From contig NC_008319.1 in NCBI RefSeq assembly GCF_000014585.1, positions 310,001-374,000 on the forward strand: a stretch of DNA of 64,000 nt. The letters run 5' to 3'. This DNA comes from Synechococcus sp. CC9311. GTDB taxonomy: Bacteria; Cyanobacteriota; Cyanobacteriia; PCC-6307; Cyanobiaceae. A program made the translations under genes and the position numbers. The notes under the pieces are model-generated. The model did not search any database. It worked only from the letters and a program-made list of their open reading frames with translations, and was not told where the DNA came from. Positions 1 to 64,000 of this stretch are shown here, in pieces (position 1 is the stretch's first letter; the number at the start of each line of letters is the position of its first letter).

Positions 1-125
1 TGATCGCTGATCGCCTTCAGAACCCTGAAGATGACGCCATTCAGGCGCGTTGCTTGGAGCGAGTCAGTGATCTTTGCAAGCGGTTTCCGCTCTATGCCCC
101 TGCTTTGGAACCGGCTCTCGCTTGA
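1..125 (+). CDS. glyA: Serine hydroxymethyltransferase, C-terminal end (partial)
   Basis: Only the last 40 codons lie in the window (reading frame starts at base 3). The tail contains [12 protein letters not shown], which matches the characteristic C-terminus of GlyA (an RV..LC.RFPLY pattern). The enzyme interconverts serine and glycine while charging tetrahydrofolate, in the cytosol. The catalytic PLP domain lies outside the window, so the call rests on this tail alone. An 89-bp gap separates it from the next gene on the same strand. Confidence 0.72.
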
Positions 126-214
126 GGGTCTTAACCGCCGTGTCCTTCAGCTTTTTTCTGCCTAATATTGATTTCTAAAAGATCCTGTTAGGTGACCTTT
201 CGCCGGAGTTTTTT

Positions 215-1339
215 GTGACGTTCGCGAGTACTCCTCTCGCAGTCGCTTCGGCGAGTCTGGTGGTCGCTGCTGTCATTACGACGCTGCTTGTTCCCCTAGT
301 TCGTGGGCTGGGTTTGAGATTAGGTCTCACGGATCAGCCCGATTCGCGCAAACAGCACACCACCCCCATGGTGCGATTGGGGGGCATTGCCTTAGTTCTG
401 GGTTTTTGTTTGTCCCTTGGGGTGACGTGGTGGATGGGCGGGTTTGGCATGTTGGCCCCGGCCCGTGACCAGCTGATCTGGACCACGCTTGCAGGGTCGC
501 TCTGCTTCTTCGTCATCGGTCTTGCTGACGATCTATTCGCCCTGTCCCCTTGGCCGCGCCTAGCGGGTCAGATCGCTGTTTCGATGGTGGTTTGGTCTCA
601 GGGTGTCCGTATTGGAGCGATTGATCTGCCCTGGGTAGCAAGCAGCTCTGAAGCCTTGCTGCTTCCTGATCTGCTCAGCTTGGCCGCCACCGTGATTTGG
701 CTGGTGGGGATCACCAATGCGATCAACTGGCTTGATGGTCTTGACGGTTTGGCCGCAGGTGTTGCTGGAATCGCAGCGGTTGGCTTGGTGTCAGTGAGTT
801 TTTCGCTCCATCAGTCAGCGGCTGCTTTTCTTGCTGCCGCGTTAGCTGGCAGTTGCCTTGGCTTCCTCCGCCACAACTTCAATCCGGCCCGCATCTTTAT
901 GGGTGATGGCGGATCGTATTTTTTGGGATTCACCTTGGCCGCCGTGAGCATTGTGGGTCCGGCAAAAGGGCTGACAACGGTGAGCTTGTTGCTGCCGTTG
1001 TTGATTCTTTCGTTGCCCTTGGCAGATATGTCGGCCGTGATCATGGGACGTCTCAGCGATGGTCACTCCCCCTTTTATCCAGATCGCCGCCATCTCCATC
1101 ACCGCCTTCTTCGTGCTGGCTTTAGCCATCGACGCACGGTCCTTTTGATCTATGTGTTCACCCAGTGGTTGGCATCGTTGGCCATGGTGGTGGCCAACGT
1201 GGAAATGCGTTTTCTCTGGCTTGGGCTGGCTACGGCCATCCTTGTGGCCACGGTTGTGACCATCAATCGTCAGCGTCATCTCGAGGCGGCGATTGAACCT
1301 TCAGAACTGGACCCTTCAGCCACTGACCGCCATGGCTGA
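215..1339 (+). CDS. WecA/MraY-type glycosyl-1-phosphate transferase (GT4 family)
   Basis: A polytopic membrane protein of 374 residues that should transfer a sugar-1-phosphate from a UDP-sugar to polyprenyl phosphate, the first step of a lipid-linked glycan (O-antigen-like or wall polymer). Seen directly: many hydrophobic helices, the ADD motif (GLADDLFAL), the [13 protein letters not shown] motif, FMGDGG, and the histidine-rich loop [12 protein letters not shown] typical of the WecA branch. The start is a GTG with a GGAG ribosome-binding site about 6 bases upstream. The last 8 bases overlap the start of cinA, suggesting translational coupling. True MraY is possible but the HHRLLRAG loop fits WecA/TagO better. 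Confidence 0.85.
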
Positions 1340-2603
1340 TCGCTCTGAGCGTTCTGGTGTGGAGATCCTCTGTGTTGGGACGGAGCTCCTGCTTGGCAAC
1401 ATCCTCAACGGAAACGCCCGTTGGCTGTCGGAGGAGCTTGCCACTCTTGGCCTCCCTCACTTTCGCCAAACCGTTGTGGGCGACAACCGCGATCGCCTGA
1501 TTGCCCTGGTTCAGGAGATTGCGCAACGCTCCAGGGTGTTGATCGTGACCGGTGGGCTTGGACCAACCCCGGATGACCTCACCACGGAGGCGATTGCAGC
1601 TGCGTTTTCTGTTCCTTTGGAAGAGCGCGTCGACGTTTGGTCTGACATTCAAGAGAAAGCCCGTAGCCGCGGTCGCACCCCTAGCCCTGAAACCCGTCGT
1701 CAGGCGTTATTGCCTGTTGGCGCTGAGGTTTTATGGAATCCAACCGGAACCGCTCCTGGCATGATCTGGACCCCGGTGCCTGGATTTTCAGTTCTCACGT
1801 TTCCCGGTGTGCCCAGTGAGATGAAAGCGATGTGGAAGGCCACAGCGGTGCCTTGGTTCCGCTCGTCTGGTCTCTCCAAGGGTGTGTTTGTGAGCCGTTT
1901 GCTGCATTTCTGGGGAATTGGCGAATCCACGTTGGCCGAACAGGTGGCTGATTTGTTGGAGGGGGTGAACCCCACCGTTGCGCCGTATGCCGGTCGCGGA
2001 GAGGTGAAGCTGCGAATTACGGCCTGCGCCGATGTGTCTTCGAAGGCTTGGGTCTTGGTGGATCAAATCGAGCAGGAGTTGCGCCAGCGCACGGGCAATC
2101 TTTGCTTCGGCGTGGATGAAGATTCGCTGGCTTCTGTTGTTTTGAAGCGGCTGGGGCAAACAGGCCAAACGCTATCTGTGGCGGAATCCTGCACGGGTGG
2201 AGGGTTAGGCGCTGAGCTCACAGCCGTGCCAGGCGCCTCTTCCGTGATGCTTGGCGGAGTGATCTCTTATTCCAATGCGGTGAAGCGAGATCTGTTGTCA
2301 GTGCCTGAAGATCTGCTCACGCAACACGGTGCGGTGAGTGCGCAAGTTGCCGAGGCAATGGCGCTAGGTGTTCGTCGTCTCACCGGATCAGACTGGGCGC
2401 TTTCGATTACGGGAATCGCCGGCCCTGATGGCGGAACGCCGGAAAAACCCGTGGGATTGGTATTTGTTGGTGTTGCTGGGCCGGATGGATGCAGCACTGA
2501 GATGTTGCGCTTAGGCCCGACGCGAGGTCGGGAGTGGATCCGTATCGTTAGCGCTGGTGAGGTTTTGAATCGGCTTCGCTTGCGCTTGATGGTCAACGAT
2601 TAG
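1332..2603 (+). CDS. cinA: CinA family protein (MoCF domain plus nicotinamide-nucleotide amidase domain)
   Basis: 423 residues from the ATG that overlaps the previous stop codon. The N-terminal part (about 1-170) is a MoaB/MogA-like domain with [17 protein letters not shown] and the [18 protein letters not shown] motif. The C-terminal part (about 265-423) is the CinA/PncC amidase domain with [20 protein letters not shown] and [18 protein letters not shown]. The family hydrolyses nicotinamide mononucleotide (pyridine nucleotide salvage) and was first linked to competence. An in-frame start 39 bases upstream exists but lies inside the upstream gene and is not needed. Confidence 0.92.
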
Positions 2604-2700
2604 GAGCCGCAACAGGAGAAGGAGGGCTGAAAGGCGAGCTCAAGTGGATTGGATTCAACGCCGTTTCCCTCTAGGGTTTTGAGTGAATTGTCGAATGGGA

Positions 2701-4107
2701 ATGAGCAGCGGAACCCTTTACGACAAAGTTTGGGATCTTCATCGCGTTGCGGAACTCTCTGGCGGCTCTACCCAGCTGTTGATTGGGTTGCATCTGATCC
2801 ATGAAGTCACGAGCCCTCAGGCATTTGTTGCCCTCGAAGACAAGGGGTTGAAGGTGCGTTGTCCGGAGCGAACGGTGGCGACCGTGGACCACATCGTTCC
2901 CACTACCAATCAGGCCAGGCCTTTTGCTGACCCCTTGGCGGAGGAGATGCTCAGCACCCTGGAGCGCAACTGCAGCAAGCATGGAATCGTGCTCAATGGG
3001 ATTGGTAGTGGTCGTCAAGGAATTGTGCATGTGATTGCGCCGGAGTTGGGATTGACGCAGCCCGGCATGACGGTGGCCTGCGGGGACTCGCACACCTCAA
3101 CGCACGGAGCCTTTGGGGCAATCGCCTTTGGTATTGGCACGTCTCAGGTTCGTGATGTGCTGGCTAGCCAAAGCTTGGCGATGAACAAACTCAAGGTTCG
3201 TCGGCTTTGGTTTGACAATCAGCTGAGCCCCGGGGTGTTTGCCAAAGATTTGATCCTGCATGTGATTCGTTCGCTTGGGGTCAAGGCTGGGGTTGGCCAT
3301 GCCTACGAGTTCGCTGGACCGGCGATCGATGCTCTCTCGATGGAAGAGCGGATGACCCTCTGCAACATGGCGATTGAGGGGGGAGCCCGCTGCGGTTACG
3401 TCAATCCCGACCAGACGACCTTTGATTATTTGAAGGGGCGACCTTCCGTACCGAGTGGTGGGGCCTGGAATCGGGCGACACGTTGGTGGCGCTCACTGGC
3501 ATCGAATGCCGATGCTGTCTTTGACGATGAACTGCGTTTTGATGCAGCAACGATTTCCCCAACGGTGACCTGGGGGATCACTCCTGGTCAGGGGATCGGT
3601 GTGGATGAACAGGTCCCAACGCCAGAGCAACTAGATCCCGCCGATCGACCGATCGCGGAAGAGGCTTATCGCTACATGGATTTAACGCCTGGTCAGGCCA
3701 TTGCCGGTGTGCCAGTCGATGTCTGCTTCATCGGCAGTTGCACCAATGGTCGCCTCAGTGATCTGAAGGCCGCCGCCGCTGTGGCTCGGGGGAGGCAAGT
3801 GGCTGCTGGGATCAAGGCCTTTGTTGTTCCTGGTTCTGAGCAGGTGGCTCGTGCTGCTGAGGCTGAAGGCCTTGACCAAGTGTTTCGCGATGCTGGGTTT
3901 GAGTGGCGTGAGCCTGGCTGCTCGATGTGCTTAGCAATGAATCCCGATCGCCTTGAGGGGCGTCAGATCAGTGCGAGCTCCAGTAACCGCAACTTCAAGG
4001 GGCGCCAGGGATCTGCCAGCGGCCGAACATTACTGATGAGCCCTGCCATGGTGGCTGCCGCTGCCGTGACTGGTTATGTCAGCGATGTTCGCTCGCTCGG
4101 GGACTGA
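2701..4107 (+). CDS. leuC: 3-isopropylmalate dehydratase large subunit
   Basis: 468 residues. LeuC and LeuD isomerise 2-isopropylmalate to 3-isopropylmalate in leucine synthesis. The three cysteines that hold the 4Fe-4S cluster are visible: Cys347 in GSCTNGR and Cys407/Cys410 in [25 protein letters not shown] is the family signature. I chose the ATG giving [14 protein letters not shown] because homologues start there; GTG at 2683 and ATG at 2695 are in frame but add residues not usual in the family. leuD follows after 72 bp on the same strand, so the two subunits are likely co-transcribed. Confidence 0.95.
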
Positions 4108-4179
4108 TTTTCATCTGTGGCGGAAGAGTTCGACGCCATTTGACTGTTTTGGTTGCTGTTTTATTCCTTTTGATCCTTC

Positions 4180-4815
4180 ATGACGCAGACCCACGATTTC
4201 CCTCAAGGCCTGATTACCAAGATTGAAGGTCGCGCCCTTGTCTTGCGGGGTGATGACATCGATACCGATCGGATTATTCCGGCTCGATTCTTGAAATGCG
4301 TGAGTTTTGAATCACTCGGAGCGCAGGCCTTCGCTGATGACCGAAAGGAGCTTGAAGGAGGCCATCCCTTTGACCTTCCTGCACATCAGGGAGCCTCGAT
4401 TTTGGTGGTGAATGACAACTTCGGTTGTGGCTCCAGTCGTGAGCATGCACCTCAAGCCTTAATGCGTTGGGGGATCAGGGCTCTGGTTGGAGTGAGTTTT
4501 GCGGAAATTTTTTACGGCAATTGCTTGGCTTTAGGAATCCCTTGTGCCAAGGCCAGTCAGGACGAGGTGCGCGCTTTGCAAGATGCAATGGCCCTAGACC
4601 CCTCAGCAACCTGGACTTTCGACTTGGAGACCTCATGTTGCAGTAGTGATCTGGGGCGTTGGTCGTTTGAGGTGGATCCAGGTCCGCGCGACATGCTCCT
4701 TTCGGGTCGTTGGGATGCGACAGGGCAGCTTTTGGCTCGGGATGCGGAGTTGCAGAGCACGATCGATCGACTTCCGTACTTGAACGGGTTTTGCACGGAT
4801 ACGGCAGACACTTGA
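4180..4815 (+). CDS. leuD: 3-isopropylmalate dehydratase small subunit
   Basis: 211 residues. This is the swivelling subunit that completes the isopropylmalate isomerase. Motifs seen: the DDIDTDRIIPARFLK segment near residue 24 and NFGCGSSREHAPQAL near residue 83, both typical of LeuD. It lies directly after leuC. The last 40 or so residues are less conserved in appearance but the length is normal for the family. Confidence 0.95.
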   Translation: MTQTHDFPQGLITKIEGRALVLRGDDIDTDRIIPARFLKCVSFESLGAQAFADDRKELEGGHPFDLPAHQGASILVVNDNFGCGSSREHAPQALMRWGIRALVGVSFAEIFYGNCLALGIPCAKASQDEVRALQDAMALDPSATWTFDLETSCCSSDLGRWSFEVDPGPRDMLLSGRWDATGQLLARDAELQSTIDRLPYLNGFCTDTADT

Positions 4816-4851
4816 TTTAGTGTCTATGAAGGAAGAAGCGGCATCGACGTC

Positions 4852-5325
4852 ATGACATTCCTTCTGAAGCGGATCTGGTGTGCTTTTGGCTCGATGGCCC
4901 TTGTGCTTGGCCCCTCAGCTGTTGAGGCAGGCTCAGTCACAGCGATTGCGGTTGAGCCTTTCGGTACACCGCTTGAACGCTTGCTTGAGAGTGGCGCGTG
5001 TCAGGGATGTGATTTACGTGATGCGGATCTACGCGGCCGTCATCTGATCGGAGCTGATTTGCGTGATGCTGATTTGCGCGGGGCACAGCTCAGCGGGGTG
5101 AATCTTGAAGGTGCCGATTTGAGTGGTGCCAGGCTTGATGGTGCCCGCTTGCAGGGGGCGATGCTGAGTAACGCCGATCTCTCAGATAGTGATCTTCGCC
5201 ATGCCGACTTACGAGATTCGGTTGTGATTAATGCCTATGCGCCTGGAGTGCAAACTGAGGGAATGCAGTTTGCAGGTTCGGACCTAACCGGAAGCCATTT
5301 GATTTATGGCGGTGGACCTGATTGA
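4852..5325 (+). CDS. Secreted pentapeptide-repeat protein
   Basis: 157 residues. Residues 1-26 form a probable signal peptide (Lys/Arg, then a hydrophobic run, ending in VEAG), so the mature protein should be periplasmic or lumenal. Residues about 50-135 are A(D/N)Lxx-type pentapeptide repeats (CDLRDADLRGRHL, NLEGADLSGARLDGARLQG) expected to fold as a right-handed beta helix. Such proteins are abundant in cyanobacteria but few have known functions. A CQGC pair just before the repeats is unusual and could form a disulfide. The start has a GGAAGAAG purine stretch upstream. It converges with the next gene, leaving 12 bp. Confidence 0.85.
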   Translation: MTFLLKRIWCAFGSMALVLGPSAVEAGSVTAIAVEPFGTPLERLLESGACQGCDLRDADLRGRHLIGADLRDADLRGAQLSGVNLEGADLSGARLDGARLQGAMLSNADLSDSDLRHADLRDSVVINAYAPGVQTEGMQFAGSDLTGSHLIYGGGPD

Positions 5326-5337
5326 TAAAGTGCTTAA

Positions 5338-8300
5338 TCAGAATAGGCGATTATCTAAATCGTTTGATGGGTTATAAGGGACAAACGGAATTCCGGTTCC
5401 TGTGAAATTAAAGTCATTGAGACGGAAGCGGAAACCTCCTATGCCTCGATAGGGATTGAAGTAAAAGCCGAAGTCATAGGAGCGACGCTGCCAGCGAAGT
5501 TCGATATTTGAATTGATTATGTCACCATAAAATTCTGAAGCTGGATCTACATTTAAGCCCACACCTGCATTCAAAATCAATGGACCTGCGATCTGTTGTG
5601 TAAGGCCTAAACCCAAAGTGCCAAGGTCAATGGCTTGATCAAAATCGAAAGGACTTGCTCCCTGCTTGAGGGTGCCACCACCAGTAACGGAGATTCTGGT
5701 GTAATCAAAAAATGGTTTGCTAAAAGTTCCCAAGGTCAGAGTTGGACCACCAGTGAGGCTAATTGTGTTTTGCCTTCTGCCGTCTCCAAAGGCTGCCAGC
5801 TGTGTTCTGATGTTGGTCCTGAAGTTAAGTCCTGGAACAATCGCGACCGGGGAGTAACGATATGCCGCTAAAGGGGTTAGTTCTGCAGGTTTTCCGCGCC
5901 ATATTGGATAGCTGCTGTTAAGAGATCCGTAGAAATTAGCTCTCCATAAATCAGTTAGGTTTTCGCTTTCAAACCTTTCGGCTTGATAGTTTCCGGCTCC
6001 AATGCGCCAAATATAATTATTGGAGAGTTTCCCGACATTGAAACCTCCTCTTTTTTCCAAAAATCCACCAAAGGCAGAATAAACATCTGTTTCCCCGAGC
6101 GATCCGTTGAAAGCACGGAAGCGATAAGCCGAAAAGCCTCTGAGCTGCACTGCGCCAAGCCAGGGAAGAGAGATGCTTTTCTTTGCTTCGCCAGAAAAGC
6201 GACTTCCATTCATGAAGTTATCAGGATTGAAAGTACTAACGTCTGCTTTGGCTTCAACTTCCCATCCCCAGATTTTACTGATTAACTCTGCCTCTAACCC
6301 GAAAATGTCACCAATCTCTAATGGTTGGCTGACTTTGCCACTATCAATCGAGCTACCAGGTTCTACATAACTGTTTGTTTCCCCATCAATTGCCCGTTGC
6401 AAAAGAATCTGCGGTTGTAGGCTTAATAATGTGTTCTCGCTCAGCTCGATCGGCTTGAGATCACGACCAACAAAAAAGCCATCGCGGTCATCATTGTCGA
6501 TGCCAAATACCCAGCGATTTTCGACCTCTTCTTCCTTGGTAATACGTTGAGTTCGGCTCACCGGAATGGGGAGTCGTTCCTCCACGATCAGGCGATTGCG
6601 CTTGCTCTCGATCAATACATCGCCGTTGGGCTGTTCTTTAGCAGTGACATCCTCAGAATCAATTCTTGTTTGTGCGGGTGTAAAGGGATCATTGGTAAAA
6701 CCCATTCGATCAGCTGTCCAACCGTCCGGTGTGATTGAGACTTTGGAGGCTTGGATGCGCCATCGGCTGATTTGGCCAGTAACGAGTTGTGTTTTGCCCA
6801 GCTCCTGAAGCTGAGACGATCGAACGCCACCAAAGTTGTTGTCATCATCAACAGATTGATTGTTAGTAGTTTTTGGAACTCCAAATCGTCTTTCGATCGT
6901 TAGTCGTTGCTGAAACTGAATGCTGCTAATTCTTTGGTCGATCATCGCGATCGCTTGTTCGCGCAATTCTTCCTGCTCGGCTGGTGTCATCCCTGAGTAG
7001 CGAGACAGGGCTATCGGTTCAGCAGGAACAATTGGTTTCTTCCCTCCTGTGCCAAGTGTGATCTCTTCTAGCTCTTCGTTCAGGCTGAGTTGGGCCTGGC
7101 GGGAAGCTCGATCAGGGTCAGGGCAGCCAAGGGGCGGCGGAACGTCAGTAACTTGAGTTGCAATTTTGTCTTTGCCCCAGCGATAGCGCAACCCAAGTAG
7201 ATAAGCATTGCTTCCTTCTTTGACACCGTTATAGGTGCCAAACGCACCAGATCGATGGTGAATTCTTCCGACCATAGAGAGTTGGTCTGATACCGAAGCT
7301 TCCAGCTCAAAAGCTAAGTAATTAAGTAGTTGGGAAAAGTTTTCTCGAAAGGTACGCTCGTAATTACTTACAGATGTGTTGTAACTAATGCCTTCTACGA
7401 AGCCGAAACTTAACCAAGGTTGCACCCATAGCCTGACACCCAATCCAACAATTGCCTCGCCAAAAAATTGCTCGGGAGTATCCGCATTAGGCTCATTTTG
7501 GTTGAATTCTCCACCTTGTTGCTCGAATGCCTGATGGCCGAAAAGGTCGGCCTCTAGCTCCAGCGAAACGGGCCCAGCGCGCCAAATTCGTTTTTGCATA
7601 CTGACACCCAATAAATATTCCTCTCTTAGGCGCCCGTTGAAGAGAAAGGTGTCGCCGAAATTGGAATCAATCATCTGACCGCCCCAGACGGTGACAGCCC
7701 AGGGATGGGGATGCCAATCTGGGATGGGAGGGAGTGGTGCTGGGCAGGCCATGCCCTCAGCAAGTTTCTTGTCGTTCTGACTCTTCTCCCCTGTAGAGGG
7801 AACCGTCCATGTGTTGAGAGGCAGGATTGCTTCGTCCCAAAAGTTCCCAACAGCACCTTGAGTATTGACGCGCTCTGGCGTTGTGCTGCCTAGCTCTAAA
7901 TCGATGGCTGTCGGGAAGCCCAGCCCTGTGCTTTCCATGACAGGTAGCAACTGTTCAGGGTTGCTTGAGGAGGACGAGGAGGGAACGGTTGATGAAGGAC
8001 CAAAACCTTCAGACAGCTCATCTAGTTCAAGAACGCCGTAAACGTCTTCTAATTCTCCGCTGTTTTGGATCAGGCTGTAGCGGAAGCTGCTTGCCTGGAA
8101 GTACTGCGACCCGCGACGTAGTCGCACGCTTCCGCGGGCGAACAGAGTATTGAAGTTGCTGTCAAATTCAACTCGATCGGCCTGAAGAATCCCTCCACGC
8201 AGTTGAGCTTGCACATTGCCTTCAGCAATAAAAACTCCTCGGCGCGCATCAAACGATTGCCGGTCAGCTTTGAGATCAATTTCTTCCGGAGGCTTGGCCG

Positions 8301-8547
8301 TTGAGGGTTGGCTTGTTTCTGTTGAGACCTCAGGATTTGATGGGGGACTGGGAAGAGCTGGCTCTACGTCGATCGGGACCGGACCATCGTCAGAGAGAGA
8401 ATTCTCAGTGTTTTCAGACTGTCCCTCAATCGTCTCAATCTTTTCAAGAGAGGTGTCCACAATCTGAGAGCGGACAGGGACGCCCGTCAGCGCAGCGGCA
8501 ACAGCCAGTGATCCTGCGATCCTGGTGATGGGGCTCAACGCCGACAA
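5338..8547 (-). CDS. Cyanobacterial LptD-like outer-membrane protein (OstA/LptA-like domain plus DUF3769)
   Basis: 1069 residues with an N-terminal export signal (about 1-28) and a Pro/Ser/Glu-rich linker. Residues about 90-175 are an OstA/LptA-like beta-jellyroll (ADRQSFDARRGVFIAEGNV, QADRVEFD). The rest is a long region of alternating beta segments ending in FRLNDFNF and a terminal aromatic RLF, as expected for a large beta barrel (DUF3769). By family it should insert lipopolysaccharide or another lipid into the outer membrane. The start must be TTG (8547) or an internal TTG, because an in-frame stop lies upstream and no ATG sits near. psbI lies 93 bp upstream on the same strand. Confidence 0.8.
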   Translation of the reverse strand: MSALSPITRIAGSLAVAAALTGVPVRSQIVDTSLEKIETIEGQSENTENSLSDDGPVPIDVEPALPSPPSNPEVSTETSQPSTAKPPEEIDLKADRQSFDARRGVFIAEGNVQAQLRGGILQADRVEFDSNFNTLFARGSVRLRRGSQYFQASSFRYSLIQNSGELEDVYGVLELDELSEGFGPSSTVPSSSSSSNPEQLLPVMESTGLGFPTAIDLELGSTTPERVNTQGAVGNFWDEAILPLNTWTVPSTGEKSQNDKKLAEGMACPAPLPPIPDWHPHPWAVTVWGGQMIDSNFGDTFLFNGRLREEYLLGVSMQKRIWRAGPVSLELEADLFGHQAFEQQGGEFNQNEPNADTPEQFFGEAIVGLGVRLWVQPWLSFGFVEGISYNTSVSNYERTFRENFSQLLNYLAFELEASVSDQLSMVGRIHHRSGAFGTYNGVKEGSNAYLLGLRYRWGKDKIATQVTDVPPPLGCPDPDRASRQAQLSLNEELEEITLGTGGKKPIVPAEPIALSRYSGMTPAEQEELREQAIAMIDQRISSIQFQQRLTIERRFGVPKTTNNQSVDDDNNFGGVRSSQLQELGKTQLVTGQISRWRIQASKVSITPDGWTADRMGFTNDPFTPAQTRIDSEDVTAKEQPNGDVLIESKRNRLIVEERLPIPVSRTQRITKEEEVENRWVFGIDNDDRDGFFVGRDLKPIELSENTLLSLQPQILLQRAIDGETNSYVEPGSSIDSGKVSQPLEIGDIFGLEAELISKIWGWEVEAKADVSTFNPDNFMNGSRFSGEAKKSISLPWLGAVQLRGFSAYRFRAFNGSLGETDVYSAFGGFLEKRGGFNVGKLSNNYIWRIGAGNYQAERFESENLTDLWRANFYGSLNSSYPIWRGKPAELTPLAAYRYSPVAIVPGLNFRTNIRTQLAAFGDGRRQNTISLTGGPTLTLGTFSKPFFDYTRISVTGGGTLKQGASPFDFDQAIDLGTLGLGLTQQIAGPLILNAGVGLNVDPASEFYGDIINSNIELRWQRRSYDFGFYFNPYRGIGGFRFRLNDFNFTGTGIPFVPYNPSNDLDNRLF

Positions 8548-8640
8548 TGGAATCCAGCAATGGCAAGCGATCCTGCCATGTGTAAAGGCTCTTTAACTCG
8601 AGGCCTAACCAGTGCTTGGCGTGACCCTGTTATCTAGGAC

Positions 8641-8760
8641 TCAATCTTCGAGATCTTTCCGGCTGGGTGTGCGGCTTGGGTCGCTGGCAAGGAAGCCAAA
8701 GACAAAGATGCCGAGAAAGAAAAAGACGACGGAATAAACCGAAATCTTGAGGGCAAGCAT
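8641..8760 (-). CDS. psbI: Photosystem II reaction center protein I
   Basis: 39 residues: a single membrane helix ([19 protein letters not shown]) followed by the conserved stromal tail [16 protein letters not shown]. This matches PsbI in length, start (MLxLKI) and tail (SDPxRxPxRKD). PsbI binds next to D1 in the PSII reaction centre and supports dimer stability and assembly. The gene is transcribed away from the mannosidase gene, with 62 bp between their starts. Confidence 0.95.
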
Positions 8761-8822
8761 GGCAACCGACCGGCGTCTGAAAATTTGATCACCATTCTAT
8801 GGCTGAATGATGGAATATCTGG

Positions 8823-11800
8823 ATGGAGAAGCCTCTGCAAGCCCCGGGATCGGAGTGGATTGAAACGTTTCGATGTCGGAGTCGCGTAGATCTGCTCCCT
8901 GGGTGGTGGCGACATGGCGATCAGAAACGGCAGCCGGTACTGGCTGATCCCTGGGGGCGTATCCACCGTCCCGATTGGGCTGAGCGTGGACTTTTGATCT
9001 GGCCGCGAGGTGGCAACTGGTTGCACCTCGAGCAGACCCTGATTTGTCCCCAACCCTGGATGCAGGCCAGTTCGTCCTGCGAGCGACTGGTGCTCAGCTG
9101 GTGGGCTGATGCAGTGCGCCTCCGCATTGATGGGGTCCTGGTGCATGAGGGGGATCTCTTTGATACCCGCTGCCGTTGGCTTCTCCCTGAGGATTGGAGG
9201 GACCTTTCGGGGCTGCGGATTCAGCTGGATTTGCGAAGCCCCTGTCATGACGATGGGGCTCTCATTCACAGCGCTCTCGTTCAGGAACCTTTGATCGCCC
9301 AGTGCGACACGGATCGGGCCTTGCTTCCTGAAGCTTTGGAACTGTCCTGGGCAAGAGGAGAGTCGCTTCCGGATGCCGTGTTGTCTTGCGACCCGATGGC
9401 ATCAGAGGCCGTTGCCTTGGTCGATCGCCACTTGGCGGCATGCCCTAAGCCCTTGGGTGTGGTGCATTGGCTGGGCCATGCCCATCTCGATCTCGCCTGG
9501 CTTTGGCCCGTGGCTGACACCTGGCAAGCGGCGGTGCGCACCTTTTGCTCTGCGCTCGATCTGATGGAGTGTTATCCAAAGCTGCACTTTGCGCACTCCA
9601 CCCCGGCTCTTTACGCCTGGGTGGAACGCCATCGTCCGGCCTTGCATGCGCGGATTCAGCAGGCCAGTCGTGAAGGTCGCTGGGAGCCGATCAATGGCCC
9701 TTGGGTCGAAACCGATTGTGTTCTGGTGAGTACGGCATCCCTGTCGCGTCAGTTCACGCTTGGACAGGAGGACAGCCAGAGGCGTTTCCCGGAATGGCGG
9801 CATGACTTGGCTTGGCTGCCTGACAGCTTTGGCTTCGCCGCCGGACTTCCCGCTGTGGCGGTTGCCAGCGGAGTGCGTTGGTTCTGCACGCACAAACTGG
9901 CTTGGAATGCCACCAACCGTTTCCCCCACCGTTTGTTTCGCTGGCGTAGCCGCGGAGGCGCGGAGGTTTTAGCGCTCATGCTGCCCGGAATCGGCACCGA
10001 TGCCGATCCTGTCGCGATGGCAAAAGAGCAGCGCGATTTTCAATCTGCCACTGGGGTGGAGCAGGCGATCTGGCTCCCAGGGGTTGGAGATCATGGTGGC
10101 GGTCCCACTGCCGAGATGCTGGAACAGCTCTGCCTTTGGGAACAACAGCCGCAGGCTGTGGCACAGCAGCCCGGAACCCTGCGCGCCTATCTCGATCACT
10201 TGGAGCCTTGGCGCTCCAGCTTGCCGGTTTGGCGCGATGAGCTTTATCTCGAGCTGCATCGGGGTTGTGCGACCAGTCGGCCTGATCAGAAACGTCATAA
10301 TCGCAGTCTGGAACGGCTTCTTCGTGAGGCTGAGCTCTCTGCCGCGTTGCTTGGAACTCGGGCTGATGCTCTGGTGCCCAGCCACGAGCAGGCCAGCGAT
10401 TGGCGACCTCTGTTGTTCCAACAATTTCATGACATCCTTCCGGGCACATCGATTCCTGAGGTGTTTGAGCAAGCTGAACCGATCTGGTGTGAGGCACGCC
10501 GGCGTGCGGCCCGCTGTCGAGATCAGCTGTTAGGTCATCTCCTCGCGTCCAATCAAGACGGGATGGCGTCCGATCCGCATCGCTCCCGTTGGACCTGGTG
10601 CGGCTTGCAGCCGCTTGCTCACTGGTCACCGTTGCTGCGCTTGCCACAGGGGCATTGGTCTAGTGGTGGGCAGATCTTGCCTGTGCAGGCTGCTCCTTCA
10701 GGCGGGGTTTGGGTTCAGTTGCCTTGTAGCGAAGGCGTGTGCGCGCTCCCACTTCGGCGCAGCCGTGAGCCTCTGGGTTCTGCCGTGCCCATTCGTTATC
10801 CCGTGAGCGTGGAGGTGGTGTCTTCGGGAGTTTGGAGACTGAGCAATGGGGCTGTGTCTGCGGATGTGAGCATCCATGGGCTGGTTCAGCTGCGCGACGG
10901 GAATGGTGTGCCACAGCTCAGCGAACCCATGCGATTGCTGCGTTTTTCCGATCGAGGGGAGTTCTGGGATGCTTGGGATCTTGCCGCTGATTACCGCCAA
11001 CATCCGCTGCCGATGGCCGAACGTTGGTCGGCAGAATTAGTGGAATCGGGTCCTCTGACAGCACGGATCGTGTTGCGCACAGTTGCTGGATTGAGCAAGG
11101 TGCGCCTGGACCTCATCCTTCAGGCCGATTCGCCCTGGCTCGAGGCCCAGCTCAGCGTCCAATGGCAGCAGACCCATGAATTGCTGAGGTTGGAATTGCC
11201 GCTGAATAGTCCTGCCGTGCGTTGGGCCGCCGACACGAGTGGTGGAGTGATCGAGCGACCAGCAGAAGCGTTCACTCCTTATGAACAAGAGCGTTGGGAA
11301 CTGCCTGTGATCTCATGGCTGGCGGCCGAAGCGGAAGCTCCTGGGGGTGGGATGGCGGTCTTGCTGGATGGTCCTCAAGGTGTCGATGCCAGCCCGAACC
11401 ATCTGGGAGTCTCCCTGCTCCGAGGTCCAACCTGGCCAGACCCCTCAGCAGATCACGGATGGCATAGGCACCGGTTGGCCTTCATGCCAGCGCTGCTTGG
11501 TTGGAACCGCAGTGGTGTGGCCCAGGCGGCGATCCGATTCAGGGAGCCAGGTTGGGTAGGCCCTGTTGCATTGGAGCAGCGTTGGCAAGGGCTTCCCTCC
11601 TTGCCCATCGGCTTGGTGCCGATTTCAGTCCGACCAGCGCAGGGTGCCGGGCTGAGCGGTAAGGCCGTTCAAATTGAATTACTCAATCCTGGACCAGCGC
11701 GTCAGCGTTGGTTGCCTGGGACTGATTGGAGGCTGAGCTGCGCCAAATCCAACGACCCAAGGACATTCTGGGAGGTGAAACCTGGCGAGCTCATCACTTT

Positions 11801-11828
11801 GATTTTGGAGAACGTTCAATCTTCGTGA
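8823..11828 (+). CDS. Alpha-mannosidase-like glycoside hydrolase, family 38
   Basis: 1001 residues. Family GH38 signatures are visible: [12 protein letters not shown] at residues 218-229 (metal-binding His/Asp) and WLPDSFGF with the expected nucleophile Asp334. HDILPGTS in the central part is typical of the helical bundle domain. There is no signal peptide, so the enzyme should act in the cytosol, probably on mannose-containing oligosaccharides or recycled glycans; the true substrate is not shown by sequence. A beta-sandwich N-terminal domain (1-200) precedes the catalytic part. Its 3' end overlaps psbN on the other strand by 13 bp. GH38 enzymes are patchily distributed in cyanobacteria. Confidence 0.85.
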
Positions 11829-11956
11829 TCATCGAACGGGTCGTCGAGATTTTTTGATGGAGGCCCAAAGGCTGTGTACACCCCAAATCCTGTTAACCCA
11901 AGCAGGGCCGCCAGCACGGCAATCGCCACTGACATGGCTGGGGACGAACTTTCCAT
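11816..11956 (-). CDS. psbN: Photosystem II assembly protein PsbN
   Basis: 46 residues with one N-terminal membrane helix ([20 protein letters not shown]) followed by the highly conserved tail [17 protein letters not shown]. This tail is diagnostic of PsbN, which is not a PSII subunit but is needed for reaction-centre assembly and repair. As in most cyanobacteria and plastids it is divergent from psbH; here the two starts are 86 bp apart. The stop codon overlaps the 3' end of the mannosidase gene on the opposite strand. Confidence 0.95.
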
Positions 11957-11974
11957 CACAACTCTCCACAGGAT

Positions 11975-11992
11975 CGACCCCTATATGGGTCG
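11975..11992. promoter_or_regulatory. Inverted repeat between psbN and psbH
   Basis: CGACCC-CTATAT-GGGTCG is a perfect 6-bp inverted repeat centred in the 86-bp divergent intergenic space. It could be an operator or a short hairpin in the psbH leader. No known consensus is matched, so the role is inferred from position only. Confidence 0.3.
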
Positions 11993-12042
11993 GAGCCCCT
12001 ACAGTATCGAGACTTAATTCAACCCGAGACTTCAGCGCTGCC

Positions 12043-12249
12043 ATGGCTCAACGCACCCGTCTGGGAGATCTGCTCCGCCCCCTAAATTCGGAATACGGCA
12101 AGGTTGTCCCCGGCTGGGGCACCACACCAGTGATGGGAATTTTTATGGCCCTTTTCCTGGTGTTTTTGCTGATCATTCTTCAGCTGTACAACAAGTCACT
12201 GATCCTTGAAGGAATCAATGTCAACTGGAATGGCTTAGGCCTGGGCTGA
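12043..12249 (+). CDS. psbH: Photosystem II phosphoprotein-like subunit H
   Basis: 68 residues. Seen: the basic N-terminus [20 protein letters not shown], the [15 protein letters not shown] segment entering one membrane helix, and the short tail [13 protein letters not shown], all as in PsbH. Cyanobacterial PsbH lacks the phosphorylated threonine extension of plants, as here. It supports CP47 binding and D1 turnover. tatA starts 9 bp downstream, so both are probably on one message. Confidence 0.96.
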
Positions 12250-12258
12250 CATCCGAGA

Positions 12259-12537
12259 ATGAATGTTTTCGGCATTGGCCTGCCAGAAATGGCCGTTATC
12301 GCTGCGGTAGCTCTTCTTGTGTTCGGCCCAAAACGGCTACCGGAGTTCGGCCGCACCCTTGGTAAAACTCTTAAGGGTTTTCAGTCGGCCTCCAAGGAAT
12401 TTGAGCGCGAAATTAATAAGGCGATGGCTGAGCCCGAACCCATAGCGGATCAGGCCAAAGCTCTTGAAGCACCAGCTGAGACGGTTGTGCCCCCAACGGT
12501 TGCTCCAAAGACAGAGCCAACTTCTCCTTCCGATTGA
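12259..12537 (+). CDS. tatA: Twin-arginine translocase subunit TatA/E
   Basis: 92 residues. An N-terminal membrane helix (GLPEMAVIAAVALLVFG) runs into the FGPKRLPEFGRTLGKTLKGFQ amphipathic helix, the diagnostic TatA/E hallmark with the FGP turn. The C-terminus is acidic, Pro/Ala-rich and likely unstructured. TatA forms the pore for export of folded proteins to the lumen or periplasm. It is tightly packed between psbH (9 bp) and pth (4 bp), giving a likely psbH-tatA-pth unit. Confidence 0.93.
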   Translation: MNVFGIGLPEMAVIAAVALLVFGPKRLPEFGRTLGKTLKGFQSASKEFEREINKAMAEPEPIADQAKALEAPAETVVPPTVAPKTEPTSPSD

Positions 12538-12541
12538 GTCG

Positions 12542-13165
12542 ATGAATCGCGGTGATCTCCGCCTAGTGGTGGGGTTGGGGAATCCAGGCAATCGCTACGC
12601 CAACACACGACACAACGTTGGCTTTATGGCTTTGGAACGCCTGGCCTCTCGCGAAGGCGGTGGCTTTCGATCCATGCCGAAGCTCCAAGGTCAGCTCGCT
12701 GATTTGGGTTCGGGGGACAAGCGATTGCGATTGTTGATGCCCCAAACCTTCATGAACGACAGCGGTCGCTCGATACGGGCTGCATTGGATTGGTTTGGCT
12801 TCGAGCTGCATCAGCTCTTGGTCCTCGTTGACGATATGGACCTGCCGCTCGGTCGTTTGCGTTTGCGGGCCCGTGGGTCTGCCGGTGGCCATAACGGCCT
12901 CAAAAGCACCATTCAGCATCTCGGAACGCAGGATTTCGCGCGTCTGCGGATTGGAATTGGTGCACCCGGGCAAAACCCCAGTGAGCGCAAGGCAAGAACG
13001 GTGTCGCATGTGCTTGGAAGTTTCAGTCGTGACGAGGAGCCCCTGCTCGACAAGGTTTTGTTGGAGGTCGTGGATGGTTTGGAGAGGATTCAGCTTCAAG
13101 GCCTCGACCTTGCAGGAAATCACCTCAATGGGCTTCAGCTGGCTCCTACCAGCACTGAGGAGTGA
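12542..13165 (+). CDS. pth: Peptidyl-tRNA hydrolase
   Basis: 207 residues from the ATG 4 bp after tatA. Pth signatures are present: GLGNPGNRYANTRHNVGF with the catalytic histidine (NTRHN), LMPQTFMNDSG, and DDMDLPLGRLRLRARGSAGGHNG. The enzyme releases peptides from peptidyl-tRNAs that drop off ribosomes. A longer reading frame begins inside tatA but the extension is not homologous. The stop codon overlaps the next start (TGATG). Confidence 0.95.
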   Translation: MNRGDLRLVVGLGNPGNRYANTRHNVGFMALERLASREGGGFRSMPKLQGQLADLGSGDKRLRLLMPQTFMNDSGRSIRAALDWFGFELHQLLVLVDDMDLPLGRLRLRARGSAGGHNGLKSTIQHLGTQDFARLRIGIGAPGQNPSERKARTVSHVLGSFSRDEEPLLDKVLLEVVDGLERIQLQGLDLAGNHLNGLQLAPTSTEE

Positions 13166-13422
13166 TGGCAGCGTTACCTGTTACCACCGCCCATCTGCGG
13201 GTTCAACGCCAGAGTTTTGCAGATCAATGTTTGGAAGGAGACGTCCAGGCCGGAGGCTTCAATTGGCAGTTCAGCTGGTTTTTTGATCGAGGCGAGCTGA
13301 GTGTGGAGCCCTCCCTGGGGCGAGCGTTGATTCAAGACGCGCTCCTTCGCTTCCTTGTGAAATCTGACTATGACCTTGAGCCCGGTGGTGATTACACCTT
13401 CACCGTGAGGGCCCGTTTTTGA
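13165..13422 (+). CDS. DUF3146 family protein
   Basis: 85 residues from the ATG that overlaps the pth stop; a GTG three bases earlier is also possible. The sequence (TTAHLRVQRQSF, GGFNWQFSWFFDRGELSVEPSLGRALI, YDLEPGGDYTFTVRA) fits the cyanobacterial DUF3146 family, whose function is unknown. No signal or membrane segment. It is probably co-translated with pth and converges on the next gene, overlapping its 3' end by 23 bp. Confidence 0.75.
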   Translation: MAALPVTTAHLRVQRQSFADQCLEGDVQAGGFNWQFSWFFDRGELSVEPSLGRALIQDALLRFLVKSDYDLEPGGDYTFTVRARF

Positions 13423-13852
13423 GGGGATCGGGACCTGGCCATTGCAACGGCCGATCTAAATAATCTTCGAGGATCACGAGCGCGGCGATGGCGTCGAGAT
13501 CACCAGACGGGATGCGCAGGCCTAAAGGAAGCAAGCGCTTCCAGCCCCGTGCAGGCCACAACTGCCAGTAACGCTCGCGGGCTCGCAGGGTGGTTCCTGT
13601 TTCGTCCACGACATGGACCTTCAGGCTGGTGGGAAGTTGTTGTTGCCAGATCGTGCTGCTGGTGCCGTCACCGATCACCAGATCAGCAATCTGAGCGTTC
13701 TCCCCCTGATCGTCTTCCATCCAGGCGCGCAGCTGATCCAGCACCTCAGCGCTTGGGATCACCATGGCTTTCAGCACCGTGTTCGTTGAGATGTTTGCTA
13801 GAAGCAATCCGCATTTGCTTCGGCCAGGATCCAAGGCGACGACGCGTGTCAT
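13400..13852 (-). CDS. RNase H-fold protein related to YqgF/RuvC
   Basis: 150 residues. The N-terminus VVALDPGRSKCGLLL is the first strand of an RNase H fold with the acidic DPGRxKxG motif seen in YqgF and RuvC-like nucleases; VIGDG near residue 61 and a late acidic PSGDLDAIAALVILEDYL are consistent with further active-site acids. It may process RNA or DNA, but it is not the standard YqgF length or motif set, so only the fold is claimed. Its ATG overlaps the stop of the DUF3084 gene by 4 bp (ATGA). Confidence 0.6.
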   Translation of the reverse strand: MTRVVALDPGRSKCGLLLANISTNTVLKAMVIPSAEVLDQLRAWMEDDQGENAQIADLVIGDGTSSTIWQQQLPTSLKVHVVDETGTTLRARERYWQLWPARGWKRLLPLGLRIPSGDLDAIAALVILEDYLDRPLQWPGPDPLKNGPSR

Positions 13853-14979
13853 GGACTGAGACGCAACTGGATGGCGATCGGATCTGCTGTTTCGCTACGC
13901 CGTAAAGCGACTGCTTCGAGCGTTGCGAGACCGCCGTTGCGGTCGATCAGCTCTTGGCCAAGCGCATTGATGGCATTGCCATCGAACTGCAGACCCTTGC
14001 TGAGAGAACCGCGTCGTTGCACCTCGGCCAATGTGGAGGCAAGGAGAAGATTCAGTCGGTTGCGAACGGCTTCAGGGTTGCGCTCATTGCTCGCGACGGT
14101 GGTGCGGGCCAGGATCTCTCCCTCTCTGGTCACCGTGACATTGGGAAGCACTTCAGGGAAGGCGTACACAACGGTTTCGCCCAGAAGCACATTGGCTGCT
14201 GAACGGATGTTCACAACCCAGGTGCCAGGTTTGCGAATCGTTTGTTCCAAGCGTTTGATATCGGGTCGCGGAACCAGCAGGAGCTGACGCTCTACCGGTT
14301 GGCCAGGCAGCACTTGTTGATAGGCCTGAAGATTGGCATCTCGTAGCAACTGATCGATGACCGTTTTTGCCTGATCGGGGCGTTCCAGCTTCAGGGTCAC
14401 GGTGGTAAGTGGCTGACCACTGCTGATGGCGACATTTCCGCGCCGCAGAGCGAGAAGAGTGTCTTCCAGTTCATTGAGTTCTTTCTCGCCACTGCGAATT
14501 TGCGAGCGCACGGCCGAGAGTTCCTGTTCGGTGCGTTGGATCTCAACATCTTTCGCATCCACGTCTTGGCTCAAGCGCTGGCGCTCTGCTTCCAGGGATC
14601 GGGTTTGTTCCTGGAGGGGCTTCAGGGTGCGACGCAGTTCTGCCGCTCGCTGTTGGGCTGTTGTGAGCTCTTTGCCGGCTTGCTTCTGAGCGCGTTTGCT
14701 TGTTTTGAGGTCGGAGCGACTGCTTCGCAATTTCGCTTCGAGAGCATTGAGTTCAAAAAGGCCGACCCTGAGCTGCCGACTCACCAAAAGTAAGAGTCCC
14801 AGGGACAGTGCGCTAATCAGGCTGCCCGTCAACACCGTGATCACCACGGCTGTGCGCTTCGGACGCAGCCCAAGCAAGCTCAGCCGAGCTTTCCCCACGC
14901 GAGAACCAAGGCGGTCTCCCAGGGTTGAGAGCACGCCTCCAAGTACAAGCAGAGCGAGAAGTAGGAACCAGCCGGTCAC
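13849..14979 (-). CDS. DUF3084 membrane-anchored coiled-coil protein
   Basis: 376 residues. Two N-terminal membrane helices (GWFLLLALLVLGGVLSTLGD and a second at about 45-65) flank the segment GSRVGKARLSLLGLRPKRTA, characteristic of cyanobacterial DUF3084. Residues about 75-185 form a long Leu/Gln/Glu/Arg-rich coiled coil. The C-terminal third is a globular domain of unknown role. It probably sits in the plasma or thylakoid membrane. It is translationally coupled to the YqgF-like gene and lies 51 bp after ntcA, so all three may be read together. Confidence 0.85.
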   Translation of the reverse strand: MTGWFLLLALLVLGGVLSTLGDRLGSRVGKARLSLLGLRPKRTAVVITVLTGSLISALSLGLLLLVSRQLRVGLFELNALEAKLRSSRSDLKTSKRAQKQAGKELTTAQQRAAELRRTLKPLQEQTRSLEAERQRLSQDVDAKDVEIQRTEQELSAVRSQIRSGEKELNELEDTLLALRRGNVAISSGQPLTTVTLKLERPDQAKTVIDQLLRDANLQAYQQVLPGQPVERQLLLVPRPDIKRLEQTIRKPGTWVVNIRSAANVLLGETVVYAFPEVLPNVTVTREGEILARTTVASNERNPEAVRNRLNLLLASTLAEVQRRGSLSKGLQFDGNAINALGQELIDRNGGLATLEAVALRRSETADPIAIQLRLSP

Positions 14980-15030
14980 GGAGTACGAAGAATCAGAGTT
15001 CGGGTGGGAGCTCCATCTTCACCTGCAAGG

Positions 15031-15765
15031 TCAGCTGAACCGCTTGGCAAGAGCGATTGGATCGAGAACAGTGATCTTTTTGCGATCGATATCCACAAGG
15101 CTGGACGACTTGAGATCACCCAAGAGACGAGTGATCGTGACGCGTGTGGACCCGATGGCCTCGGCGATGGCTTGATGCGAGAGGCGAAGGTCGATGGTGA
15201 TGCCTCGTTGACCAGGCACTCCGAAATCTCGACAGAGCACCAGCAGAAAACTCACCAGCCGAGACGACATGTCCCGATGGGTGAGGGTTTCGATCATCGT
15301 TTCGGTTTGAAGAATCCTGCTGGAAAGACCTTGCAATAACAGCAAGCCCACACTGGTGTCAGCTTCGATGGCCTGCCGCACTGATGTAGCGGGAGCCGTG
15401 ACCATCTCCACTCTGGTGAAAGCGATCGAGTGATAGAAACGATCGGATCGATGACCTGTTAGTAACGACAGCACTCCAAAAAGACTGTTTTCTCGTAACA
15501 AGGCAACAGTGATTTCTTCGCCGGATTCGTAAACCCTGGAGAGACGAACGGCACCTCGACGGATGAGGTACACCTTTTCTGCGGGGTCACCGGGGAAAAA
15601 GATGGTTTTGCCGCGTTCCACCATTTCGGAGTTGGCTCCATCGAGTCCCCGAATGACGTCTTGAAGAGTGCGGCTTGATGGAACCGCGGGGGTTCCAAAG
15701 CTCGAGCCCGCCGGGCGAATTGTTGGTGGTGCGTAGCGGCTGAAGCCGCGGCTGACCTCAGCCAT
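15031..15765 (-). CDS. ntcA: Global nitrogen regulator NtcA
   Basis: 244 residues of the CRP/FNR family. The cyclic-nucleotide-like fold spans about 40-150 ([19 protein letters not shown]) and the helix-turn-helix is near 200-222 ([19 protein letters not shown]), identical in pattern to cyanobacterial NtcA. NtcA senses 2-oxoglutarate and activates ammonium-repressed genes at GTA-N8-TAC sites. The protein carries about 20 extra N-terminal residues compared with freshwater NtcA, as usual in marine picocyanobacteria. A good self-activation site lies just upstream (see the promoter entry). Confidence 0.97.
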
Positions 15766-15786
15766 GTTCCCAGCGCATTTGTCGAG

Positions 15787-15828
15787 ATGTTATGGATCAG
15801 CCCACCCAGCCCGTGTAGCAAGGAACAC
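15787..15828 (-). promoter_or_regulatory. NtcA-activated class II promoter for ntcA
   Basis: On the minus strand GTGTTCCTTGCTAC fits the NtcA box GTA-N8-TAC with a single mismatch (GTG for GTA). It is followed after exactly 22 bases by TAACAT, which fits the TAN3T -10 element. That 22-base spacing is the hallmark of NtcA-dependent promoters. Transcription would begin about 15 bases before the ntcA ATG, giving a short leader. Confidence 0.7.
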
Positions 15829-15856
15829 GAAATGCTGCCTTGTAATGAGGCGGAGT

Positions 15857-16582
15857 TCATCCAGCGGACAGAGCCGCGCGTTGATCATCCATGATTTTTT
15901 TGAGGCCAGGCTCGGCGAGGTCCAGTAGGTCATTGAGCTGGTGACGGCTAAAAGGAGCTCCTTCGGCAGTGCCCTGCAGTTCCAGCAAATGCCCTTCTCC
16001 GTTCATCACGACGTTGAGATCCACATCGGCTTGGCTGTCTTCGCTGTAGTCGAGGTCGAGTAAAGGGCGTTTGTGAATCACGCCAACGGAGACGGCGGCC
16101 ACCTGCGATTGGACAGGATTGGTATTGAGAACTCCTTGTTGAACAAGCCGCTCACAGGCCCTTTGAAGCGCAACCCAAGATCCGCTGATCGCAGCGGTGC
16201 GGGTGCCTGCATCTGCCTGAATCACATCACAATCGATTCTCAATGTGTTCTCGCCGAGAGCTTCCATATCGATGGCTGCGCGCAGGCTGCGGCCAATCAG
16301 ACGCTGAATCTCCTGGGTGCGTCCGCTCAATTTGAGTAGCTCTCTGTTTTGGCGCTCCGGAGTGGATCCAGGCAGGAGTCGGTATTCGGCGCTGAGCCAC
16401 CCCTTCCCTTGATCTTTGCGCCAGCGAGGCACTCCTTCTTGATGGCAAACGCTGCAAAGAACAGTGGTGCGTCCGCTGTGGATGATCACTGAACTCAGCG
16501 CAAATCCCATGGGATCCCAGCTGATCGAGAAGGGTCGAAGGTCGCCCGGTCGACGTCCGTCGTTGCGAGAGGTGTCGGTCAT
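15857..16582 (-). CDS. rph: Ribonuclease PH
   Basis: 241 residues. RNase PH is a phosphate-dependent 3'-5' exonuclease that trims tRNA 3' ends. Visible signatures: [14 protein letters not shown] at the N-terminus, [56 protein letters not shown] and [20 protein letters not shown]. Length and order are standard. The gene lies upstream of ntcA on the same strand, with the ntcA promoter in the gap. Confidence 0.97.
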
Positions 16583-16716
16583 GAGGCCACGGTGCGGAGT
16601 TGCTTTGAGCCTGCCAGTTGGTTAGGCACACCATGGATGGTGTCAAAACACTTGTGTATTCGACTTTCACCGCTAGATTCATCCACATCCGGATTTGCCG
16701 GACATCGGCGAATGTG

Positions 16717-17325
16717 ATGACCGTCAGCCTCAGCCCTACCCATCATTCTCGTGAGTCGCGGACTGTTGACCACAGGACTCTCGAGCAAGCAGGACTAAGG
16801 CGATTGCCCTCTGTCGAGGTTCGTCCACCCCTCCATTTGGTTGCTCCAGAAGGGCAGCTTCAGGTGCATACCGCCTCTTTTCGAGGGAGCTTTTCTGGTG
16901 TGCTGAGCCAAGCGCTGCGGACTGCAGGTCTTGGTAGCAATGTGTTGATCGCCCAGTTTCTCAAGGGTGGAGTGGGTCAAGGCCCCCAGAGCAGCCTCAC
17001 CCTCTGCGACAGGCTGAGATGGTTGCGGCCTTCCGTGGCGGAATGCCTGTCAGATGCTGCTGTGAGCCGCGATGACGAGGTAAAAGAGGCTGTCCAGGAG
17101 GTCTGGCAGATCTGCAAGACCCATCTCTTAGAAGGCACGTTGGACCAACTCGTCCTGGATGAGATTGGCTTGGCGATTGAGCTTGGCTACTTGATCCACG
17201 AAGATGTCTTATCTGTCTTGGAGCAAAGGCCTTCGGCGATGGATGTGATCGTTACGGGGCCCGCGATCCCTGCAGAGATGATGGAGATGGCTGATCAAGT
17301 GACGGAATTGCGTCGAGGTTTCTAA
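16717..17325 (+). CDS. BtuR/CobO-like protein lacking a P-loop
   Basis: 202 residues from an internal ATG. Overall it follows the corrinoid adenosyltransferase family (BtuR/CobO/CobA): VLIAQFLKGG, LDQLVLDEIGLAIELGYL, and a late VIVTGPAIPAEMMEMADQVTELR. But the ATP-binding segment, normally GxGKGKT, reads HTASFRGSFSG at 51-61, with no GKT. It therefore may not bind ATP in the usual way and may not be a working adenosyltransferase. Its stop overlaps the dcd start (TAATG), so the two are coupled. In-frame codons upstream to 16618 exist but look non-homologous. Confidence 0.65.
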   Translation: MTVSLSPTHHSRESRTVDHRTLEQAGLRRLPSVEVRPPLHLVAPEGQLQVHTASFRGSFSGVLSQALRTAGLGSNVLIAQFLKGGVGQGPQSSLTLCDRLRWLRPSVAECLSDAAVSRDDEVKEAVQEVWQICKTHLLEGTLDQLVLDEIGLAIELGYLIHEDVLSVLEQRPSAMDVIVTGPAIPAEMMEMADQVTELRRGF

Positions 17326-17918
17326 TGCTGAAAAACGATCGCTGGATTACGGATCAGGCTGATGCAGGAATGCTCGAGCCTTTTCAAAACGGATTAGTGC
17401 GCCACTTGGATCCGGATCAACGGCAGAGTCCGGTTCTGAGTTTTGGCTGTTCATCGTATGGCTACGACCTGAGGCTCTCGCCTAAGGAGTTTTTGATCTT
17501 TCGCCACGTCCCCGGCACGATCATGAATCCCAAGCGATTCAACCCTGACAACCTGGAATCAACGCCCATTCATCATGATGAGGATGGAGACTATTTCATC
17601 CTTCCTGCACATTCGTATGGCCTCGGTGTTGCCCTCGAGAAGATGCGAGTGCCGCCCAATATCACGGTGATTTGTCTTGGCAAAAGCACCTACGCCCGTT
17701 TAGGCATCATTGTGAATACAACTCCAGCAGAGGCTGGCTGGGAGGGGCATCTCACGTTGGAATTTAGTAATAGTTCTGGTGCTGACTGTCGCATTTATGC
17801 CAGTGAAGGGATCTGCCAGTTGTTGTTCTTTGAAGGTGACCCTTGTGAGACCACCTACAGCGATCGGCAAGGTAAATATCAGCATCAACCTGAGAGGGTG
17901 ACGCTGGCTAAGGTCTGA
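17325..17918 (+). CDS. dcd: dCTP deaminase
   Basis: 197 residues. Converts dCTP to dUTP (supplying dUMP for thymidylate synthesis). Family motifs: FGCSSYGYDLRLSP, the LGKSTYARLGIIVNTTPAEAGWEGHLTLEFSN catalytic region (with the conserved Glu), and the C-terminal YSDRQGKYQHQ that closes over the nucleotide. Its partner thyX lies nearby on the other strand. The start codon overlaps the previous stop. Confidence 0.96.
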   Translation: MLKNDRWITDQADAGMLEPFQNGLVRHLDPDQRQSPVLSFGCSSYGYDLRLSPKEFLIFRHVPGTIMNPKRFNPDNLESTPIHHDEDGDYFILPAHSYGLGVALEKMRVPPNITVICLGKSTYARLGIIVNTTPAEAGWEGHLTLEFSNSSGADCRIYASEGICQLLFFEGDPCETTYSDRQGKYQHQPERVTLAKV

Positions 17919-18006
17919 ATCAATCTGAAATCAAGGGTCAGAGTGGATTGTTGAACTATCAAACAACCCACGAATCTTTAACTATCAAAAATTAATTTTT
18001 GAAGGT

Positions 18007-18759
18007 TCAGGGAGCAAGCCGAGCTCTGTGCAATCTTGTTTTTTCGTACCAACCCGCAAATTCTGGCGTCCACGTTTTGAGGTGGGGCCACATGAGATCG
18101 CAGAGCTCGCGGATTTCCTGCTGGGCATCGAGCTTTGCGCGTAGATCCATGAAATGCAGGAAGGCCCTGAGCGTGAAGCTCACCACGAAATGTTGCCTGT
18201 AATCAAAGGGGAGGATGCCGCGGGCATGTTCCTCGGCATAGCCGGCCTGAAGCAATTCCTGATAGCGATCGGCGCTGATTTTGCAGTGGTTTAAATCTTT
18301 TTGCCGCTCAGCCTCGCTGTAGAGGTATTTCTTGCCCTTGCGGTCGCTGTATTCACCAACGGGGCGCAAATAAAACACCTCTTCGAGATCGAGTTCTCCA
18401 ACTGCTGCCCTGCAGATGCGATCGCCTGTATAGCGCATGGATTGAACATCAAAACTGACGCCCACCCGGTGCGTCCGAGCCTGTTGCATCACGGAATGAG
18501 GAAACCAGCCCACGTTCAACACAATCTGGGCATGCTCCATGGGTCCGTAATGACCCCGCTCTCCTGCGAGAAGGCGTTTGACACATATTTCGCCGGCTCT
18601 GGTCTCATCGGGCCATTGCTCGCGATCGGCGGCCACGAAGCCTTCGCTGTAGTCCTGGTGCATACCCACGTACACGCACTGTTGCGGATTCGGGGTTGCG
18701 GCGATCAGATCAACTCGAAAACGAGAGTCCATGGGTGTCGTCTGCGATGAACTGTTCAT
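18007..18759 (-). CDS. thyX: Flavin-dependent thymidylate synthase
   Basis: 250 residues. ThyX methylates dUMP to dTMP with FAD, NADPH and methylenetetrahydrofolate. The diagnostic RHR motif is present as RTHRVGVSFDVQS. Other matching parts are HYGPMEHAQIVL and ARGILPFDYRQHFVVSFTLRAFLHF. It is about 30 residues longer than the minimal ThyX, as typical for cyanobacteria. txlA-like lies 7 bp upstream on the same strand, suggesting a two-gene unit. Confidence 0.96.
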   Translation of the reverse strand: MNSSSQTTPMDSRFRVDLIAATPNPQQCVYVGMHQDYSEGFVAADREQWPDETRAGEICVKRLLAGERGHYGPMEHAQIVLNVGWFPHSVMQQARTHRVGVSFDVQSMRYTGDRICRAAVGELDLEEVFYLRPVGEYSDRKGKKYLYSEAERQKDLNHCKISADRYQELLQAGYAEEHARGILPFDYRQHFVVSFTLRAFLHFMDLRAKLDAQQEIRELCDLMWPHLKTWTPEFAGWYEKTRLHRARLAP

Positions 18760-18766
18760 GCTTTGT

Positions 18767-19312
18767 CTAGCTGTGGCTGCGCGGACCTGGGCTTGAAACC
18801 GTCTCCGCAGGGGTCACGCTGCTGATGGAACCAACTCCAGCAAGCTGAGGCAGTGGCTCATTGTCAATCAGTGCAACCGCCAATGATTCCAACTGGTCTG
18901 CCGTTCTCGCTCCCAGTGAGCGGCCGCGCATCACACCATCAGCTGAAAATAAATTGAGCTGTGGAATTCCCGTGACGTCATAACGATCGATCAAATCCAA
19001 CCAGCGTGGATTATCAATATTCACCAGTACGACATCCAATTGATCGGCGTGCTTCTGTTCCGTTTGAAGCATCGCGGGTGCCATGGCCTGGCAGGCCTCA
19101 CACCAATCGGCGTAAAACTCCAGGATGGTGGGCCGGGAATTGTTGAGGGCGACCTCAGGATCCAGAGATTGCCTGGCCAGCTGGTCGAGAGGCGCTTCCT
19201 GGTTGAGCCCGTTGCGCAGCAGAAATAATCCAGCAGCGAGGACCAGAGCAGCAATCAGCAGCAACCCCTTTTGCAAAGGGGTCAGGGTGGCGGGGGAGGA
19301 ACTGCCGGTCAT
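18767..19312 (-). CDS. txlA: TxlA/HCF164-like membrane-anchored thioredoxin
   Basis: 181 residues. One N-terminal membrane helix (about 14-33) is followed by a thioredoxin fold with the active site YADWCEACQAM (WCxxC), then VTGIPQLNLF with the cis-proline. TxlA/HCF164 proteins deliver reducing power to the lumen for cytochrome assembly; orientation is inferred, not shown. The C-terminal 25 residues are Ser/Pro-rich. It is 7 bp before thyX. Confidence 0.82.
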   Translation of the reverse strand: MTGSSSPATLTPLQKGLLLIAALVLAAGLFLLRNGLNQEAPLDQLARQSLDPEVALNNSRPTILEFYADWCEACQAMAPAMLQTEQKHADQLDVVLVNIDNPRWLDLIDRYDVTGIPQLNLFSADGVMRGRSLGARTADQLESLAVALIDNEPLPQLAGVGSISSVTPAETVSSPGPRSHS

Positions 19313-19442
19313 GCCGGGAAGGTTTGAGTGCTTTCACTTTGGCAGGCTGATGGGTGTGTTGTTGCTAGCGTTTGAAAGCCAATTCCGTTGTTGTGATCTG
19401 CTTTCTCGCTGATTTCATCAGTCGACCATTGGCTGCTTGCTG

Positions 19443-19940
19443 ATGTCTCTTCTTCGATTCCTCGTATTGCCGCTGCGGGCCCCCCTGCTGCTTGTGCTGT
19501 TTGGTGTTGCAGTTTTCCTTGGCCATCACTGGTCAATTGAGAGCGAGCATTTGATTGCTATGCAGAATGTGTCGCCCACCTTGTTCTGGACGGTGGAGGT
19601 CTTGCAGTCGTTCGTGATTGTGCTCATCTGCACGATGCCTGATCTCCTCCTTCGTCAGCTGTCGTTGTTGATGGCCTCCAGCCGGGTGCTCAGCCTGATC
19701 TCCACCCTTCTGCTCGTCATCATGGTGGGCCTCTACCTGCTCAGTCTGAGCTTGTTGTCCGATGTGCTGATCTTGGCGTCTGCCACCTTGCTGGCTCGGC
19801 TGGACCTTACCCGGATCAAGGTGGTGCCTCCGCCTCAGGTCATGGCCTTTTGGTTGACGGCGTTGGTGCTGGTGGGCATCTGGTTGGGTCAGGATCTGCC
19901 AAACCCTCTTGCCTCAGCTGTCGCAGCGGTCAGTACCTGA
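19443..19940 (+). CDS. Hypothetical membrane protein with four to five helices
   Basis: 165 residues from the ATG; a TTG two codons earlier is also open. Hydrophobic segments lie near 7-25, 50-65, 78-100, 104-112 and 131-150. No charged catalytic motif is evident and I do not recognise the family. It converges with the lytic transglycosylase gene and overlaps its 3' end by 27 bp. The reading frame has the codon usage of its neighbours, so I believe it is real. Confidence 0.6.
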   Translation: MSLLRFLVLPLRAPLLLVLFGVAVFLGHHWSIESEHLIAMQNVSPTLFWTVEVLQSFVIVLICTMPDLLLRQLSLLMASSRVLSLISTLLLVIMVGLYLLSLSLLSDVLILASATLLARLDLTRIKVVPPPQVMAFWLTALVLVGIWLGQDLPNPLASAVAAVST

Positions 19941-21989
19941 TCCGAGATAGGCCCAGAGATTGCCCAGCACTTTTTTTGTGTAAAGGCGCGTTTCTGGATA
20001 GGGAATTCGCTCGATCCATAACTCAGGATCATTCTTCAAAGCTGGTGTGACCCATTGGCTGGCGGCCCCAGGCCCTGCGTTGTAGCTCGCAACGGCCAGC
20101 ACAATGTCTCCCTGCCACTGCTCCAGCAAGTGACCGAGATAGCGCGCTCCGAGCCTTGCGTTGCGTGTTGGCTCGCGTAGTTGATCCTGGCTCAGTGCAT
20201 CGCCGGCGAGTTCTTCCGCTGTGGCTGGCATCAGCTGAAGCAACCCGACCGCCCCCACGGGTGAGCTGACGCCTGGGGAGAAACGGGATTCTTGCTTGGC
20301 GATCGCCATCAGCAGTTCATTCCGTACCGCCTCCTGTTGTGATGCGCGCTCAAACACCTGCGAGAGCAGACGCGGATGCTGGCTCCGATGGAGGAGCTGA
20401 CGTTCCTCGCAGGATTGATTCACGAGCCTCAAACTGGCGCGCCAAAGACGACTCAGACCTGTCCATGAGTCTCCAACGGCAATACGAAGACGACCTTCCA
20501 CGAGCTTTTGCTCTGGATTGGTGGGCTGATCGGATGGCGGTTGTTGGTTCCTCCAGGTTTCCCATGCTTCCTGGGTTTGGCCGAGTCGCCAGAGACGATC
20601 CACAAATGAATCACCACTTTGGAGTGGCTCCCAAGGTGATTGAAACGAATCGCCGAGCCCTGCAGAGCGAGAGGCTGATGCTTGATGGAGATCAGGAAGA
20701 TCTCCCCGTCCCAGTCTCACCTCGGCGCGCCAGGTGTAATAACTCCTTGGATGGGTTTTGACCAAGTGCTGCCAGACCTGCTGAGCTTGGGTTGTTTGGT
20801 CTTGCTTCGACAGTGTGAGTCCCAGCCAGAACTGCTGCCTTGCGGCCAACGGTTCAGGAAGATTTGAGCTCGGAATGGCCCTTAGCAGTGATTCTGCTGT
20901 TTGCCATTGATCTTTTAAAAGTGCCTCGCGGGCCAAGTCCCACTGCAGTTGCCATGCGGCTGGATTGGTAGGCCATCGTTTCAGAACGGACATGGCGTTC
21001 GATGCGTCACCATTCGCCGAGTCACCGAGGCGCACCCGGGCGGCTGCAACATCAGCGGAGCGTTGTTGCAAAGCTTGCGGCAGTGCATCCAATAGAGCGG
21101 GATCGGGTTTCAGCGGCTCGCTCAGCAGCGCCGCTGCTTCGAGAGCCGCCGGATCATCGGGGTTGTTGATGGCGAGCTCAAGCAAGTGCTGCTTTCCACG
21201 CCCTTGCTGTTCAGCGGTGCCTCGGAGCAGGACCCGACCAATGGCCAAGGCGCTGGCTGGAGTGGTGGGTGTGCCCTGAAGGCAGGCTTCCGCTGCACCG
21301 CCATCACCGAGGGAAGCCAGTCCTCGGGCGAGCGTCAGTCGATCGTCTTGGTTCAAGCCATCGCCGCTGATCCTGTTGCAGGCTTCCCTGAGCTGAGTGG
21401 CAGCTCCTGGCCATCGGGCGCCCCAGCGGGCTAGATGCAAGGCGGCGATGGCTTGCTTGGGGGATTCTGTTTTGGTTTCTGCTGCTGCCGCTAAGGCGGC
21501 TGGATGACCTGGTTGTTGCCGGAACAGCTCTGTGTGGAGCGCTGGGTGGGCTTGCCCTAGTTGATAACGGGCATCGGCACTGGCGGCACTGTCAGGGAAG
21601 CGTTGAAGCAAGTCCTGCCAACGTTTCTGTTCTTCTGACGGCTGGCCGAGTTTTGCTGCGGTTAACGCCTGCTGTTTCAGCGTGACGGCAGCGATGGGAT
21701 CGTTGCCCCAGCCCTGATTGGCCAGTAAACGCTGGGATCTGTCCGCTGAATCGGCGCTGCGCGCCGCTAGTAAGAGAGCTGCTTCCCTTCGCTCACTGGG
21801 ATTGATCGACCAGCGGTAATGGGTCCAGAGATCAGCGTTTGAAATCGATGGCGTGAGTGGAGTGTGCAGACGTCGCATGAGCGTCTGTCCGCCGAGGACT
21901 AGCGCAACGGTGAGGAGTGGAGTTCCAGCGAGAAGCAGAAGGCCACGGGAGTGTTGAACGGTCAAGCCTCGGCCGGAAACTGGTGGCAT
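19914..21989 (-). CDS. Soluble lytic murein transglycosylase (Slt70-like)
   Basis: 691 residues from the chosen ATG, which places a signal-anchor helix (LLLLAGTPLLTVALVLGG) at the start; an ATG 30 codons earlier gives an Arg-rich extension and is less likely. The long middle part (about 50-500) is an alpha-helical, tetratricopeptide-like superhelix. The C-terminal SLT domain contains the catalytic Glu in AIAKQESRFSPG, then SPVGAVGLLQLMPATA and ASYNAGPG. It cleaves peptidoglycan glycan strands to anhydro-muropeptides in the periplasm. Confidence 0.9.
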   Translation of the reverse strand: MPPVSGRGLTVQHSRGLLLLAGTPLLTVALVLGGQTLMRRLHTPLTPSISNADLWTHYRWSINPSERREAALLLAARSADSADRSQRLLANQGWGNDPIAAVTLKQQALTAAKLGQPSEEQKRWQDLLQRFPDSAASADARYQLGQAHPALHTELFRQQPGHPAALAAAAETKTESPKQAIAALHLARWGARWPGAATQLREACNRISGDGLNQDDRLTLARGLASLGDGGAAEACLQGTPTTPASALAIGRVLLRGTAEQQGRGKQHLLELAINNPDDPAALEAAALLSEPLKPDPALLDALPQALQQRSADVAAARVRLGDSANGDASNAMSVLKRWPTNPAAWQLQWDLAREALLKDQWQTAESLLRAIPSSNLPEPLAARQQFWLGLTLSKQDQTTQAQQVWQHLVKTHPRSYYTWRAEVRLGRGDLPDLHQASASRSAGLGDSFQSPWEPLQSGDSFVDRLWRLGQTQEAWETWRNQQPPSDQPTNPEQKLVEGRLRIAVGDSWTGLSRLWRASLRLVNQSCEERQLLHRSQHPRLLSQVFERASQQEAVRNELLMAIAKQESRFSPGVSSPVGAVGLLQLMPATAEELAGDALSQDQLREPTRNARLGARYLGHLLEQWQGDIVLAVASYNAGPGAASQWVTPALKNDPELWIERIPYPETRLYTKKVLGNLWAYLGSGTDRCDS

Positions 21990-22014
21990 TCTGTTCCCAG
22001 CGCACGGCATTCGG

Positions 22015-22218
22015 ATGGCAAAGGGGCAAGGGCCGCGGCTCCCAGGGAGCGAGCAACGGCGCCGCTGTGCGATTGCCACTGGCCTGGCTTTGCTGGTTTG
22101 GGGATTGCGTTGGCTTTGGCCTCTGCAAGTCGTGCCTGGCTGGCTGGTGGCAGGGCTGTTGGCTTGGGCGTTCTTGGAAGTGGCAGCGCTATTGCTGGCT
22201 CCGCGTCGATGGCGTTAG
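22015..22218 (+). CDS. Small hypothetical membrane protein
   Basis: 67 residues: a basic N-terminus (MAKGQGPRLPGSEQRRR) followed by two hydrophobic stretches (about 18-36 and 40-60) and a basic end. I do not recognise a family. It fills the space between the divergent lytic transglycosylase start and glmM, and lies 43 bp before glmM on the same strand. The overlap with alternative starts of the transglycosylase on the other strand keeps confidence moderate. Confidence 0.45.
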   Translation: MAKGQGPRLPGSEQRRRCAIATGLALLVWGLRWLWPLQVVPGWLVAGLLAWAFLEVAALLLAPRRWR

Positions 22219-22261
22219 AACCAGCGATCCGGCTTAAGATTGAGTTCAGAATTGAATTTTC

Positions 22262-23653
22262 ATGGCTGAAGCTGCCATCCATCCTTTGGGGCAACTCCCA
22301 AAGCCATCGAAGATCAGCTTTGGGACCGATGGCTTGCGTGGTCGGGTGGACACCATGCTCACTCCGGCCTTGGCTCTTCAGGTTGGGTACTGGTGTGGAC
22401 GCGTGCTTCAAGCCGAGGGGCCTGTGCTGATTGGCATGGATTCGCGAAGTAGCGGAAGCATGTTGGTCGCGGCACTCACCGCAGGCCTGACGGCTTCAGG
22501 CAGAGAGGTTTGGACTTTGGGACTGTGTCCCACGCCCGCTGTGCCAGGTTTGATTCGCCGCTATTCAGCTGCCGGTGGCTTGATGGTCTCGGCGAGCCAC
22601 AACCCTCCGGAAGACAACGGCATCAAGGTGTTTGGAGCCACTGGCAGCAAGTTGTCTCCTGAACGTCAGCAGGCGATTGAAGCTGGTCTGTGTGGTGGAG
22701 ATGGCTCTGGGATGGCGTTGGCGGCATCAGGAGCTGCACGCCATCGTCCTGAACTTCTTGACGACTACCGCGCGAGCTTGCTGTCCAGTGTTGGGCAGCA
22801 TCGACTCGATGGTGTGCCCATCGTGCTGGATCTCTGCTGGGGGTCGGCAACAGCCTGTGGCGCAGAGGTGTTTTCTGCCCTTGGCGCCGATCTCACGGTG
22901 TTGCACGGTGATCCGGACGGAACAAGGATCAATGTGAATTGCGGATCCACCCACCTTGAGGCTTTACGCCGCGCCGTGATCGAGAAGGGCGCCGCCATGG
23001 GTTTTGGCTTCGATGGGGATGCCGATCGGATGTTGGCGGTTGATGGCCAAGGACGGGTGGTGGATGGCGACCATGTCCTCTTTCTCTGGGGGTCGGTTTT
23101 GCAAGAGCAGGGACAGCTCCCTGATCAGCGCTTGGTGGCCACGGTGATGTCAAATTTGGGGTTTGAGCGGGCTTGGCAGGCGCGCGGTGGGCTCCTGGAC
23201 CGGACACCGGTGGGAGACCAGCATGTGCATGCCGAGATGGTCCGCACGGGGGCAGCTCTTGGCGGCGAGCAATCAGGTCACATCCTCTCTTCCGCCCATG
23301 GTTTGGCTGGTGATGGTGTCTTGACCGCTCTTCAGATTGCGAGCCTCTGCCATGCACAGCAGCTCTCCTTGGCCGAGTGGGTGGATCAGAGCTTTCAGGC
23401 CTATCCCCAAAAACTGGTGAATGTGCGCGTCGAGAATCGCGAACGCAGAAAGGGTTGGGCGGACTGTGCGCCTCTCTCTTCTCTGGTTCAAGAAGCGGAG
23501 GCTTCGATGGCTGAAGACGGACGTGTGCTGGTGCGGGCGAGTGGGACAGAACCACTGCTGCGTGTGATGGTTGAGGCTGCCGATCAAGCGGTGGTCGATC
23601 ACTGGACCTCCAGCTTGGCGGCAGCAGCAGAGCTGCATCTCAACGCCTCATGA
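22262..23653 (+). CDS. glmM: Phosphoglucosamine mutase
   Basis: 463 residues. Interconverts glucosamine-6-phosphate and glucosamine-1-phosphate, feeding UDP-GlcNAc for wall and lipid synthesis. Motifs: KISFGTDGLRGRV at the N-terminus, the phosphoserine loop MVSASHNPPEDNGIK, the metal-binding loop FGFDGDADRML, GGEQSGHI, and the phosphate-binding VRASGTEPLLRVMVE near the C-terminus. Its 3' end overlaps the BadF-type kinase gene on the other strand by 6 bp. Confidence 0.95.
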   Translation: MAEAAIHPLGQLPKPSKISFGTDGLRGRVDTMLTPALALQVGYWCGRVLQAEGPVLIGMDSRSSGSMLVAALTAGLTASGREVWTLGLCPTPAVPGLIRRYSAAGGLMVSASHNPPEDNGIKVFGATGSKLSPERQQAIEAGLCGGDGSGMALAASGAARHRPELLDDYRASLLSSVGQHRLDGVPIVLDLCWGSATACGAEVFSALGADLTVLHGDPDGTRINVNCGSTHLEALRRAVIEKGAAMGFGFDGDADRMLAVDGQGRVVDGDHVLFLWGSVLQEQGQLPDQRLVATVMSNLGFERAWQARGGLLDRTPVGDQHVHAEMVRTGAALGGEQSGHILSSAHGLAGDGVLTALQIASLCHAQQLSLAEWVDQSFQAYPQKLVNVRVENRERRKGWADCAPLSSLVQEAEASMAEDGRVLVRASGTEPLLRVMVEAADQAVVDHWTSSLAAAAELHLNAS

Positions 23654-24586
23654 TCTGCAGCGTTCGAGAGCCAGCGTGAGCGCTCCATCGCAGGCGTCAC
23701 CACTCCGGTCGTCCCAGCGAGCATCGACCTGGCGACGGCGTAAAGACGTGTTTACGGCTTGTTGAAGGGGCGCCAGATTCAGCAGTGCGCCACCTCTTGC
23801 ACAGAGCACTGGCTGAGTGAGCCCCAGGGAAGAAGCCACGGCTTGTACGGCTTCGGCAAGGGCATCGCCGGAGCGGTCGAGTATGGCCTTGGCCTCAATA
23901 TTGCCTGCTTCAGCGGCGGCCGAGACGAGGGGGGCCAATTGGGCGAGCTGGGCTGGTTGGTAGTTCGGCTGCACAACGAAGGCCTTGATCGCTGCGGCTG
24001 TGCGGCAACCGAGAACTTGCCACAACTGGTTGCGGAGCGGTCCGTCTGGGAGTCGGCCATCGGCCATGCGCAGGCTGAGCTGCAGCCCCTGATGGCCGAG
24101 ATCAAAGGCAGCGCCAGCCCCATCCAGTTGCCATCCCCATCCCCCACAACGTTGTTCAAGGCCGCTGGCGTTGCGTCCAACCACGATCATTCCCGTGCCG
24201 CTGATCAGCACGATGCCGGCATCGTTGGGGAATGCTCCACGCAGAGCGATGCGTTCGTCGCCAGTGGCGATGCAGTGCTCGATTGGTAACGCGAGACTGG
24301 CTGCCAGCAGCTCGCTTGCGCGGTCCTGAAGTGCTGTGCCCTGCTCCACTCCGCTGGCACCAACAGCGGCAGCGTTGATCTCAAGTCCGCTGGGATTGGC
24401 GGCATCCAGGCTGCTGCGAATGGCCTCCACGAACCGTGTTTCGCCCTCGTTGGCTTGTAGATGGCTGACGCCACTGCCCTTGCCTTCGCCTAGCGGTTGC
24501 CAGTTCCCGTTATGCCATCGGCTCAACTTGCAGCGGCAATGGGTTTGGCCAGCATCGAAACCAGCCAAAATCAGGGCGTCGCTCAT
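23648..24586 (-). CDS. BadF/BadG/BcrA/BcrD-family kinase, N-acetylglucosamine kinase-like
   Basis: 312 residues of the ASKHA (actin/sugar kinase) fold. Seen: the phosphate-1 loop LAGFDAGQTHCRCKL (a variant of the usual GxDGGxT), VGASGV, the second loop GIVLISGTGMIVVGRN, and GWGWQLDGAGAAFDLGHQGL. The fold and the GxGGWGxxLxDxGSG-like region point to GlcNAc or a similar amino-sugar kinase, perhaps wall recycling, but the substrate is inferred. The ATG overlaps the upstream stop by 4 bp. Confidence 0.72.
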   Translation of the reverse strand: MSDALILAGFDAGQTHCRCKLSRWHNGNWQPLGEGKGSGVSHLQANEGETRFVEAIRSSLDAANPSGLEINAAAVGASGVEQGTALQDRASELLAASLALPIEHCIATGDERIALRGAFPNDAGIVLISGTGMIVVGRNASGLEQRCGGWGWQLDGAGAAFDLGHQGLQLSLRMADGRLPDGPLRNQLWQVLGCRTAAAIKAFVVQPNYQPAQLAQLAPLVSAAAEAGNIEAKAILDRSGDALAEAVQAVASSLGLTQPVLCARGGALLNLAPLQQAVNTSLRRRQVDARWDDRSGDACDGALTLALERCRS

Positions 24587-25893
24587 GGGTCTGTCTGGGT
24601 GGCTTGTTGGGCCTGACTCAGGGTTGCCAGGCAAAACCAACCGATGATTTGCACTTCTGGTCGGAAGAAAATGGTGTCCGTAGCGCCTTGAATGACCAGT
24701 CCAGCGATCGCGGCGAGGCAGCCCAGCCAGGGCAACGCCAGGGCAGCCGTTGAGCGCAGCGCTCTAAGGCCGTTGCGAAGACTGGCTCCAGCCAACCCAA
24801 GCGCAGCGATCAAGCCTGGAATGCCCGTTTCAACCAGGAGCTCTAGAGGAACGGAATAGGCACTCAGGGCATTGAATTTTGGCTGTTGATAGAGGGGGTA
24901 AACGGCATTAAATGCGGCGTTGCCTGGTCCGATGCCCAGCCAGGGGCGGTCTTGAATCATCTCCACTGCGGCCAACCACACGTTGATGCGGAAGTTGTTA
25001 GAGCTATCGCCTCGTCCAGCTAGCAAGCTGGCGACTCGCGTGCGAATCGGATCCACCTGCGTGACCGCGATTGCTAAGGCCACTCCAGCAAGCACCAGCA
25101 GGGCGATGGGGACGAGACGTCGCCAAAGTTTTGGCCAGTTGCGAATGGCACGCAACACGAGCAGCAGCAGCAGCACACCAAGGGCCGCGAGCATGCCCAG
25201 CCAGCCCCCGCGGCTATAGCTAAACAGGGTGGCGGTAGCTCCTAACCCCAGTGCAACCGCTGCATAGCAGCGTGCCCCCCAGCCATTCCAGCGGATCAAG
25301 GCAACGAGCGCTAATGGAAGGATTGGCACCAGATATCCCGCCAGCAGATTGGGGTTGCCGAGGGGTCCGTAGATCCTGATCGTGCCTGCGGCTACAGAAT
25401 TGGGATCGGCCCAGCGTGCCAGCTCCTCGGTGGGTCCGTAGAGCTGGCGCAAGGCCATCACGCTGGTGAGCAATTCGCCGCCCAGCAATGCGGCCACGAG
25501 CCGGTCCCACCAGTCGGGTCGCTCGGCCAGCAGCTGGCGCATCAGGGCATAGACGCCGAGGTAGCTGAGCAGCTTGATCAGGCCTTTTGTTGCTGCAGCC
25601 GGAACAGGGGAGAACCCCGTGGCGAGCAAGGCGATGCCAAGAAACAAGAGCACCCAGGCGCTGATGGCACCGATGCGCTGAGGTTGGCTCACGCTGGACC
25701 AGAGGATCCACAGCGCTCCGCAGGCCAGAACCACAAGGCCTAACCCCGTTCGGGTGAGGAAGGGCAGTCCTGCGAGCAGAACCATGAGCAGGATGCTGGC
25801 TAACCAACTCAGGCGCCGTCGCTGCTGCTCACTAGCGGGCAGGACTCCTTGCCAGCTCAGCAACAAAGGTGGTGGGGCCGGAGCCTCAGCCAT
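24583..25893 (-). CDS. IctB-like / O-antigen ligase family membrane protein
   Basis: 436 residues with about ten to twelve hydrophobic helices and the Wzy_C/O-antigen-ligase region ([55 protein letters not shown]). Cyanobacterial members are often called IctB after an early proposal in inorganic carbon accumulation; the family domain itself suggests glycan ligase or polymerase activity. Sequence alone does not settle the role. The ATG used lies 11 codons inside the open frame and overlaps the trmB stop by 8 bp. Confidence 0.8.
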
Positions 25894-26599
25894 GAGGTGT
25901 GGGTGCAGCGTCTTTGGAATTATCAACCTGTTGCCAAGCCATCTCCAGATCCCTTAATGCTGGAAGCTCAGCCTGGGTGCGCTCAAACAGCACGCGATAG
26001 GTGGGTTGTCCCTGTTCCTGGACGTAGCGCTCCCGTTCCGTTGCTACGGGCAAGGGATTACTGGATCGCCAAGGCTGTGGATCGTCTTTCGGGCGCGCAA
26101 AGCAGTTGGAGAGTTCCACGAGGGCCACCATCGGTTCGATCACTGCCAACACATCACTTTGCAGAAACAGGTGTCGGCCGGGATGGAGTGCTGCAGCGAT
26201 GGCAAGCAAGAGGGCGGGTTGCAGCACTCGACGTTTGCGATGGCGTTGTTTGAACCAGGGATCTGGGAATTGAATGCTTACTAGCTGCAACTGGTCTGGC
26301 GGCAACGCTGCCATCCAAGCCTCAAGGCTGATATTGGCGTTGCAAAATAAAAAATGAAGGTTGTGCTGTTCCTGCCGGTCGCGATCGTGTTGGGCGGCTT
26401 GCACCAAAGGCCGGCGGATCTCAACTCCGAGATGGTTGCGCTCGGGCTGCATCGCCGCCAGCTCCAACAGAAAAAAGCCTCGAGCGCAACCAATATCGAG
26501 ATGGATCGGCAGGTTGGGATGCTCAAACAGCTCATGCGGCGCCGGGAGTTCCAGCGGCAACTGAAAGAAGCGGCTGAGGGGATTGACGTGCTGGCGCAT
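25886..26599 (-). CDS. trmB: tRNA (guanine-N7-)-methyltransferase
   Basis: 237 residues. Makes m7G46 in tRNA variable loops. The SAM-binding motif [15 protein letters not shown], then GVEIRRPLV, and the signature [17 protein letters not shown] are all present. Its ATG and the FIST stop share one base (TGATG), and its stop overlaps the ictB-like start, so expression is coupled to both neighbours. Confidence 0.94.
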
Positions 26600-27858
26600 C
26601 AGCCCTCAGTTGACTCAGCCAGCGGTGCGTGGCGGAGTAAGCCCCAGCAAGCGGTGTAACCATGCAGGTAGGTGGTGTTGCTCAAGGGGCCGATCTCTCC
26701 GTTGCAGAACGCTCCGGCGATTGGAAGATTGGGCATCACGTCACGAGCGATCGAAACATCCCCGTTGGCTTCTCCAAACAGCCCGCTCCCTCGACCGAGG
26801 CAGGCAAACAACAGACCGCAAAGGGGAGGAGGGAAGGGACAACGCTCTTGGCTGACCTCCAGCAGCTGGCGTGCCTCCTGCCTTGATGACTGCGCTTCTC
26901 GGAGCTGAAACTGCACGTGTTGGCCTGGGCGGACCCGCTCAGCTACCGCGACTGCACCATTGCGAGGGTCGACGCCAATCAGATTGCGCACCAGAAAATC
27001 GCTGGGGCACTCCTGCATCAAATTGCGACGTTCCACCCCAAGGAACAGGGAGTGCTGCACCAGCTCTCTGTCCTCCGCATTGAGATCGGCCAGGACGCGT
27101 TGCAAGCAGGCCACAGGATTGTCGCGACGATCACCATCGCTGAGTTCCAGCAGGACGTTGCGCTGGGCTTGTTCGATCGCAAACACGGGACCAATCGGTC
27201 GGCAGCCCTGGGCAACGACCGGATCAAGAACCCAGTCGCCACCTATGCTCACCCCTGCGGCACCATTGATGATCTGACCATTGAGGAGTAGGGATCCATG
27301 GCTGGCGTTATGGGGTGCGGCAATGCCACCGATGATCGCAGCGTTGGGATAGGCGTAATCCAGGCCGCTGATGAGGTCGTTGATCGCTCCGCAACTGGGA
27401 TCGATGAACAGCAGCAGGGATCGGCTGTTTGTTGGGTCCACGCTGACCCAGTCCTGCCAGTTTTGAACCGGTCCATCAAGGTCCGGGAGAGAGCCAGTGT
27501 CTAGTTGAAACGGCTTCAGCTGAGCTCCAGGGAGATTTAAGAGGGTGATGCTGAGGGCCGTGGTCTGTTCCAGCTCTTGCGATCGTCCGGCACTGTCCGT
27601 TCCAACAACGCCGCCTCCAACAAAACCGATCCAGTGTTCGGCCTGGAGTCGTTGGCTGAGAAGCGGGAGCAACCGCGGGAGATCGCTAGCGAAATGGCTG
27701 GAAACAAACACCAGGGCTAAATCGCCTTTTTCCGAGCCAAGTTGATTGCTGACGTCTTTCGTTGCCTCTTCCAAAGAGGCACAGCCACTGAGTGCAGTTC
27801 GGCATTTGGCCTGGGCTCCGGAGCCTCGGAACCAATCGAGGGGGTTGAACGGAACCAT
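26599..27858 (-). CDS. FIST-domain sensory protein
   Basis: 419 residues. The architecture follows FIST_N (about 30-225; [33 protein letters not shown]) and FIST_C (about 235-395; [42 protein letters not shown]), ending with [15 protein letters not shown] domains are predicted small-ligand sensors, possibly for amino acids, usually fused to or next to signalling proteins; here it stands alone in front of trmB. No membrane helix. Function in this organism is unknown. Confidence 0.85.
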
Positions 27859-27904
27859 GCATTTGACCCTACCAATCTTGAGGGCTAGGTCGATGGCATC
27901 GATA

Positions 27905-28540
27905 ATGGCTCCAACTCGAACCTGCCTGGTGCCTGATCTCCCCTATCGCAGTTTGGTCTGGCTTACCTATCGCCTGGGTGCAACATTTGCCCTGGGTGTT
28001 CCGCTTGTTTTGCTGATTTGGGCAGGGGTGCGGCGTGAGCCAGCCATGGTGCGATTGCTGAGTTTGTATTGGAAGGTGGCAAGCCTGCTGCCCATCAGTG
28101 TGTTGCTGCTCACCGATCGGCGGCCGATCGGATATGTCATGGCCTTCATTGCCCCAGTGCTGATGGTGGTTTCGGTTTGGTTCTGGGTGGATCTCAATGA
28201 AGAACTGGCCGACAGCGCACCGGGTAGTGCCCTACCGCTGACCGTTCGCATTTGGCGCTGGGCGCTCAGCGGATTTGCCTTGCTTGCGGCGGGGATGTCG
28301 GCAACAGCGTTGCGCTGTGCAAACCAACTGAGCGGTCCTGAGTGCATGGCCTGGCTGGAAGGTCCCCAGGGATTGCATCGTGTGGCGGAACGTTTGTTCG
28401 ACTTCGTCTTCGGGGGGCAGTGGAGTGAGGCAGTTGCCGCATTCATCGGCTACGTGGCTTTAGTGGCGTATGTGGTGGGGCTTCTCCAATGGCTCCTCGT
28501 GCGCCTGCCGCGTCAGGGGCGGGTGGCTGGTGAGTTCTGA
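27905..28540 (+). CDS. DUF3177 membrane protein
   Basis: 211 residues from the ATG before APTRTCLVPDLPYRSLVWLTYRL; an in-frame ATG four codons earlier is possible. About four or five helices are visible (36-50, 65-85, 90-110, 135-155, 180-205). The N-terminal LPYRSLVWLTYRLG and RLLSLYWKVASLLPISVLLL fit the cyanobacterial DUF3177 family of unknown function. It is divergent from the FIST gene (46 bp) and overlaps the next small gene by 11 bp. Confidence 0.78.
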   Translation: MAPTRTCLVPDLPYRSLVWLTYRLGATFALGVPLVLLIWAGVRREPAMVRLLSLYWKVASLLPISVLLLTDRRPIGYVMAFIAPVLMVVSVWFWVDLNEELADSAPGSALPLTVRIWRWALSGFALLAAGMSATALRCANQLSGPECMAWLEGPQGLHRVAERLFDFVFGGQWSEAVAAFIGYVALVAYVVGLLQWLLVRLPRQGRVAGEF

Positions 28541-28841
28541 TCCGTTTTTGCCGGTTCTTGAGGCGATCAGTCGCGATCACCCCGATCGCGTGTTGCGGCT
28601 GAGAGGAACTGTGCAGACCTCTGAACGGGAAGAAGAAGTTCTGGAAGTGTTGATCTTTCGGGGCTTCAGCAGCTGCACCACCCACTCAACAGATTTTGAT
28701 CCGGATCGAACCGTGCTTCCTGATGGGGCGGTGCTTGAAACGGGCGAACTCCTGCTGGGTCCTTTGGATCCTCAGCAAGAGCAACTGCTTGTGGGGCCTC
28801 TGCCTGCCGATGTTCTGATGGATCGAGATCTTTGGGCCTAA
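28530..28841 (+). CDS. Conserved hypothetical protein
   Basis: 103 residues, taken from a GTG that overlaps the DUF3177 stop by 11 bp, where a GGGGCGGG stretch may serve as ribosome-binding site. The N-terminal part is SSDPFLPVLEAISRDHPDRVLRLRG and the centre VLIFRGFSSCTTHSTDFDPDRTVLP. It is acidic, soluble and resembles small cyanobacterial and plastid-line proteins of unknown function. Coupling with DUF3177 suggests a shared process. Confidence 0.65.
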   Translation: MSSDPFLPVLEAISRDHPDRVLRLRGTVQTSEREEEVLEVLIFRGFSSCTTHSTDFDPDRTVLPDGAVLETGELLLGPLDPQQEQLLVGPLPADVLMDRDLWA

Positions 28842-29321
28842 ATGAGATTGGTCAAAGATACAGAGCCTTATGAAATCATTCGTATTGGCGTTGTATAGAC
28901 AGATTCCCTTGAGACGTGTAAATCAACTTTGCTTTGGCAAGTCAGATTTTCTCTGCTGAAGTGGCGCTTTAAGGGTTGGGGTGTTCCTGGCAGAACTATG
29001 TGGCTTTATTGTGGTAAACGATGAATGTCTCATCCGGATATGTTTCATTATTCGGGAACTGTTTAGCATGTGATTTGGTTTCCTGATCTAATCCCTGTGT
29101 TGGACAGGGTGCGTGTGAAAAAAGATTGTAAGCGCACAGACATGAGCGTGATTTAAGCTTGTTAAACATTTGTTTTTTGCTTGAGTCGTGCTGTAAAATT
29201 AAAAGTTGAGGGTCGTCCTCGCAATCGTTTTTGCAAATGTTCAACAATTGTCTCCGCAATGGAAGATTCTCCACGGATGGGGTGTTCTCTAAAGTGAATT
29301 GTCTCATTATTGGTGATGTAG
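28842..29321. other. AT-rich stretch with no convincing gene
   Basis: About 480 bases with base composition clearly richer in A+T than the flanks. A 103-codon minus-strand frame (28996-29307) is open, but it has no recognisable domain and an odd Cys/His/Asn-rich composition, so it is not called. The stretch probably holds the promoter of the following membrane protein. Confidence 0.5.
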
Positions 29322-30038
29322 GTGCATAGCTTCTTGGCTGGGTTGAAAGTCGCTCGCGTGAAGGGACTTAATCTGACCCAACGCTCTTATGGCTTGTATG
29401 TATTTGTGCTGGCGGCGATTTTCTTTGGTCTTTTGATGTCTAATTCATTGATTTTGCTAAATATTTCTGGGGAGGACGGATTGATTGAGAATGCAACTGC
29501 GGGCATCCTCCTTGGCTCAGCATGTCTTTCAATTAGTCAGTTTTTCATTAAATCAAGTGATAAAAAAGTATTCCTTACCTTGTCCGTTTTGGGGCTAATT
29601 GGATTTTTGGATGAGGTGAGTTTTGGGGATCGGGCCTTTAAGGGAATGTATTTCTTTAGAGTGCACGGTGTAAAGATTGATGGGATTCATGACGTAGCAG
29701 AGGTCTTTGCAAATTTAATAAAAACAAATATCGTTTACCACGCACTGGAAACCCTCGGAGTACTTGCTGTAGTCTTTGTGATATTGATTTGTGCCTTTGC
29801 AAAGCGAGCGCCATTAGTTAAGAATTGCACTAGAAAAATATTTGCATATTGCTCTAGTAAGCAAATATTGGGATACTGGCTTGTAATTTTTTTGTGCATA
29901 CTTGTGTCTCAGTCTATTGATATTTTTCGTATAAAGATTTTCTCTTATCAAGCCATAGAGGAGTTTCTTGAATTGATTGCCGCTGGTGGCTTCATGGCAT
30001 GTGTGATATCTCTTGCTAGGGGTGATGCAAGAGGGTGA
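29322..30038 (+). CDS. Hypothetical multi-pass membrane protein
   Basis: 238 residues from a GTG; later in-frame starts are possible. Six to seven hydrophobic helices. The loop FLDEVSFGDRAFKG followed by VHGVKIDGIHDVAEV recalls, at low level, bacterial membrane proteins carrying an acidic E(E/D)xSxGxR motif and a later Asn/His-rich loop; I know no function. Codon use is AT-rich (many AAA, ATT, TTT) and unlike its neighbours, suggesting recent acquisition. It sits alone between two gene-poor stretches. Confidence 0.6.
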   Translation: MHSFLAGLKVARVKGLNLTQRSYGLYVFVLAAIFFGLLMSNSLILLNISGEDGLIENATAGILLGSACLSISQFFIKSSDKKVFLTLSVLGLIGFLDEVSFGDRAFKGMYFFRVHGVKIDGIHDVAEVFANLIKTNIVYHALETLGVLAVVFVILICAFAKRAPLVKNCTRKIFAYCSSKQILGYWLVIFLCILVSQSIDIFRIKIFSYQAIEEFLELIAAGGFMACVISLARGDARG

Positions 30039-30539
30039 ATTTGTTTATTTGCAAAAGGCATGTTGAGCGTATTTCGGTCAATCAATAAAAGCTGGCTTGT
30101 GAGCGGTGAATAGTCTTCGTTGATATGTTTATGGCGAGTGGGCAAAAGTTTCGTAGGATAGTCTTGAACCTCGATTGTTCATATTCTTTCGTGTCTCTTC
30201 GTCGTCTATCTGTGACGTCTTGGCATCTGCTCGATGGCGAGATATTCGGCTTATGAGAGACTATCCGTTTGCCTTGCCTTCAGTTTCGTTTCCAAATTGG
30301 CAGCAAATAATTTTTCTTGTGATGTTTGTGCAGGTTTATATATAGTCTGGCTCGTTGTTCAAAATGAGGGCGGCAAGTTAAAAACAGAGGTTGGATTTGC
30401 TGGTGCATATGTCCGTCTAAGAGTGGCTGAAAGTACATTGATTCCGCTAATGAGGTGGACAGTGAATTGTCGTGAGGTTTCCATAAATATTTCATTCATA
30501 GCGAACGTTGCCTCGGATTTGAGCACAGCTTTTGCATGA
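30039..30539. other. AT-rich stretch with no convincing gene
   Basis: About 500 bases between the membrane protein and the end of ileS. A 101-codon plus-strand frame (30234-30539) and short minus frames are open but show no domain, and none has a clear ribosome-binding site. The composition matches the AT-rich membrane gene before it, so this may be the far edge of one transferred segment. Confidence 0.45.
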
Positions 30540-33446
30540 TCAGCGCCGTTCCAGCACGGACACGCAGCGACCACACAAGCCGGGGTGATCACTGTATTGA
30601 CCGATGTCGGCTTCATAGTGCCAACAGCGCTCACACTTCTGACCCCGAGATAGGGCCACTTCGATCACGGCGAGCTCGTTGTCATCACTGGCCAGCAATT
30701 CGGCCCAAGGCTCGCCTCCAATCTGCAATTGGGACACGAGGAGCCAGTCGCGCAGGCCATCCACCTCTTGATCTCCTTTGCTTTGGAGCCATTGAAGGGC
30801 GTCTTGGAGAGCGGGGGTGCGCGCTTCGAGGCGAACGGCCGCTTCAAGCGATGATCCCAGCTTGCGCTTGCTTCGGCATTCTTCCAGCACTTTGTTAACC
30901 GCTGCGCGCAGCTCGCGAAGCTCTTGCATGGGGTCTCGAAGGCTGTCATCGCGCCACTCCTCCGGCACGCTGGGCCAGCCGCTGAGAAACACCGACTCGG
31001 TCCCTGTGGGATAGGGAATGTTTTGCCAGATGTCTTCTGCCATATGGCAAAGCACTGGGGCGATGGCCGCGGCCAGACGTTCGATGATCAGCGCCATCAC
31101 GGTTTGGCAGCTGCGGCGACGCTTGTCGTTGGGGGCGCTGACGTACAGCCGGTCCTTGGCGATGTCGAGATAGAAGTTTGAAAGATCGGCAACGCAGAAG
31201 TTCTGCAGGAGCTGGAAGAAGCGGAAGAATTCATAGCGTTCAAACGCTTCACTGATCTGGTCGAGCACGGTTGCGGTGCGCTGCAACATCCAGCGATCGA
31301 GCAACGGCAAATCGCTGATGGAGATCGCATCACGGCTTGGGATGAAGTCGTGGAGATTTCCAAGCAGGTAGCGCGAGGTGTTGCGCACCTTGCGATAAAC
31401 GTCTGATAGCTGCCGCAGGATGCCAGCACCGATCGGCACGTCTGCGGAATAGTCCACAGAACTCACCCATAGGCGAAGCACATCGGCGCCGTAGGCCGGT
31501 TCTTGCTTTTGGTTTTTGCCGCCTTCGATGATCACCATCGGGTCAACAACATTGCCGAGTGATTTGCTCATCTTTCTGCCTTTTTCATCCAAGGCAAAAC
31601 CATGGGTAAGCACGGTTCGATAGGGCGCTGTGCCGTTGACGGCCACCGAGGTCAACAATGAGGACTGGAACCAGCCGCGATGCTGATCAGATCCTTCTAA
31701 GTACAGATCTGCTGGGTAGCTGAGACCGTCGCGTTGGCTCGACACAGAGGCCCAGCTTGAGCCGGAATCGAACCACACATCCATGGTGTCGGTGCCCTTG
31801 CGCCAGAGGTGCGCTTCTGCTTTGTGGCTGGAGGGGAGGAGGTCAACCTCGTCTTTTTCCCACCAAATGTCGGCTCCGTGTTCTGCGATCAGAGCTTTGA
31901 CATGGGCGATGGAGTCGGAATTGAGCAGCACTTCGCCGGTTTCACGTTGGTAGAACACGGGAATCGGGACACCCCAGGTCCGTTGACGGGAAATGCACCA
32001 GTCGCCCCTCTCGGACACCATGGATTCAATCCTGTTCCTGCCGGATGCGGGCAGCCATTGCACGCCATCAATGGCCGTTAGCGCCTCGGTGCGGAATCCT
32101 TCTACTGAGGCAAACCACTGTTCTGTCGCTCTGAAGATCGTGGGCTTTTTCGTGCGCCAGTCATAGGGATAGCGATGGCTGTAGCTCTCTTGGAGGAGTA
32201 GGGAGCCGGAGTCTTCGAGCGCCGCGATGATCTTTGCATTGGCATCCTTGAGCACGTTTAAGCCCTCGAATGGGCCGGCTTCTGCGGTGAGTGTTCCGGC
32301 TTCATCCACAGGGCAGAGCACGGGCAGGCCGTGCTTTCGCCCGGTGTTGAAGTCATCCACGCCATGGCCTGGTGCCGTGTGCACCAGACCCGTACCCGAT
32401 TCCGTGGTGATGTACTCCCCACCTACAACAATGGCGCTACGGCGCTCGAGCAGGGGGTGGCTGTAGGTGATGCCAGCAAGATCGGCCCCCTTCACGGTGG
32501 CTTTGGCTTGCAGTGGGCGTTCCAGCTTGGAGGCGATGGAGTCGCAAAGCTCGGCTGCCACGATCAGAAGCTGCCCGTTGCCGTCATCTGCGAGGCAGTA
32601 ATCGAGGCGATCGTTCACCGACACCGCCAGGTTGGCGGGCAGAGTCCAGGGGGTAGTCGTCCAGATCGCTACCTGTAGGCACTGACTCAGGGTGTCGCTC
32701 GCTGCGGGTACGTCCAAGCCCTGCGCGTTGAGCTTGCTACGTAGGCTTTCGGGAAGATCAACAACAGGAAAGCCCACGTAGACACTGGGGCTGGTGTGTC
32801 CATCGGGATATTCCAGTTCGGCTTCTGCTAGTGCGGTGCGTGAGCTAGGGCTCCAGTGCACTGGCTTCAGGCCTCGGTAAATATGGCCCTTCAGCGCCAT
32901 CGTTCCAAAAACGTCGATCTGAGCGGCTTCGTAGTCCTTTTGAAGCGTCAGATAGGGATGATCCCAGTCGGCCCAGATGCCCCAGCGCTGAAAGCCCGCC
33001 CTTTGTCCTGCAACCTGCTTGTGGGCGTAGGCCGCAGCCTTTTTGCGCAACTTGATCGGGGTGAGCGCTTGACGCTGCTCCTGGTTCATGGCCTGGAGCA
33101 CTTTGAGCTCAATCGGTAGGCCATGGCAGTCCCAGCCAGGCACGAAACGCACCTTCCTGCCTTGCATCAGTCGATGCTTATTGATGATGTCCTTGAGCAC
33201 CTTGTTCAAGGCGTGGCCCATGTGCAGGGCGCCGTTGGCATAAGGGGGGCCGTCATGCAGGGTGAACACCGGGCCGGGATTGTTGCGTCCAAGATCCAGA
33301 TCAATGCCTTTCTCTTTCCAGAACGCTTGAAGTTCCGGTTCGCGGTGGATGGCATTGGCACGCATGCCAAACCCCGTCTCCAGCAGGTTGAGGGTGTCTT
33401 TGTAGGACGGGCGCTGATCAGCGTCCTGGCCTGTCTGCTGGGTCAC
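30540..33446 (-). CDS. ileS: Isoleucyl-tRNA synthetase
   Basis: 968 residues, class I synthetase. The HIGH motif appears as [11 protein letters not shown] near residue 75 and KMSKS as [15 protein letters not shown]. The editing domain contains [12 protein letters not shown] and [16 protein letters not shown]. The C-terminal zinc finger ([12 protein letters not shown] ... CGRCVSVLE) marks the bacterial type. The start is GTG (33446), giving a short leader before [12 protein letters not shown], where homologues align. Length is normal. Confidence 0.97.
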
Positions 33447-33472
33447 GTTGGCGGCTGCAGCAAAGGGGATTA

Positions 33473-34264
33473 TCAGTCTTCGTCGGTGCGGGTGGTATTG
33501 GGGGCTGTGTTTGAGGCTGTGTCGATGGCGCTGCCTGGAGTGCCGTCTGCATGGCTGTCCATGCTCGTTTCAGCTCGGGTGGCGTCGGTTTGAGTTTCAT
33601 CGCTGCTGGACGTTGAACTCACCTCATGCGTTCCCAGAGATGGTTCTGGGCTGTCTGGACGGACCCAGCTTTTCTTGTGTTGTTGCTTAGTGCCTTGAGC
33701 TTCAGTTGTGGTGTCGTTGTCGTGACTTGCCTCGTTCGTTCCAGGTTGTTCACTTTTTTCAGATTTTTCACTGATCTCATCACTGGGAGGAGTGTTTATA
33801 TCTGCATCGGCGGACGGCTGCTCAGGTCGTATCCAGAGTTTGTTGGTTCCGGTTTTTGCGGCAGGTTTCAGGCTTTTGAGTGTGTCAGCTGTGGCATTCA
33901 CAAGGCTGGCTAATACGGAGGTGAGTTGTTGAAGGCTCGTGGTCCAACGTTCCCGGGAGCCGAGTCTTTGTTGCTCCTCATCGCTGAGTTGTTGCCAGCG
34001 GGCCTGCCCAACTTCTGCCCCTAGGCGGCTGATCAGCAACCCAGCGCAGGCCACTCCCAGCATGGGAGCTCCTCGGAGTCGGTCACTGCTGGTCACGAGG
34101 ACCAGCCCAAGTAGGAGGATGACGGCTCCCCAGGCGCCATCGCGGGGACGACTGAGTTCAGTGGCGAGCAGTGGCAGCAGCAGAACTGCAAGACCCGCCA
34201 GCAAACAGAGGTCTCCAATGAGAGTGGCCAGCATCGGTGAATCGAGTGTCGACGTTGTCGCCAT
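33473..34264 (-). CDS. Ycf66-like membrane protein with acidic Ser/Thr-rich tail
   Basis: 263 residues. Two or three N-terminal helices ([41 protein letters not shown]) resemble the layout of the Ycf66 family, followed by a soluble, low-complexity tail rich in Ser, Thr, Asp and Glu that contains two similar WIRPEQP/WVRPDSP motifs. The function is unknown. The longest open frame runs back through tRNA-Leu, so the start is placed at the ATG at 34264, after the tRNA; an ATG at 34234 is the alternative. The family name is tentative. Confidence 0.6.
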
Positions 34265-34292
34265 TCTGGGTCGATGTTTAGGATTCGCTTCT

Positions 34293-34374
34293 GCCCATCT
34301 GGCGGAATTGGTAGACGCGCTGGTTTTAGGTACCAGTGACTTCGGTTGTGCGAGTTCAAGTCTCGCGGTGGGCA
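34293..34374 (+). tRNA. tRNA-Leu (anticodon UAG)
   Basis: 82 bases. The acceptor stem GCCCATC pairs with GGTGGGC, the anticodon stem CTGGT/ACCAG encloses TTTAGGT (anticodon TAG), the T arm is GCGAG-TTCAAGT-CTCGC, and a short variable arm (GACTTCGGTT) marks a class II tRNA. The discriminator is A and CCA is not encoded. It reads CUN leucine codons. Confidence 0.96.
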
Positions 34375-34429
34375 TTCCTTTCCTAGATTGGTGTCGCTTG
34401 TAGTAGCAGGCGACACAGGAATCTTTTCG

Positions 34430-35449
34430 ATGACTCAAGCACTCGCACAACCGGAGAGCCAGGGATCGACGCCCCTGCTTCGGTCAGTGCCTAAAGAGTT
34501 TGTCGATCCACCGTCTGCCTGGAATCCAACGGTTGCTTTGTTTTTGGGTGGTTATGGCTTGGCAGCTTTGACCATTTGGGGCTGGTTTGTAGGTGGTTGG
34601 CCGTTGCCCCTGTTGTTGATATGTGGGTTCTTAGCACTTCATTTAGAGGGCACAGTTGTGCACGATGCCTGCCATAAGGCGGCTCATCCGGTCCCTTGGG
34701 TTAATCAAACAATGGGGCACGGATCAGCATTGCTTTTGGGATTTAGTTTCCCTGTCTTTACGCGGGTGCACTTGCAACATCATTCTCATGTGAATGATCC
34801 AAAGCATGATCCTGACCACATCGTCAGTACCTTTGGCCCTCTCTGGTTAATTGCGCCTAGGTTCTTTTATCACGAGTTTTTCTTCTTTCAGCGAAAGCTT
34901 TGGAAGCGTTGGGAGTTGATGCAGTGGGGATTCGAGCGTGCAATCTTTTTTACTATTATTGTTGCTGCAATTCGATTCGATTTTCTGCCTTTTATTTTTA
35001 ATTGTTGGTTTGCCCCAGCGCTCATGGTTGGAGTCACGCTGGGCCTTTTCTTTGATTACTTGCCCCACAGGCCGTTTTTGTCGCGGAACCGTTGGCAGAA
35101 TGCTCGTGTGTATCCAGGTCGCACAATGAATTGGTTGATTATGGGTCAAAATTATCACTTAGTTCATCATCTTTGGCCCTCTATCCCCTGGTTTGAGTAC
35201 AAGCCCGCCTATGAGGCGACGAAGTCTCTCCTTGATGCAAAAGAATCGCCGCAGAGGCTAGGAATCTTTGAAACTCGCTCGGATGTCGTCAATTTCTTTT
35301 ATGACATTCTGATCGGAGTTCGAAGTCACAAGCCAAGGGGTAGCAAGATGCGCCCGATTGCAAAGTTTCTGCCCAGTAGGCGCCTGCGACGAGGTTGGCT
35401 GTCTTTGCTGAAAAGAACCGCTGTCACGCCGGCACGTCAACGTTACTAA
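34430..35449 (+). CDS. crtR: Beta-carotene hydroxylase
   Basis: 339 residues, fatty-acid-desaturase superfamily. CrtR adds the 3-hydroxyl groups of zeaxanthin, the main photoprotective carotenoid in marine Synechococcus. The three histidine boxes of the di-iron site are visible: HDACHKAAH, HLQHHSHVND and HLVHHLW. Four or so helices anchor it in the membrane. Its start is 55 bp after tRNA-Leu. The stop codon lies in the loop of a strong terminator hairpin (see next entry). Confidence 0.93.
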   Translation: MTQALAQPESQGSTPLLRSVPKEFVDPPSAWNPTVALFLGGYGLAALTIWGWFVGGWPLPLLLICGFLALHLEGTVVHDACHKAAHPVPWVNQTMGHGSALLLGFSFPVFTRVHLQHHSHVNDPKHDPDHIVSTFGPLWLIAPRFFYHEFFFFQRKLWKRWELMQWGFERAIFFTIIVAAIRFDFLPFIFNCWFAPALMVGVTLGLFFDYLPHRPFLSRNRWQNARVYPGRTMNWLIMGQNYHLVHHLWPSIPWFEYKPAYEATKSLLDAKESPQRLGIFETRSDVVNFFYDILIGVRSHKPRGSKMRPIAKFLPSRRLRRGWLSLLKRTAVTPARQRY

Positions 35450-35477
35450 TCCGTAGCGTTGACGTGCTCTTTGTTGT
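35432..35477 (+). terminator. Rho-independent terminator of crtR, overlapping its last codons
   Basis: A 15-bp stem (35432-35446 with 35453-35467, one G.T pair) encloses a 6-base loop, and is followed by a T-rich run (CTTTGTTGTTTTTTC). The crtR stop codon is in the loop, so the last five codons form the left arm. Confidence 0.8.
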
Positions 35478-35485
35478 TTTTTCGC

Positions 35486-35779
35486 TTAATCCGCGAGGAT
35501 TTTAGGAACGCGGAAGAAATCTCCTTCACGTTGGGGGGCCTGATCTAAAAGCTCTTGGCGCACATCTGTGGCCACAACAGAGTCTTCACGCGTGGCATTG
35601 ACCACTTCTACAGCACGTGTTGTGGGTGGAACCCCTTCGGTGTCCACCGCTTGAAGTTGGTCCACATAATCGAGGATTCGCTCAAGCTGCCCTGTATAGG
35701 TAGCGATGGTGTCTTCAGGTAGATCTAGGCGGGCAAGTTTGGCCACCTTGCGAACGTCGTCGGCGGTGATCTTGCTCAT
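35486..35779 (-). CDS. gatC: Aspartyl/glutamyl-tRNA amidotransferase subunit C
   Basis: 97 residues. GatC stabilises the GatCAB complex that makes Gln-tRNA(Gln), and often Asn-tRNA(Asn), from mischarged tRNAs. It shows [40 protein letters not shown] and the C-terminal [10 protein letters not shown]. Its ATG overlaps the creatininase-family stop by 4 bp. Confidence 0.94.
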
Positions 35780-36564
35780 GCAGCGGAGAGAAAGGTTTCA
35801 AGATCTTCGCGCAGTGCCGTGGCTGCTGTATCCAGTAACTCTGCTCCGTGTTCTGGCTTGGCCAGATAGGGGTCAGAGCCCATGCGGCCATCGGGATAGC
35901 GTCGCCGAAAATCGGCTGGGCCGTGAATCGCTCCGCATGGGGCGGCTTCAGGTAAGGGCCTTTGTTTGGTCACCAGGCTGTCGTGAAGGTGGAGGGTAAC
36001 GGCGATTTCGCTTGGGGTGGCATGTTGGCCTTCGCGATTGCCATAGAGCTCTCGGGCTTGGCGCATCACAGCCCCTGCCATGAACCAGTTGGAGAGTCTG
36101 CAGCGCAGTTTGGGTGCTACCGGTAGTCCTCTGCTGGCGGCGGTTCCATAGGCCTGGGCAAAGGCTGCTTTGGTGGTGGCCATGTTGCCTCCGTGGCCAT
36201 TCACCACAAAGATTCGCTCGAATCCATGGGTGGCTAAGGACAACACAAGGTCATGCATCACCGCCATCAGGGTGGCCGGTTGAAGACTCATCGTGCCCGC
36301 GAAGCCGAGATGGTGTTCGGCCATGCCATAGGCCTGAGCTGGCGTAACCAGCACTCCGCTGCGACGACCTAGCTCCAACGCCACAGCTTCTGCTGTGAGG
36401 GCGTCAGTCCCAATCGCACCCGTGGGTCCATGTTGTTCTGTGGAACCTAAGGGGATGATGATTCCTTTGCAGCCTTTCAGATAGGCCTCAACATCGGGCC
36501 AACTCTGGAGAGCCAAACGAATGGCTTCGGTGTTGGCTGCTGGGCCAGGCAGGGTGGCGTTCAT
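35776..36564 (-). CDS. Creatininase-family amidohydrolase
   Basis: 262 residues. The metal-binding motifs of the family are present: [21 protein letters not shown] (Glu, His, Asp) near residue 38 and [17 protein letters not shown] near 120, with [15 protein letters not shown] later (residues around 177). Family members cleave creatinine or act in F420 and riboflavin-type pathways (MftE, FAPy deformylase); the substrate here cannot be told. Coupling to gatC may be simple packing. Confidence 0.85.
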
Positions 36565-36605
36565 GCCATCTCGATCAGTGGCTTGATGATCGCTCAGCTC
36601 GCCCC

Positions 36606-36749
36606 TTAGTGCGCTGTGCCGTTGCCGTCGTACTTGTCGGTGTTGTAGTAGCCGCCTCTGGTTCCGAAGTAAAAGGTGGCAATCACGAACAGTCCGCTGC
36701 CAAAGACCAACACGGTCCCGAGATTGAAGCCGGAGAGGGCGGCGTCCAT
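36606..36749 (-). CDS. Small single-helix membrane protein
   Basis: 47 residues, too short for most gene callers: an N-terminal hydrophobic helix (GTVLVFGSGLFVIATFYFG) and a polar tail TRGGYYNTDKYDGNGTAH. It begins with ATG and looks like the small subunits of photosynthetic or NDH-1 complexes, though it matches no psb, psa or ndh subunit that I can recall. It lies alone between the creatininase-family gene and the queuosine transporter, both on the same strand. Confidence 0.6.
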   Translation of the reverse strand: MDAALSGFNLGTVLVFGSGLFVIATFYFGTRGGYYNTDKYDGNGTAH

Positions 36750-36836
36750 GGTTGCAAGATCAGTGCACCAATCATGCCAAGGAGTTGCAAACTGAGCTTC
36801 CTTGGTGCGCTGATCATCACCGGAGTGGCGCGGATC

Positions 36837-37568
36837 TCAGGGAATAATCTCCTTGCCGTCTCCTTGAATATCCAGCCAATCGCGTAACCAGGTGGTGAGC
36901 CAGATGAAGGGCAGGGTGTCAGCAAAAGCCGCGAGGGCTTTGAACAAATAACCGCTGGCAATGAAAGCTCCTAGCTGAGGAAGAACCGCTTCTCCGGCGC
37001 GAATGGGCAACACATGCGCGGCGTAGTGGCTGATCAACACCACGGCGCTGGTGTCTACCAATTGGCTCACCAGGGTGGAGCCGTTGTTACGGAGCCAGAG
37101 GGCCTTGCCATTCGTGCGCTCCTTCCAAAAGTGGAACAACCGCACGTCTACGAATTGGGCCGTGAGGTAAGCCACCATCGATGCTCCCACGGACCCAAAG
37201 GCCAGGCGTTGAATCTCAAAAAAGGTGGATTCTGGAGCGCCGTTGAGGCCGGGCAGGAGACCTCCGAGCCACAGAATCAACACCACCCATCCATTGAGTA
37301 AGAGGCCTACCCACACCACCTGTGTGGCTTTCTCCTCCCCCCAAAGCTCACTAATGAGATCGGTGCACAGAAAAGTAACGGGATAGGGGAGGGCGCCAAC
37401 GGCCACCACGATGGGCCATGCCCCAATCTGGCCAAGGGTGAGGAAGCGTGTCAGGCCAAGGATGTTGAGCATCCCAAGGGTGCCAAGAAAGAGCCCGGCT
37501 AGCACAAGAAACGCCAGGTCCCGCCTGGCTTTGATTTGGCTTGTGGTGATTGTGGGTGATGCCGACAT
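36837..37568 (-). CDS. yhhQ: Queuosine precursor transporter (YhhQ/VUT family)
   Basis: 243 residues, about six helices. VUT-family features: FLCTDLISELWGEEKATQVVW, GSVGASMVAYLTAQFVDVRLFHFWK and NNGSTLVSQLVDTSAVVLIS. It should import a queuosine precursor (such as preQ0 or preQ1) across the plasma membrane. The start is ATG, with alternative starts absent nearby. Confidence 0.88.
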   Translation of the reverse strand: MSASPTITTSQIKARRDLAFLVLAGLFLGTLGMLNILGLTRFLTLGQIGAWPIVVAVGALPYPVTFLCTDLISELWGEEKATQVVWVGLLLNGWVVLILWLGGLLPGLNGAPESTFFEIQRLAFGSVGASMVAYLTAQFVDVRLFHFWKERTNGKALWLRNNGSTLVSQLVDTSAVVLISHYAAHVLPIRAGEAVLPQLGAFIASGYLFKALAAFADTLPFIWLTTWLRDWLDIQGDGKEIIP

Positions 37569-37695
37569 GGGGTTCGTCGTTCATCGTTTGCGTCTCGACA
37601 GTCTGGTCATTCGGGTTGTGTTGACATGCCATCTGGAATGGCGCGGCTGGATTGCCTTGTCTTGATGACAATGCATGGAGCGGAGTGGTGGAACC

Positions 37696-38358
37696 ATGGA
37701 TCATCTCTCCAGCAACTCATTGAGCCATCCAGCCCATCCCCGTAGATTTTCAGCCCTCCCTCAAGCCTTTTTTTGCCGCCCTGCGGAGGTCGTTGGACCT
37801 GAATTGATTGGCTGCTTCTTAGTGAAACGCCAGAACGATGGAAGTCTGCTCTGGGGCGTGATTGTGGAAACTGAGGCCTATTCCCAAGACGATCCCGCTT
37901 GCCATGGTTATCGCAGACGCTCACCGCAGAACGAAACGCTGTTTGGCGAGCCTGGGCGGTTTTATGTGTATGTGAGCTATGGCATCCACCACTGCGTGAA
38001 TGTGGTGACCGATCGCAGTGATTGGGCCAATGGGGTGTTGCTTCGCGCTGTTGCTATGCCTGGCGAGCCTGAGCGAGTGGCCGCTGGTCCAGGTTTGTTA
38101 GCAAGGCGGTTTGGTCTCAACAGAACGCATGACAGCCAAGCCGTCTGTGGCGAGAATGAATTCTGGTTGGCCTCCAGGCCCTCCGTTCTCAACGTCCCTG
38201 AGCTTGTGACCACCACGCGGATCGGAATCTCTCAGGCACAGGATTTGCCCTGGCGTTGGTACCTGCAGGACTCACGCAGCGTGAGCCGGCGTGCCCGAGG
38301 TGATCGGATGCCTGCTTTGAGCCAGGCCTTCATTCCAACTCTGGAGTGGAAGCGATGA
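37696..38358 (+). CDS. 3-methyladenine DNA glycosylase (AAG/MPG type)
   Basis: 220 residues from the ATG preceded by GGTGG; an ATG 7 codons earlier (37675) is also possible. Family motifs: [34 protein letters not shown] (catalytic Glu) and [22 protein letters not shown]. It removes alkylated or deaminated purines. Its stop overlaps the pyrB start (ATGA). Confidence 0.92.
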
Positions 38359-39404
38359 GTGGCTGGTCCCATCGACATGTGCTCGACTTGGCTTCATTTT
38401 CGCGTGACGACTACGCCACGGTGCTGGAACTTGCCCATCGTTTTCGTTCGATGCCGGTGACGGGCGCTCGCAAACTCCCGGCCTTGCAAGGGCGATTGGT
38501 TGCAACTTTATTTTTTGAGCCCAGCACGCGCACGCGCAGCAGCTTTGAGTTGGCCGCCAAGCGGTTGTCTGCGGATGTGCAGAGTTTTTCTCCTTCCAGC
38601 AGTTCCCTGAGCAAAGGCGAATCCCTGCTCGACACAGCGCGCACTTATGTCGCGATGGGGGCTGATGTGTTGGTGATTCGCCATCGCTGCACGGATGTAC
38701 CCGCCCAGTTGGCCTCTGAGTTGGATCAAGCCGGAGAACGCACCGTTGTGCTGAATGGCGGTGATGGTCAGCACAGCCACCCCAGCCAGGGTTTGCTCGA
38801 CCTCTACACGCTTGCTCACCATTTCGATCCCCGCAACTCTCAACTTGATGCGTTGCAGGGCAAGCGCATCGTGATTGTTGGCGACGTGGTGCATTCCCGC
38901 GTGGCACGCTCCAACCTCTGGGCGTTAAGTGCATGTGGCGCGGATGTGGTGCTTTGTGGGCCGCCCAGTCTTGTGCCCGATGCGTTTGCGGCTTTTTTGG
39001 ATGCTCCGCCTCCCGGGCAAGCTTCAGATCCTGTCCGGGAGCGTGGAACGGTGCAGATCAGCCGCTCCTTGGATGACTGTCTGTCTGGCGCGGACGCTGT
39101 GATGACGTTGCGCTTACAAAAGGAACGCATGACCGATCACCTGCTCACGAATCTTGATCGCTATCACCGTGATTTTGGGCTCACCCATGAGCGGTTGCGA
39201 CGCTGTGCTTTTTCAGGCCCTGTGCTCCATCCAGGCCCTGTCAATCGTGGAGTTGAAATGAGCGGTGGACTCCTGGACGACCGCTCGATTTGCTTGGTTG
39301 AGGATCAGGTGCGAAACGGGATTCCTATCCGCATGGCACTGCTTTATTTGATGGCAGCGTCTGATCCTGTGGCGGAGTCGTCGCGGGCCTCAGCGCCATC
39401 CTGA
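38355..39404 (+). CDS. pyrB: Aspartate carbamoyltransferase catalytic subunit
   Basis: 349 residues from the ATG overlapping the glycosylase stop. Commits carbamoyl phosphate to pyrimidine synthesis. Motifs: [19 protein letters not shown] (carbamoyl phosphate site), [44 protein letters not shown] and [11 protein letters not shown]. No regulatory subunit is nearby. The 3' end overlaps the NDH-2 gene on the other strand by 61 bp. Confidence 0.95.
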
Positions 39405-40858
39405 GCAGAAACACCGGAGACGGAATTGGCGTAGTAATTCATGGCTGCTTTGAGAGCCGCATCTGGTGCGGCAATTGAGGGCCCGCTTCCGCTGTTCATC
39501 GGGAACGGAGCGTCTGCGGAGTCGAGACCGATGTGCTGACTTGGCATGCCAGTGAGCAGCATTGATGAGCGTTGCTGCGACAGAACAGCAAACATCCACT
39601 TGATCAGCAAGGACCAGCGATTTTCTCGATCGGGCATGAAGGCAAGGTGTGCGGCGGCCCACACAGCCCAGCCTGGGCTTCCACTGAATTTGAAGCCGCG
39701 CAGATCAGCAACAGCAGCAACACGATCCAGCACGGCCATGCTGCCGAAATCAAACCATTTGAAGTTCGGACGATTCCCTCCACTCATGATCGCGGCAATG
39801 TCTTTGCCGACGAAACCGCCCGCTTGGGTTGCTGGGCCTGCCATCCCGGGCAGTGGATTTCCCGTGGAAGTGTGCTTATAGCTGCAGAGATCGCCAACCA
39901 CCCGAATCTCTGGATGGTCTTTCACGCTGAAGTCGGGTTCAACAATCACCCTCCCGCCACGATCCAATTCACAATCGATCGAGCCTGCCAGGGTCTTGCC
40001 CAGGTGAGATGGTCGTACACCGGCTGTCCAAATCACGGTTGCAGCTTGAATTGTTTGTTCGCCATCTGGAGTGCCAACGGAGACTTCTCCAGGCTTCATG
40101 CTCTGAACACGTCCCTTAAAGAGGGTCTCGACCCCTAGAGATTCCAGGGTCTTTTGAGCAGAGGCCGACAACGACTCAGGCATCGCCCTCAGCAATCGAT
40201 CGCCAGGGTCGATCACGATGATCCTTGAATCATCAGGATCAAGTTGCTTGAACTCACGGCGCATGGCATTGCGCATTAACTCGGAGGTGGCACCTGCCAT
40301 CTCGCATCCCGTAGGCCCCCCTCCCACAATCACCACGGTTTGAAGGAATTTGCGTGCCGCGGGATCAGGTGTTTGTTCGGCCTGCTCCATCGCCATCAGC
40401 AAGCGGCGACGAATTTCTTGAGCGTGCTCAAGGATTTTCATCGGTGGCGCAAAAGTGCGCCATTCTTCATGGCCGAAATAGGTGCTGCCCGAGCCCGTTG
40501 CGAGTACTAAGTGGTCGTAGGTGAGAATTTTTTCGCTGAAGTTGATTTGTTGCTTCTTGGCATCTAAGCCCGTGACTTCTCCCAGCAGGACCTGAACGTT
40601 GCGCTGCTTTCCAACCAGCTGTCGCAGGGGTGTCGCAACATCACCGGGAGCTACTAGGCCTGTTGCTACTTGATAAAGAAGCGGTTGAAACAAATTGAAG
40701 TTGCGCTTATCAATCAAGGTGATCCGCACATCTGCCTGCGCAAGCGCTTTGCAGGCTCGAACTCCAGCGAAGCCCCCGCCCACGATCACCACATGAGGGG
40801 CGTCGCGAAGACGTTCTTCTGGCGGTTCGAGCTCGAGAAAGAAATGCTCAGCAGCCAT
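39344..40858 (-). CDS. ndb: Type II NAD(P)H dehydrogenase (NDH-2)
   Basis: 504 residues. Two dinucleotide folds are visible: [17 protein letters not shown] near residue 23 (FAD) and [20 protein letters not shown] near residue 176 (NAD(P)H). Other features: [44 protein letters not shown] and [11 protein letters not shown]-2 passes electrons to plastoquinone without pumping protons. The tail of about 70 residues is Ala/Ser/Asp-rich and lies over pyrB on the other strand. Confidence 0.9.
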
Positions 40859-40928
40859 GGTCTAACCATCAGCAGATCTAAATCCAGGCTATGGATTCCG
40901 TACAAGATTGTCTGGATTTGTGCGTTCT

Positions 40929-41270
40929 TTAAAGCAACTTGAATCCTTCCAATAAGAGGCCATAGAGCAAACCAATGCGTGACATGTCCAATAGATCACG
41001 TCCCAGATGCTTTTGCCGATCTCGCGCCCAATGCCGTCTAGTTCGAACCATCAGCTCCCAGATCGCCACAGTCACCAGTGCGGCCACTGGATCCATTAAC
41101 GCCAAAGCACCTGCAATGGCACCAATGCTGTTCCCAAGAGCGAAGCTTGCTCCGAGGGCAATCAACATTAAAGAAGCCCTTCTCCAGGGATTCACTGCCC
41201 ACTGGTCAAGGCGTGAAGTGGCTTCTCCGAAACTGATTTGAAGTCGAGTCTTTTGCAGTCGAGCGGTCAT
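40929..41270 (-). CDS. Ycf20-like protein (DUF565)
   Basis: 113 residues. Two central hydrophobic stretches (ASLMLIALGASFALGNSIGAIAGAL and VAALVTVAIWEL) plus the C-terminal RIGLLYGLLLEGFKLL, which is typical of DUF565/Ycf20. In algae the Ycf20 family is linked to non-photochemical quenching; the role in cyanobacteria is unclear. Confidence 0.75.
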   Translation of the reverse strand: MTARLQKTRLQISFGEATSRLDQWAVNPWRRASLMLIALGASFALGNSIGAIAGALALMDPVAALVTVAIWELMVRTRRHWARDRQKHLGRDLLDMSRIGLLYGLLLEGFKLL

Positions 41271-41454
41271 GCATCGAGCCCCTCAAACCTCGTAATCAAA
41301 AGTGTGCCACCAGTTGATCCCCATCACCCGGCCGGCAAGCTGCCGACCTAAAAATACTCGATTTTTATTTGTTTCTTATATGAATAGCTGGTTTTTGAGC
41401 ATTTCCTGTTGAAGCAAGATTTGCTTTGAGTTGACCACTAAGCGGGACCACAAT

Positions 41455-41655
41455 TCAGTCGGAATCGGCTTTCGCTTTGCGGGATGATTTCCCCTCTAGT
41501 AGCTCAAGCAACGCCTCCATCTGGGCCATGACTCCTCTCACTTCACCCGCTTCAGGCAAGAGTCCGTCTTCCATCACGCCTTGATGCATTTCTCGCAGCT
41601 CCTGGCGGATGTAGCGAAGGTGGCTCACGACCTGTTCTCTTTTGGATTGCGACAT
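41455..41655 (-). CDS. Small conserved hypothetical protein
   Basis: 66 residues, helical and highly charged (QVVSHLRYIRQELREMHQGV, GVMAQMEALLELLEGKSSRKAK). It starts with ATG and looks like the small cyanobacterial helical proteins of unknown function. No membrane segment. Confidence 0.65.
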   Translation of the reverse strand: MSQSKREQVVSHLRYIRQELREMHQGVMEDGLLPEAGEVRGVMAQMEALLELLEGKSSRKAKADSD

Positions 41656-41708
41656 CGTTTATGGCCGTTGCTGACATCCCTTTTACCGCATGGTCGTCCC
41701 GAGTGTCG

Positions 41709-41855
41709 TCAGCGACGGCCCAGCCCACCAGCTAAAGCGATAAGGCCATAGGTGATGAGGGCGCTGGGTCTGGCAAGCGTTGAGACCAAAACAAGAGCCG
41801 AGAGGCCTACAAATAAGGGCAGACGTCTTGTGAAGTGAGTGCTTGTCGAAAACAT
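41709..41855 (-). CDS. Possible small membrane protein
   Basis: 48 residues: MFSTSTHFTRRLPLF, then a helix (FVGLSALVLVSTLARPSALI) and TYGLIALAGGLGRR. The frame is open from ATG to stop with credible hydrophobic pattern, lying directly upstream of the 66-residue gene on the same strand. An overlapping 63-codon frame on the same strand looks less protein-like. Confidence 0.42.
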   Translation of the reverse strand: MFSTSTHFTRRLPLFVGLSALVLVSTLARPSALITYGLIALAGGLGRR

Positions 41856-42663
41856 CAGCAAGACTCCAAGGCAAACGGTTGGCGCCTGTGAAGGCCTATA
41901 GCTGTAACGATGGAAGGCTGCTCCTCAAGGCCCCAGGCCATGGCTGTCCTTGAAATTGAAAAACAATCTTAAGGCCAATTGTCTGAGACGACGTCTCAGA
42001 CAATTGGCCTTGGCCGCTGCCTCGAAAGAAAATATTTTGGTTCTGCTCCGGAGGCTGTGGATGCCCGGAAGTGGGTGTGCCACAACGTCAAAGGCGAGAG
42101 TCCAGAGTTCGCCGCCTCCCGCTTCCCAGAAGGACAGATTCACAAAGTTCCCGAACGGCGGGGTGTGTTGGATTGAGTTCTCGTTGTTGGTTGAGCTGGC
42201 CAGCGAGGAGCATCGAAGCATCAGGATTGGCTCCTGGATTACGGAGTACGTCTTCGCCATGGAGGAGACATTGATTGAGAAGTTTTAAATCAAGTCCTCC
42301 TTGCACGATCGATCGTGGAAACAAATCAATAACGTCCATGAAGAGATGGCTGATGCGTTGAAAGAATTTCGACAACAAGTATCAATATCAACAGAGCCAC
42401 AATGCCTTTGATCAAAGACGTGGAATTGAAGGGTCTAACTAACGGGGATTCCCAGATCTGACCGGTGGTGCGATGGAAGCTTTTTTGTGTTGCTTAATTA
42501 TAGGTTTGTGACGAGTGGGTCATTCTGCATAAAAAGATCCTCTAGATCTGCATCCACGATCCTCTTTTATTGAAGGTATCCCTAGGGTTTTGGTGCAAGG
42601 AGAGGTTTTTCGCTTTTGCTGGCAGCATAATAACTCGTTGGTGAAATCAATTGTCGTCCCTTC
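41856..42663. other. About 800 bases without a convincing gene; possible decayed reading frame
   Basis: Several frames of 60-110 codons are open on both strands but none has a recognisable domain. One plus-strand frame is suggestive of decay: it runs from 41950 to a TAA at 42286-42288 and, in the same phase, continues to 42411 with a helix-like stretch (INNVHEEMADALKEFRQQV). The segment also holds the 41-bp palindrome listed separately. Confidence 0.35.
41971..42011. repeat. 41-bp near-perfect palindrome
   Basis: Two exactly complementary 20-base arms (41971-41990 and 41992-42011) flank a single A. Left arm: AAGGCCAATTGTCTGAGACG. On the minus strand a run of five T occurs 7 bases after the arm, so it could act as a terminator in that direction. 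Otherwise it looks like a cruciform-forming repeat or a remnant of a small repetitive element. Confidence 0.85.
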
Positions 42664-42695
42664 AAAATAAAAGCCTAGGCATTGCCTAAGCTTTT
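42664..42695 (-). terminator. Rho-independent terminator of the repeat-bearing hydrolase
   Basis: Read on the minus strand, a 12-bp stem with one mismatch (AAAAGCTTAGGC with GCCTAGGCTTTT) encloses a 3-base loop and continues into TTTTATTTT, 27 bases after the stop codon at 42723. Confidence 0.75.
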
Positions 42696-42722
42696 AGATT
42701 TCGCTATTCGTTAGTGCAGTAT

Positions 42723-44570
42723 TTAAAACATATTAACGCTAGGCCAGCTGGAGGTTGAGTTGACGATGTCTTGCATTAAACTGTTAAGAACTGCAGGGTC
42801 TTTGCGGCTGTTAGTTGCTGCAGCATAGCCAAAATTTGAGTTGTAATTCTTCTTGTACACTGCTGCTGTGCCGTCCATAAGGCCGTAATGGCTACTCCCG
42901 TGGTCATTGTTGTGTCTCATGAAACGAAGTAGATCAATAGGTGTGGCTATCCATCCACCATGAGAATCAAACCGTTGAGGCTTGACGCTTGAATAAGCTC
43001 CTCCTCCATAGTATGTAGCTTCATTGCGCAGTTGTTGGTTCTTTTTGTCTCGCCCGATAACCATGCCTTTGGCACCTGCAGGATTCAGGATCTTGTTTTT
43101 CACGTAAGAATCGTAGTCTGCATTGGTTGCTTTCTCAATCACTCGCCCCAGTAAAGAGTACCCAAAGTTAGAATACTGCTTTTTTTGTCCAGGGTTTGAG
43201 GCTAAAGGGTAATTGCTTAATGTCCAATTGATTAGGCCGGTAAACGTAGACCCAGAGTAAGAAAACATTGGATCTTTTTTGTCTCCATTCTTGTTGATAT
43301 TTGTCAATCCTGCGTGATGGTTCAGTAGATGCTGAATTGTGATTTTATCGATGTTTGGGTTGGTTGAAGGCGTTGGGTAGTCGTCTCCAAGAATACTGTT
43401 TTTGCCAAATACTTTAGAGTTTGAGTTTAGAGATGTTTCTTTCAAGAGTTTCTTGATTGCCGCTTGAGTTACAAGCTTTGAAACGCTGGCAATGCGAAAG
43501 CGATGCTTTGGCCCCACTGCAATTCCCTTTGTGATGTCTGCTTTGCCGAAACCACGGGCGTACACAAGTTTATTGTTTTTGCTAATGGCTATCGACAGGC
43601 CTTTGATGTTGTTATCACGCATGTATTGACCAACTTTCCTTTCTATTGATCGTAGGCTTTTGCTTGCAAATTTCTTGTTTTCCCAGACTCCATTGAACTT
43701 GACTCCACTCGCTGAGTTGAATGCTTCGATGTATTTTGGTTCGTAACTCTGATATCGATAGTTGTCGAAGATATGCTGGTAGTTTTTGGTTGGAATGCTA
43801 TGGCGTGCTTGATAATATTGCCCGCCTTCTTTGGTCCACACAGCAGCATAGCGATCGCTATTCCCTTTGCGATAGCCGGTGACTACTTTCAGGCGATAGC
43901 CTTCTTTGGCTGACTTGTTAAATTCTTTCTGGTATTGAGAGTGTGTAAGTCCGTGCCGAGCTTTCCATGTGGGCATATTCTTTTCGAATATGACAGCAAA
44001 TCTAGGAGATCCTTTTAGACTAAATGCGCTAACATGCTTTATTCCGTATCCTTTGCCAGACATAGAAGTGACTTGGCTTTGGTATTGCTTTTCAGTGAGG
44101 CCGTGCCGTGCTTCGTAAGCAGGGCCAGAGGTTTTTTCCCAAATCGCTGCATAGAATGGCTTGCCTCCAATTTCATATCCATTGATGTATGTCAAGCGAT
44201 ACCCTTTTTTGTTGAAAGCGTTAAATGCGGCTTGATATTTTTGTGGACTCAATCCGTGACGAGCAATAAATGGCTTGCACTCGTTTTTGCTCCAAATTGC
44301 AGCGTAATTTGCCTTCCCTGCTTGTTGATAGCCTGAAATTGACTTTAGGCAATAGCCTTTCTTGGTGTAGTTGTTGAAAGTCTGCTGATAACTAGAACTT
44401 GACAGGCCATGCCGCGCAGTCCATTCGCTGGCGGAGGATGGCAACGCTGTGGTCAGCACCATTCCTGTGGCCGCAATTGCGCTAATTGTTGTGGCTTTTT
44501 TGATGCCGTCTTTTGCTTTCTGGTTGATTTTTAGAAAGATGTTGTTGAGATCAAGAGCTGAATGAATCAT
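42723..44570 (-). CDS. Secreted serine hydrolase with five BTRD1-type repeats and a beta-lactamase fold
   Basis: 615 residues. A signal peptide ends near residue 48 (LPSSASEW). Five tandem repeats of about 50 residues start at ARHG 52, 103, 154, 204 and ARHS 255, each with xYQxxF, KKGYxL and YAAIWxK; this matches the bacterial tandem repeat domain seen before beta-lactamase domains in polyglycine-hydrolase-like enzymes. Residues about 308-615 are a class C beta-lactamase/DD-peptidase fold with SVSK (Ser362, Lys365), YSN (466-468) and HGG (537-539). It is probably exported and acts on peptides, esters or wall material. The AT-rich codon use and solitary setting suggest lateral transfer. Confidence 0.82.
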   Translation of the reverse strand: MIHSALDLNNIFLKINQKAKDGIKKATTISAIAATGMVLTTALPSSASEWTARHGLSSSSYQQTFNNYTKKGYCLKSISGYQQAGKANYAAIWSKNECKPFIARHGLSPQKYQAAFNAFNKKGYRLTYINGYEIGGKPFYAAIWEKTSGPAYEARHGLTEKQYQSQVTSMSGKGYGIKHVSAFSLKGSPRFAVIFEKNMPTWKARHGLTHSQYQKEFNKSAKEGYRLKVVTGYRKGNSDRYAAVWTKEGGQYYQARHSIPTKNYQHIFDNYRYQSYEPKYIEAFNSASGVKFNGVWENKKFASKSLRSIERKVGQYMRDNNIKGLSIAISKNNKLVYARGFGKADITKGIAVGPKHRFRIASVSKLVTQAAIKKLLKETSLNSNSKVFGKNSILGDDYPTPSTNPNIDKITIQHLLNHHAGLTNINKNGDKKDPMFSYSGSTFTGLINWTLSNYPLASNPGQKKQYSNFGYSLLGRVIEKATNADYDSYVKNKILNPAGAKGMVIGRDKKNQQLRNEATYYGGGAYSSVKPQRFDSHGGWIATPIDLLRFMRHNNDHGSSHYGLMDGTAAVYKKNYNSNFGYAAATNSRKDPAVLNSLMQDIVNSTSSWPSVNMF

Positions 44571-44854
44571 TGTTGTTAGATGTGAGTGTTAATTCAGGGT
44601 CATCTCCCTGGCATTCACACCATCGCCCCTCTGAAGGCTGCGCTCGTTGATCAGAGACAAGGCTGCCTGTGATTTTGCTCACTACGTACAAGAGAAGATT
44701 CGATGATCTGCTCTGAAGGCAGGTCCGAGAGCTTTTGTGGCAATTGTTTTTCTATGTGTTTGGAAATTTTGTCTCAGGATTGCACCTGTTTTGAATTAAT
44801 TTGCTCTATAGTATTCAGGCGCTTAGATATTGAATAAGCTTTCGTTTTTGGCAA

Positions 44855-44927
44855 TGGAGAATAGGGGATTCGAACCCCTGACCTCTGCGGTGCGATCGCA
44901 GCGCTCTACCAGCTGAGCTAAGACCCC
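44855..44927 (-). tRNA. tRNA-Ala (anticodon CGC)
   Basis: 73 bases. The anticodon stem CTGCG/CGCAG encloses ATCGCAC (anticodon CGC); the T arm is AGGGG-TTCGAAT-CCCCT. G3.T70 in the acceptor stem is the alanine identity pair. Pairs 5-68 (T.T) and 6-67 (C.T) do not match, which is unusual. The discriminator is A and CCA is not encoded. Confidence 0.88.
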
Positions 44928-44999
44928 GTCGCTTGAAACCTAGCGACAGCTCTATGTCTTGCCCGATGCAGAATGGGTTCTTCGCTTCAGGGAGCCAGC

Positions 45000-45203
45000 A
45001 TGCCGATCACGCCGGAATCTCTGGACGCGTTTGACGACGACAAGGTGGCTTTGCTTGCTCAGCGCCTTGAAGACGACGACTACCCCACCCCTTTTGATGG
45101 CCTAAGTGATTGGCATCTGTTGCGTGCATTAGCGATCCATCGGCCGGAGCTCACAGGGCCATATGTCCATCTAGTTGATCAGGAACCCTTCGATGAAGAT
45201 TGA
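45000..45203 (+). CDS. Small acidic conserved hypothetical protein
   Basis: 67 residues from an ATG preceded by GGGAG. Acidic and soluble (LDAFDDDKVALLAQRLEDDDYPTPFDGLSDWHLLRALAIHRPEL). The family is not recognised. The 3' end overlaps coaBC by 11 bp, so the two are likely co-translated. Confidence 0.65.
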   Translation: MPITPESLDAFDDDKVALLAQRLEDDDYPTPFDGLSDWHLLRALAIHRPELTGPYVHLVDQEPFDED

Positions 45204-46503
45204 GGCCTCAAGGCCTCTGGAGGGGCGTCGCCTCGTCGTGGCGGCATCAGGAAGCATCGCTGCGGTCAAGACCCCTCTCCTTGTGAGTGCGTTAGTGAAG
45301 GCAGGCGCCGAGGTGCGTTGTGTCATCACCTCCAGCGCCTCGCGCCTTGTCAGCCCTGTGGCGCTTGCCAGCCTGAGTCGTCACCCTTGTTTGCAAGATC
45401 AGGATCAGTGGGATCCATCGCAATCTCGGCCGTTGCATGTGGAGCTAGCGGAATGGGCGGATCTTGTGGTTGTGGCTCCCTTAAGCGCCACAAGCTTGGC
45501 CCGTTGGACTCAGGGACTCGGAGATGGGTTGCTGGCCTCCTTGTTGTTGGCTTGCGAGCGGCCTGTGGTGGCGGCCTCAGCCATGAACACCGGGATGTGG
45601 AGTAACCCTGCAGTCCGTCGTAACTGGGATCTCTTGCAACGGGATCAACGGGTGCTGTGCCTGGGACCAGAGCCTGGTTTGTTGGCTTGTGATCGAATCG
45701 GAGAGGGGCGAATGGCCGATCCCGCTTTGATTCAATTGGCGGTTCTTCATGCTCTTCAGCAAGGCAGCCAGAAAAGGCAATTGACGCGTGATTGGAGTGG
45801 TCGTTCCTTACTTGTCACCGCTGGCCCAACGGTGGAAGCCCTGGATCCTGCCCGCATCGTGAGCAACCGCAGCAGCGGACGCATGGGCGTGATGCTCGCG
45901 CAAGCGGCTCGGTGGCGGGGGGCCCGGGTTGACTTGATCCACGGGCCTTTGCAGTTGCCAAACGCCTGGCTTGAGGGGTTGTCTTGCCACCCTGTGGAGT
46001 CGGCGCAAGCGATGGAGTCAGCACTTATTGAGCTGCAACCCGATGTTGATGCGGTGGCGATGGCGGCGGCGGTGGCCGACCTGCGCCGGCGTGGTGGCGC
46101 TCTTCCTGAGAAGCCCGCGAAGGCTGCATTGGAGAGCGTTTTGTCAGACCAAATGGAGCCTGTCCCAGATCTATTGGCCGGTTTGGCTGAGCGCCGACCC
46201 CCTGGTCAAGTGCTCTTGGGATTTGCTGCTCTCAGCGGTCACGTCGATTCGCTGCTGGAACGGGCCCGTCACAAACTCTCTGCCAAACAATGCGACCTGT
46301 TGTTTGCGAATCCCATTGATCAGCCCAATCAGGGGTTTGGTTCGCATCGGAACGGAGGCTGGTTGCTCAGGCGCGATGGCTCACAACAGCCCTTCTTGCC
46401 CCAATGCAAGCTCGAGCTCGCCAATCGCTTGCTGGATGAGATCGCCATGCAACGGACCGCGCTGCATGGCCTCCATTCGCAGGACGTTATCTCAGACGTT
46501 TAA
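45193..46503 (+). CDS. coaBC: Bifunctional phosphopantothenoylcysteine decarboxylase / synthetase
   Basis: 436 residues. The CoaC half (1-190) has GSIAAVKTP, the substrate-clamp-like SAMNTGMWSNPAV and APLSATSLARWTQGLGDGLL (flavin and substrate site). The CoaB half (about 200-430) has the CTP-binding LLVTAGPTVEALDPARIVSNRSSGRMG and GFAALSGHVD. Together they make 4'-phosphopantetheine for coenzyme A. The start is the ATG at 45193, inside the previous gene's end. Confidence 0.93.
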   Translation: MKIEASRPLEGRRLVVAASGSIAAVKTPLLVSALVKAGAEVRCVITSSASRLVSPVALASLSRHPCLQDQDQWDPSQSRPLHVELAEWADLVVVAPLSATSLARWTQGLGDGLLASLLLACERPVVAASAMNTGMWSNPAVRRNWDLLQRDQRVLCLGPEPGLLACDRIGEGRMADPALIQLAVLHALQQGSQKRQLTRDWSGRSLLVTAGPTVEALDPARIVSNRSSGRMGVMLAQAARWRGARVDLIHGPLQLPNAWLEGLSCHPVESAQAMESALIELQPDVDAVAMAAAVADLRRRGGALPEKPAKAALESVLSDQMEPVPDLLAGLAERRPPGQVLLGFAALSGHVDSLLERARHKLSAKQCDLLFANPIDQPNQGFGSHRNGGWLLRRDGSQQPFLPQCKLELANRLLDEIAMQRTALHGLHSQDVISDV

Positions 46504-46700
46504 TCCTCTGATGATTGCCTGAGAGCATTTTCAGGCACTGTTCAATTGTGCCGTTCATCGGTTTCGAGACGCTCCCTTTACAGCCCGCAACGCGAAGGCT
46601 TGTTGAGAGCTGCAAAAGGCTTGCCGGAACGCTCGTTTTCCCCTTGTAAGATCGAAAAATCGGTGGATACCGTCTTCGTCCGGCTAATCAGCTTTCTTCT

Positions 46701-47522
46701 ATGCGCATCCGTCCCCTGCTGGCCATGGTGCTGGCCCTCTGTCTCTTCGTTGTAACCGCCTGCAGTGGTGGTGCTGAGGCCATAGATCGATCCAACGTCA
46801 CCTATGACGACATCCGCAATACGGGCAAGGCCAATGATTGCCCCACCCTTCCTGATTCGGCTCGTGGCTCCATCAGCCTCACGGCAGGCTCCGCTTACGA
46901 ACTGCGTGGGATCTGTATGCATCCGTCCCAGGTTTTCGTGAAAGGTGAACCCGCAAATAAGCGTCAAGAAGCGCAATTCGTTGAGGGCAAAATCCTCACC
47001 CGTTACACCTCGAGCTTGGATGAAGTCTTTGGCGATCTCAGCGTTGGTGCGAACGGCCTGAGCTTCAGTGAAAAAGGCGGCATTGATTTCCAGCCGATCA
47101 CCGTCTTGGTTCCTGGTGGTGAGGAATTCCCCTTCACCTTCTCAAGCAAAAACCTTCAAGCCACGGCTGATGGTTCATCACTCACAACAAGTACTGACTT
47201 CAACGGCACTTACCGCACACCTAGCTACCGCACCAGTAACTTCATCGATCCCAAGGGTCGCGCCTTAACCACTGGTGTGGACTATCCCCAGGGACTCGTC
47301 GGTCTTGGTGGTGATTACGAGGAGCTTGAGAGCGAAAACGTCAAGCGCTACATCGATGGCACGGGCGAGATGAGCTTTTCGATCACCAAGGTGGATCCGG
47401 AAACCGGTGAATTTGCTGGCGTCTTCACGGCGATTCAACCCTCCGATTCCGACATGGGTGGTCGCGAAATCGTTGACGTGAAGATCAGTGGAGAGGTCTT
47501 CGGTCGTCTTGAGGAGGCTTGA
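46701..47522 (+). CDS. psbO: Photosystem II manganese-stabilizing protein
   Basis: 273 residues. PsbO shields and stabilises the oxygen-evolving Mn cluster on the lumen side. Seen: VTYDDIRNTGKANDCPTL, KNKRQEAQF-like (ANKRQEAQF), GGIDFQPITVLVPGGE and STDFNGTYRTPSYRTSNFIDPKGR, with the disulfide pair Cys47 and Cys72. The signal peptide ends either as AEA|ID or at a lipobox-like VTAC (Cys21); the latter would make a lipoprotein. A strong terminator follows 26 bp after the stop. Confidence 0.97.
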   Translation: MRIRPLLAMVLALCLFVVTACSGGAEAIDRSNVTYDDIRNTGKANDCPTLPDSARGSISLTAGSAYELRGICMHPSQVFVKGEPANKRQEAQFVEGKILTRYTSSLDEVFGDLSVGANGLSFSEKGGIDFQPITVLVPGGEEFPFTFSSKNLQATADGSSLTTSTDFNGTYRTPSYRTSNFIDPKGRALTTGVDYPQGLVGLGGDYEELESENVKRYIDGTGEMSFSITKVDPETGEFAGVFTAIQPSDSDMGGREIVDVKISGEVFGRLEEA

Positions 47523-47548
47523 TCCCTCCAGTTCAGACACATTGATCC

Positions 47549-47577
47549 AAAAGGAGGGCTGAGGCCCTCCTTTTTTT
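47549..47577 (+). terminator. Rho-independent terminator of psbO
   Basis: AAAGGAGGG and CCCTCCTTT form a 9-bp stem around a short loop, followed directly by a run of seven T. Confidence 0.88.
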
Positions 47578-47626
47578 CTGTCTTCTGGGAGAATCTCGCC
47601 ATCCCTGATCCAGACACGAATCGCCG

Positions 47627-48796
47627 ATGACTGCCAGTTCCTCTTCCTCACAGCGCTCCGGGGTGATTGCTCCTTACGGAGGCACCTTGGTGGATTTGAT
47701 GGCGTCAGCCACGGAGCATGCCGCGCTGAAGGCTTCTGCCACCACAAGCATCGAATGTTCCGATCGCAATGCCTGTGATGTTGAGCTGCTTGTAGTGGGT
47801 GGATTCTCTCCAGAGCGCGGATTCATGCATCAGGCCGACTACGACTCCGTTGTTGCCGGGCATCGCACCACGTCTGGATACCTGTTTGGGTTGCCGATCG
47901 TGATGGATACCGACCGTGAGGACGTCGCGGTTGGAGACAAGGTGTTGTTGACCTACAAAGGTCAGGATCTCGCTGTTCTCACCGTTGGTGATAAGTGGGA
48001 ACCCGACAAGGTTGTCGAAGCCAAAGGTTGCTACGGCACCACCTCGCTAGAGCACCCTGCGGTGCGCATGATCGCCACGGAGCGCCGTCGCTACTACCTC
48101 GGTGGTTTGATTCAGGGCTTGCAGCTTCCGGAGCGTGTCTTCCCTTGCAAAACGCCAGCTGAGGTCCGAGCAGGCCTCCCCGACGGCGAAGACGTGGTGG
48201 CATTCCAGTGTCGTAATCCCATTCATCGCGCCCACTACGAGCTCTTCACCCGTGCACTGCACGCCCAAAATGTCAGTGAGAACGCCGTTGTGCTGGTCCA
48301 CCCCACCTGTGGGCCCACCCAGCAGGACGACATCCCTGGCGCCGTCCGCTTTCAGACCTATGAACGCCTGGCAGCAGAAGTGGATAATTCGCGCATTCGT
48401 TGGGCCTATCTGCCTTATGCCATGCACATGGCGGGTCCTCGTGAAGCCCTGCAGCACATGATCATCCGCCGGAACTACGGCTGCACGCACTTCATCATTG
48501 GCCGGGATATGGCTGGCTGTAAATCCTCCCTCTCCGGGGACGATTTTTACGGACCATATGACGCGCAGAATTTCGCCAAAGAATGTGCTCCTGAACTGAC
48601 GATGGAGACCGTTCCTTCCTTGAATCTCGTCTTTACCGACGAAGAGGGGTATGTCACTGCGGAACATGCGGAGGCCCGCGGTCTGCATGTCAAAAAGCTC
48701 AGCGGCACCCAATTCCGCAAGATGCTTCGCAGTGGCGAGGAGATCCCGGAGTGGTTTGCGTTCCGCAGCGTGGTTGAGGTCCTTCGGGCCTCCTGA
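47627..48796 (+). CDS. sat: Sulfate adenylyltransferase (ATP sulfurylase)
   Basis: 389 residues. Makes adenosine-5'-phosphosulfate from sulfate and ATP, the entry to sulfate assimilation. The catalytic FQCRNPIHRAHYEL (QxRN at 194-197 and HxxH) and IIGRDMAGCKSS are present. It is the homo-oligomeric Sat type, without an APS kinase domain. Its start lies 50 bp after the psbO terminator. Confidence 0.96.
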   Translation: MTASSSSSQRSGVIAPYGGTLVDLMASATEHAALKASATTSIECSDRNACDVELLVVGGFSPERGFMHQADYDSVVAGHRTTSGYLFGLPIVMDTDREDVAVGDKVLLTYKGQDLAVLTVGDKWEPDKVVEAKGCYGTTSLEHPAVRMIATERRRYYLGGLIQGLQLPERVFPCKTPAEVRAGLPDGEDVVAFQCRNPIHRAHYELFTRALHAQNVSENAVVLVHPTCGPTQQDDIPGAVRFQTYERLAAEVDNSRIRWAYLPYAMHMAGPREALQHMIIRRNYGCTHFIIGRDMAGCKSSLSGDDFYGPYDAQNFAKECAPELTMETVPSLNLVFTDEEGYVTAEHAEARGLHVKKLSGTQFRKMLRSGEEIPEWFAFRSVVEVLRAS

Positions 48797-48841
48797 CGTT
48801 TTCAATTTCTATTAACATTCCTTCATCAGAGGCGAAGAACC

Positions 48842-50695
48842 TTGAACAAGCGTTGGCGCAATGTGGGGCTTTATGTCCTGCTCGTAGTGGTAGTGATCGT
48901 TGTGGGTACTGCGTTCCTTGACCGCCCAGATCCTGCAACTGCAGCCCGCACGCTGCGGTACAGCGACTTTGTGGAATCCGTTCAGGAAGATCAAGTCAGC
49001 AGAGTTTTGCTGTCTCCCGACCGGGGAACCGCTCAAATTGTTGAGACCGATGGTCGTCGGGCGGAGGTCAACCTCGCTCCGGACAAGGATTTGCTGAAGA
49101 TGCTGACGGATCACAACGTTGACATTGCGGTGCAGCCTTCACGCCAGCCAGGCGCTTGGCAGCAAGCAGCAACCAGCTTGATCTTCCCGCTGCTGCTTCT
49201 TGGCGGCCTGTTTTTCCTGTTCCGCCGCGCCCAGGGTGGCGGCGGCGGCGGTGGAAACCAAGCCATGAATTTCGGCAAGAGCAAGGCACGGGTCCAAATG
49301 GAGCCCACCACACAAGTTACCTTCGGTGATGTGGCTGGAATTGAAGGCGCCAAGCTCGAGCTCACTGAGGTGGTCGACTTCCTCAAAAATCCAGATCGTT
49401 TCACGGCTGTAGGAGCGAAAATCCCTAAGGGTTGTTTGCTTGTTGGCCCTCCAGGTACAGGTAAAACGCTGCTCGCAAAAGCAGTGGCCGGTGAGGCAGG
49501 AGTGCCCTTCTTCTCAATCTCAGGTTCTGAGTTTGTGGAGATGTTCGTGGGTGTTGGTGCCAGCCGTGTACGCGACCTGTTTGAACAGGCCAAGAAAAAC
49601 GCCCCTTGCATCGTGTTCATTGATGAGATCGATGCAGTCGGTCGACAGCGTGGCGCTGGTCTTGGCGGAGGTAACGACGAGCGTGAACAAACCTTGAACC
49701 AGCTCCTTACGGAGATGGATGGTTTTGAAGGCAATACCGGAATCATCATCATTGCTGCAACCAACCGACCTGACGTATTGGATTCAGCCCTAATGCGCCC
49801 AGGGCGTTTCGATCGCCAGGTCACGGTTGATCGTCCTGACTACGCCGGACGTCTCCAAATTCTTGGCGTCCACGCCCGCAGTAAAACCCTCTCGAAGGAT
49901 GTTGACCTCGACAAGGTGGCTCGCCGGACTCCTGGGTATACAGGTGCTGACTTGGCCAACCTTCTCAATGAAGCCGCCATCCTTGCGGCCCGCCGCCAAC
50001 TCACTGAGGTGAGCAACGACGAGATCAGCGATGCGATCGAGCGCATCATGGTGGGCCCCGAGAAGAAAGATCGGGTGATGAGCGAGCGTCGCAAGCGTCT
50101 GGTTGCTTATCACGAGGCTGGCCATGCACTGGTGGGTGCTTTGATGCCTGATTACGACGCTGTTCAGAAGATTTCGATCATTCCCCGTGGCAATGCTGGT
50201 GGTTTGACCTTCTTCACACCGAGCGAAGAAAGGATGGAATCTGGCCTTTATTCACGCACCTATCTTCAAAACCAAATGGCTGTGGCGTTGGGTGGCCGGG
50301 TTGCAGAGGAGATCGTCTATGGGGAAGACGAGGTCACAACGGGTGCCTCCAACGATCTCCAGCAGGTAGCTTCAGTGGCCCGTCAGATGGTCACTCGCTT
50401 TGGGATGAGCGACAAGCTGGGCCCTGTTGCCCTTGGCCGTGCTCAAGGAGGCATGTTCTTGGGTCGTGACATCGCGGCTGAACGTGACTTCTCAGAAGAC
50501 ACTGCCGCAACGATTGATTCTGAAGTCTCTGATCTTGTTGATGTGGCCTATCACCGTGCCACCAAGGTGCTGAACGACAACCGTTCTGTTCTTGATGAGC
50601 TCGCTGAAATGCTGGTTGAAAGCGAAACTGTTGATTCTCAGGAGTTACAGGATCTGTTGATCCGACGTGATGTACGAATTGCTGAGTACGTCTGA
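48842..50695 (+). CDS. ftsH: ATP-dependent zinc metalloprotease FtsH
   Basis: 617 residues. Two N-terminal helices (11-27 and about 113-128) flank a lumenal segment; a glycine-rich linker ([22 protein letters not shown]) leads to the AAA domain (Walker A GPPGTGKT near 202-209, [15 protein letters not shown]) and the zinc protease site HEAGH at 424-428. In cyanobacteria FtsH removes damaged D1, matching the psbA, psbO and psbN genes here. The start is TTG, where homologues begin with MNKRWRN. Confidence 0.95.
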
Positions 50696-51320
50696 TCGTC
50701 AGCAGTGGTTGATGGCCTCGTTGCGCCGTCAGCCACTCATCGTTGTTTTGCGGCCTAAGGAGAGTGATCTCCTTGGGCCGTTTTTGCAGTCACTGTTGTG
50801 TCAACGCCTCGATCAATTGGTTGATCTTGGTGTCCATCACATTGAAATTGCCTGGATGGACCACTCGCACTGGAGTGATCTGATAACGGCAATCCGCCTG
50901 CGGCATCCAGCCCTTCAGCTGGGAGTCGCGTCTGTCACGTCTGAACGCGGTCTCCAAGCAGTGATCGATCTCGATCTGCCCTATGCAATGTCTCCGCTCT
51001 TGGATCAGGGCCTGGTCTTGATGGCTCATCAACACAACTGTTGTTTTGTTCCTGGTGTGATGACGCCAACCGAAATTCGGCAAGCTTTTGTTCTTGGTTG
51101 CCATGTTGTGAAATTGTTTCCAGCTGTTGTGCTCGGCCTCGATTACCACCGGCAGATTTCAGCGCCGATGGGGGATCTGCCCTTCATGATTGCTGCCGGA
51201 GGCTTGACTGTGGCCGACTTGGATCCATGGCTATCAGCTGGTTACGACGCGATTGCTCTCGGTCGTGGCGTTCTCAGTACCACGGATGCCATCGCTGATC
51301 TACGTGATTGGTTGACGTGA
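50670..51320 (+). CDS. eda: KDPG/KHG aldolase family protein
   Basis: 216 residues from the ATG at 50670; the ATG at 50712 ([15 protein letters not shown]) is an equally possible start. The family carries a Schiff-base lysine, seen in HVVKLFPA, and an upstream acidic [21 protein letters not shown] is typical. KDPG aldolase would complete the Entner-Doudoroff path, which has been shown to operate in cyanobacteria. The gene overlaps the ftsH 3' end by 26 bp if the earlier start is used. Confidence 0.88.
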
Positions 51321-51359
51321 GTCTTATCTGCTACAGATGGGATAGTGATTTGATTTCGA

Positions 51360-51968
51360 ATGTCTCAGTTGTCCATCAAGCTGAGCGACAAGGCGGATGC
51401 TCTGATCGCGCAATTGCAGAAAGAGATCTTTAATCGTCGCCGTAAAAAGGTCACGGCAGCTGGCGTTGTTGAGACCTTGGTTGAAAGTGGTGCACGCTCT
51501 CAGTCCGACAAGCGCTTTGCCACCTCTTGGGTCAATCTGATAGAAGACATTGAGAAGGCTGCAAAGCTGGCCACTGCGCATGGCAGCAAGCCCTCATCCC
51601 TGACGGATGAGGAATGGGTCATGGTGTTGAGTCATCGCAATCGTCAAGTCTCCAAACCGCGTCAAGCCAGCAAAACAAGCAAAGCCAGTAAAGCTGTGCA
51701 GGCTGATAAGCCTGCTGCTGCCGGTCCAACGGCATCAACGAAAACCAAACAAGCCTCCTCCTCCTCGCGGGTCGCTAAAGCTCGGGTAACCAAGACAACA
51801 AAAACGTCCACCACGTCGTTGGCCTCAGTCGGGAAACCACGCAAGGCGCGCCGTGCCCGTAAGTCGAGCACTGATTCCACGTCGGCTCGCTCCACTGCTG
51901 GCCGCATGGCGAAAGCGGCAGCACAGTTGGCTAGCAACAATGGGATTAAGTCTCCGGCCAGAAGCTAG
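51360..51968 (+). CDS. Protein with histone-H1-like basic tail
   Basis: 202 residues. The first 95 residues form a compact helical domain (MSQLSIKLSDKADALIAQLQ, VTAAGVVETLVESGARSQSD, LTDEEWVMVLSHRNRQ). Residues about 97-202 are low-complexity Lys/Ala/Ser/Thr, with runs such as KTSKASKAVQADK and KPRKARRARKSS. Such tails bind DNA or RNA in histone H1 and in tailed HU. I do not recognise the head domain. A nucleoid or RNA role is inferred only from composition. Confidence 0.65.
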   Translation: MSQLSIKLSDKADALIAQLQKEIFNRRRKKVTAAGVVETLVESGARSQSDKRFATSWVNLIEDIEKAAKLATAHGSKPSSLTDEEWVMVLSHRNRQVSKPRQASKTSKASKAVQADKPAAAGPTASTKTKQASSSSRVAKARVTKTTKTSTTSLASVGKPRKARRARKSSTDSTSARSTAGRMAKAAAQLASNNGIKSPARS

Positions 51969-51980
51969 GGGTTGCTCAGA

Positions 51981-53069
51981 TCACCAAAGGCTGCACTGCC
52001 CCTGCTGCCTGAGAAGGTGATCGGCAAGCACCAAGGACACCATGGCTTCCACCATCGGAACGGCTCTTGGCAAGACGCAAGGGTCGTGGCGTCCTTTTGC
52101 TGAGAGCGTGGTGGCCTCCCCTGCCGCGTTGATGGTCTGTTGCTCCTTGCGGATGGTGGCCGTTGGCTTGAAGGCCACGCGGATCAAAATTGGTTCGCCA
52201 TTGCTGATCCCTCCTTGAATGCCTCCGGAATAGTTGGTGGCCGTATGCAAGGTTCCATCCTGGGTGGGCAGAAACGCATCGTTGTGGGCACTGCCCTTCA
52301 GCAGAGTGCCGGCAAATCCCGATCCGATTTCAAAGCCCTTGGTGGCGGGCAGTGACATCACGGCTTTAGCCAGGTCAGCTTCTAACTTGTCGAAGACGGG
52401 CATTCCCAATCCCGTGCTCGCTTTCCTCACCACGCACTCAATCACCCCGCCGCAGGAATCTCCCTCTTGGCCGATCGCTTCAATGCGTTGAATCATCTGT
52501 TCGGCCATTCCTGCATCAGGGCAGCGCACGATGTTGCCTTCCACTTGTTCGGGTGTGACTGAACTGGGATCAACGCTCGCCTCGAGATCGTGGATTTGCT
52601 TCACCCAAGCGATGACTTCAGTGCCATTGGCTTGTTTCAGAAGCTGCCTGGCGATAGCTCCCGCTGCAACACGTCCAATCGTTTCCCGCGCTGAGGCCCT
52701 GCCACCGCCACTGCGGGCCTGAATGCCGTACTTCACCTGGTACGTGGCATCGGCATGGGAGGGGCGAAAGGCCACTTCCATGTCTTTGTAGTCCTGAGGT
52801 CGTTGGTCCTTGTTGCGCACCACCATCGCAATCGGTGTACCCAGGGTCACCCCATCGAGTAAGCCGCTGAGAATTTCAACTTGATCGGCTTCTTTCCTTG
52901 GGGTGGTGATGCGACTTTGCCCCGGACGTCTGCGGTCGAGGTCTGCCTGAATGGCTTCTAGATCTAATTTCAGCCTGGGCGGGCAGCCATCCACAATGAC
53001 GCCCACGCCTCCACCATGGGATTCCCCAAAGGTGCTGATCCGAAACAGTTTTCCGAAGCTGCTGCCCAT
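51981..53069 (-). CDS. aroC: Chorismate synthase
   Basis: 362 residues. Final step of the shikimate path. Signatures: [75 protein letters not shown] and [32 protein letters not shown]. The length is standard. It converges with the basic-tail gene, leaving 12 bp. Confidence 0.97.
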
Positions 53070-53123
53070 GGGGCCTCCCTGCTGGGATGAGCGTAATCAG
53101 TCGGGTTCATTGTGGAGTTCTGA

Positions 53124-53609
53124 TCAGATCAGATCAGGAAGCGCTGCCGTTGGACGTTCGCTTTCTGGAAGATCTCTGAGCATGGTGAAATCTTCAAAGC
53201 TGAATCCAGGTCCAACACAACAACTCACCAGGCTGTAAGGACCTTCGGCTTTGGCGGCCTGCCAGTGATCCGCTGGAATGACCTGAACAGGGTTATGCAT
53301 CGACAACACCTCTCGAGTGGCCTGATCAGCCTTGGGCTTGAGGCACCACAGACTTAGGGGTGCTCCTTGTAGATGGGTCCACACCTCATCGGCATGGCTC
53401 ACCCTGTGCCACCGACTCAGCGATCCTGAATCCAAGAGATACAAGATTGTGCTGATGGCACAGCGCTGTTGCTGATCAGGTCGAATCACAAGCACAGAGC
53501 TTCGATGCAGCTCGCGATACCACCCGCCCTCTGGATGGGGTTGCAGCTTCCATTCCTCTACCAGCTTCTCAACGACTTCTGAAGGGTTGCGTTTGTTCAT
53601 ACCATCCAT
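53124..53609 (-). CDS. Cupin protein, DUF985 type
   Basis: 161 residues, single-domain beta-barrel: LQPHPEGGWYRELHRS, STILYLLDSGSLSRWHRVSHADEVWTHLQG, and VSCCVGPGFSFEDFTML. The family is a cupin of unknown substrate. AAGGAGGAG lies before the first ATG (53609), supporting this start over the ATG three codons in. Confidence 0.85.
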   Translation of the reverse strand: MDGMNKRNPSEVVEKLVEEWKLQPHPEGGWYRELHRSSVLVIRPDQQQRCAISTILYLLDSGSLSRWHRVSHADEVWTHLQGAPLSLWCLKPKADQATREVLSMHNPVQVIPADHWQAAKAEGPYSLVSCCVGPGFSFEDFTMLRDLPESERPTAALPDLI

Positions 53610-53761
53610 TCTCCTCCTTTGAGATCGCCAAGCCTGCCCAGGCAGAGCCCTCTGGCCTGACCTCTATTAAGCCAATGCTCTGCTGCAACTTGTCATGGTG
53701 TCTGCTGCTGCCCAACGACAACGACAGATTGAAGTTGGATACTGGTGGCCCAACTTGATGT

Positions 53762-55042
53762 TCATGCTGCTGTCGCAGGACGTCTCGGTGGACAGGCCAT
53801 CAGGGGGCGATGGTGATGACGACGTGGTGTTCTGTTGGGAGCTGCAGTGATGTTTCGTTTTTGGCCTGCTTCGGCAAGGTCTGCTTGTAAGCGTTCGGTG
53901 CAGCACAGCAACCTCGACCAGCTCGGGAGCTGATGGGCGACTGGCGCTGCCATCAAGTCCTCAACTTTGGGACGCAACAAGGTTGCGAAGCTCTGGACAG
54001 CAAGTTCCTCGCTGTGTCGGTTGTAAGGCAGACGATTGATGGCTGAATCCAATCCAAACTGTTGGACACGGTCTTCGCCCACGCGCCGGAACAGCACTTC
54101 AAGCGTTGGGATTTGGTCTGGAGACAACATCCGACCCTCATGCTCCATGAGTCCACGAAGCACCGTGGCAAAAATTTCACCGGCCATGCGTTGCAACCCC
54201 TCAGAGGGAGCATTGCCCAGTGTTTTGTGCTTGTGATCAAACAAGCCGAGATCCACTTGGGCGATGCGCCGAGGAGCCACATGGCGATACACCTCCGAAA
54301 GCAAACCAATTTCGAGTCCCCAGTCGGAAGGAATGCGCAAATTCATGGCCAGATCTCTGGTGAACGCGAACTCGCCGGCTAAGGGGTAGCGAAAGGATTG
54401 GAGATAGCGCAAGTAAGGCATCGGGCCAAAAATCTGCTCCAGGCTGGTGAGGAGTGGACCCACAAACAGGCGTGTTGCCCTTCCATGGAGAGATTGGGTC
54501 TCGAGCGAAAGACGGCTGTAAAACGCTTTCACGTAAGCCACACCGAGAGAGGGATCCAGCAGCGGTCGCAGCATTCTTTGTGGATACGCCGGTGAAAAGG
54601 TGCGGATGTCGGCATCAAAGAGTCCAACGATCTCAGCGTTCCTGCAAGCCACACCAAGTCCTTGCCACACAGCCCAGCCTTTCCCGGGTGGTCCGGTCAC
54701 ATTGAGGCCAAGGGTCTGAAGAGACTGCAGTGATTCGGCAACGGCAGGGCCATTCGTCCAGTGCACGCGCACCGGAAATGGCATGTCAGAGAAGAAAGCT
54801 TCCGCAGCGGCGACGTCGTCGCTGGTCTCTGCAGACAACGCGATCACAAGTTCTTCGAGGCCGCTTAGTTCTGCCAGCACCTCACGGATCAGTCCGAGCG
54901 CAGGTCGGCTGAATTCTTCCATGAGGCACGGGATCAGCAAGGACGTTGGGCGTTGCCTCAGCTGACGACGAAAGTCTGGGAGGTCCAGCTTCCCGAGCCC
55001 ATAATCATGAATTGTGGCGATTAATCCCTGCTGAAAATCCAT
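53762..55042 (-). CDS. gpgS: Glucosyl-3-phosphoglycerate synthase-like glycosyltransferase
   Basis: 426 residues from the ATG beginning MDFQQGLIATIHDYG. Motifs of GT81/GpgS: TSLLIPCLMEEFSRPAL, GPPGKGWAVWQGLG, the metal-binding-type LFDADIRTFSP, and PLAGEFAF followed by WGLEIGLLSEVY. It should make glucosyl-3-phosphoglycerate from an NDP-glucose and 3-phosphoglycerate. The last 30 residues (Arg/His/Pro-rich) are not typical and may be a run-on tail. The start is only 10 bp from the first ATG of the divergent phosphorylase. Both neighbours support the glucosylglycerate role. Confidence 0.85.
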   Translation of the reverse strand: MDFQQGLIATIHDYGLGKLDLPDFRRQLRQRPTSLLIPCLMEEFSRPALGLIREVLAELSGLEELVIALSAETSDDVAAAEAFFSDMPFPVRVHWTNGPAVAESLQSLQTLGLNVTGPPGKGWAVWQGLGVACRNAEIVGLFDADIRTFSPAYPQRMLRPLLDPSLGVAYVKAFYSRLSLETQSLHGRATRLFVGPLLTSLEQIFGPMPYLRYLQSFRYPLAGEFAFTRDLAMNLRIPSDWGLEIGLLSEVYRHVAPRRIAQVDLGLFDHKHKTLGNAPSEGLQRMAGEIFATVLRGLMEHEGRMLSPDQIPTLEVLFRRVGEDRVQQFGLDSAINRLPYNRHSEELAVQSFATLLRPKVEDLMAAPVAHQLPSWSRLLCCTERLQADLAEAGQKRNITAAPNRTPRRHHHRPLMACPPRRPATAA

Positions 55043-55052
55043 GCGGTGATCA

Positions 55053-56873
55053 ATGCGACAACAATTTGCGGAGCTCTGTTCCATACCTGATGCACTTGGC
55101 AAAGGCACGGTGTCGAAGCTGTTAATGGCGCATAAGTGGTTGCCATCGCTTCTGACGGAGCTCTATGAACACCATTCTTCGGAGGATCTCAATCTGCTGT
55201 CGTCGCAATTGCTGCATTCCGAGCGGTCCGCTTCGGAGAAGGCCGTTTCAGAGTCGCTTGATGTTGGGAGTGCGGACGCAACGGCAACGGGTGCGCGTTG
55301 GGATTCCTCGAGTTGTGTGTTGATTGCCTATGCCGATACGGTGAGTGCCGATGATCAGCCTGGGCTCCGTTGTTTGCAGGCCCTTCTTCACGAGCATTTC
55401 AACGGGCTCTCATCCGTCGTGCATGTGTTGCCCTTCTTGCGCTCAACCAGTGATGGCGGTTTTGCCGTTGCCAGTCATGAGGAGATTGAACAACGCTTCG
55501 GTGATTGGAATGACTTGGCCGCGTTAGCTGAAGGCCGCCAGTTGATGGCTGATTTGGTTCTCAATCACATTTCAGCGTCTCACCCTTGGGTGCGAGCTTT
55601 CCTGAAGGGAGAGCAACCTGGAGCGCGATGTGTGTTGGCTGCTGCTCCCAACCCTTGTTGGGACAATGTGGTGCGCCCGCGTAGCTCAGCCCTCTTCACC
55701 ACATTGGCAACAGATCGGGGCCCAGAAACGGTCTGGACCACGTTCGGACCCGATCAAGTTGATGTGAACTGGCGAGAGCCTGAAGTGTTGTTGGGGTTCA
55801 CACGACTGCTCGATCTTTTTTGCAGTTATGGCGTCCAATGGTTGCGCCTTGATGCCGTGGGGTTTGTTTGGAAAGAGCCTTTGAGTGATTGCATCCATCA
55901 GCCTCAGGCTCATCGGTTGGTGGAAGTGTTGCGTCTTCTCTTGGAGTCGCGATGTCCTCAGGGAGTGGTGGTGACAGAGACGAATGTCCCGGAGCAGGAA
56001 AATCTGTCTTATTTGACCACGGGTTCTGAAGCGCACCTCGCCTACAACTTCCCATTACCTCCGCTGGTCCTCGAGGCATGTCTCAGTCGTCGTGCTGATC
56101 TGCTGAACAACTGGCTGGCGCGTTGGCCTCAGCTCCCTCAGGGAACAGGCCTGCTCAATTTCACGGCATGTCATGACGGGATTGGTTTGCGGCCACTCGA
56201 AGGGCTGATGGAATCCGATCGCTTGCTCCAGTTGCTGAAGCAATGCGAGCAGAGGGGTGGCTTGGTGAGTCACCGGCGCTTGGCGGATGGACTGGAGGTT
56301 CCTTATGAAATCAACATCAGCTGGTGGAGTGCCATGGCGGCTCCAGGGAGGGATCCATCACACCATCAACGAGCGCGTTTTTTGTTGACGCAATTGTTGC
56401 TGTTGACGTTGCCCGGTGTGCCTGCGTTTTATTTGCCGGCGTTATTGGCAACTCCTAATGACAATGCCAGATTTCTCCTCAGCGGTCATCGGCGCGATCT
56501 CAACCGTCCTCAATTTCAACTCGACCGCCTAGAGCGTTTGTTGGTTGATGTTGAAAGCGATACCCCTCAGGTGGTGGCGTCACTGCAACAAGCGATGGCT
56601 GTCCGTCGTGGCCAGGCGGCGCTAGATCCCTTCGCCCCAATGAAGGTCCTGAGCGAAGGGCGCTCTGATCTGGTGATTCTGCAGAGGGGTGAAGGGGCAA
56701 GCACTCTGTTTGCGATTCACAATTTCAGTGATGTTCGCCTCAGTTTCCCTTTAAGCACCCTTGCTAACGCCACAGGGTGTGTTTGGCATGACGTTTTGAA
56801 AGGACATTCTCTTGTTGCCGGCCAAACGGCTCTCGATCTTGAGCCGTTTGCTGTGCATTGGTTAACTCGATGA
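55053..56873 (+). CDS. GH13 subfamily 18 sugar phosphorylase, probable glucosylglycerate phosphorylase
   Basis: 606 residues (582 if the ATG at 55125 is used, which leaves room for divergent promoters). GH13_18 motifs: LMADLVLNHISASHPWVRAFL, RLDAVGFVWKE (nucleophile Asp), VVTETNVPEQENLSYL (acid/base Glu) and FTACHDGIG. Often annotated as sucrose phosphorylase, but the setting between gpgS and gpgP favours glucosylglycerate phosphorolysis, an activity known for this subfamily. Its stop overlaps the gpgP start (ATGA). Confidence 0.82.
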   Translation: MRQQFAELCSIPDALGKGTVSKLLMAHKWLPSLLTELYEHHSSEDLNLLSSQLLHSERSASEKAVSESLDVGSADATATGARWDSSSCVLIAYADTVSADDQPGLRCLQALLHEHFNGLSSVVHVLPFLRSTSDGGFAVASHEEIEQRFGDWNDLAALAEGRQLMADLVLNHISASHPWVRAFLKGEQPGARCVLAAAPNPCWDNVVRPRSSALFTTLATDRGPETVWTTFGPDQVDVNWREPEVLLGFTRLLDLFCSYGVQWLRLDAVGFVWKEPLSDCIHQPQAHRLVEVLRLLLESRCPQGVVVTETNVPEQENLSYLTTGSEAHLAYNFPLPPLVLEACLSRRADLLNNWLARWPQLPQGTGLLNFTACHDGIGLRPLEGLMESDRLLQLLKQCEQRGGLVSHRRLADGLEVPYEINISWWSAMAAPGRDPSHHQRARFLLTQLLLLTLPGVPAFYLPALLATPNDNARFLLSGHRRDLNRPQFQLDRLERLLVDVESDTPQVVASLQQAMAVRRGQAALDPFAPMKVLSEGRSDLVILQRGEGASTLFAIHNFSDVRLSFPLSTLANATGCVWHDVLKGHSLVAGQTALDLEPFAVHWLTR

Positions 56874-57679
56874 CTAAAACAGATGCTCTGTGCTCAATCC
56901 CCTGGTGGGTCGTCACCGATCTCGATGGGACCCTGATGGACCATGACTACAACTGGGAGCCGGCACGGGAGGCGATTCGTGGCTTGCAGCTAAAGGGAAT
57001 TCCGGTGATTCCCTGTACGAGCAAAACGGCGGTGGAGGTGAAACATTTCAGGGCTGCCGTTGGGTTGAAGGACCCGTACATCGTTGAAAACGGAGGGGCT
57101 ATTCATGGGGAAACCAGTGATGGTGAGCCATGGGAGCTTGTATTGGGATGCCCTGTCGCTGAGCTTCGCCCGGTTTTGCTTGAGCTTGAGCAGTTGCTCA
57201 GTGAACCATTGCAACCTATTGACGCACTTTCGGATCAAGAAGCTTTCGACCTTCTTGGGTTGCAGGGCAAAGCGCTGCAGTTGGCGTGTACGAGATGTTG
57301 GAGTTTGCCCTTTGTTCCCCCTTCCGCATCAGCGCGGCAACGGTTGCCAGATCTCGCCAACCGGCTTGGATTCGCTGTGGTTCAGGGCAACCGTATGGGT
57401 CACCTACTCGGAGTCGATGTCAGCAAGGGTCGAGCGCTTGAGGTTTTGAAGCAGCGCCGTGCTGGCTCTCCCGTGCGGGTGCTCGCATTGGGTGACTCTC
57501 CCAATGACCAGCCCCTTCTTGATGCTGGTGATCTCTCCGTTGTGGTGCCGGGTGCGAATGGTCCCCATCCGGTCTTTGCTGAAGCCATTGCTCAAGGCCG
57601 CTATCAGTTGGCTTCTGCTTGCCATGCGCAGGGCTGGGCAGAGGCGGTCTTTCAGTACATTCTCAATGAACAGAGCTGA
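56870..57679 (+). CDS. gpgP: Mannosyl/glucosyl-3-phosphoglycerate phosphatase (HAD superfamily)
   Basis: 269 residues. The HAD motif VVTDLDGTL (Asp17, Asp19) is followed by VIPCTSKTAVEVKHF and IVENGGAIHGE, then LGVDVSKGRAL and ALGDSPNDQPLLDAGD, all typical of the MPGP/YedP line. With gpgS it would yield glucosylglycerate, a salt- and nitrogen-stress solute. Its ATG overlaps the phosphorylase stop. Confidence 0.88.
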   Translation: MTKTDALCSIPWWVVTDLDGTLMDHDYNWEPAREAIRGLQLKGIPVIPCTSKTAVEVKHFRAAVGLKDPYIVENGGAIHGETSDGEPWELVLGCPVAELRPVLLELEQLLSEPLQPIDALSDQEAFDLLGLQGKALQLACTRCWSLPFVPPSASARQRLPDLANRLGFAVVQGNRMGHLLGVDVSKGRALEVLKQRRAGSPVRVLALGDSPNDQPLLDAGDLSVVVPGANGPHPVFAEAIAQGRYQLASACHAQGWAEAVFQYILNEQS

Positions 57680-57768
57680 TGCTGAACACTTCAATCTTTT
57701 CCTCAAAGACTGAGTGAAACGCTCGCCTAAACGGGAGCAGACTTGAACAGAAGAATGATCAAGCACGG

Positions 57769-58191
57769 ATGACAGCGATTCAATGCCGATATACAGGTGA
57801 CTTGCACTGCACGGCTCAGCACGGACCCTCGGGGTCCGTCTTGAACACCGATGCGCCAACTGATCATGACGGCCTTGGCGAAAGCTTTTCGCCGACTGAC
57901 CTACTGGCGACAGCCCTTGGAACCTGCATCTTGACCATCATGGGTCTCGCCGCACGGCGCCGCGGCTGGGACCTCGTTGACGCCAGCGTCATCGTTGAAA
58001 AAACAATGACAACAGAAGGACCGCGCCGCATTGAAAGCCTTCAAGCTCAGATCAGCCTCCCTGTTGCCCTTAGTCAGGAACAGAAGACCTTGCTGAAGCG
58101 TGTCGCGAATGATTGCCCCGTTAAACGAAACCTCGACACTTCAATCACGATTGATTTGATCTGGAACGATGCAAGTTCTACGGCTCTCTAG
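57769..58191 (+). CDS. OsmC-family protein
   Basis: 140 residues. Features: SPTDLLATALGTCILTIM (first redox Cys) and RVANDCPVKRNLDTSITI (second Cys, DCPV), the pair used by OsmC/Ohr peroxidases. It probably detoxifies organic or fatty hydroperoxides. No signal peptide. Upstream gpgP ends 89 bp before on the same strand. Confidence 0.9.
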   Translation: MTAIQCRYTGDLHCTAQHGPSGSVLNTDAPTDHDGLGESFSPTDLLATALGTCILTIMGLAARRRGWDLVDASVIVEKTMTTEGPRRIESLQAQISLPVALSQEQKTLLKRVANDCPVKRNLDTSITIDLIWNDASSTAL

Positions 58192-58451
58192 TTGATTTGG
58201 CAAAGTCATCCAGGCCAAGAGACTTTGATGAGACTCCAATTCATTCCAATTTAAGTTTGTCGCGAATCAACGCAGTTCACCTTTTCGAGGTAGGTGTGTT
58301 TAGACCAAGGGAATAGATGTTGTTGTCTACTGTGATGCAGCTACGTCACCACCCGATGCGAATGGATTTGAGCGGTAGTGCTTTCACCTGCATCAAGTAG
58401 ATCCCAATTTGGTGCTCGCGGGACAGCTCACATTCCTTTTGGCTCTGTTAA

Positions 58452-59987
58452 TTATTTTTCAGTGTGCCGTAGCTCTTGTGCCTGATCAGGACTGATTCGA
58501 TCCGAGGTCTCGAGCACATGGCTGATGGTGTCAAGTGTGAGTACGGCTTGTAGCTTCACTCCGTGGCTCTGTAAACGCTGTTTGGCGCGGAGATCATGGA
58601 TTCCACCATGGTCTAAAAACACCACCACATCACGCACGTTCAAGCCAGATGATTCGAGCTTGCTGATTCCCTCCATCACGCTGCCGCCGGTAATCAAGAT
58701 GTCATCGACCACTGCCACGGTCTCCCCCTTCTTGAACTCTCCTTCCACCATGCGCCGGGTTCCATGGGCCTTCACTTCTTTCCTTGGGTAAATCAGTGGC
58801 TTATGCAATTGCAATGACAAGCCAGTAGCGGTGGGTAAAGATCCATAAGGAATCCCTGCAATGCGATCGAATCGCAATGGCCTTAGTACCTGGGCATAGC
58901 AATCGAGAACGCGATGAAAAAGAGCGGGATCAGAAATGATCTGACGAAGATCAATGTAATAGTTGAAAATTTCACCGCTTGCTTGCTTAAATTCCCCGAA
59001 TAGAAGGCAGCGAATGTCGTACAAATCGATCACAAGATCCCAAAGGTCTTGATCGATTGGCTTTACACCATCTTCCCTAACCGTCGTGATGGAGTCATCC
59101 TGATTTGATTGATCCGAGTGGGGCCAGATTCTGCATTGTTCCGGATGGATTGCATCGGTATGTGCTCTCTCTTGGAGATGTTGGTCGCGAATTCGATTGA
59201 TTCTTCCTTTGAGCGTTGAGGTCTGTTCATTGATATTGTTTCCATTCAGCAAATTTTGAGGAAGTGGAATCAACAATCCATCTCCCATCTTGTTTAGGCC
59301 GTTTTTGAGCAGACATTGCAAATTCCCTTCCTCACCCCAGAGCGAGCGGAGCATGACAAATCGTTCGGGTGCTGCTTGTCGCACATCAGCCAATATTGCT
59401 GGGTCACTGGTGCCGACTTCAAGCAAAAGTTGTTCGGGTGTCCCCCAGCTCTGGCTTTCTCGCACCACTTTTAAATAGAAAGGATTGTGGTCGTTGGGAT
59501 GATGTTGAAGATCGTGGGCAGCAGGGTTGGAGCTATGGCAATTAATGAAGACTCCTTTCCCTGGGTATAAAAGGAAAGGAGCTGCAATGTCTTGACCAGC
59601 GAAAGGATTGAGTGTTACGGCGTCGGCATGCAGGGATTGGAACAGGTAGGCAGCGATAGCGCTCGAGCTATTGAGATCTCCATGCTTGATATCGATAATG
59701 AGCGGCAGGTCTGGAGGCAGCAGTTCACGCACCTCCAAGAGCAGCTCCACTCCAGCCGAACCCATAGCTTGATAAAAGCCGAGGCTTGGTTTGTAGGCAC
59801 AAACATGATCAGCCGTTTCTTCAATTACGGACTTGCACCATGACCGGGCTTGGCTGAGCAGTGATCTGCCGTTGAGTCCGCGCAGGTCTGCCCAGCTGCG
59901 CAGCATTTCAGGATTAGGATCAAGGCCCGTCACCAGCAGCGACTTCCGACTGCTCATCGCATCGGTGAGTGCCGTGAAAAAGCCCAT
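58452..59987 (-). CDS. pyrFE: Bifunctional orotidine-5'-phosphate decarboxylase / orotate phosphoribosyltransferase
   Basis: 511 residues. Residues about 1-275 form a type 2 OMP decarboxylase (LLVTGLDPNPE; active-site Lys101 in IIDIKHGDLNSS; LNPFAGQDIAAPFL). Residues about 315-505 form orotate phosphoribosyltransferase, with the PRPP site VAVVDDILITGGS and DRIAGIPYGSLPTATGLSL. The PyrF-PyrE order matches the cyanobacterial fusion, not the PyrE-PyrF order of animal UMP synthase. It makes UMP from orotate in one chain; pyrB lies 20 kb away. The linker (about 255-315) is Gln/Asn-rich. Confidence 0.92.
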   Translation of the reverse strand: MGFFTALTDAMSSRKSLLVTGLDPNPEMLRSWADLRGLNGRSLLSQARSWCKSVIEETADHVCAYKPSLGFYQAMGSAGVELLLEVRELLPPDLPLIIDIKHGDLNSSSAIAAYLFQSLHADAVTLNPFAGQDIAAPFLLYPGKGVFINCHSSNPAAHDLQHHPNDHNPFYLKVVRESQSWGTPEQLLLEVGTSDPAILADVRQAAPERFVMLRSLWGEEGNLQCLLKNGLNKMGDGLLIPLPQNLLNGNNINEQTSTLKGRINRIRDQHLQERAHTDAIHPEQCRIWPHSDQSNQDDSITTVREDGVKPIDQDLWDLVIDLYDIRCLLFGEFKQASGEIFNYYIDLRQIISDPALFHRVLDCYAQVLRPLRFDRIAGIPYGSLPTATGLSLQLHKPLIYPRKEVKAHGTRRMVEGEFKKGETVAVVDDILITGGSVMEGISKLESSGLNVRDVVVFLDHGGIHDLRAKQRLQSHGVKLQAVLTLDTISHVLETSDRISPDQAQELRHTEK

Positions 59988-60192
59988 GGCTCTTGGGATT
60001 GATTCTTCCAGAATGGGCTCTGATCAGATTGTTCGTGACTCTGATCCATCAAATGAAGCATTTGATGATGGCAGCGATGTCGATGGCGTGGTTTGGCCTG
60101 AATGGCTCAGATCCGCATACTCAATAAACTCAGTACAAATCAATACCTTCCTTAATCTCATTGATTCACAGCCCGTTATGGCAGGTGACCAG

Positions 60193-61704
60193 TTAAGTCT
60201 TGCTCATGAAGGTGGATGATTTGATGCCGCGTTGCATCACCACTAGCCTGGACAATAAGCATCCGAGAGTCGTGAATAGTACGGCAAGATTCATTGGCAA
60301 TGTATGCAAATTGTTGGAATTTGCGTACATTGAGATGAATATCGATAGCATTAATCCCCAGAAGAACGAGAGTTCGGCGTAGAAGTCGTGCCGAAGGGTC
60401 GGATGGCTTGCATCGGCTCGAATTACATCACGAAGAATGGCTCCGCCTGCTCCAGTCATGGCGCTGAAGATTGGCCCCCAGAGGAGCAAGGGATTGCATT
60501 TTTCCTCAACGGCCACGATGACTCCAACCACGGTGAAAGCTGATAAGCCGAGGGCATCCAAAACTTGAACGGCTTTTTCTCCAAAATGAAATTTGCTTAG
60601 CTGGCTTGGCAAACCGCGTAGGTTCGTAAGCCTTGCTATCAAGTGACTGATCAGCACGAGTGCAATCACAATCATCATGTTGTGAGTGGATTGAAGGACT
60701 GCTGGTTGATCTCGATTTGCAATCAAATCCCTGATGATGCCGCCACCAAAAGCGGGAAGACTTGCAAGCACGAGTGCGCCAAATAGGCTGAATCGATCAC
60801 GTCGCGCCAGCAAAATCCCGGAAAAAGCAAATGCTGCCGTACCAATCGTTTCTAGGATGAAAAACCATGGCTGGCCTGCAGTCATGGCCAATAAGGAAGG
60901 GAAGAGATAATCGCGAACGATTTGGTTGTAACGTCCATCGCCTTTAAGCTTTTGCATCGCTTGATCAAATGCGGAAACGAGCGCTGGTGATGTGGTGCGA
61001 CGACTGAAAAGGGCGACAATTGGACCTGAGAAGATGTGATCTTTGCCGGCAATTAGATCTCGACTGAGAGATTCTTCCCAAATCAAAGTGCTCCCCACGA
61101 GGCGATCGATAGCGACTAAATCAACCTTCCCGTTCACCAGATTCTGTAGATTTTCGATGTCTGTTTTGACTGATGTCCATCGATTTTGATTGGATTGATC
61201 CTTGAGGAATCTATCGATGGCATCTCCGTAGTAATACCCAGATACAACACCTAGCCGAAGCTTGCTTGAAGGGAATGATTGCTTAAAGACATCAGGCCGA
61301 AGCATTGCGATCGCGCTCGATTCCGATCGTCGACTGATCAAAATGATGTCTTCGTTTCGATAAGGGGCTGAAAAGTAGGCATAGCGCTCACGCTCTGGCG
61401 TGATAAAAGCTCCTCCAGCTACATCTCGCATGCCCTCACTGATTTCTTGTTGATGAACCTCCCAGTCCACTTGAGGTAGTTTTAGTGTTAGTCCCAATTC
61501 CTCCTCAAACACCTCTTTCAATAACTGAACATCTAAGCCAGTAAGTTGGAGTCGGTCATTACTATTCTTTTGAAGATATTGATAGGGCTTCCAGGGGTAC
61601 CAACCTCCCTGGATGACATTTAGTTCCGAGGCAGAGACAGAGGTCGTTACGCTCATGACCAGAACCATTGACACCAATGCGATGGCTAATGTCTTGAGCT
61701 TCAC
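60193..61704 (-). CDS. Periplasmic solute-binding protein fused to a TRIC/UPF0126 membrane domain
   Basis: 503 residues. A signal peptide ends near residue 26 (VSASE). Residues about 28-268 are a type 3 solute-binding fold, as in amino-acid ABC transport (LTGLDVQLLKEVFEEELGLT, GGAFITPERERYAYFSAPY, KLRLGVVSGYYYG, VDLVAIDR). Residues about 277-490 form six to seven helices in two matching halves, each with the G-G-x-I-x-R-D motif (GGGIIRD 320-326; GGAILRD 420-426), as in UPF0126/YicG glycine transporters of the TRIC superfamily. A ligand-gated channel or transporter is inferred. It lies 88 bp after the psbA terminator on the same strand. Confidence 0.82.
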   Translation of the reverse strand: MKLKTLAIALVSMVLVMSVTTSVSASELNVIQGGWYPWKPYQYLQKNSNDRLQLTGLDVQLLKEVFEEELGLTLKLPQVDWEVHQQEISEGMRDVAGGAFITPERERYAYFSAPYRNEDIILISRRSESSAIAMLRPDVFKQSFPSSKLRLGVVSGYYYGDAIDRFLKDQSNQNRWTSVKTDIENLQNLVNGKVDLVAIDRLVGSTLIWEESLSRDLIAGKDHIFSGPIVALFSRRTTSPALVSAFDQAMQKLKGDGRYNQIVRDYLFPSLLAMTAGQPWFFILETIGTAAFAFSGILLARRDRFSLFGALVLASLPAFGGGIIRDLIANRDQPAVLQSTHNMMIVIALVLISHLIARLTNLRGLPSQLSKFHFGEKAVQVLDALGLSAFTVVGVIVAVEEKCNPLLLWGPIFSAMTGAGGAILRDVIRADASHPTLRHDFYAELSFFWGLMLSIFISMYANSNNLHTLPMNLAVLFTTLGCLLSRLVVMQRGIKSSTFMSKT

Positions 61705-61792
61705 GGATCCTTTTGTCTTGATTTTAATGCTGCTCTAATTCGGATCAATGCCATCCATCCGCCAACAAGAAAACACGATTGACTCAGGCAAC

Positions 61793-61822
61793 AAAAAGCC
61801 CCCACCAATCGGCGGGGGCTTT
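61793..61822 (-). terminator. Rho-independent terminator of psbA
   Basis: On the minus strand AAAGCCCCC and GGGGGCTTT form a 9-bp stem around a 10-base loop and continue into TTTTTGTT, 38 bases after the psbA stop. Confidence 0.93.
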
Positions 61823-61859
61823 CTAGTTCAGTTGATCTGAACTTTGGTTGGTTTCCAGA

Positions 61860-62939
61860 TCAACCGATTGCAGGTGCCTGAAGAGCCACAGGTGTGGACT
61901 CAGCAGCTGCCAGGTCGAGAGGGAAGTTATGAGCGTTGCGCTCGTGCATCACTTCCATGCCGAGACCGGCACGGTTCAACACGTCGGCCCAGGTGTTCAG
62001 GACACGGCCCTGACCATCAAGGATGGACTGGTTGAAGTTGAAGCCGTTCAGGTTGAAGGCCATGGTTGACACGCCAAGGGCGGTGAACCAGATGCCGACA
62101 ACAGGCCAGGCTGCAAGGAAGAAGTGAAGGCTACGGCTGTTGTTGAAGGAGGCGTATTGGAAGATCAGGCGACCGAAGTAGCCGTGAGCAGCCACGATGT
62201 TGTACGTCTCTTCTTCTTGGCCGAACTTGTAGCCATAGTTCTGGGACTCGGTCTCGGTTGTTTCACGAACCAAGGAGGAGGTCACCAATGAACCGTGCAT
62301 GGCGGAGAACAGTGAACCACCGAACACACCAGCAACTCCCAGCATGTGGAAGGGGTGCATCAAGATGTTGTGCTCAGCCTGGAACACCAACATGTAGTTG
62401 AAGGTTCCAGAGATGCCCAAAGGCATGGCGTCAGAGAACGAACCCTGACCGAAGGGGTAAACCAGGAACACTGCAGATGCAGCAGCAACAGGTGCGCTGT
62501 ATGCAACACAGATCCAAGGGCGCATGCCCAAGCGGTAGGAAAGTTCCCACTCACGTCCCATATAGGCGTAGATGCCGATCAGGAAGTGGAACACAACCAG
62601 TTGGAAAGGACCGCCGTTGTAGAGCCACTCGTCGAGTGAGGCAGCTTCCCAGATTGGGTAGAAGTGCAAGCCGATGGCGTTGCTGGAAGGAACAACAGCA
62701 CCAGAAATGATGTTGTTGCCATACATCAGTGAACCTGCAACAGGCTCGCGGATGCCGTCGATATCAACCGGAGGTGCGGCGATGAAAGCGACGATGAAGC
62801 AGGTGGTAGCGGCAAGCAGTGTGGGGATCATCAACACACCGAACCAACCGACATACAGACGGTTGTTCGTGGAGGTGACCCAATCACAGAACTGCTGCCA
62901 ACCGTTAGCGCCGGAGCGCTGCTGGATGGTGGTAGTCAT
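61860..62939 (-). CDS. psbA: Photosystem II D1 protein (D1:2-type, Glu130)
   Basis: 359 residues. D1 binds P680, pheophytin, QB and the Mn cluster. Visible: Tyr161, Asp170, His190 and His198 in the expected places. Residue 130 is Glu ([10 protein letters not shown]), the high-light D1:2 form; the low-light D1:1 form has Gln. The C-terminal 15-residue extension [15 protein letters not shown] should be removed after Ala344. Marine Synechococcus carry several psbA copies; only one is in this window. A 9-bp-stem terminator follows. Confidence 0.98.
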
Positions 62940-63003
62940 GAGAACGGAAAAGAAGGTCTCACAAGGAGACGGTTACGGAAGGGCAGGATGCCCTGCCGAT
63001 TGA

Positions 63004-63030
63004 ATTGTAAAGCAACTTTGCGGTTTGTAA
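63004..63030 (-). promoter_or_regulatory. Probable psbA promoter
   Basis: Minus-strand TACAAT (-10-like; plus-strand 63004-63009) lies 15 bases after TTACAA (-35-like; plus-strand 63025-63030), about 64 bases before the psbA ATG. The spacing is short, so only the -10 is fairly secure. The leader carries a small hairpin (GGCAG...CTGCC) near 62981-62997. Confidence 0.4.
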
Positions 63031-63102
63031 CCGCTCGTTCATGAAGCAATCCTGAAGTCCGCGGCCGGGCGTTGCAGCGGATGCAGTTGTTAGCGTCCGC
63101 AG

Positions 63103-64000
63103 ATGAGCAATGCAGTGTCGATAAAGGGTTCAAGGGCAGCAGGCGAAAGGGTCCTGTTTGTGCGTTTGCCATGCAATCCGATCTTTCCGATCGGCCCGAT
63201 TTATCTGGCTGATCACTTGCACAAGTGTTTCCCGGACTTGCCCCAGCGCATTCTTGATTTGGCCGCACTTCCTGTCTTGGATGTTGAGGGCGTTTTGCTC
63301 AATGTGGTGGATCAGTTTCGGCCCACGCTGCTGGTGTTCTCCTGGAGAGACATTCAGATTTATGCCCCTGTGGATGGCCGGGGTGGAAACCCACTTCAAA
63401 ACTCATTTGAAGTGTTCTACGCACGCAACCCTCTGAAGCGTGTCAAAGGGGCCTTGGGTGGATTGCGCCTAATGACCAGTCATTACGGAGAGCTGCATCG
63501 CAATCAGAAATTGGTGCGCCATGGTTTGAAAAGGGCGCGTCGCCATAGTCCCGAGGCCCGTGCTGTCCTCGGAGGAGGCGCAGTCAGCGTTTTCTATGAA
63601 CAGCTGGGCCGATCCTTGCCCAAGGGCACGATCATCTCAATTGGCGAGGGTGAGCCCCTTCTCGAAAAGCTTCTGGCCCAGCAACCGCTAGATGGAGAGC
63701 GATGCTTCGTTGTGGGAGAGGCTCCTCGCCCTGGTTTGATCCACGAGCAACCCGAGAGCAGGCCAAAGACAGCGTGTGATTACAACTACATCTCTTCAAT
63801 CTGGCCACAGCTGGATTGGTACTTGGAAGGTGGTGACTTTTACGTAGGCGTTCAGACCAAACGAGGTTGCCCTCATAACTGTTGTTATTGCGTCTACACC
63901 GTTGTGGAAGGCAAGCAAGTTCGGGTCAATCCTGTGCAGGAAGTTGTCGCTGAGATGCGGCAGCTTTATGACCGGGGAGTGCGTGGTTTTTGGTTCACAG
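63103..64000 (+). CDS. Radical SAM protein (partial, runs off the window)
   Basis: At least 299 residues from ATG 63103, open to the end of the window. The cluster motif GCPHNCCYC (Cx3Cx2C) near residue 256 is that of radical SAM enzymes; the segment before it (about 15-250) resembles the B12-binding-type N-terminal region, with RLPCNPIFPIGPIYLADHL, LVFSWRDIQIYAP and VLGGGAVSVF. The reaction is not known. It is divergent from psbA, with 163 bp between the two starts, and may share its regulation. The C-terminal part is needed to name a subfamily. Confidence 0.85.
   Translation, partial: MSNAVSIKGSRAAGERVLFVRLPCNPIFPIGPIYLADHLHKCFPDLPQRILDLAALPVLDVEGVLLNVVDQFRPTLLVFSWRDIQIYAPVDGRGGNPLQNSFEVFYARNPLKRVKGALGGLRLMTSHYGELHRNQKLVRHGLKRARRHSPEARAVLGGGAVSVFYEQLGRSLPKGTIISIGEGEPLLEKLLAQQPLDGERCFVVGEAPRPGLIHEQPESRPKTACDYNYISSIWPQLDWYLEGGDFYVGVQTKRGCPHNCCYCVYTVVEGKQVRVNPVQEVVAEMRQLYDRGVRGFWFT

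Follow-up and report, generated by a model that had tools for sequence, protein, structure and literature searches.

The cargo of the prokaryotic TRIC/UPF0126 membrane proteins is disputed: structures and bilayer recordings point to K+, whereas mutant fitness points to glycine. The solved prokaryotic TRIC proteins (5wuc-5wuf, 5h35, 5h36 and 5wtr) are chains of 212-249 residues without a binding domain, which consist of two repeats and contain glycine kinks and RD motifs. In structural studies, TRIC proteins from prokaryotes conduct in bilayers bathed in KCl and possess a narrow, generally hydrophobic pore (PMC5477506) in which K+ is held (PMC5401562), while the cytoplasmic-side closure of SaTRIC is provided by D99, R139, D140 and Y155 (PMC5477506). 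A review lists stand-alone UPF0126 genes as important for glycine use in 11 bacteria (PMC12173739).

Solute-binding proteins (SBPs) of family 3, such as the amino-acid binding proteins GlnBP, AncQR and ArtJ, serve ABC permeases, and TRAP and TTT systems combine SBPs of the DctP, TAXI or TctC type with membrane families of their own. The closest published precedent for the arrangement described here is TAXI-GltS, reported in 2025, in which an SBP is coupled, and in some genomes fused, to an ATP-independent membrane protein outside the TRAP and TTT families; that paper presents the reliance of such secondary transporters on SBPs as an emerging theme (PMC12344293). In GluR0, which comes from a cyanobacterium, and in related prokaryotic glutamate receptors, a family-3-like binding core is combined with a membrane pore. 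The pore of GluR0 is a P-loop K+ channel that is inserted within the binding core. In 2011, Silverio and Saier reportedly noted that some TRIC homologues of prokaryotes have additional domains fused to their N- or C-terminus. The titles and abstract openings of the literature matches listed contain no published description of an SBP-TRIC fusion, and the available portions of PMC2950845, PMC7016017 and PMC8276074 do not mention one. The words "fused" and "fusion" do not occur in the accessible text of PMC8786288, which reviews the binding proteins of picocyanobacteria, nor does UPF0126 in that of the TAXI-GltS paper (PMC12344293).

Such a fusion is encoded in Synechococcus sp. CC9311, within the 64,000-nucleotide stretch of DNA analysed here (the window). 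The gene, at 60193-61704 on the minus strand, starts with GTG and encodes a protein of 503 amino acids. Pfam matches this frame to SBP_bac_3 (8e-19, residues 38-267) and, in two stretches, to Gly_transporter (UPF0126/TRIC, PF03458; 4e-29), both above the curated cut-offs, and lists no further family at E<=1. Unlike TRAP and TTT systems, the fusion thus has no DctP, TAXI or TctC type domain. In NCBIfam, nothing exceeded a cut-off; among the partial matches, the C-terminal part fitted PRK10578 best, and the N-terminal part fitted amino-acid binding proteins. A preliminary description of this DNA, made from its letters, had read the protein as a binding domain joined to a two-half UPF0126 membrane domain. 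Both profiles and the folds described below agree with this reading, and the alternative that the C-terminal half belongs to another family fails, because other Pfam families score nothing there.

Residues 1-25 (61630-61704, minus strand as for all parts of the gene) form a putative cleavable signal peptide, which ends with V-S-A at residues 23-25 and of which residues 2-17 are helical in the model; this assignment was made by eye. It is followed by the family-3 solute-binding domain (residues 28-268; 60901-61623), a short linker (residues 269-278; 60871-60900) and a seven-helix TRIC domain (residues 279-492; 60229-60870). The two G-G-x-I-x-R-D motifs already noticed in the preliminary description are indeed present, as GGGIIRD in the first half (residues 320-326; 60727-60747) and GGAILRD in the second (residues 420-426; 60427-60447). 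Both halves therefore contain the glycine kink and RD, with GGA as the second glycine triplet.

An AlphaFold model calculated from ten relatives (mean pLDDT 76.6, pTM 0.66) predicts a two-lobe alpha/beta domain that is followed by seven long helices (residues 279-302, 307-329, 339-362, 374-400, 406-428, 439-462 and 468-492). When compared with solved structures, the first part of the model matches a glutamine-binding protein (Z 24.2; 219 residues aligned with an rmsd of 2.2) and the second part matches the TRIC entries 5h35, 5wuf, 5wud, 5wuc and 5h36 (Z 22.1-22.9 over 192-195 residues). TRIC entries were absent from the 50 Foldseek rows listed, and the TRIC half was matched in this second structure comparison. 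The structure prediction that the preliminary description had proposed, run as a single chain, thus yields a glutamine-binding-protein fold plus a seven-helix TRIC fold. A profile search against solved structures agrees with both fold assignments, and most of the best solved relatives of the binding domain are proteins that bind amino acids for uptake systems. The presumed inside loops L1, L3 and L5 contain three, two and two Lys and Arg residues (flanks included) and the C-terminus two, compared with one, one and zero in the outside loops; since the inside loops hold more, an outside location of the N-terminus is mildly favoured, although L5 also contains three acidic residues.

Fusions of this architecture (SBP_bac_3 plus TRIC, type A) are present in ten of 400 genomes sampled from the window's family, the Cyanobiaceae (G000, G221, G418, G429, G478, G487, G509, G329, G355 and G421), whereas a UPF0126 match was found in 24. 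A second architecture, in which an NMT1/THI5-type domain is joined to TRIC (type B), occurs in six family genomes (G288, G355, G429, G466, G469 and G578), and two (G355 and G429) contain both types; these classes were assigned by Pfam for five of the ten type-A and four of the six type-B proteins, and by alignment for the rest. Within the window's genus, each of the 11 UPF0126 copies, found in ten genomes, is a fusion (seven type A, four type B), and another genome of this genus contains the same two-domain frame, 91% identical to the window protein. A whole-phylum sample of 292 genomes gave a fused match only in G000, G221 and G288, the last one a type B detected through its TRIC part.

Type A also occurs outside the cyanobacteria. 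A scan of one genome per species with the peptide patterns [IL][RQ]GGWYPW and [FY]TVVGVIVA retrieved ten loci, five of them cyanobacterial (contigs or proteins identical to those of G429, G418, G355, G421 and G329). The other five belong to a member of the Burkholderiaceae, another proteobacterium, Reyranella, another alphaproteobacterium and a Verrucomicrobiota metagenome-assembled genome, and their proteins are 33-44% identical to the window protein. In Pseudomonadota, where fusions were counted solely by profile search at E<=1e-40, two of 299 genomes matched over the full length (including the centre genome G657) and two more through the SBP part only. At the same threshold, the phylum of G658 yielded a match in one of 115 genomes (G658 itself), the family of G656 in five of 151, among them L133 with internal stops, and the family of G657 in four of 61, of which one has a degenerate SBP; G657 and G798 are also part of the Pseudomonadota sample. 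Type A is rare yet spread across several lineages, a distribution compatible with horizontal transfer or with loss on several occasions. The earlier suggestion that the window protein is one of few such fusions is correct with respect to rarity, but the protein belongs to a family that extends across several lineages and is accompanied by the NMT1/THI5 type. That two genes were artificially joined by sequencing, assembly or annotation, a possibility raised in the preliminary description, has a negligible chance and is already refuted: the type-A-like parts of L035 (in G360) sit in different frames and the match in L133 is interrupted by stops, but single intact frames are maintained in many genomes of several lineages. 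The fusion is genuine and not an assembly artefact.

The type-A binding domain has the fold of the family-3 amino-acid binding proteins and shares an aligned Arg and Asp with them; in contrast to these proteins, which serve an ABC permease, it is fused to TRIC. Seven pocket residues (W35, W38, W81, G98, R105, G156 and D200) are identical in all 18 intact type-A proteins aligned; for L042-L051, the conservation of GGWYPW is partly forced by the choice of the search pattern, but the rows found by profile keep W35 and W38, too. In a separate alignment, a further type-A protein (L019) also retains W35, W38, W81, R105 and D200. R105 and D200 align with Arg and Asp of the ancestral Gln/Arg-binding protein AncQR (4zv1), where this pair presumably holds the alpha-carboxylate and the alpha-amino group of the ligand. 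As judged from these residues, the pocket appears to carry an alpha-amino-acid signature only. W35 presumably occupies a position at which GlnBP has a polar pocket residue (hand alignment), and the three tryptophans would suit a small ligand. Glycine, which the preliminary description had put forward, is a candidate ligand whose naming goes back to the way in which stand-alone UPF0126 proteins are annotated.

The pocket residues vary among other relatives. L077 (1513-2361) and L078 (1351-2193) encode free-standing relatives of the type-A binding domain, possibly lipoproteins as judged by eye, which keep W38, W81, R105 and D200 and contain Phe at position 35; when the short stretches around them were inspected by eye, none of the genes was evidently a permease gene. 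The SBP frame of L035 has lost R105 and D200.

We hold with moderate confidence that type A is a single-chain, binding-protein-fed importer that operates without an ATPase and in which the SBP sets the substrate. The signal peptide would export the N-terminal Venus-flytrap domain to the periplasm, where it would close on an alpha-amino acid via the conserved Arg105 and Asp200. The short linker of fixed length would keep the SBP above the extracellular mouth of TRIC, so that the ligand could be unloaded straight into the protein's own pore. The TRIC domain, probably a trimer, would then move the ligand inward, either down its gradient or together with an ion. Of this picture, the computational analysis demonstrates that both domains are present, that pocket and linker are conserved, and that a sister architecture exists in which the binding domain is of the NMT1/THI5 type and the gene overlaps thiO. 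Import is favoured because the TRIC domains joined to two binding families of the uptake type fall on the same side of the tree, and because one of the two fusions overlaps a biosynthetic gene. The uptake-type relatives of both SBPs, the thiO overlap, the conserved pocket, the published role of UPF0126 in glycine use and the TAXI-GltS precedent count for import, although TAXI-GltS involves another SBP family and another membrane family. The K+ conduction and the narrow, generally hydrophobic TRIC pore of the structural studies count against it.

Alternatively, the fusion might be a mere tether without coupling: the SBP would act as a sensor or scavenger that holds its ligand at the membrane, while TRIC works independently as in the stand-alone proteins. 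This explanation is improbable, because pocket and linker length are constant in the 18 intact type-A proteins across phyla; residues 258-300 are gap-free in the aligned type-A proteins of several phyla, and the linker contains no indels. Nonetheless, a degenerate binding domain in L135 and five SBP-less relatives of type B suggest that TRIC may not need its SBP. The type-A-like protein of L135 (1501-3039) has lost the pocket residues, including R105 and D200, and has no SBP_bac_3 match, but it still matches Gly_transporter. That L135 keeps the fusion despite its degenerate pocket also counts against import.

The main rival of import is a ligand-gated cation channel on the TRIC fold that resembles GluR0, in which SBP closure pulls TM1 via the linker and opens a K+ pathway. 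We consider gating rather unlikely; it gains its rank because TRIC conducts K+ (PMC5477506, PMC5401562) and because GluR0, described as a K+ channel in a cyanobacterium (PMC13099474), demonstrates the principle. The modelled binding domain also matches the ligand-binding cores of GluR0 (2pyy, Z 22.6; 1ii5, Z 21.9), but different from GluR0, the SBP of the fusion is contiguous and is followed by seven TRIC helices, and no P-loop pore is placed inside the binding core. The linker without indels would equally serve gating. Furthermore, the counterparts of the SaTRIC lock (D383, R425, D426 and Y442) are kept in 16/16 type-A proteins. At TM3 position 342, which faces the SBP side and corresponds to Y70 of the extracellular-side network of SaTRIC, the tyrosine found in solved TRIC proteins is mostly missing from type A: it is present in only 2/16 type-A proteins, compared with 6/6 type-B proteins, 5/5 SBP-less relatives and 23/31 other stand-alone proteins. 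These counts come from related sequences and hence do not represent independent events. The rest of this network barely differs, which argues against gating: R325 and D326 never vary, and 12/16 type-A and 26/31 other proteins retain the TM1 acid. In type B, it is the cytoplasmic lock that deviates, with Leu at the position of the TM5 arginine R425 in 6/6 proteins, which likewise counts against gating; the five SBP-less relatives have Met there. Type A has thus changed at one SBP-facing residue, and type B in the cytoplasmic lock. Gating by itself also leaves the NMT1/THI5 type, its thiO overlap and the uptake-type SBP relatives unexplained. The "ligand-gated or ligand-fed" function without ATP proposed in the preliminary description remains a reasonable pair of hypotheses.

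Type B bears directly on the import reading. In L005, the N-terminal part matches NMT1/THI5-like proteins (1.4e-30) and the C-terminal part Gly_transporter (1.6e-31) in Pfam. At E values of 5e-10 to 2e-7, the solved relatives of the type-B SBP are THI13 and THI5, the binding protein of an ABC system and a protein that binds formylaminopyrimidine. If the bound domain sets the substrate, the best reading is a pyrimidine-like substrate. A type-B AlphaFold model based on six rows was poor (pLDDT 60) and was left out of all conclusions. thiO was detected in 29 of 31 genomes of the window's genus, and in four of these 29, type B is located between gatB and thiO, where in each case its TGA overlaps the in-frame ATG of thiO as ATGA. 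The encoded protein scores 255.1 against a cut-off of 250.8 for the ThiO enzyme (TIGR02352), a biosynthetic glycine oxidase of thiamine synthesis. In another genus, thiO of L060 lies on the same strand, about 1.4 kb beyond type B, while neither thiO nor gatB is found inside the 17 kb around the type B of L062, also from another genus. However, gatB adjoins thiO in 20 of the 25 genus loci that lack type B, which indicates that this gene order is older than the arrival of type B, and the thiO link may only reflect its insertion site; this possibility counts against import.

Relatives of the type-B SBP are also common apart from TRIC. At 1e-25, the type-B profile matched 60 of 299 Pseudomonadota genomes, four of them via TRIC alone and the rest via the SBP part, and no single match among those listed for these genomes spans both parts. 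Some of these SBP relatives sit in long multi-domain frames. In the one operon tested by Pfam, a free-standing relative (L144) has as neighbours the genes for the ATPase of an ABC system and for two permeases of the BPD_transp_1 family. Another relative (L146) has an amidohydrolase nearby.

The descent of the TRIC domains was analysed in a tree of 59 sequences (16 type A, L035, six type B, five SBP-less family proteins and 31 other stand-alone proteins). Type A, L035, type B and the five SBP-less proteins share one side of a branch (99/97), with the 31 other stand-alone proteins on the opposite side. The tree program warned of long branches meeting; when four long rows were dropped, types A and B each still occupied one side of a branch. 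If the substrate is set by the SBP, different SBP families N-terminal to TRIC on one tree side, as found here, are to be expected. That both fusions share one origin, with A, L035 and B forming a clade without the five SBP-less proteins, was not rejected (p-AU 0.19), and we do not claim two independent fusions, because this value allows a swap of the binding domain, its loss in the five proteins, or two fusions. The SBP-less proteins (L014, L016, L023, L033 and L034) stand closest to type B. In four of them, the TRIC match begins at residue 48-70, leaving an N-terminal extension that is possibly a relic of a lost binding domain; an SBP of either kind was not found within their loci of about 3.2 kb.

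Beyond type A itself, the two architectures may tentatively be seen as a new class of binding-protein-dependent, ATP-independent importers on the TRIC fold, whose substrate is switched by swapping the fused SBP (an amino acid in type A, a thiamine-pyrimidine-like compound in type B). If true, the "K+ channel" and "glycine transporter" views would be reconciled by TRIC being a general small-solute pore. A TRIC domain with its own ligand-binding domain, available in two versions, makes the question of cargo versus gating directly testable. If the ligand is carried, TRIC joins TRAP, TTT and TAXI-GltS as a host of binding proteins; if it opens the pore, a ligand-gated channel on the TRIC fold results. 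To our knowledge, the TRIC fold is not otherwise used for ligand-gated channels. The fusion thus suggests a little-known route to import nutrients, or to open a pore, without ATP, and it could give some marine Synechococcus access to organic nitrogen, which is scarce, or to precursors of vitamins.

ABC permease and ATPase genes are absent beside the window fusion, which is flanked by psbA and a PyrF-PyrE-like frame. The upstream neighbour psbA (61860-62939, minus strand; Photo_RC 4e-89) is 155 bp away, and a hairpin with a T-run in between (61795-61822, minus strand), recognised by eye, is the probable psbA terminator; a promoter and terminator scan performed at chance level and did not list this hairpin. 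The position beside psbA, noted in the preliminary description, recurs: among the seven cyanobacterial type-A loci in which the upstream side can be read, psbA lies upstream on the same strand in five (the window, L066, L067, L070 and L074; genomes G000, G221, G487, G509 and G355, of which G355 belongs to another genus and has its psbA cut by the contig end). A different gene precedes type A in G329, and psbA is about 4 kb off in G478. The contig ends just upstream of type A in G418, G429 and G421, and the remnants in G429 and G421 contain a similar GC-rich hairpin with a T-run. The five non-cyanobacterial type-A loci gave no psbA match. This link across two genera could be caused by read-through expression, recombination at repeated psbA genes or common descent, and it leaves the balance between import and gating as it was.

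Apart from psbA among cyanobacteria, the stretches compared contain no metabolic neighbour common to type-A loci, which counts against import. So does the result of a riboswitch scan at gathering thresholds (L042, L047-L051, L060-L066, L070, L071, L074 and the window), in which no riboswitch adjoined a fusion; the matches were confined to tRNAs, psbA/psbNH leaders and a single SAM-I/IV element, which in L047 is separated from the fusion by about 4 kb. Also about 4 kb from this Burkholderiaceae fusion (G656:C30), a stand-alone UPF0126 gene is located on the same contig, and a third copy is present on another contig.

The downstream neighbours of type A vary. In the window, a frame outside the system (58452-59987, minus strand) combines OMP decarboxylase-like and phosphoribosyltransferase domains, with Pfam scores barely over the cut-off, and such a PyrF-PyrE-like gene is the neighbour in three loci, with relatives in L066, L067 and L071 and other genes elsewhere. 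Elsewhere in the window, 53762-57679 may represent a compatible-solute cluster, comprising an alpha-amylase/amylosucrase-like enzyme, a HAD-type phosphatase and a 448-amino-acid frame without Pfam match at 1e-4, for which a glycosyltransferase is our guess.
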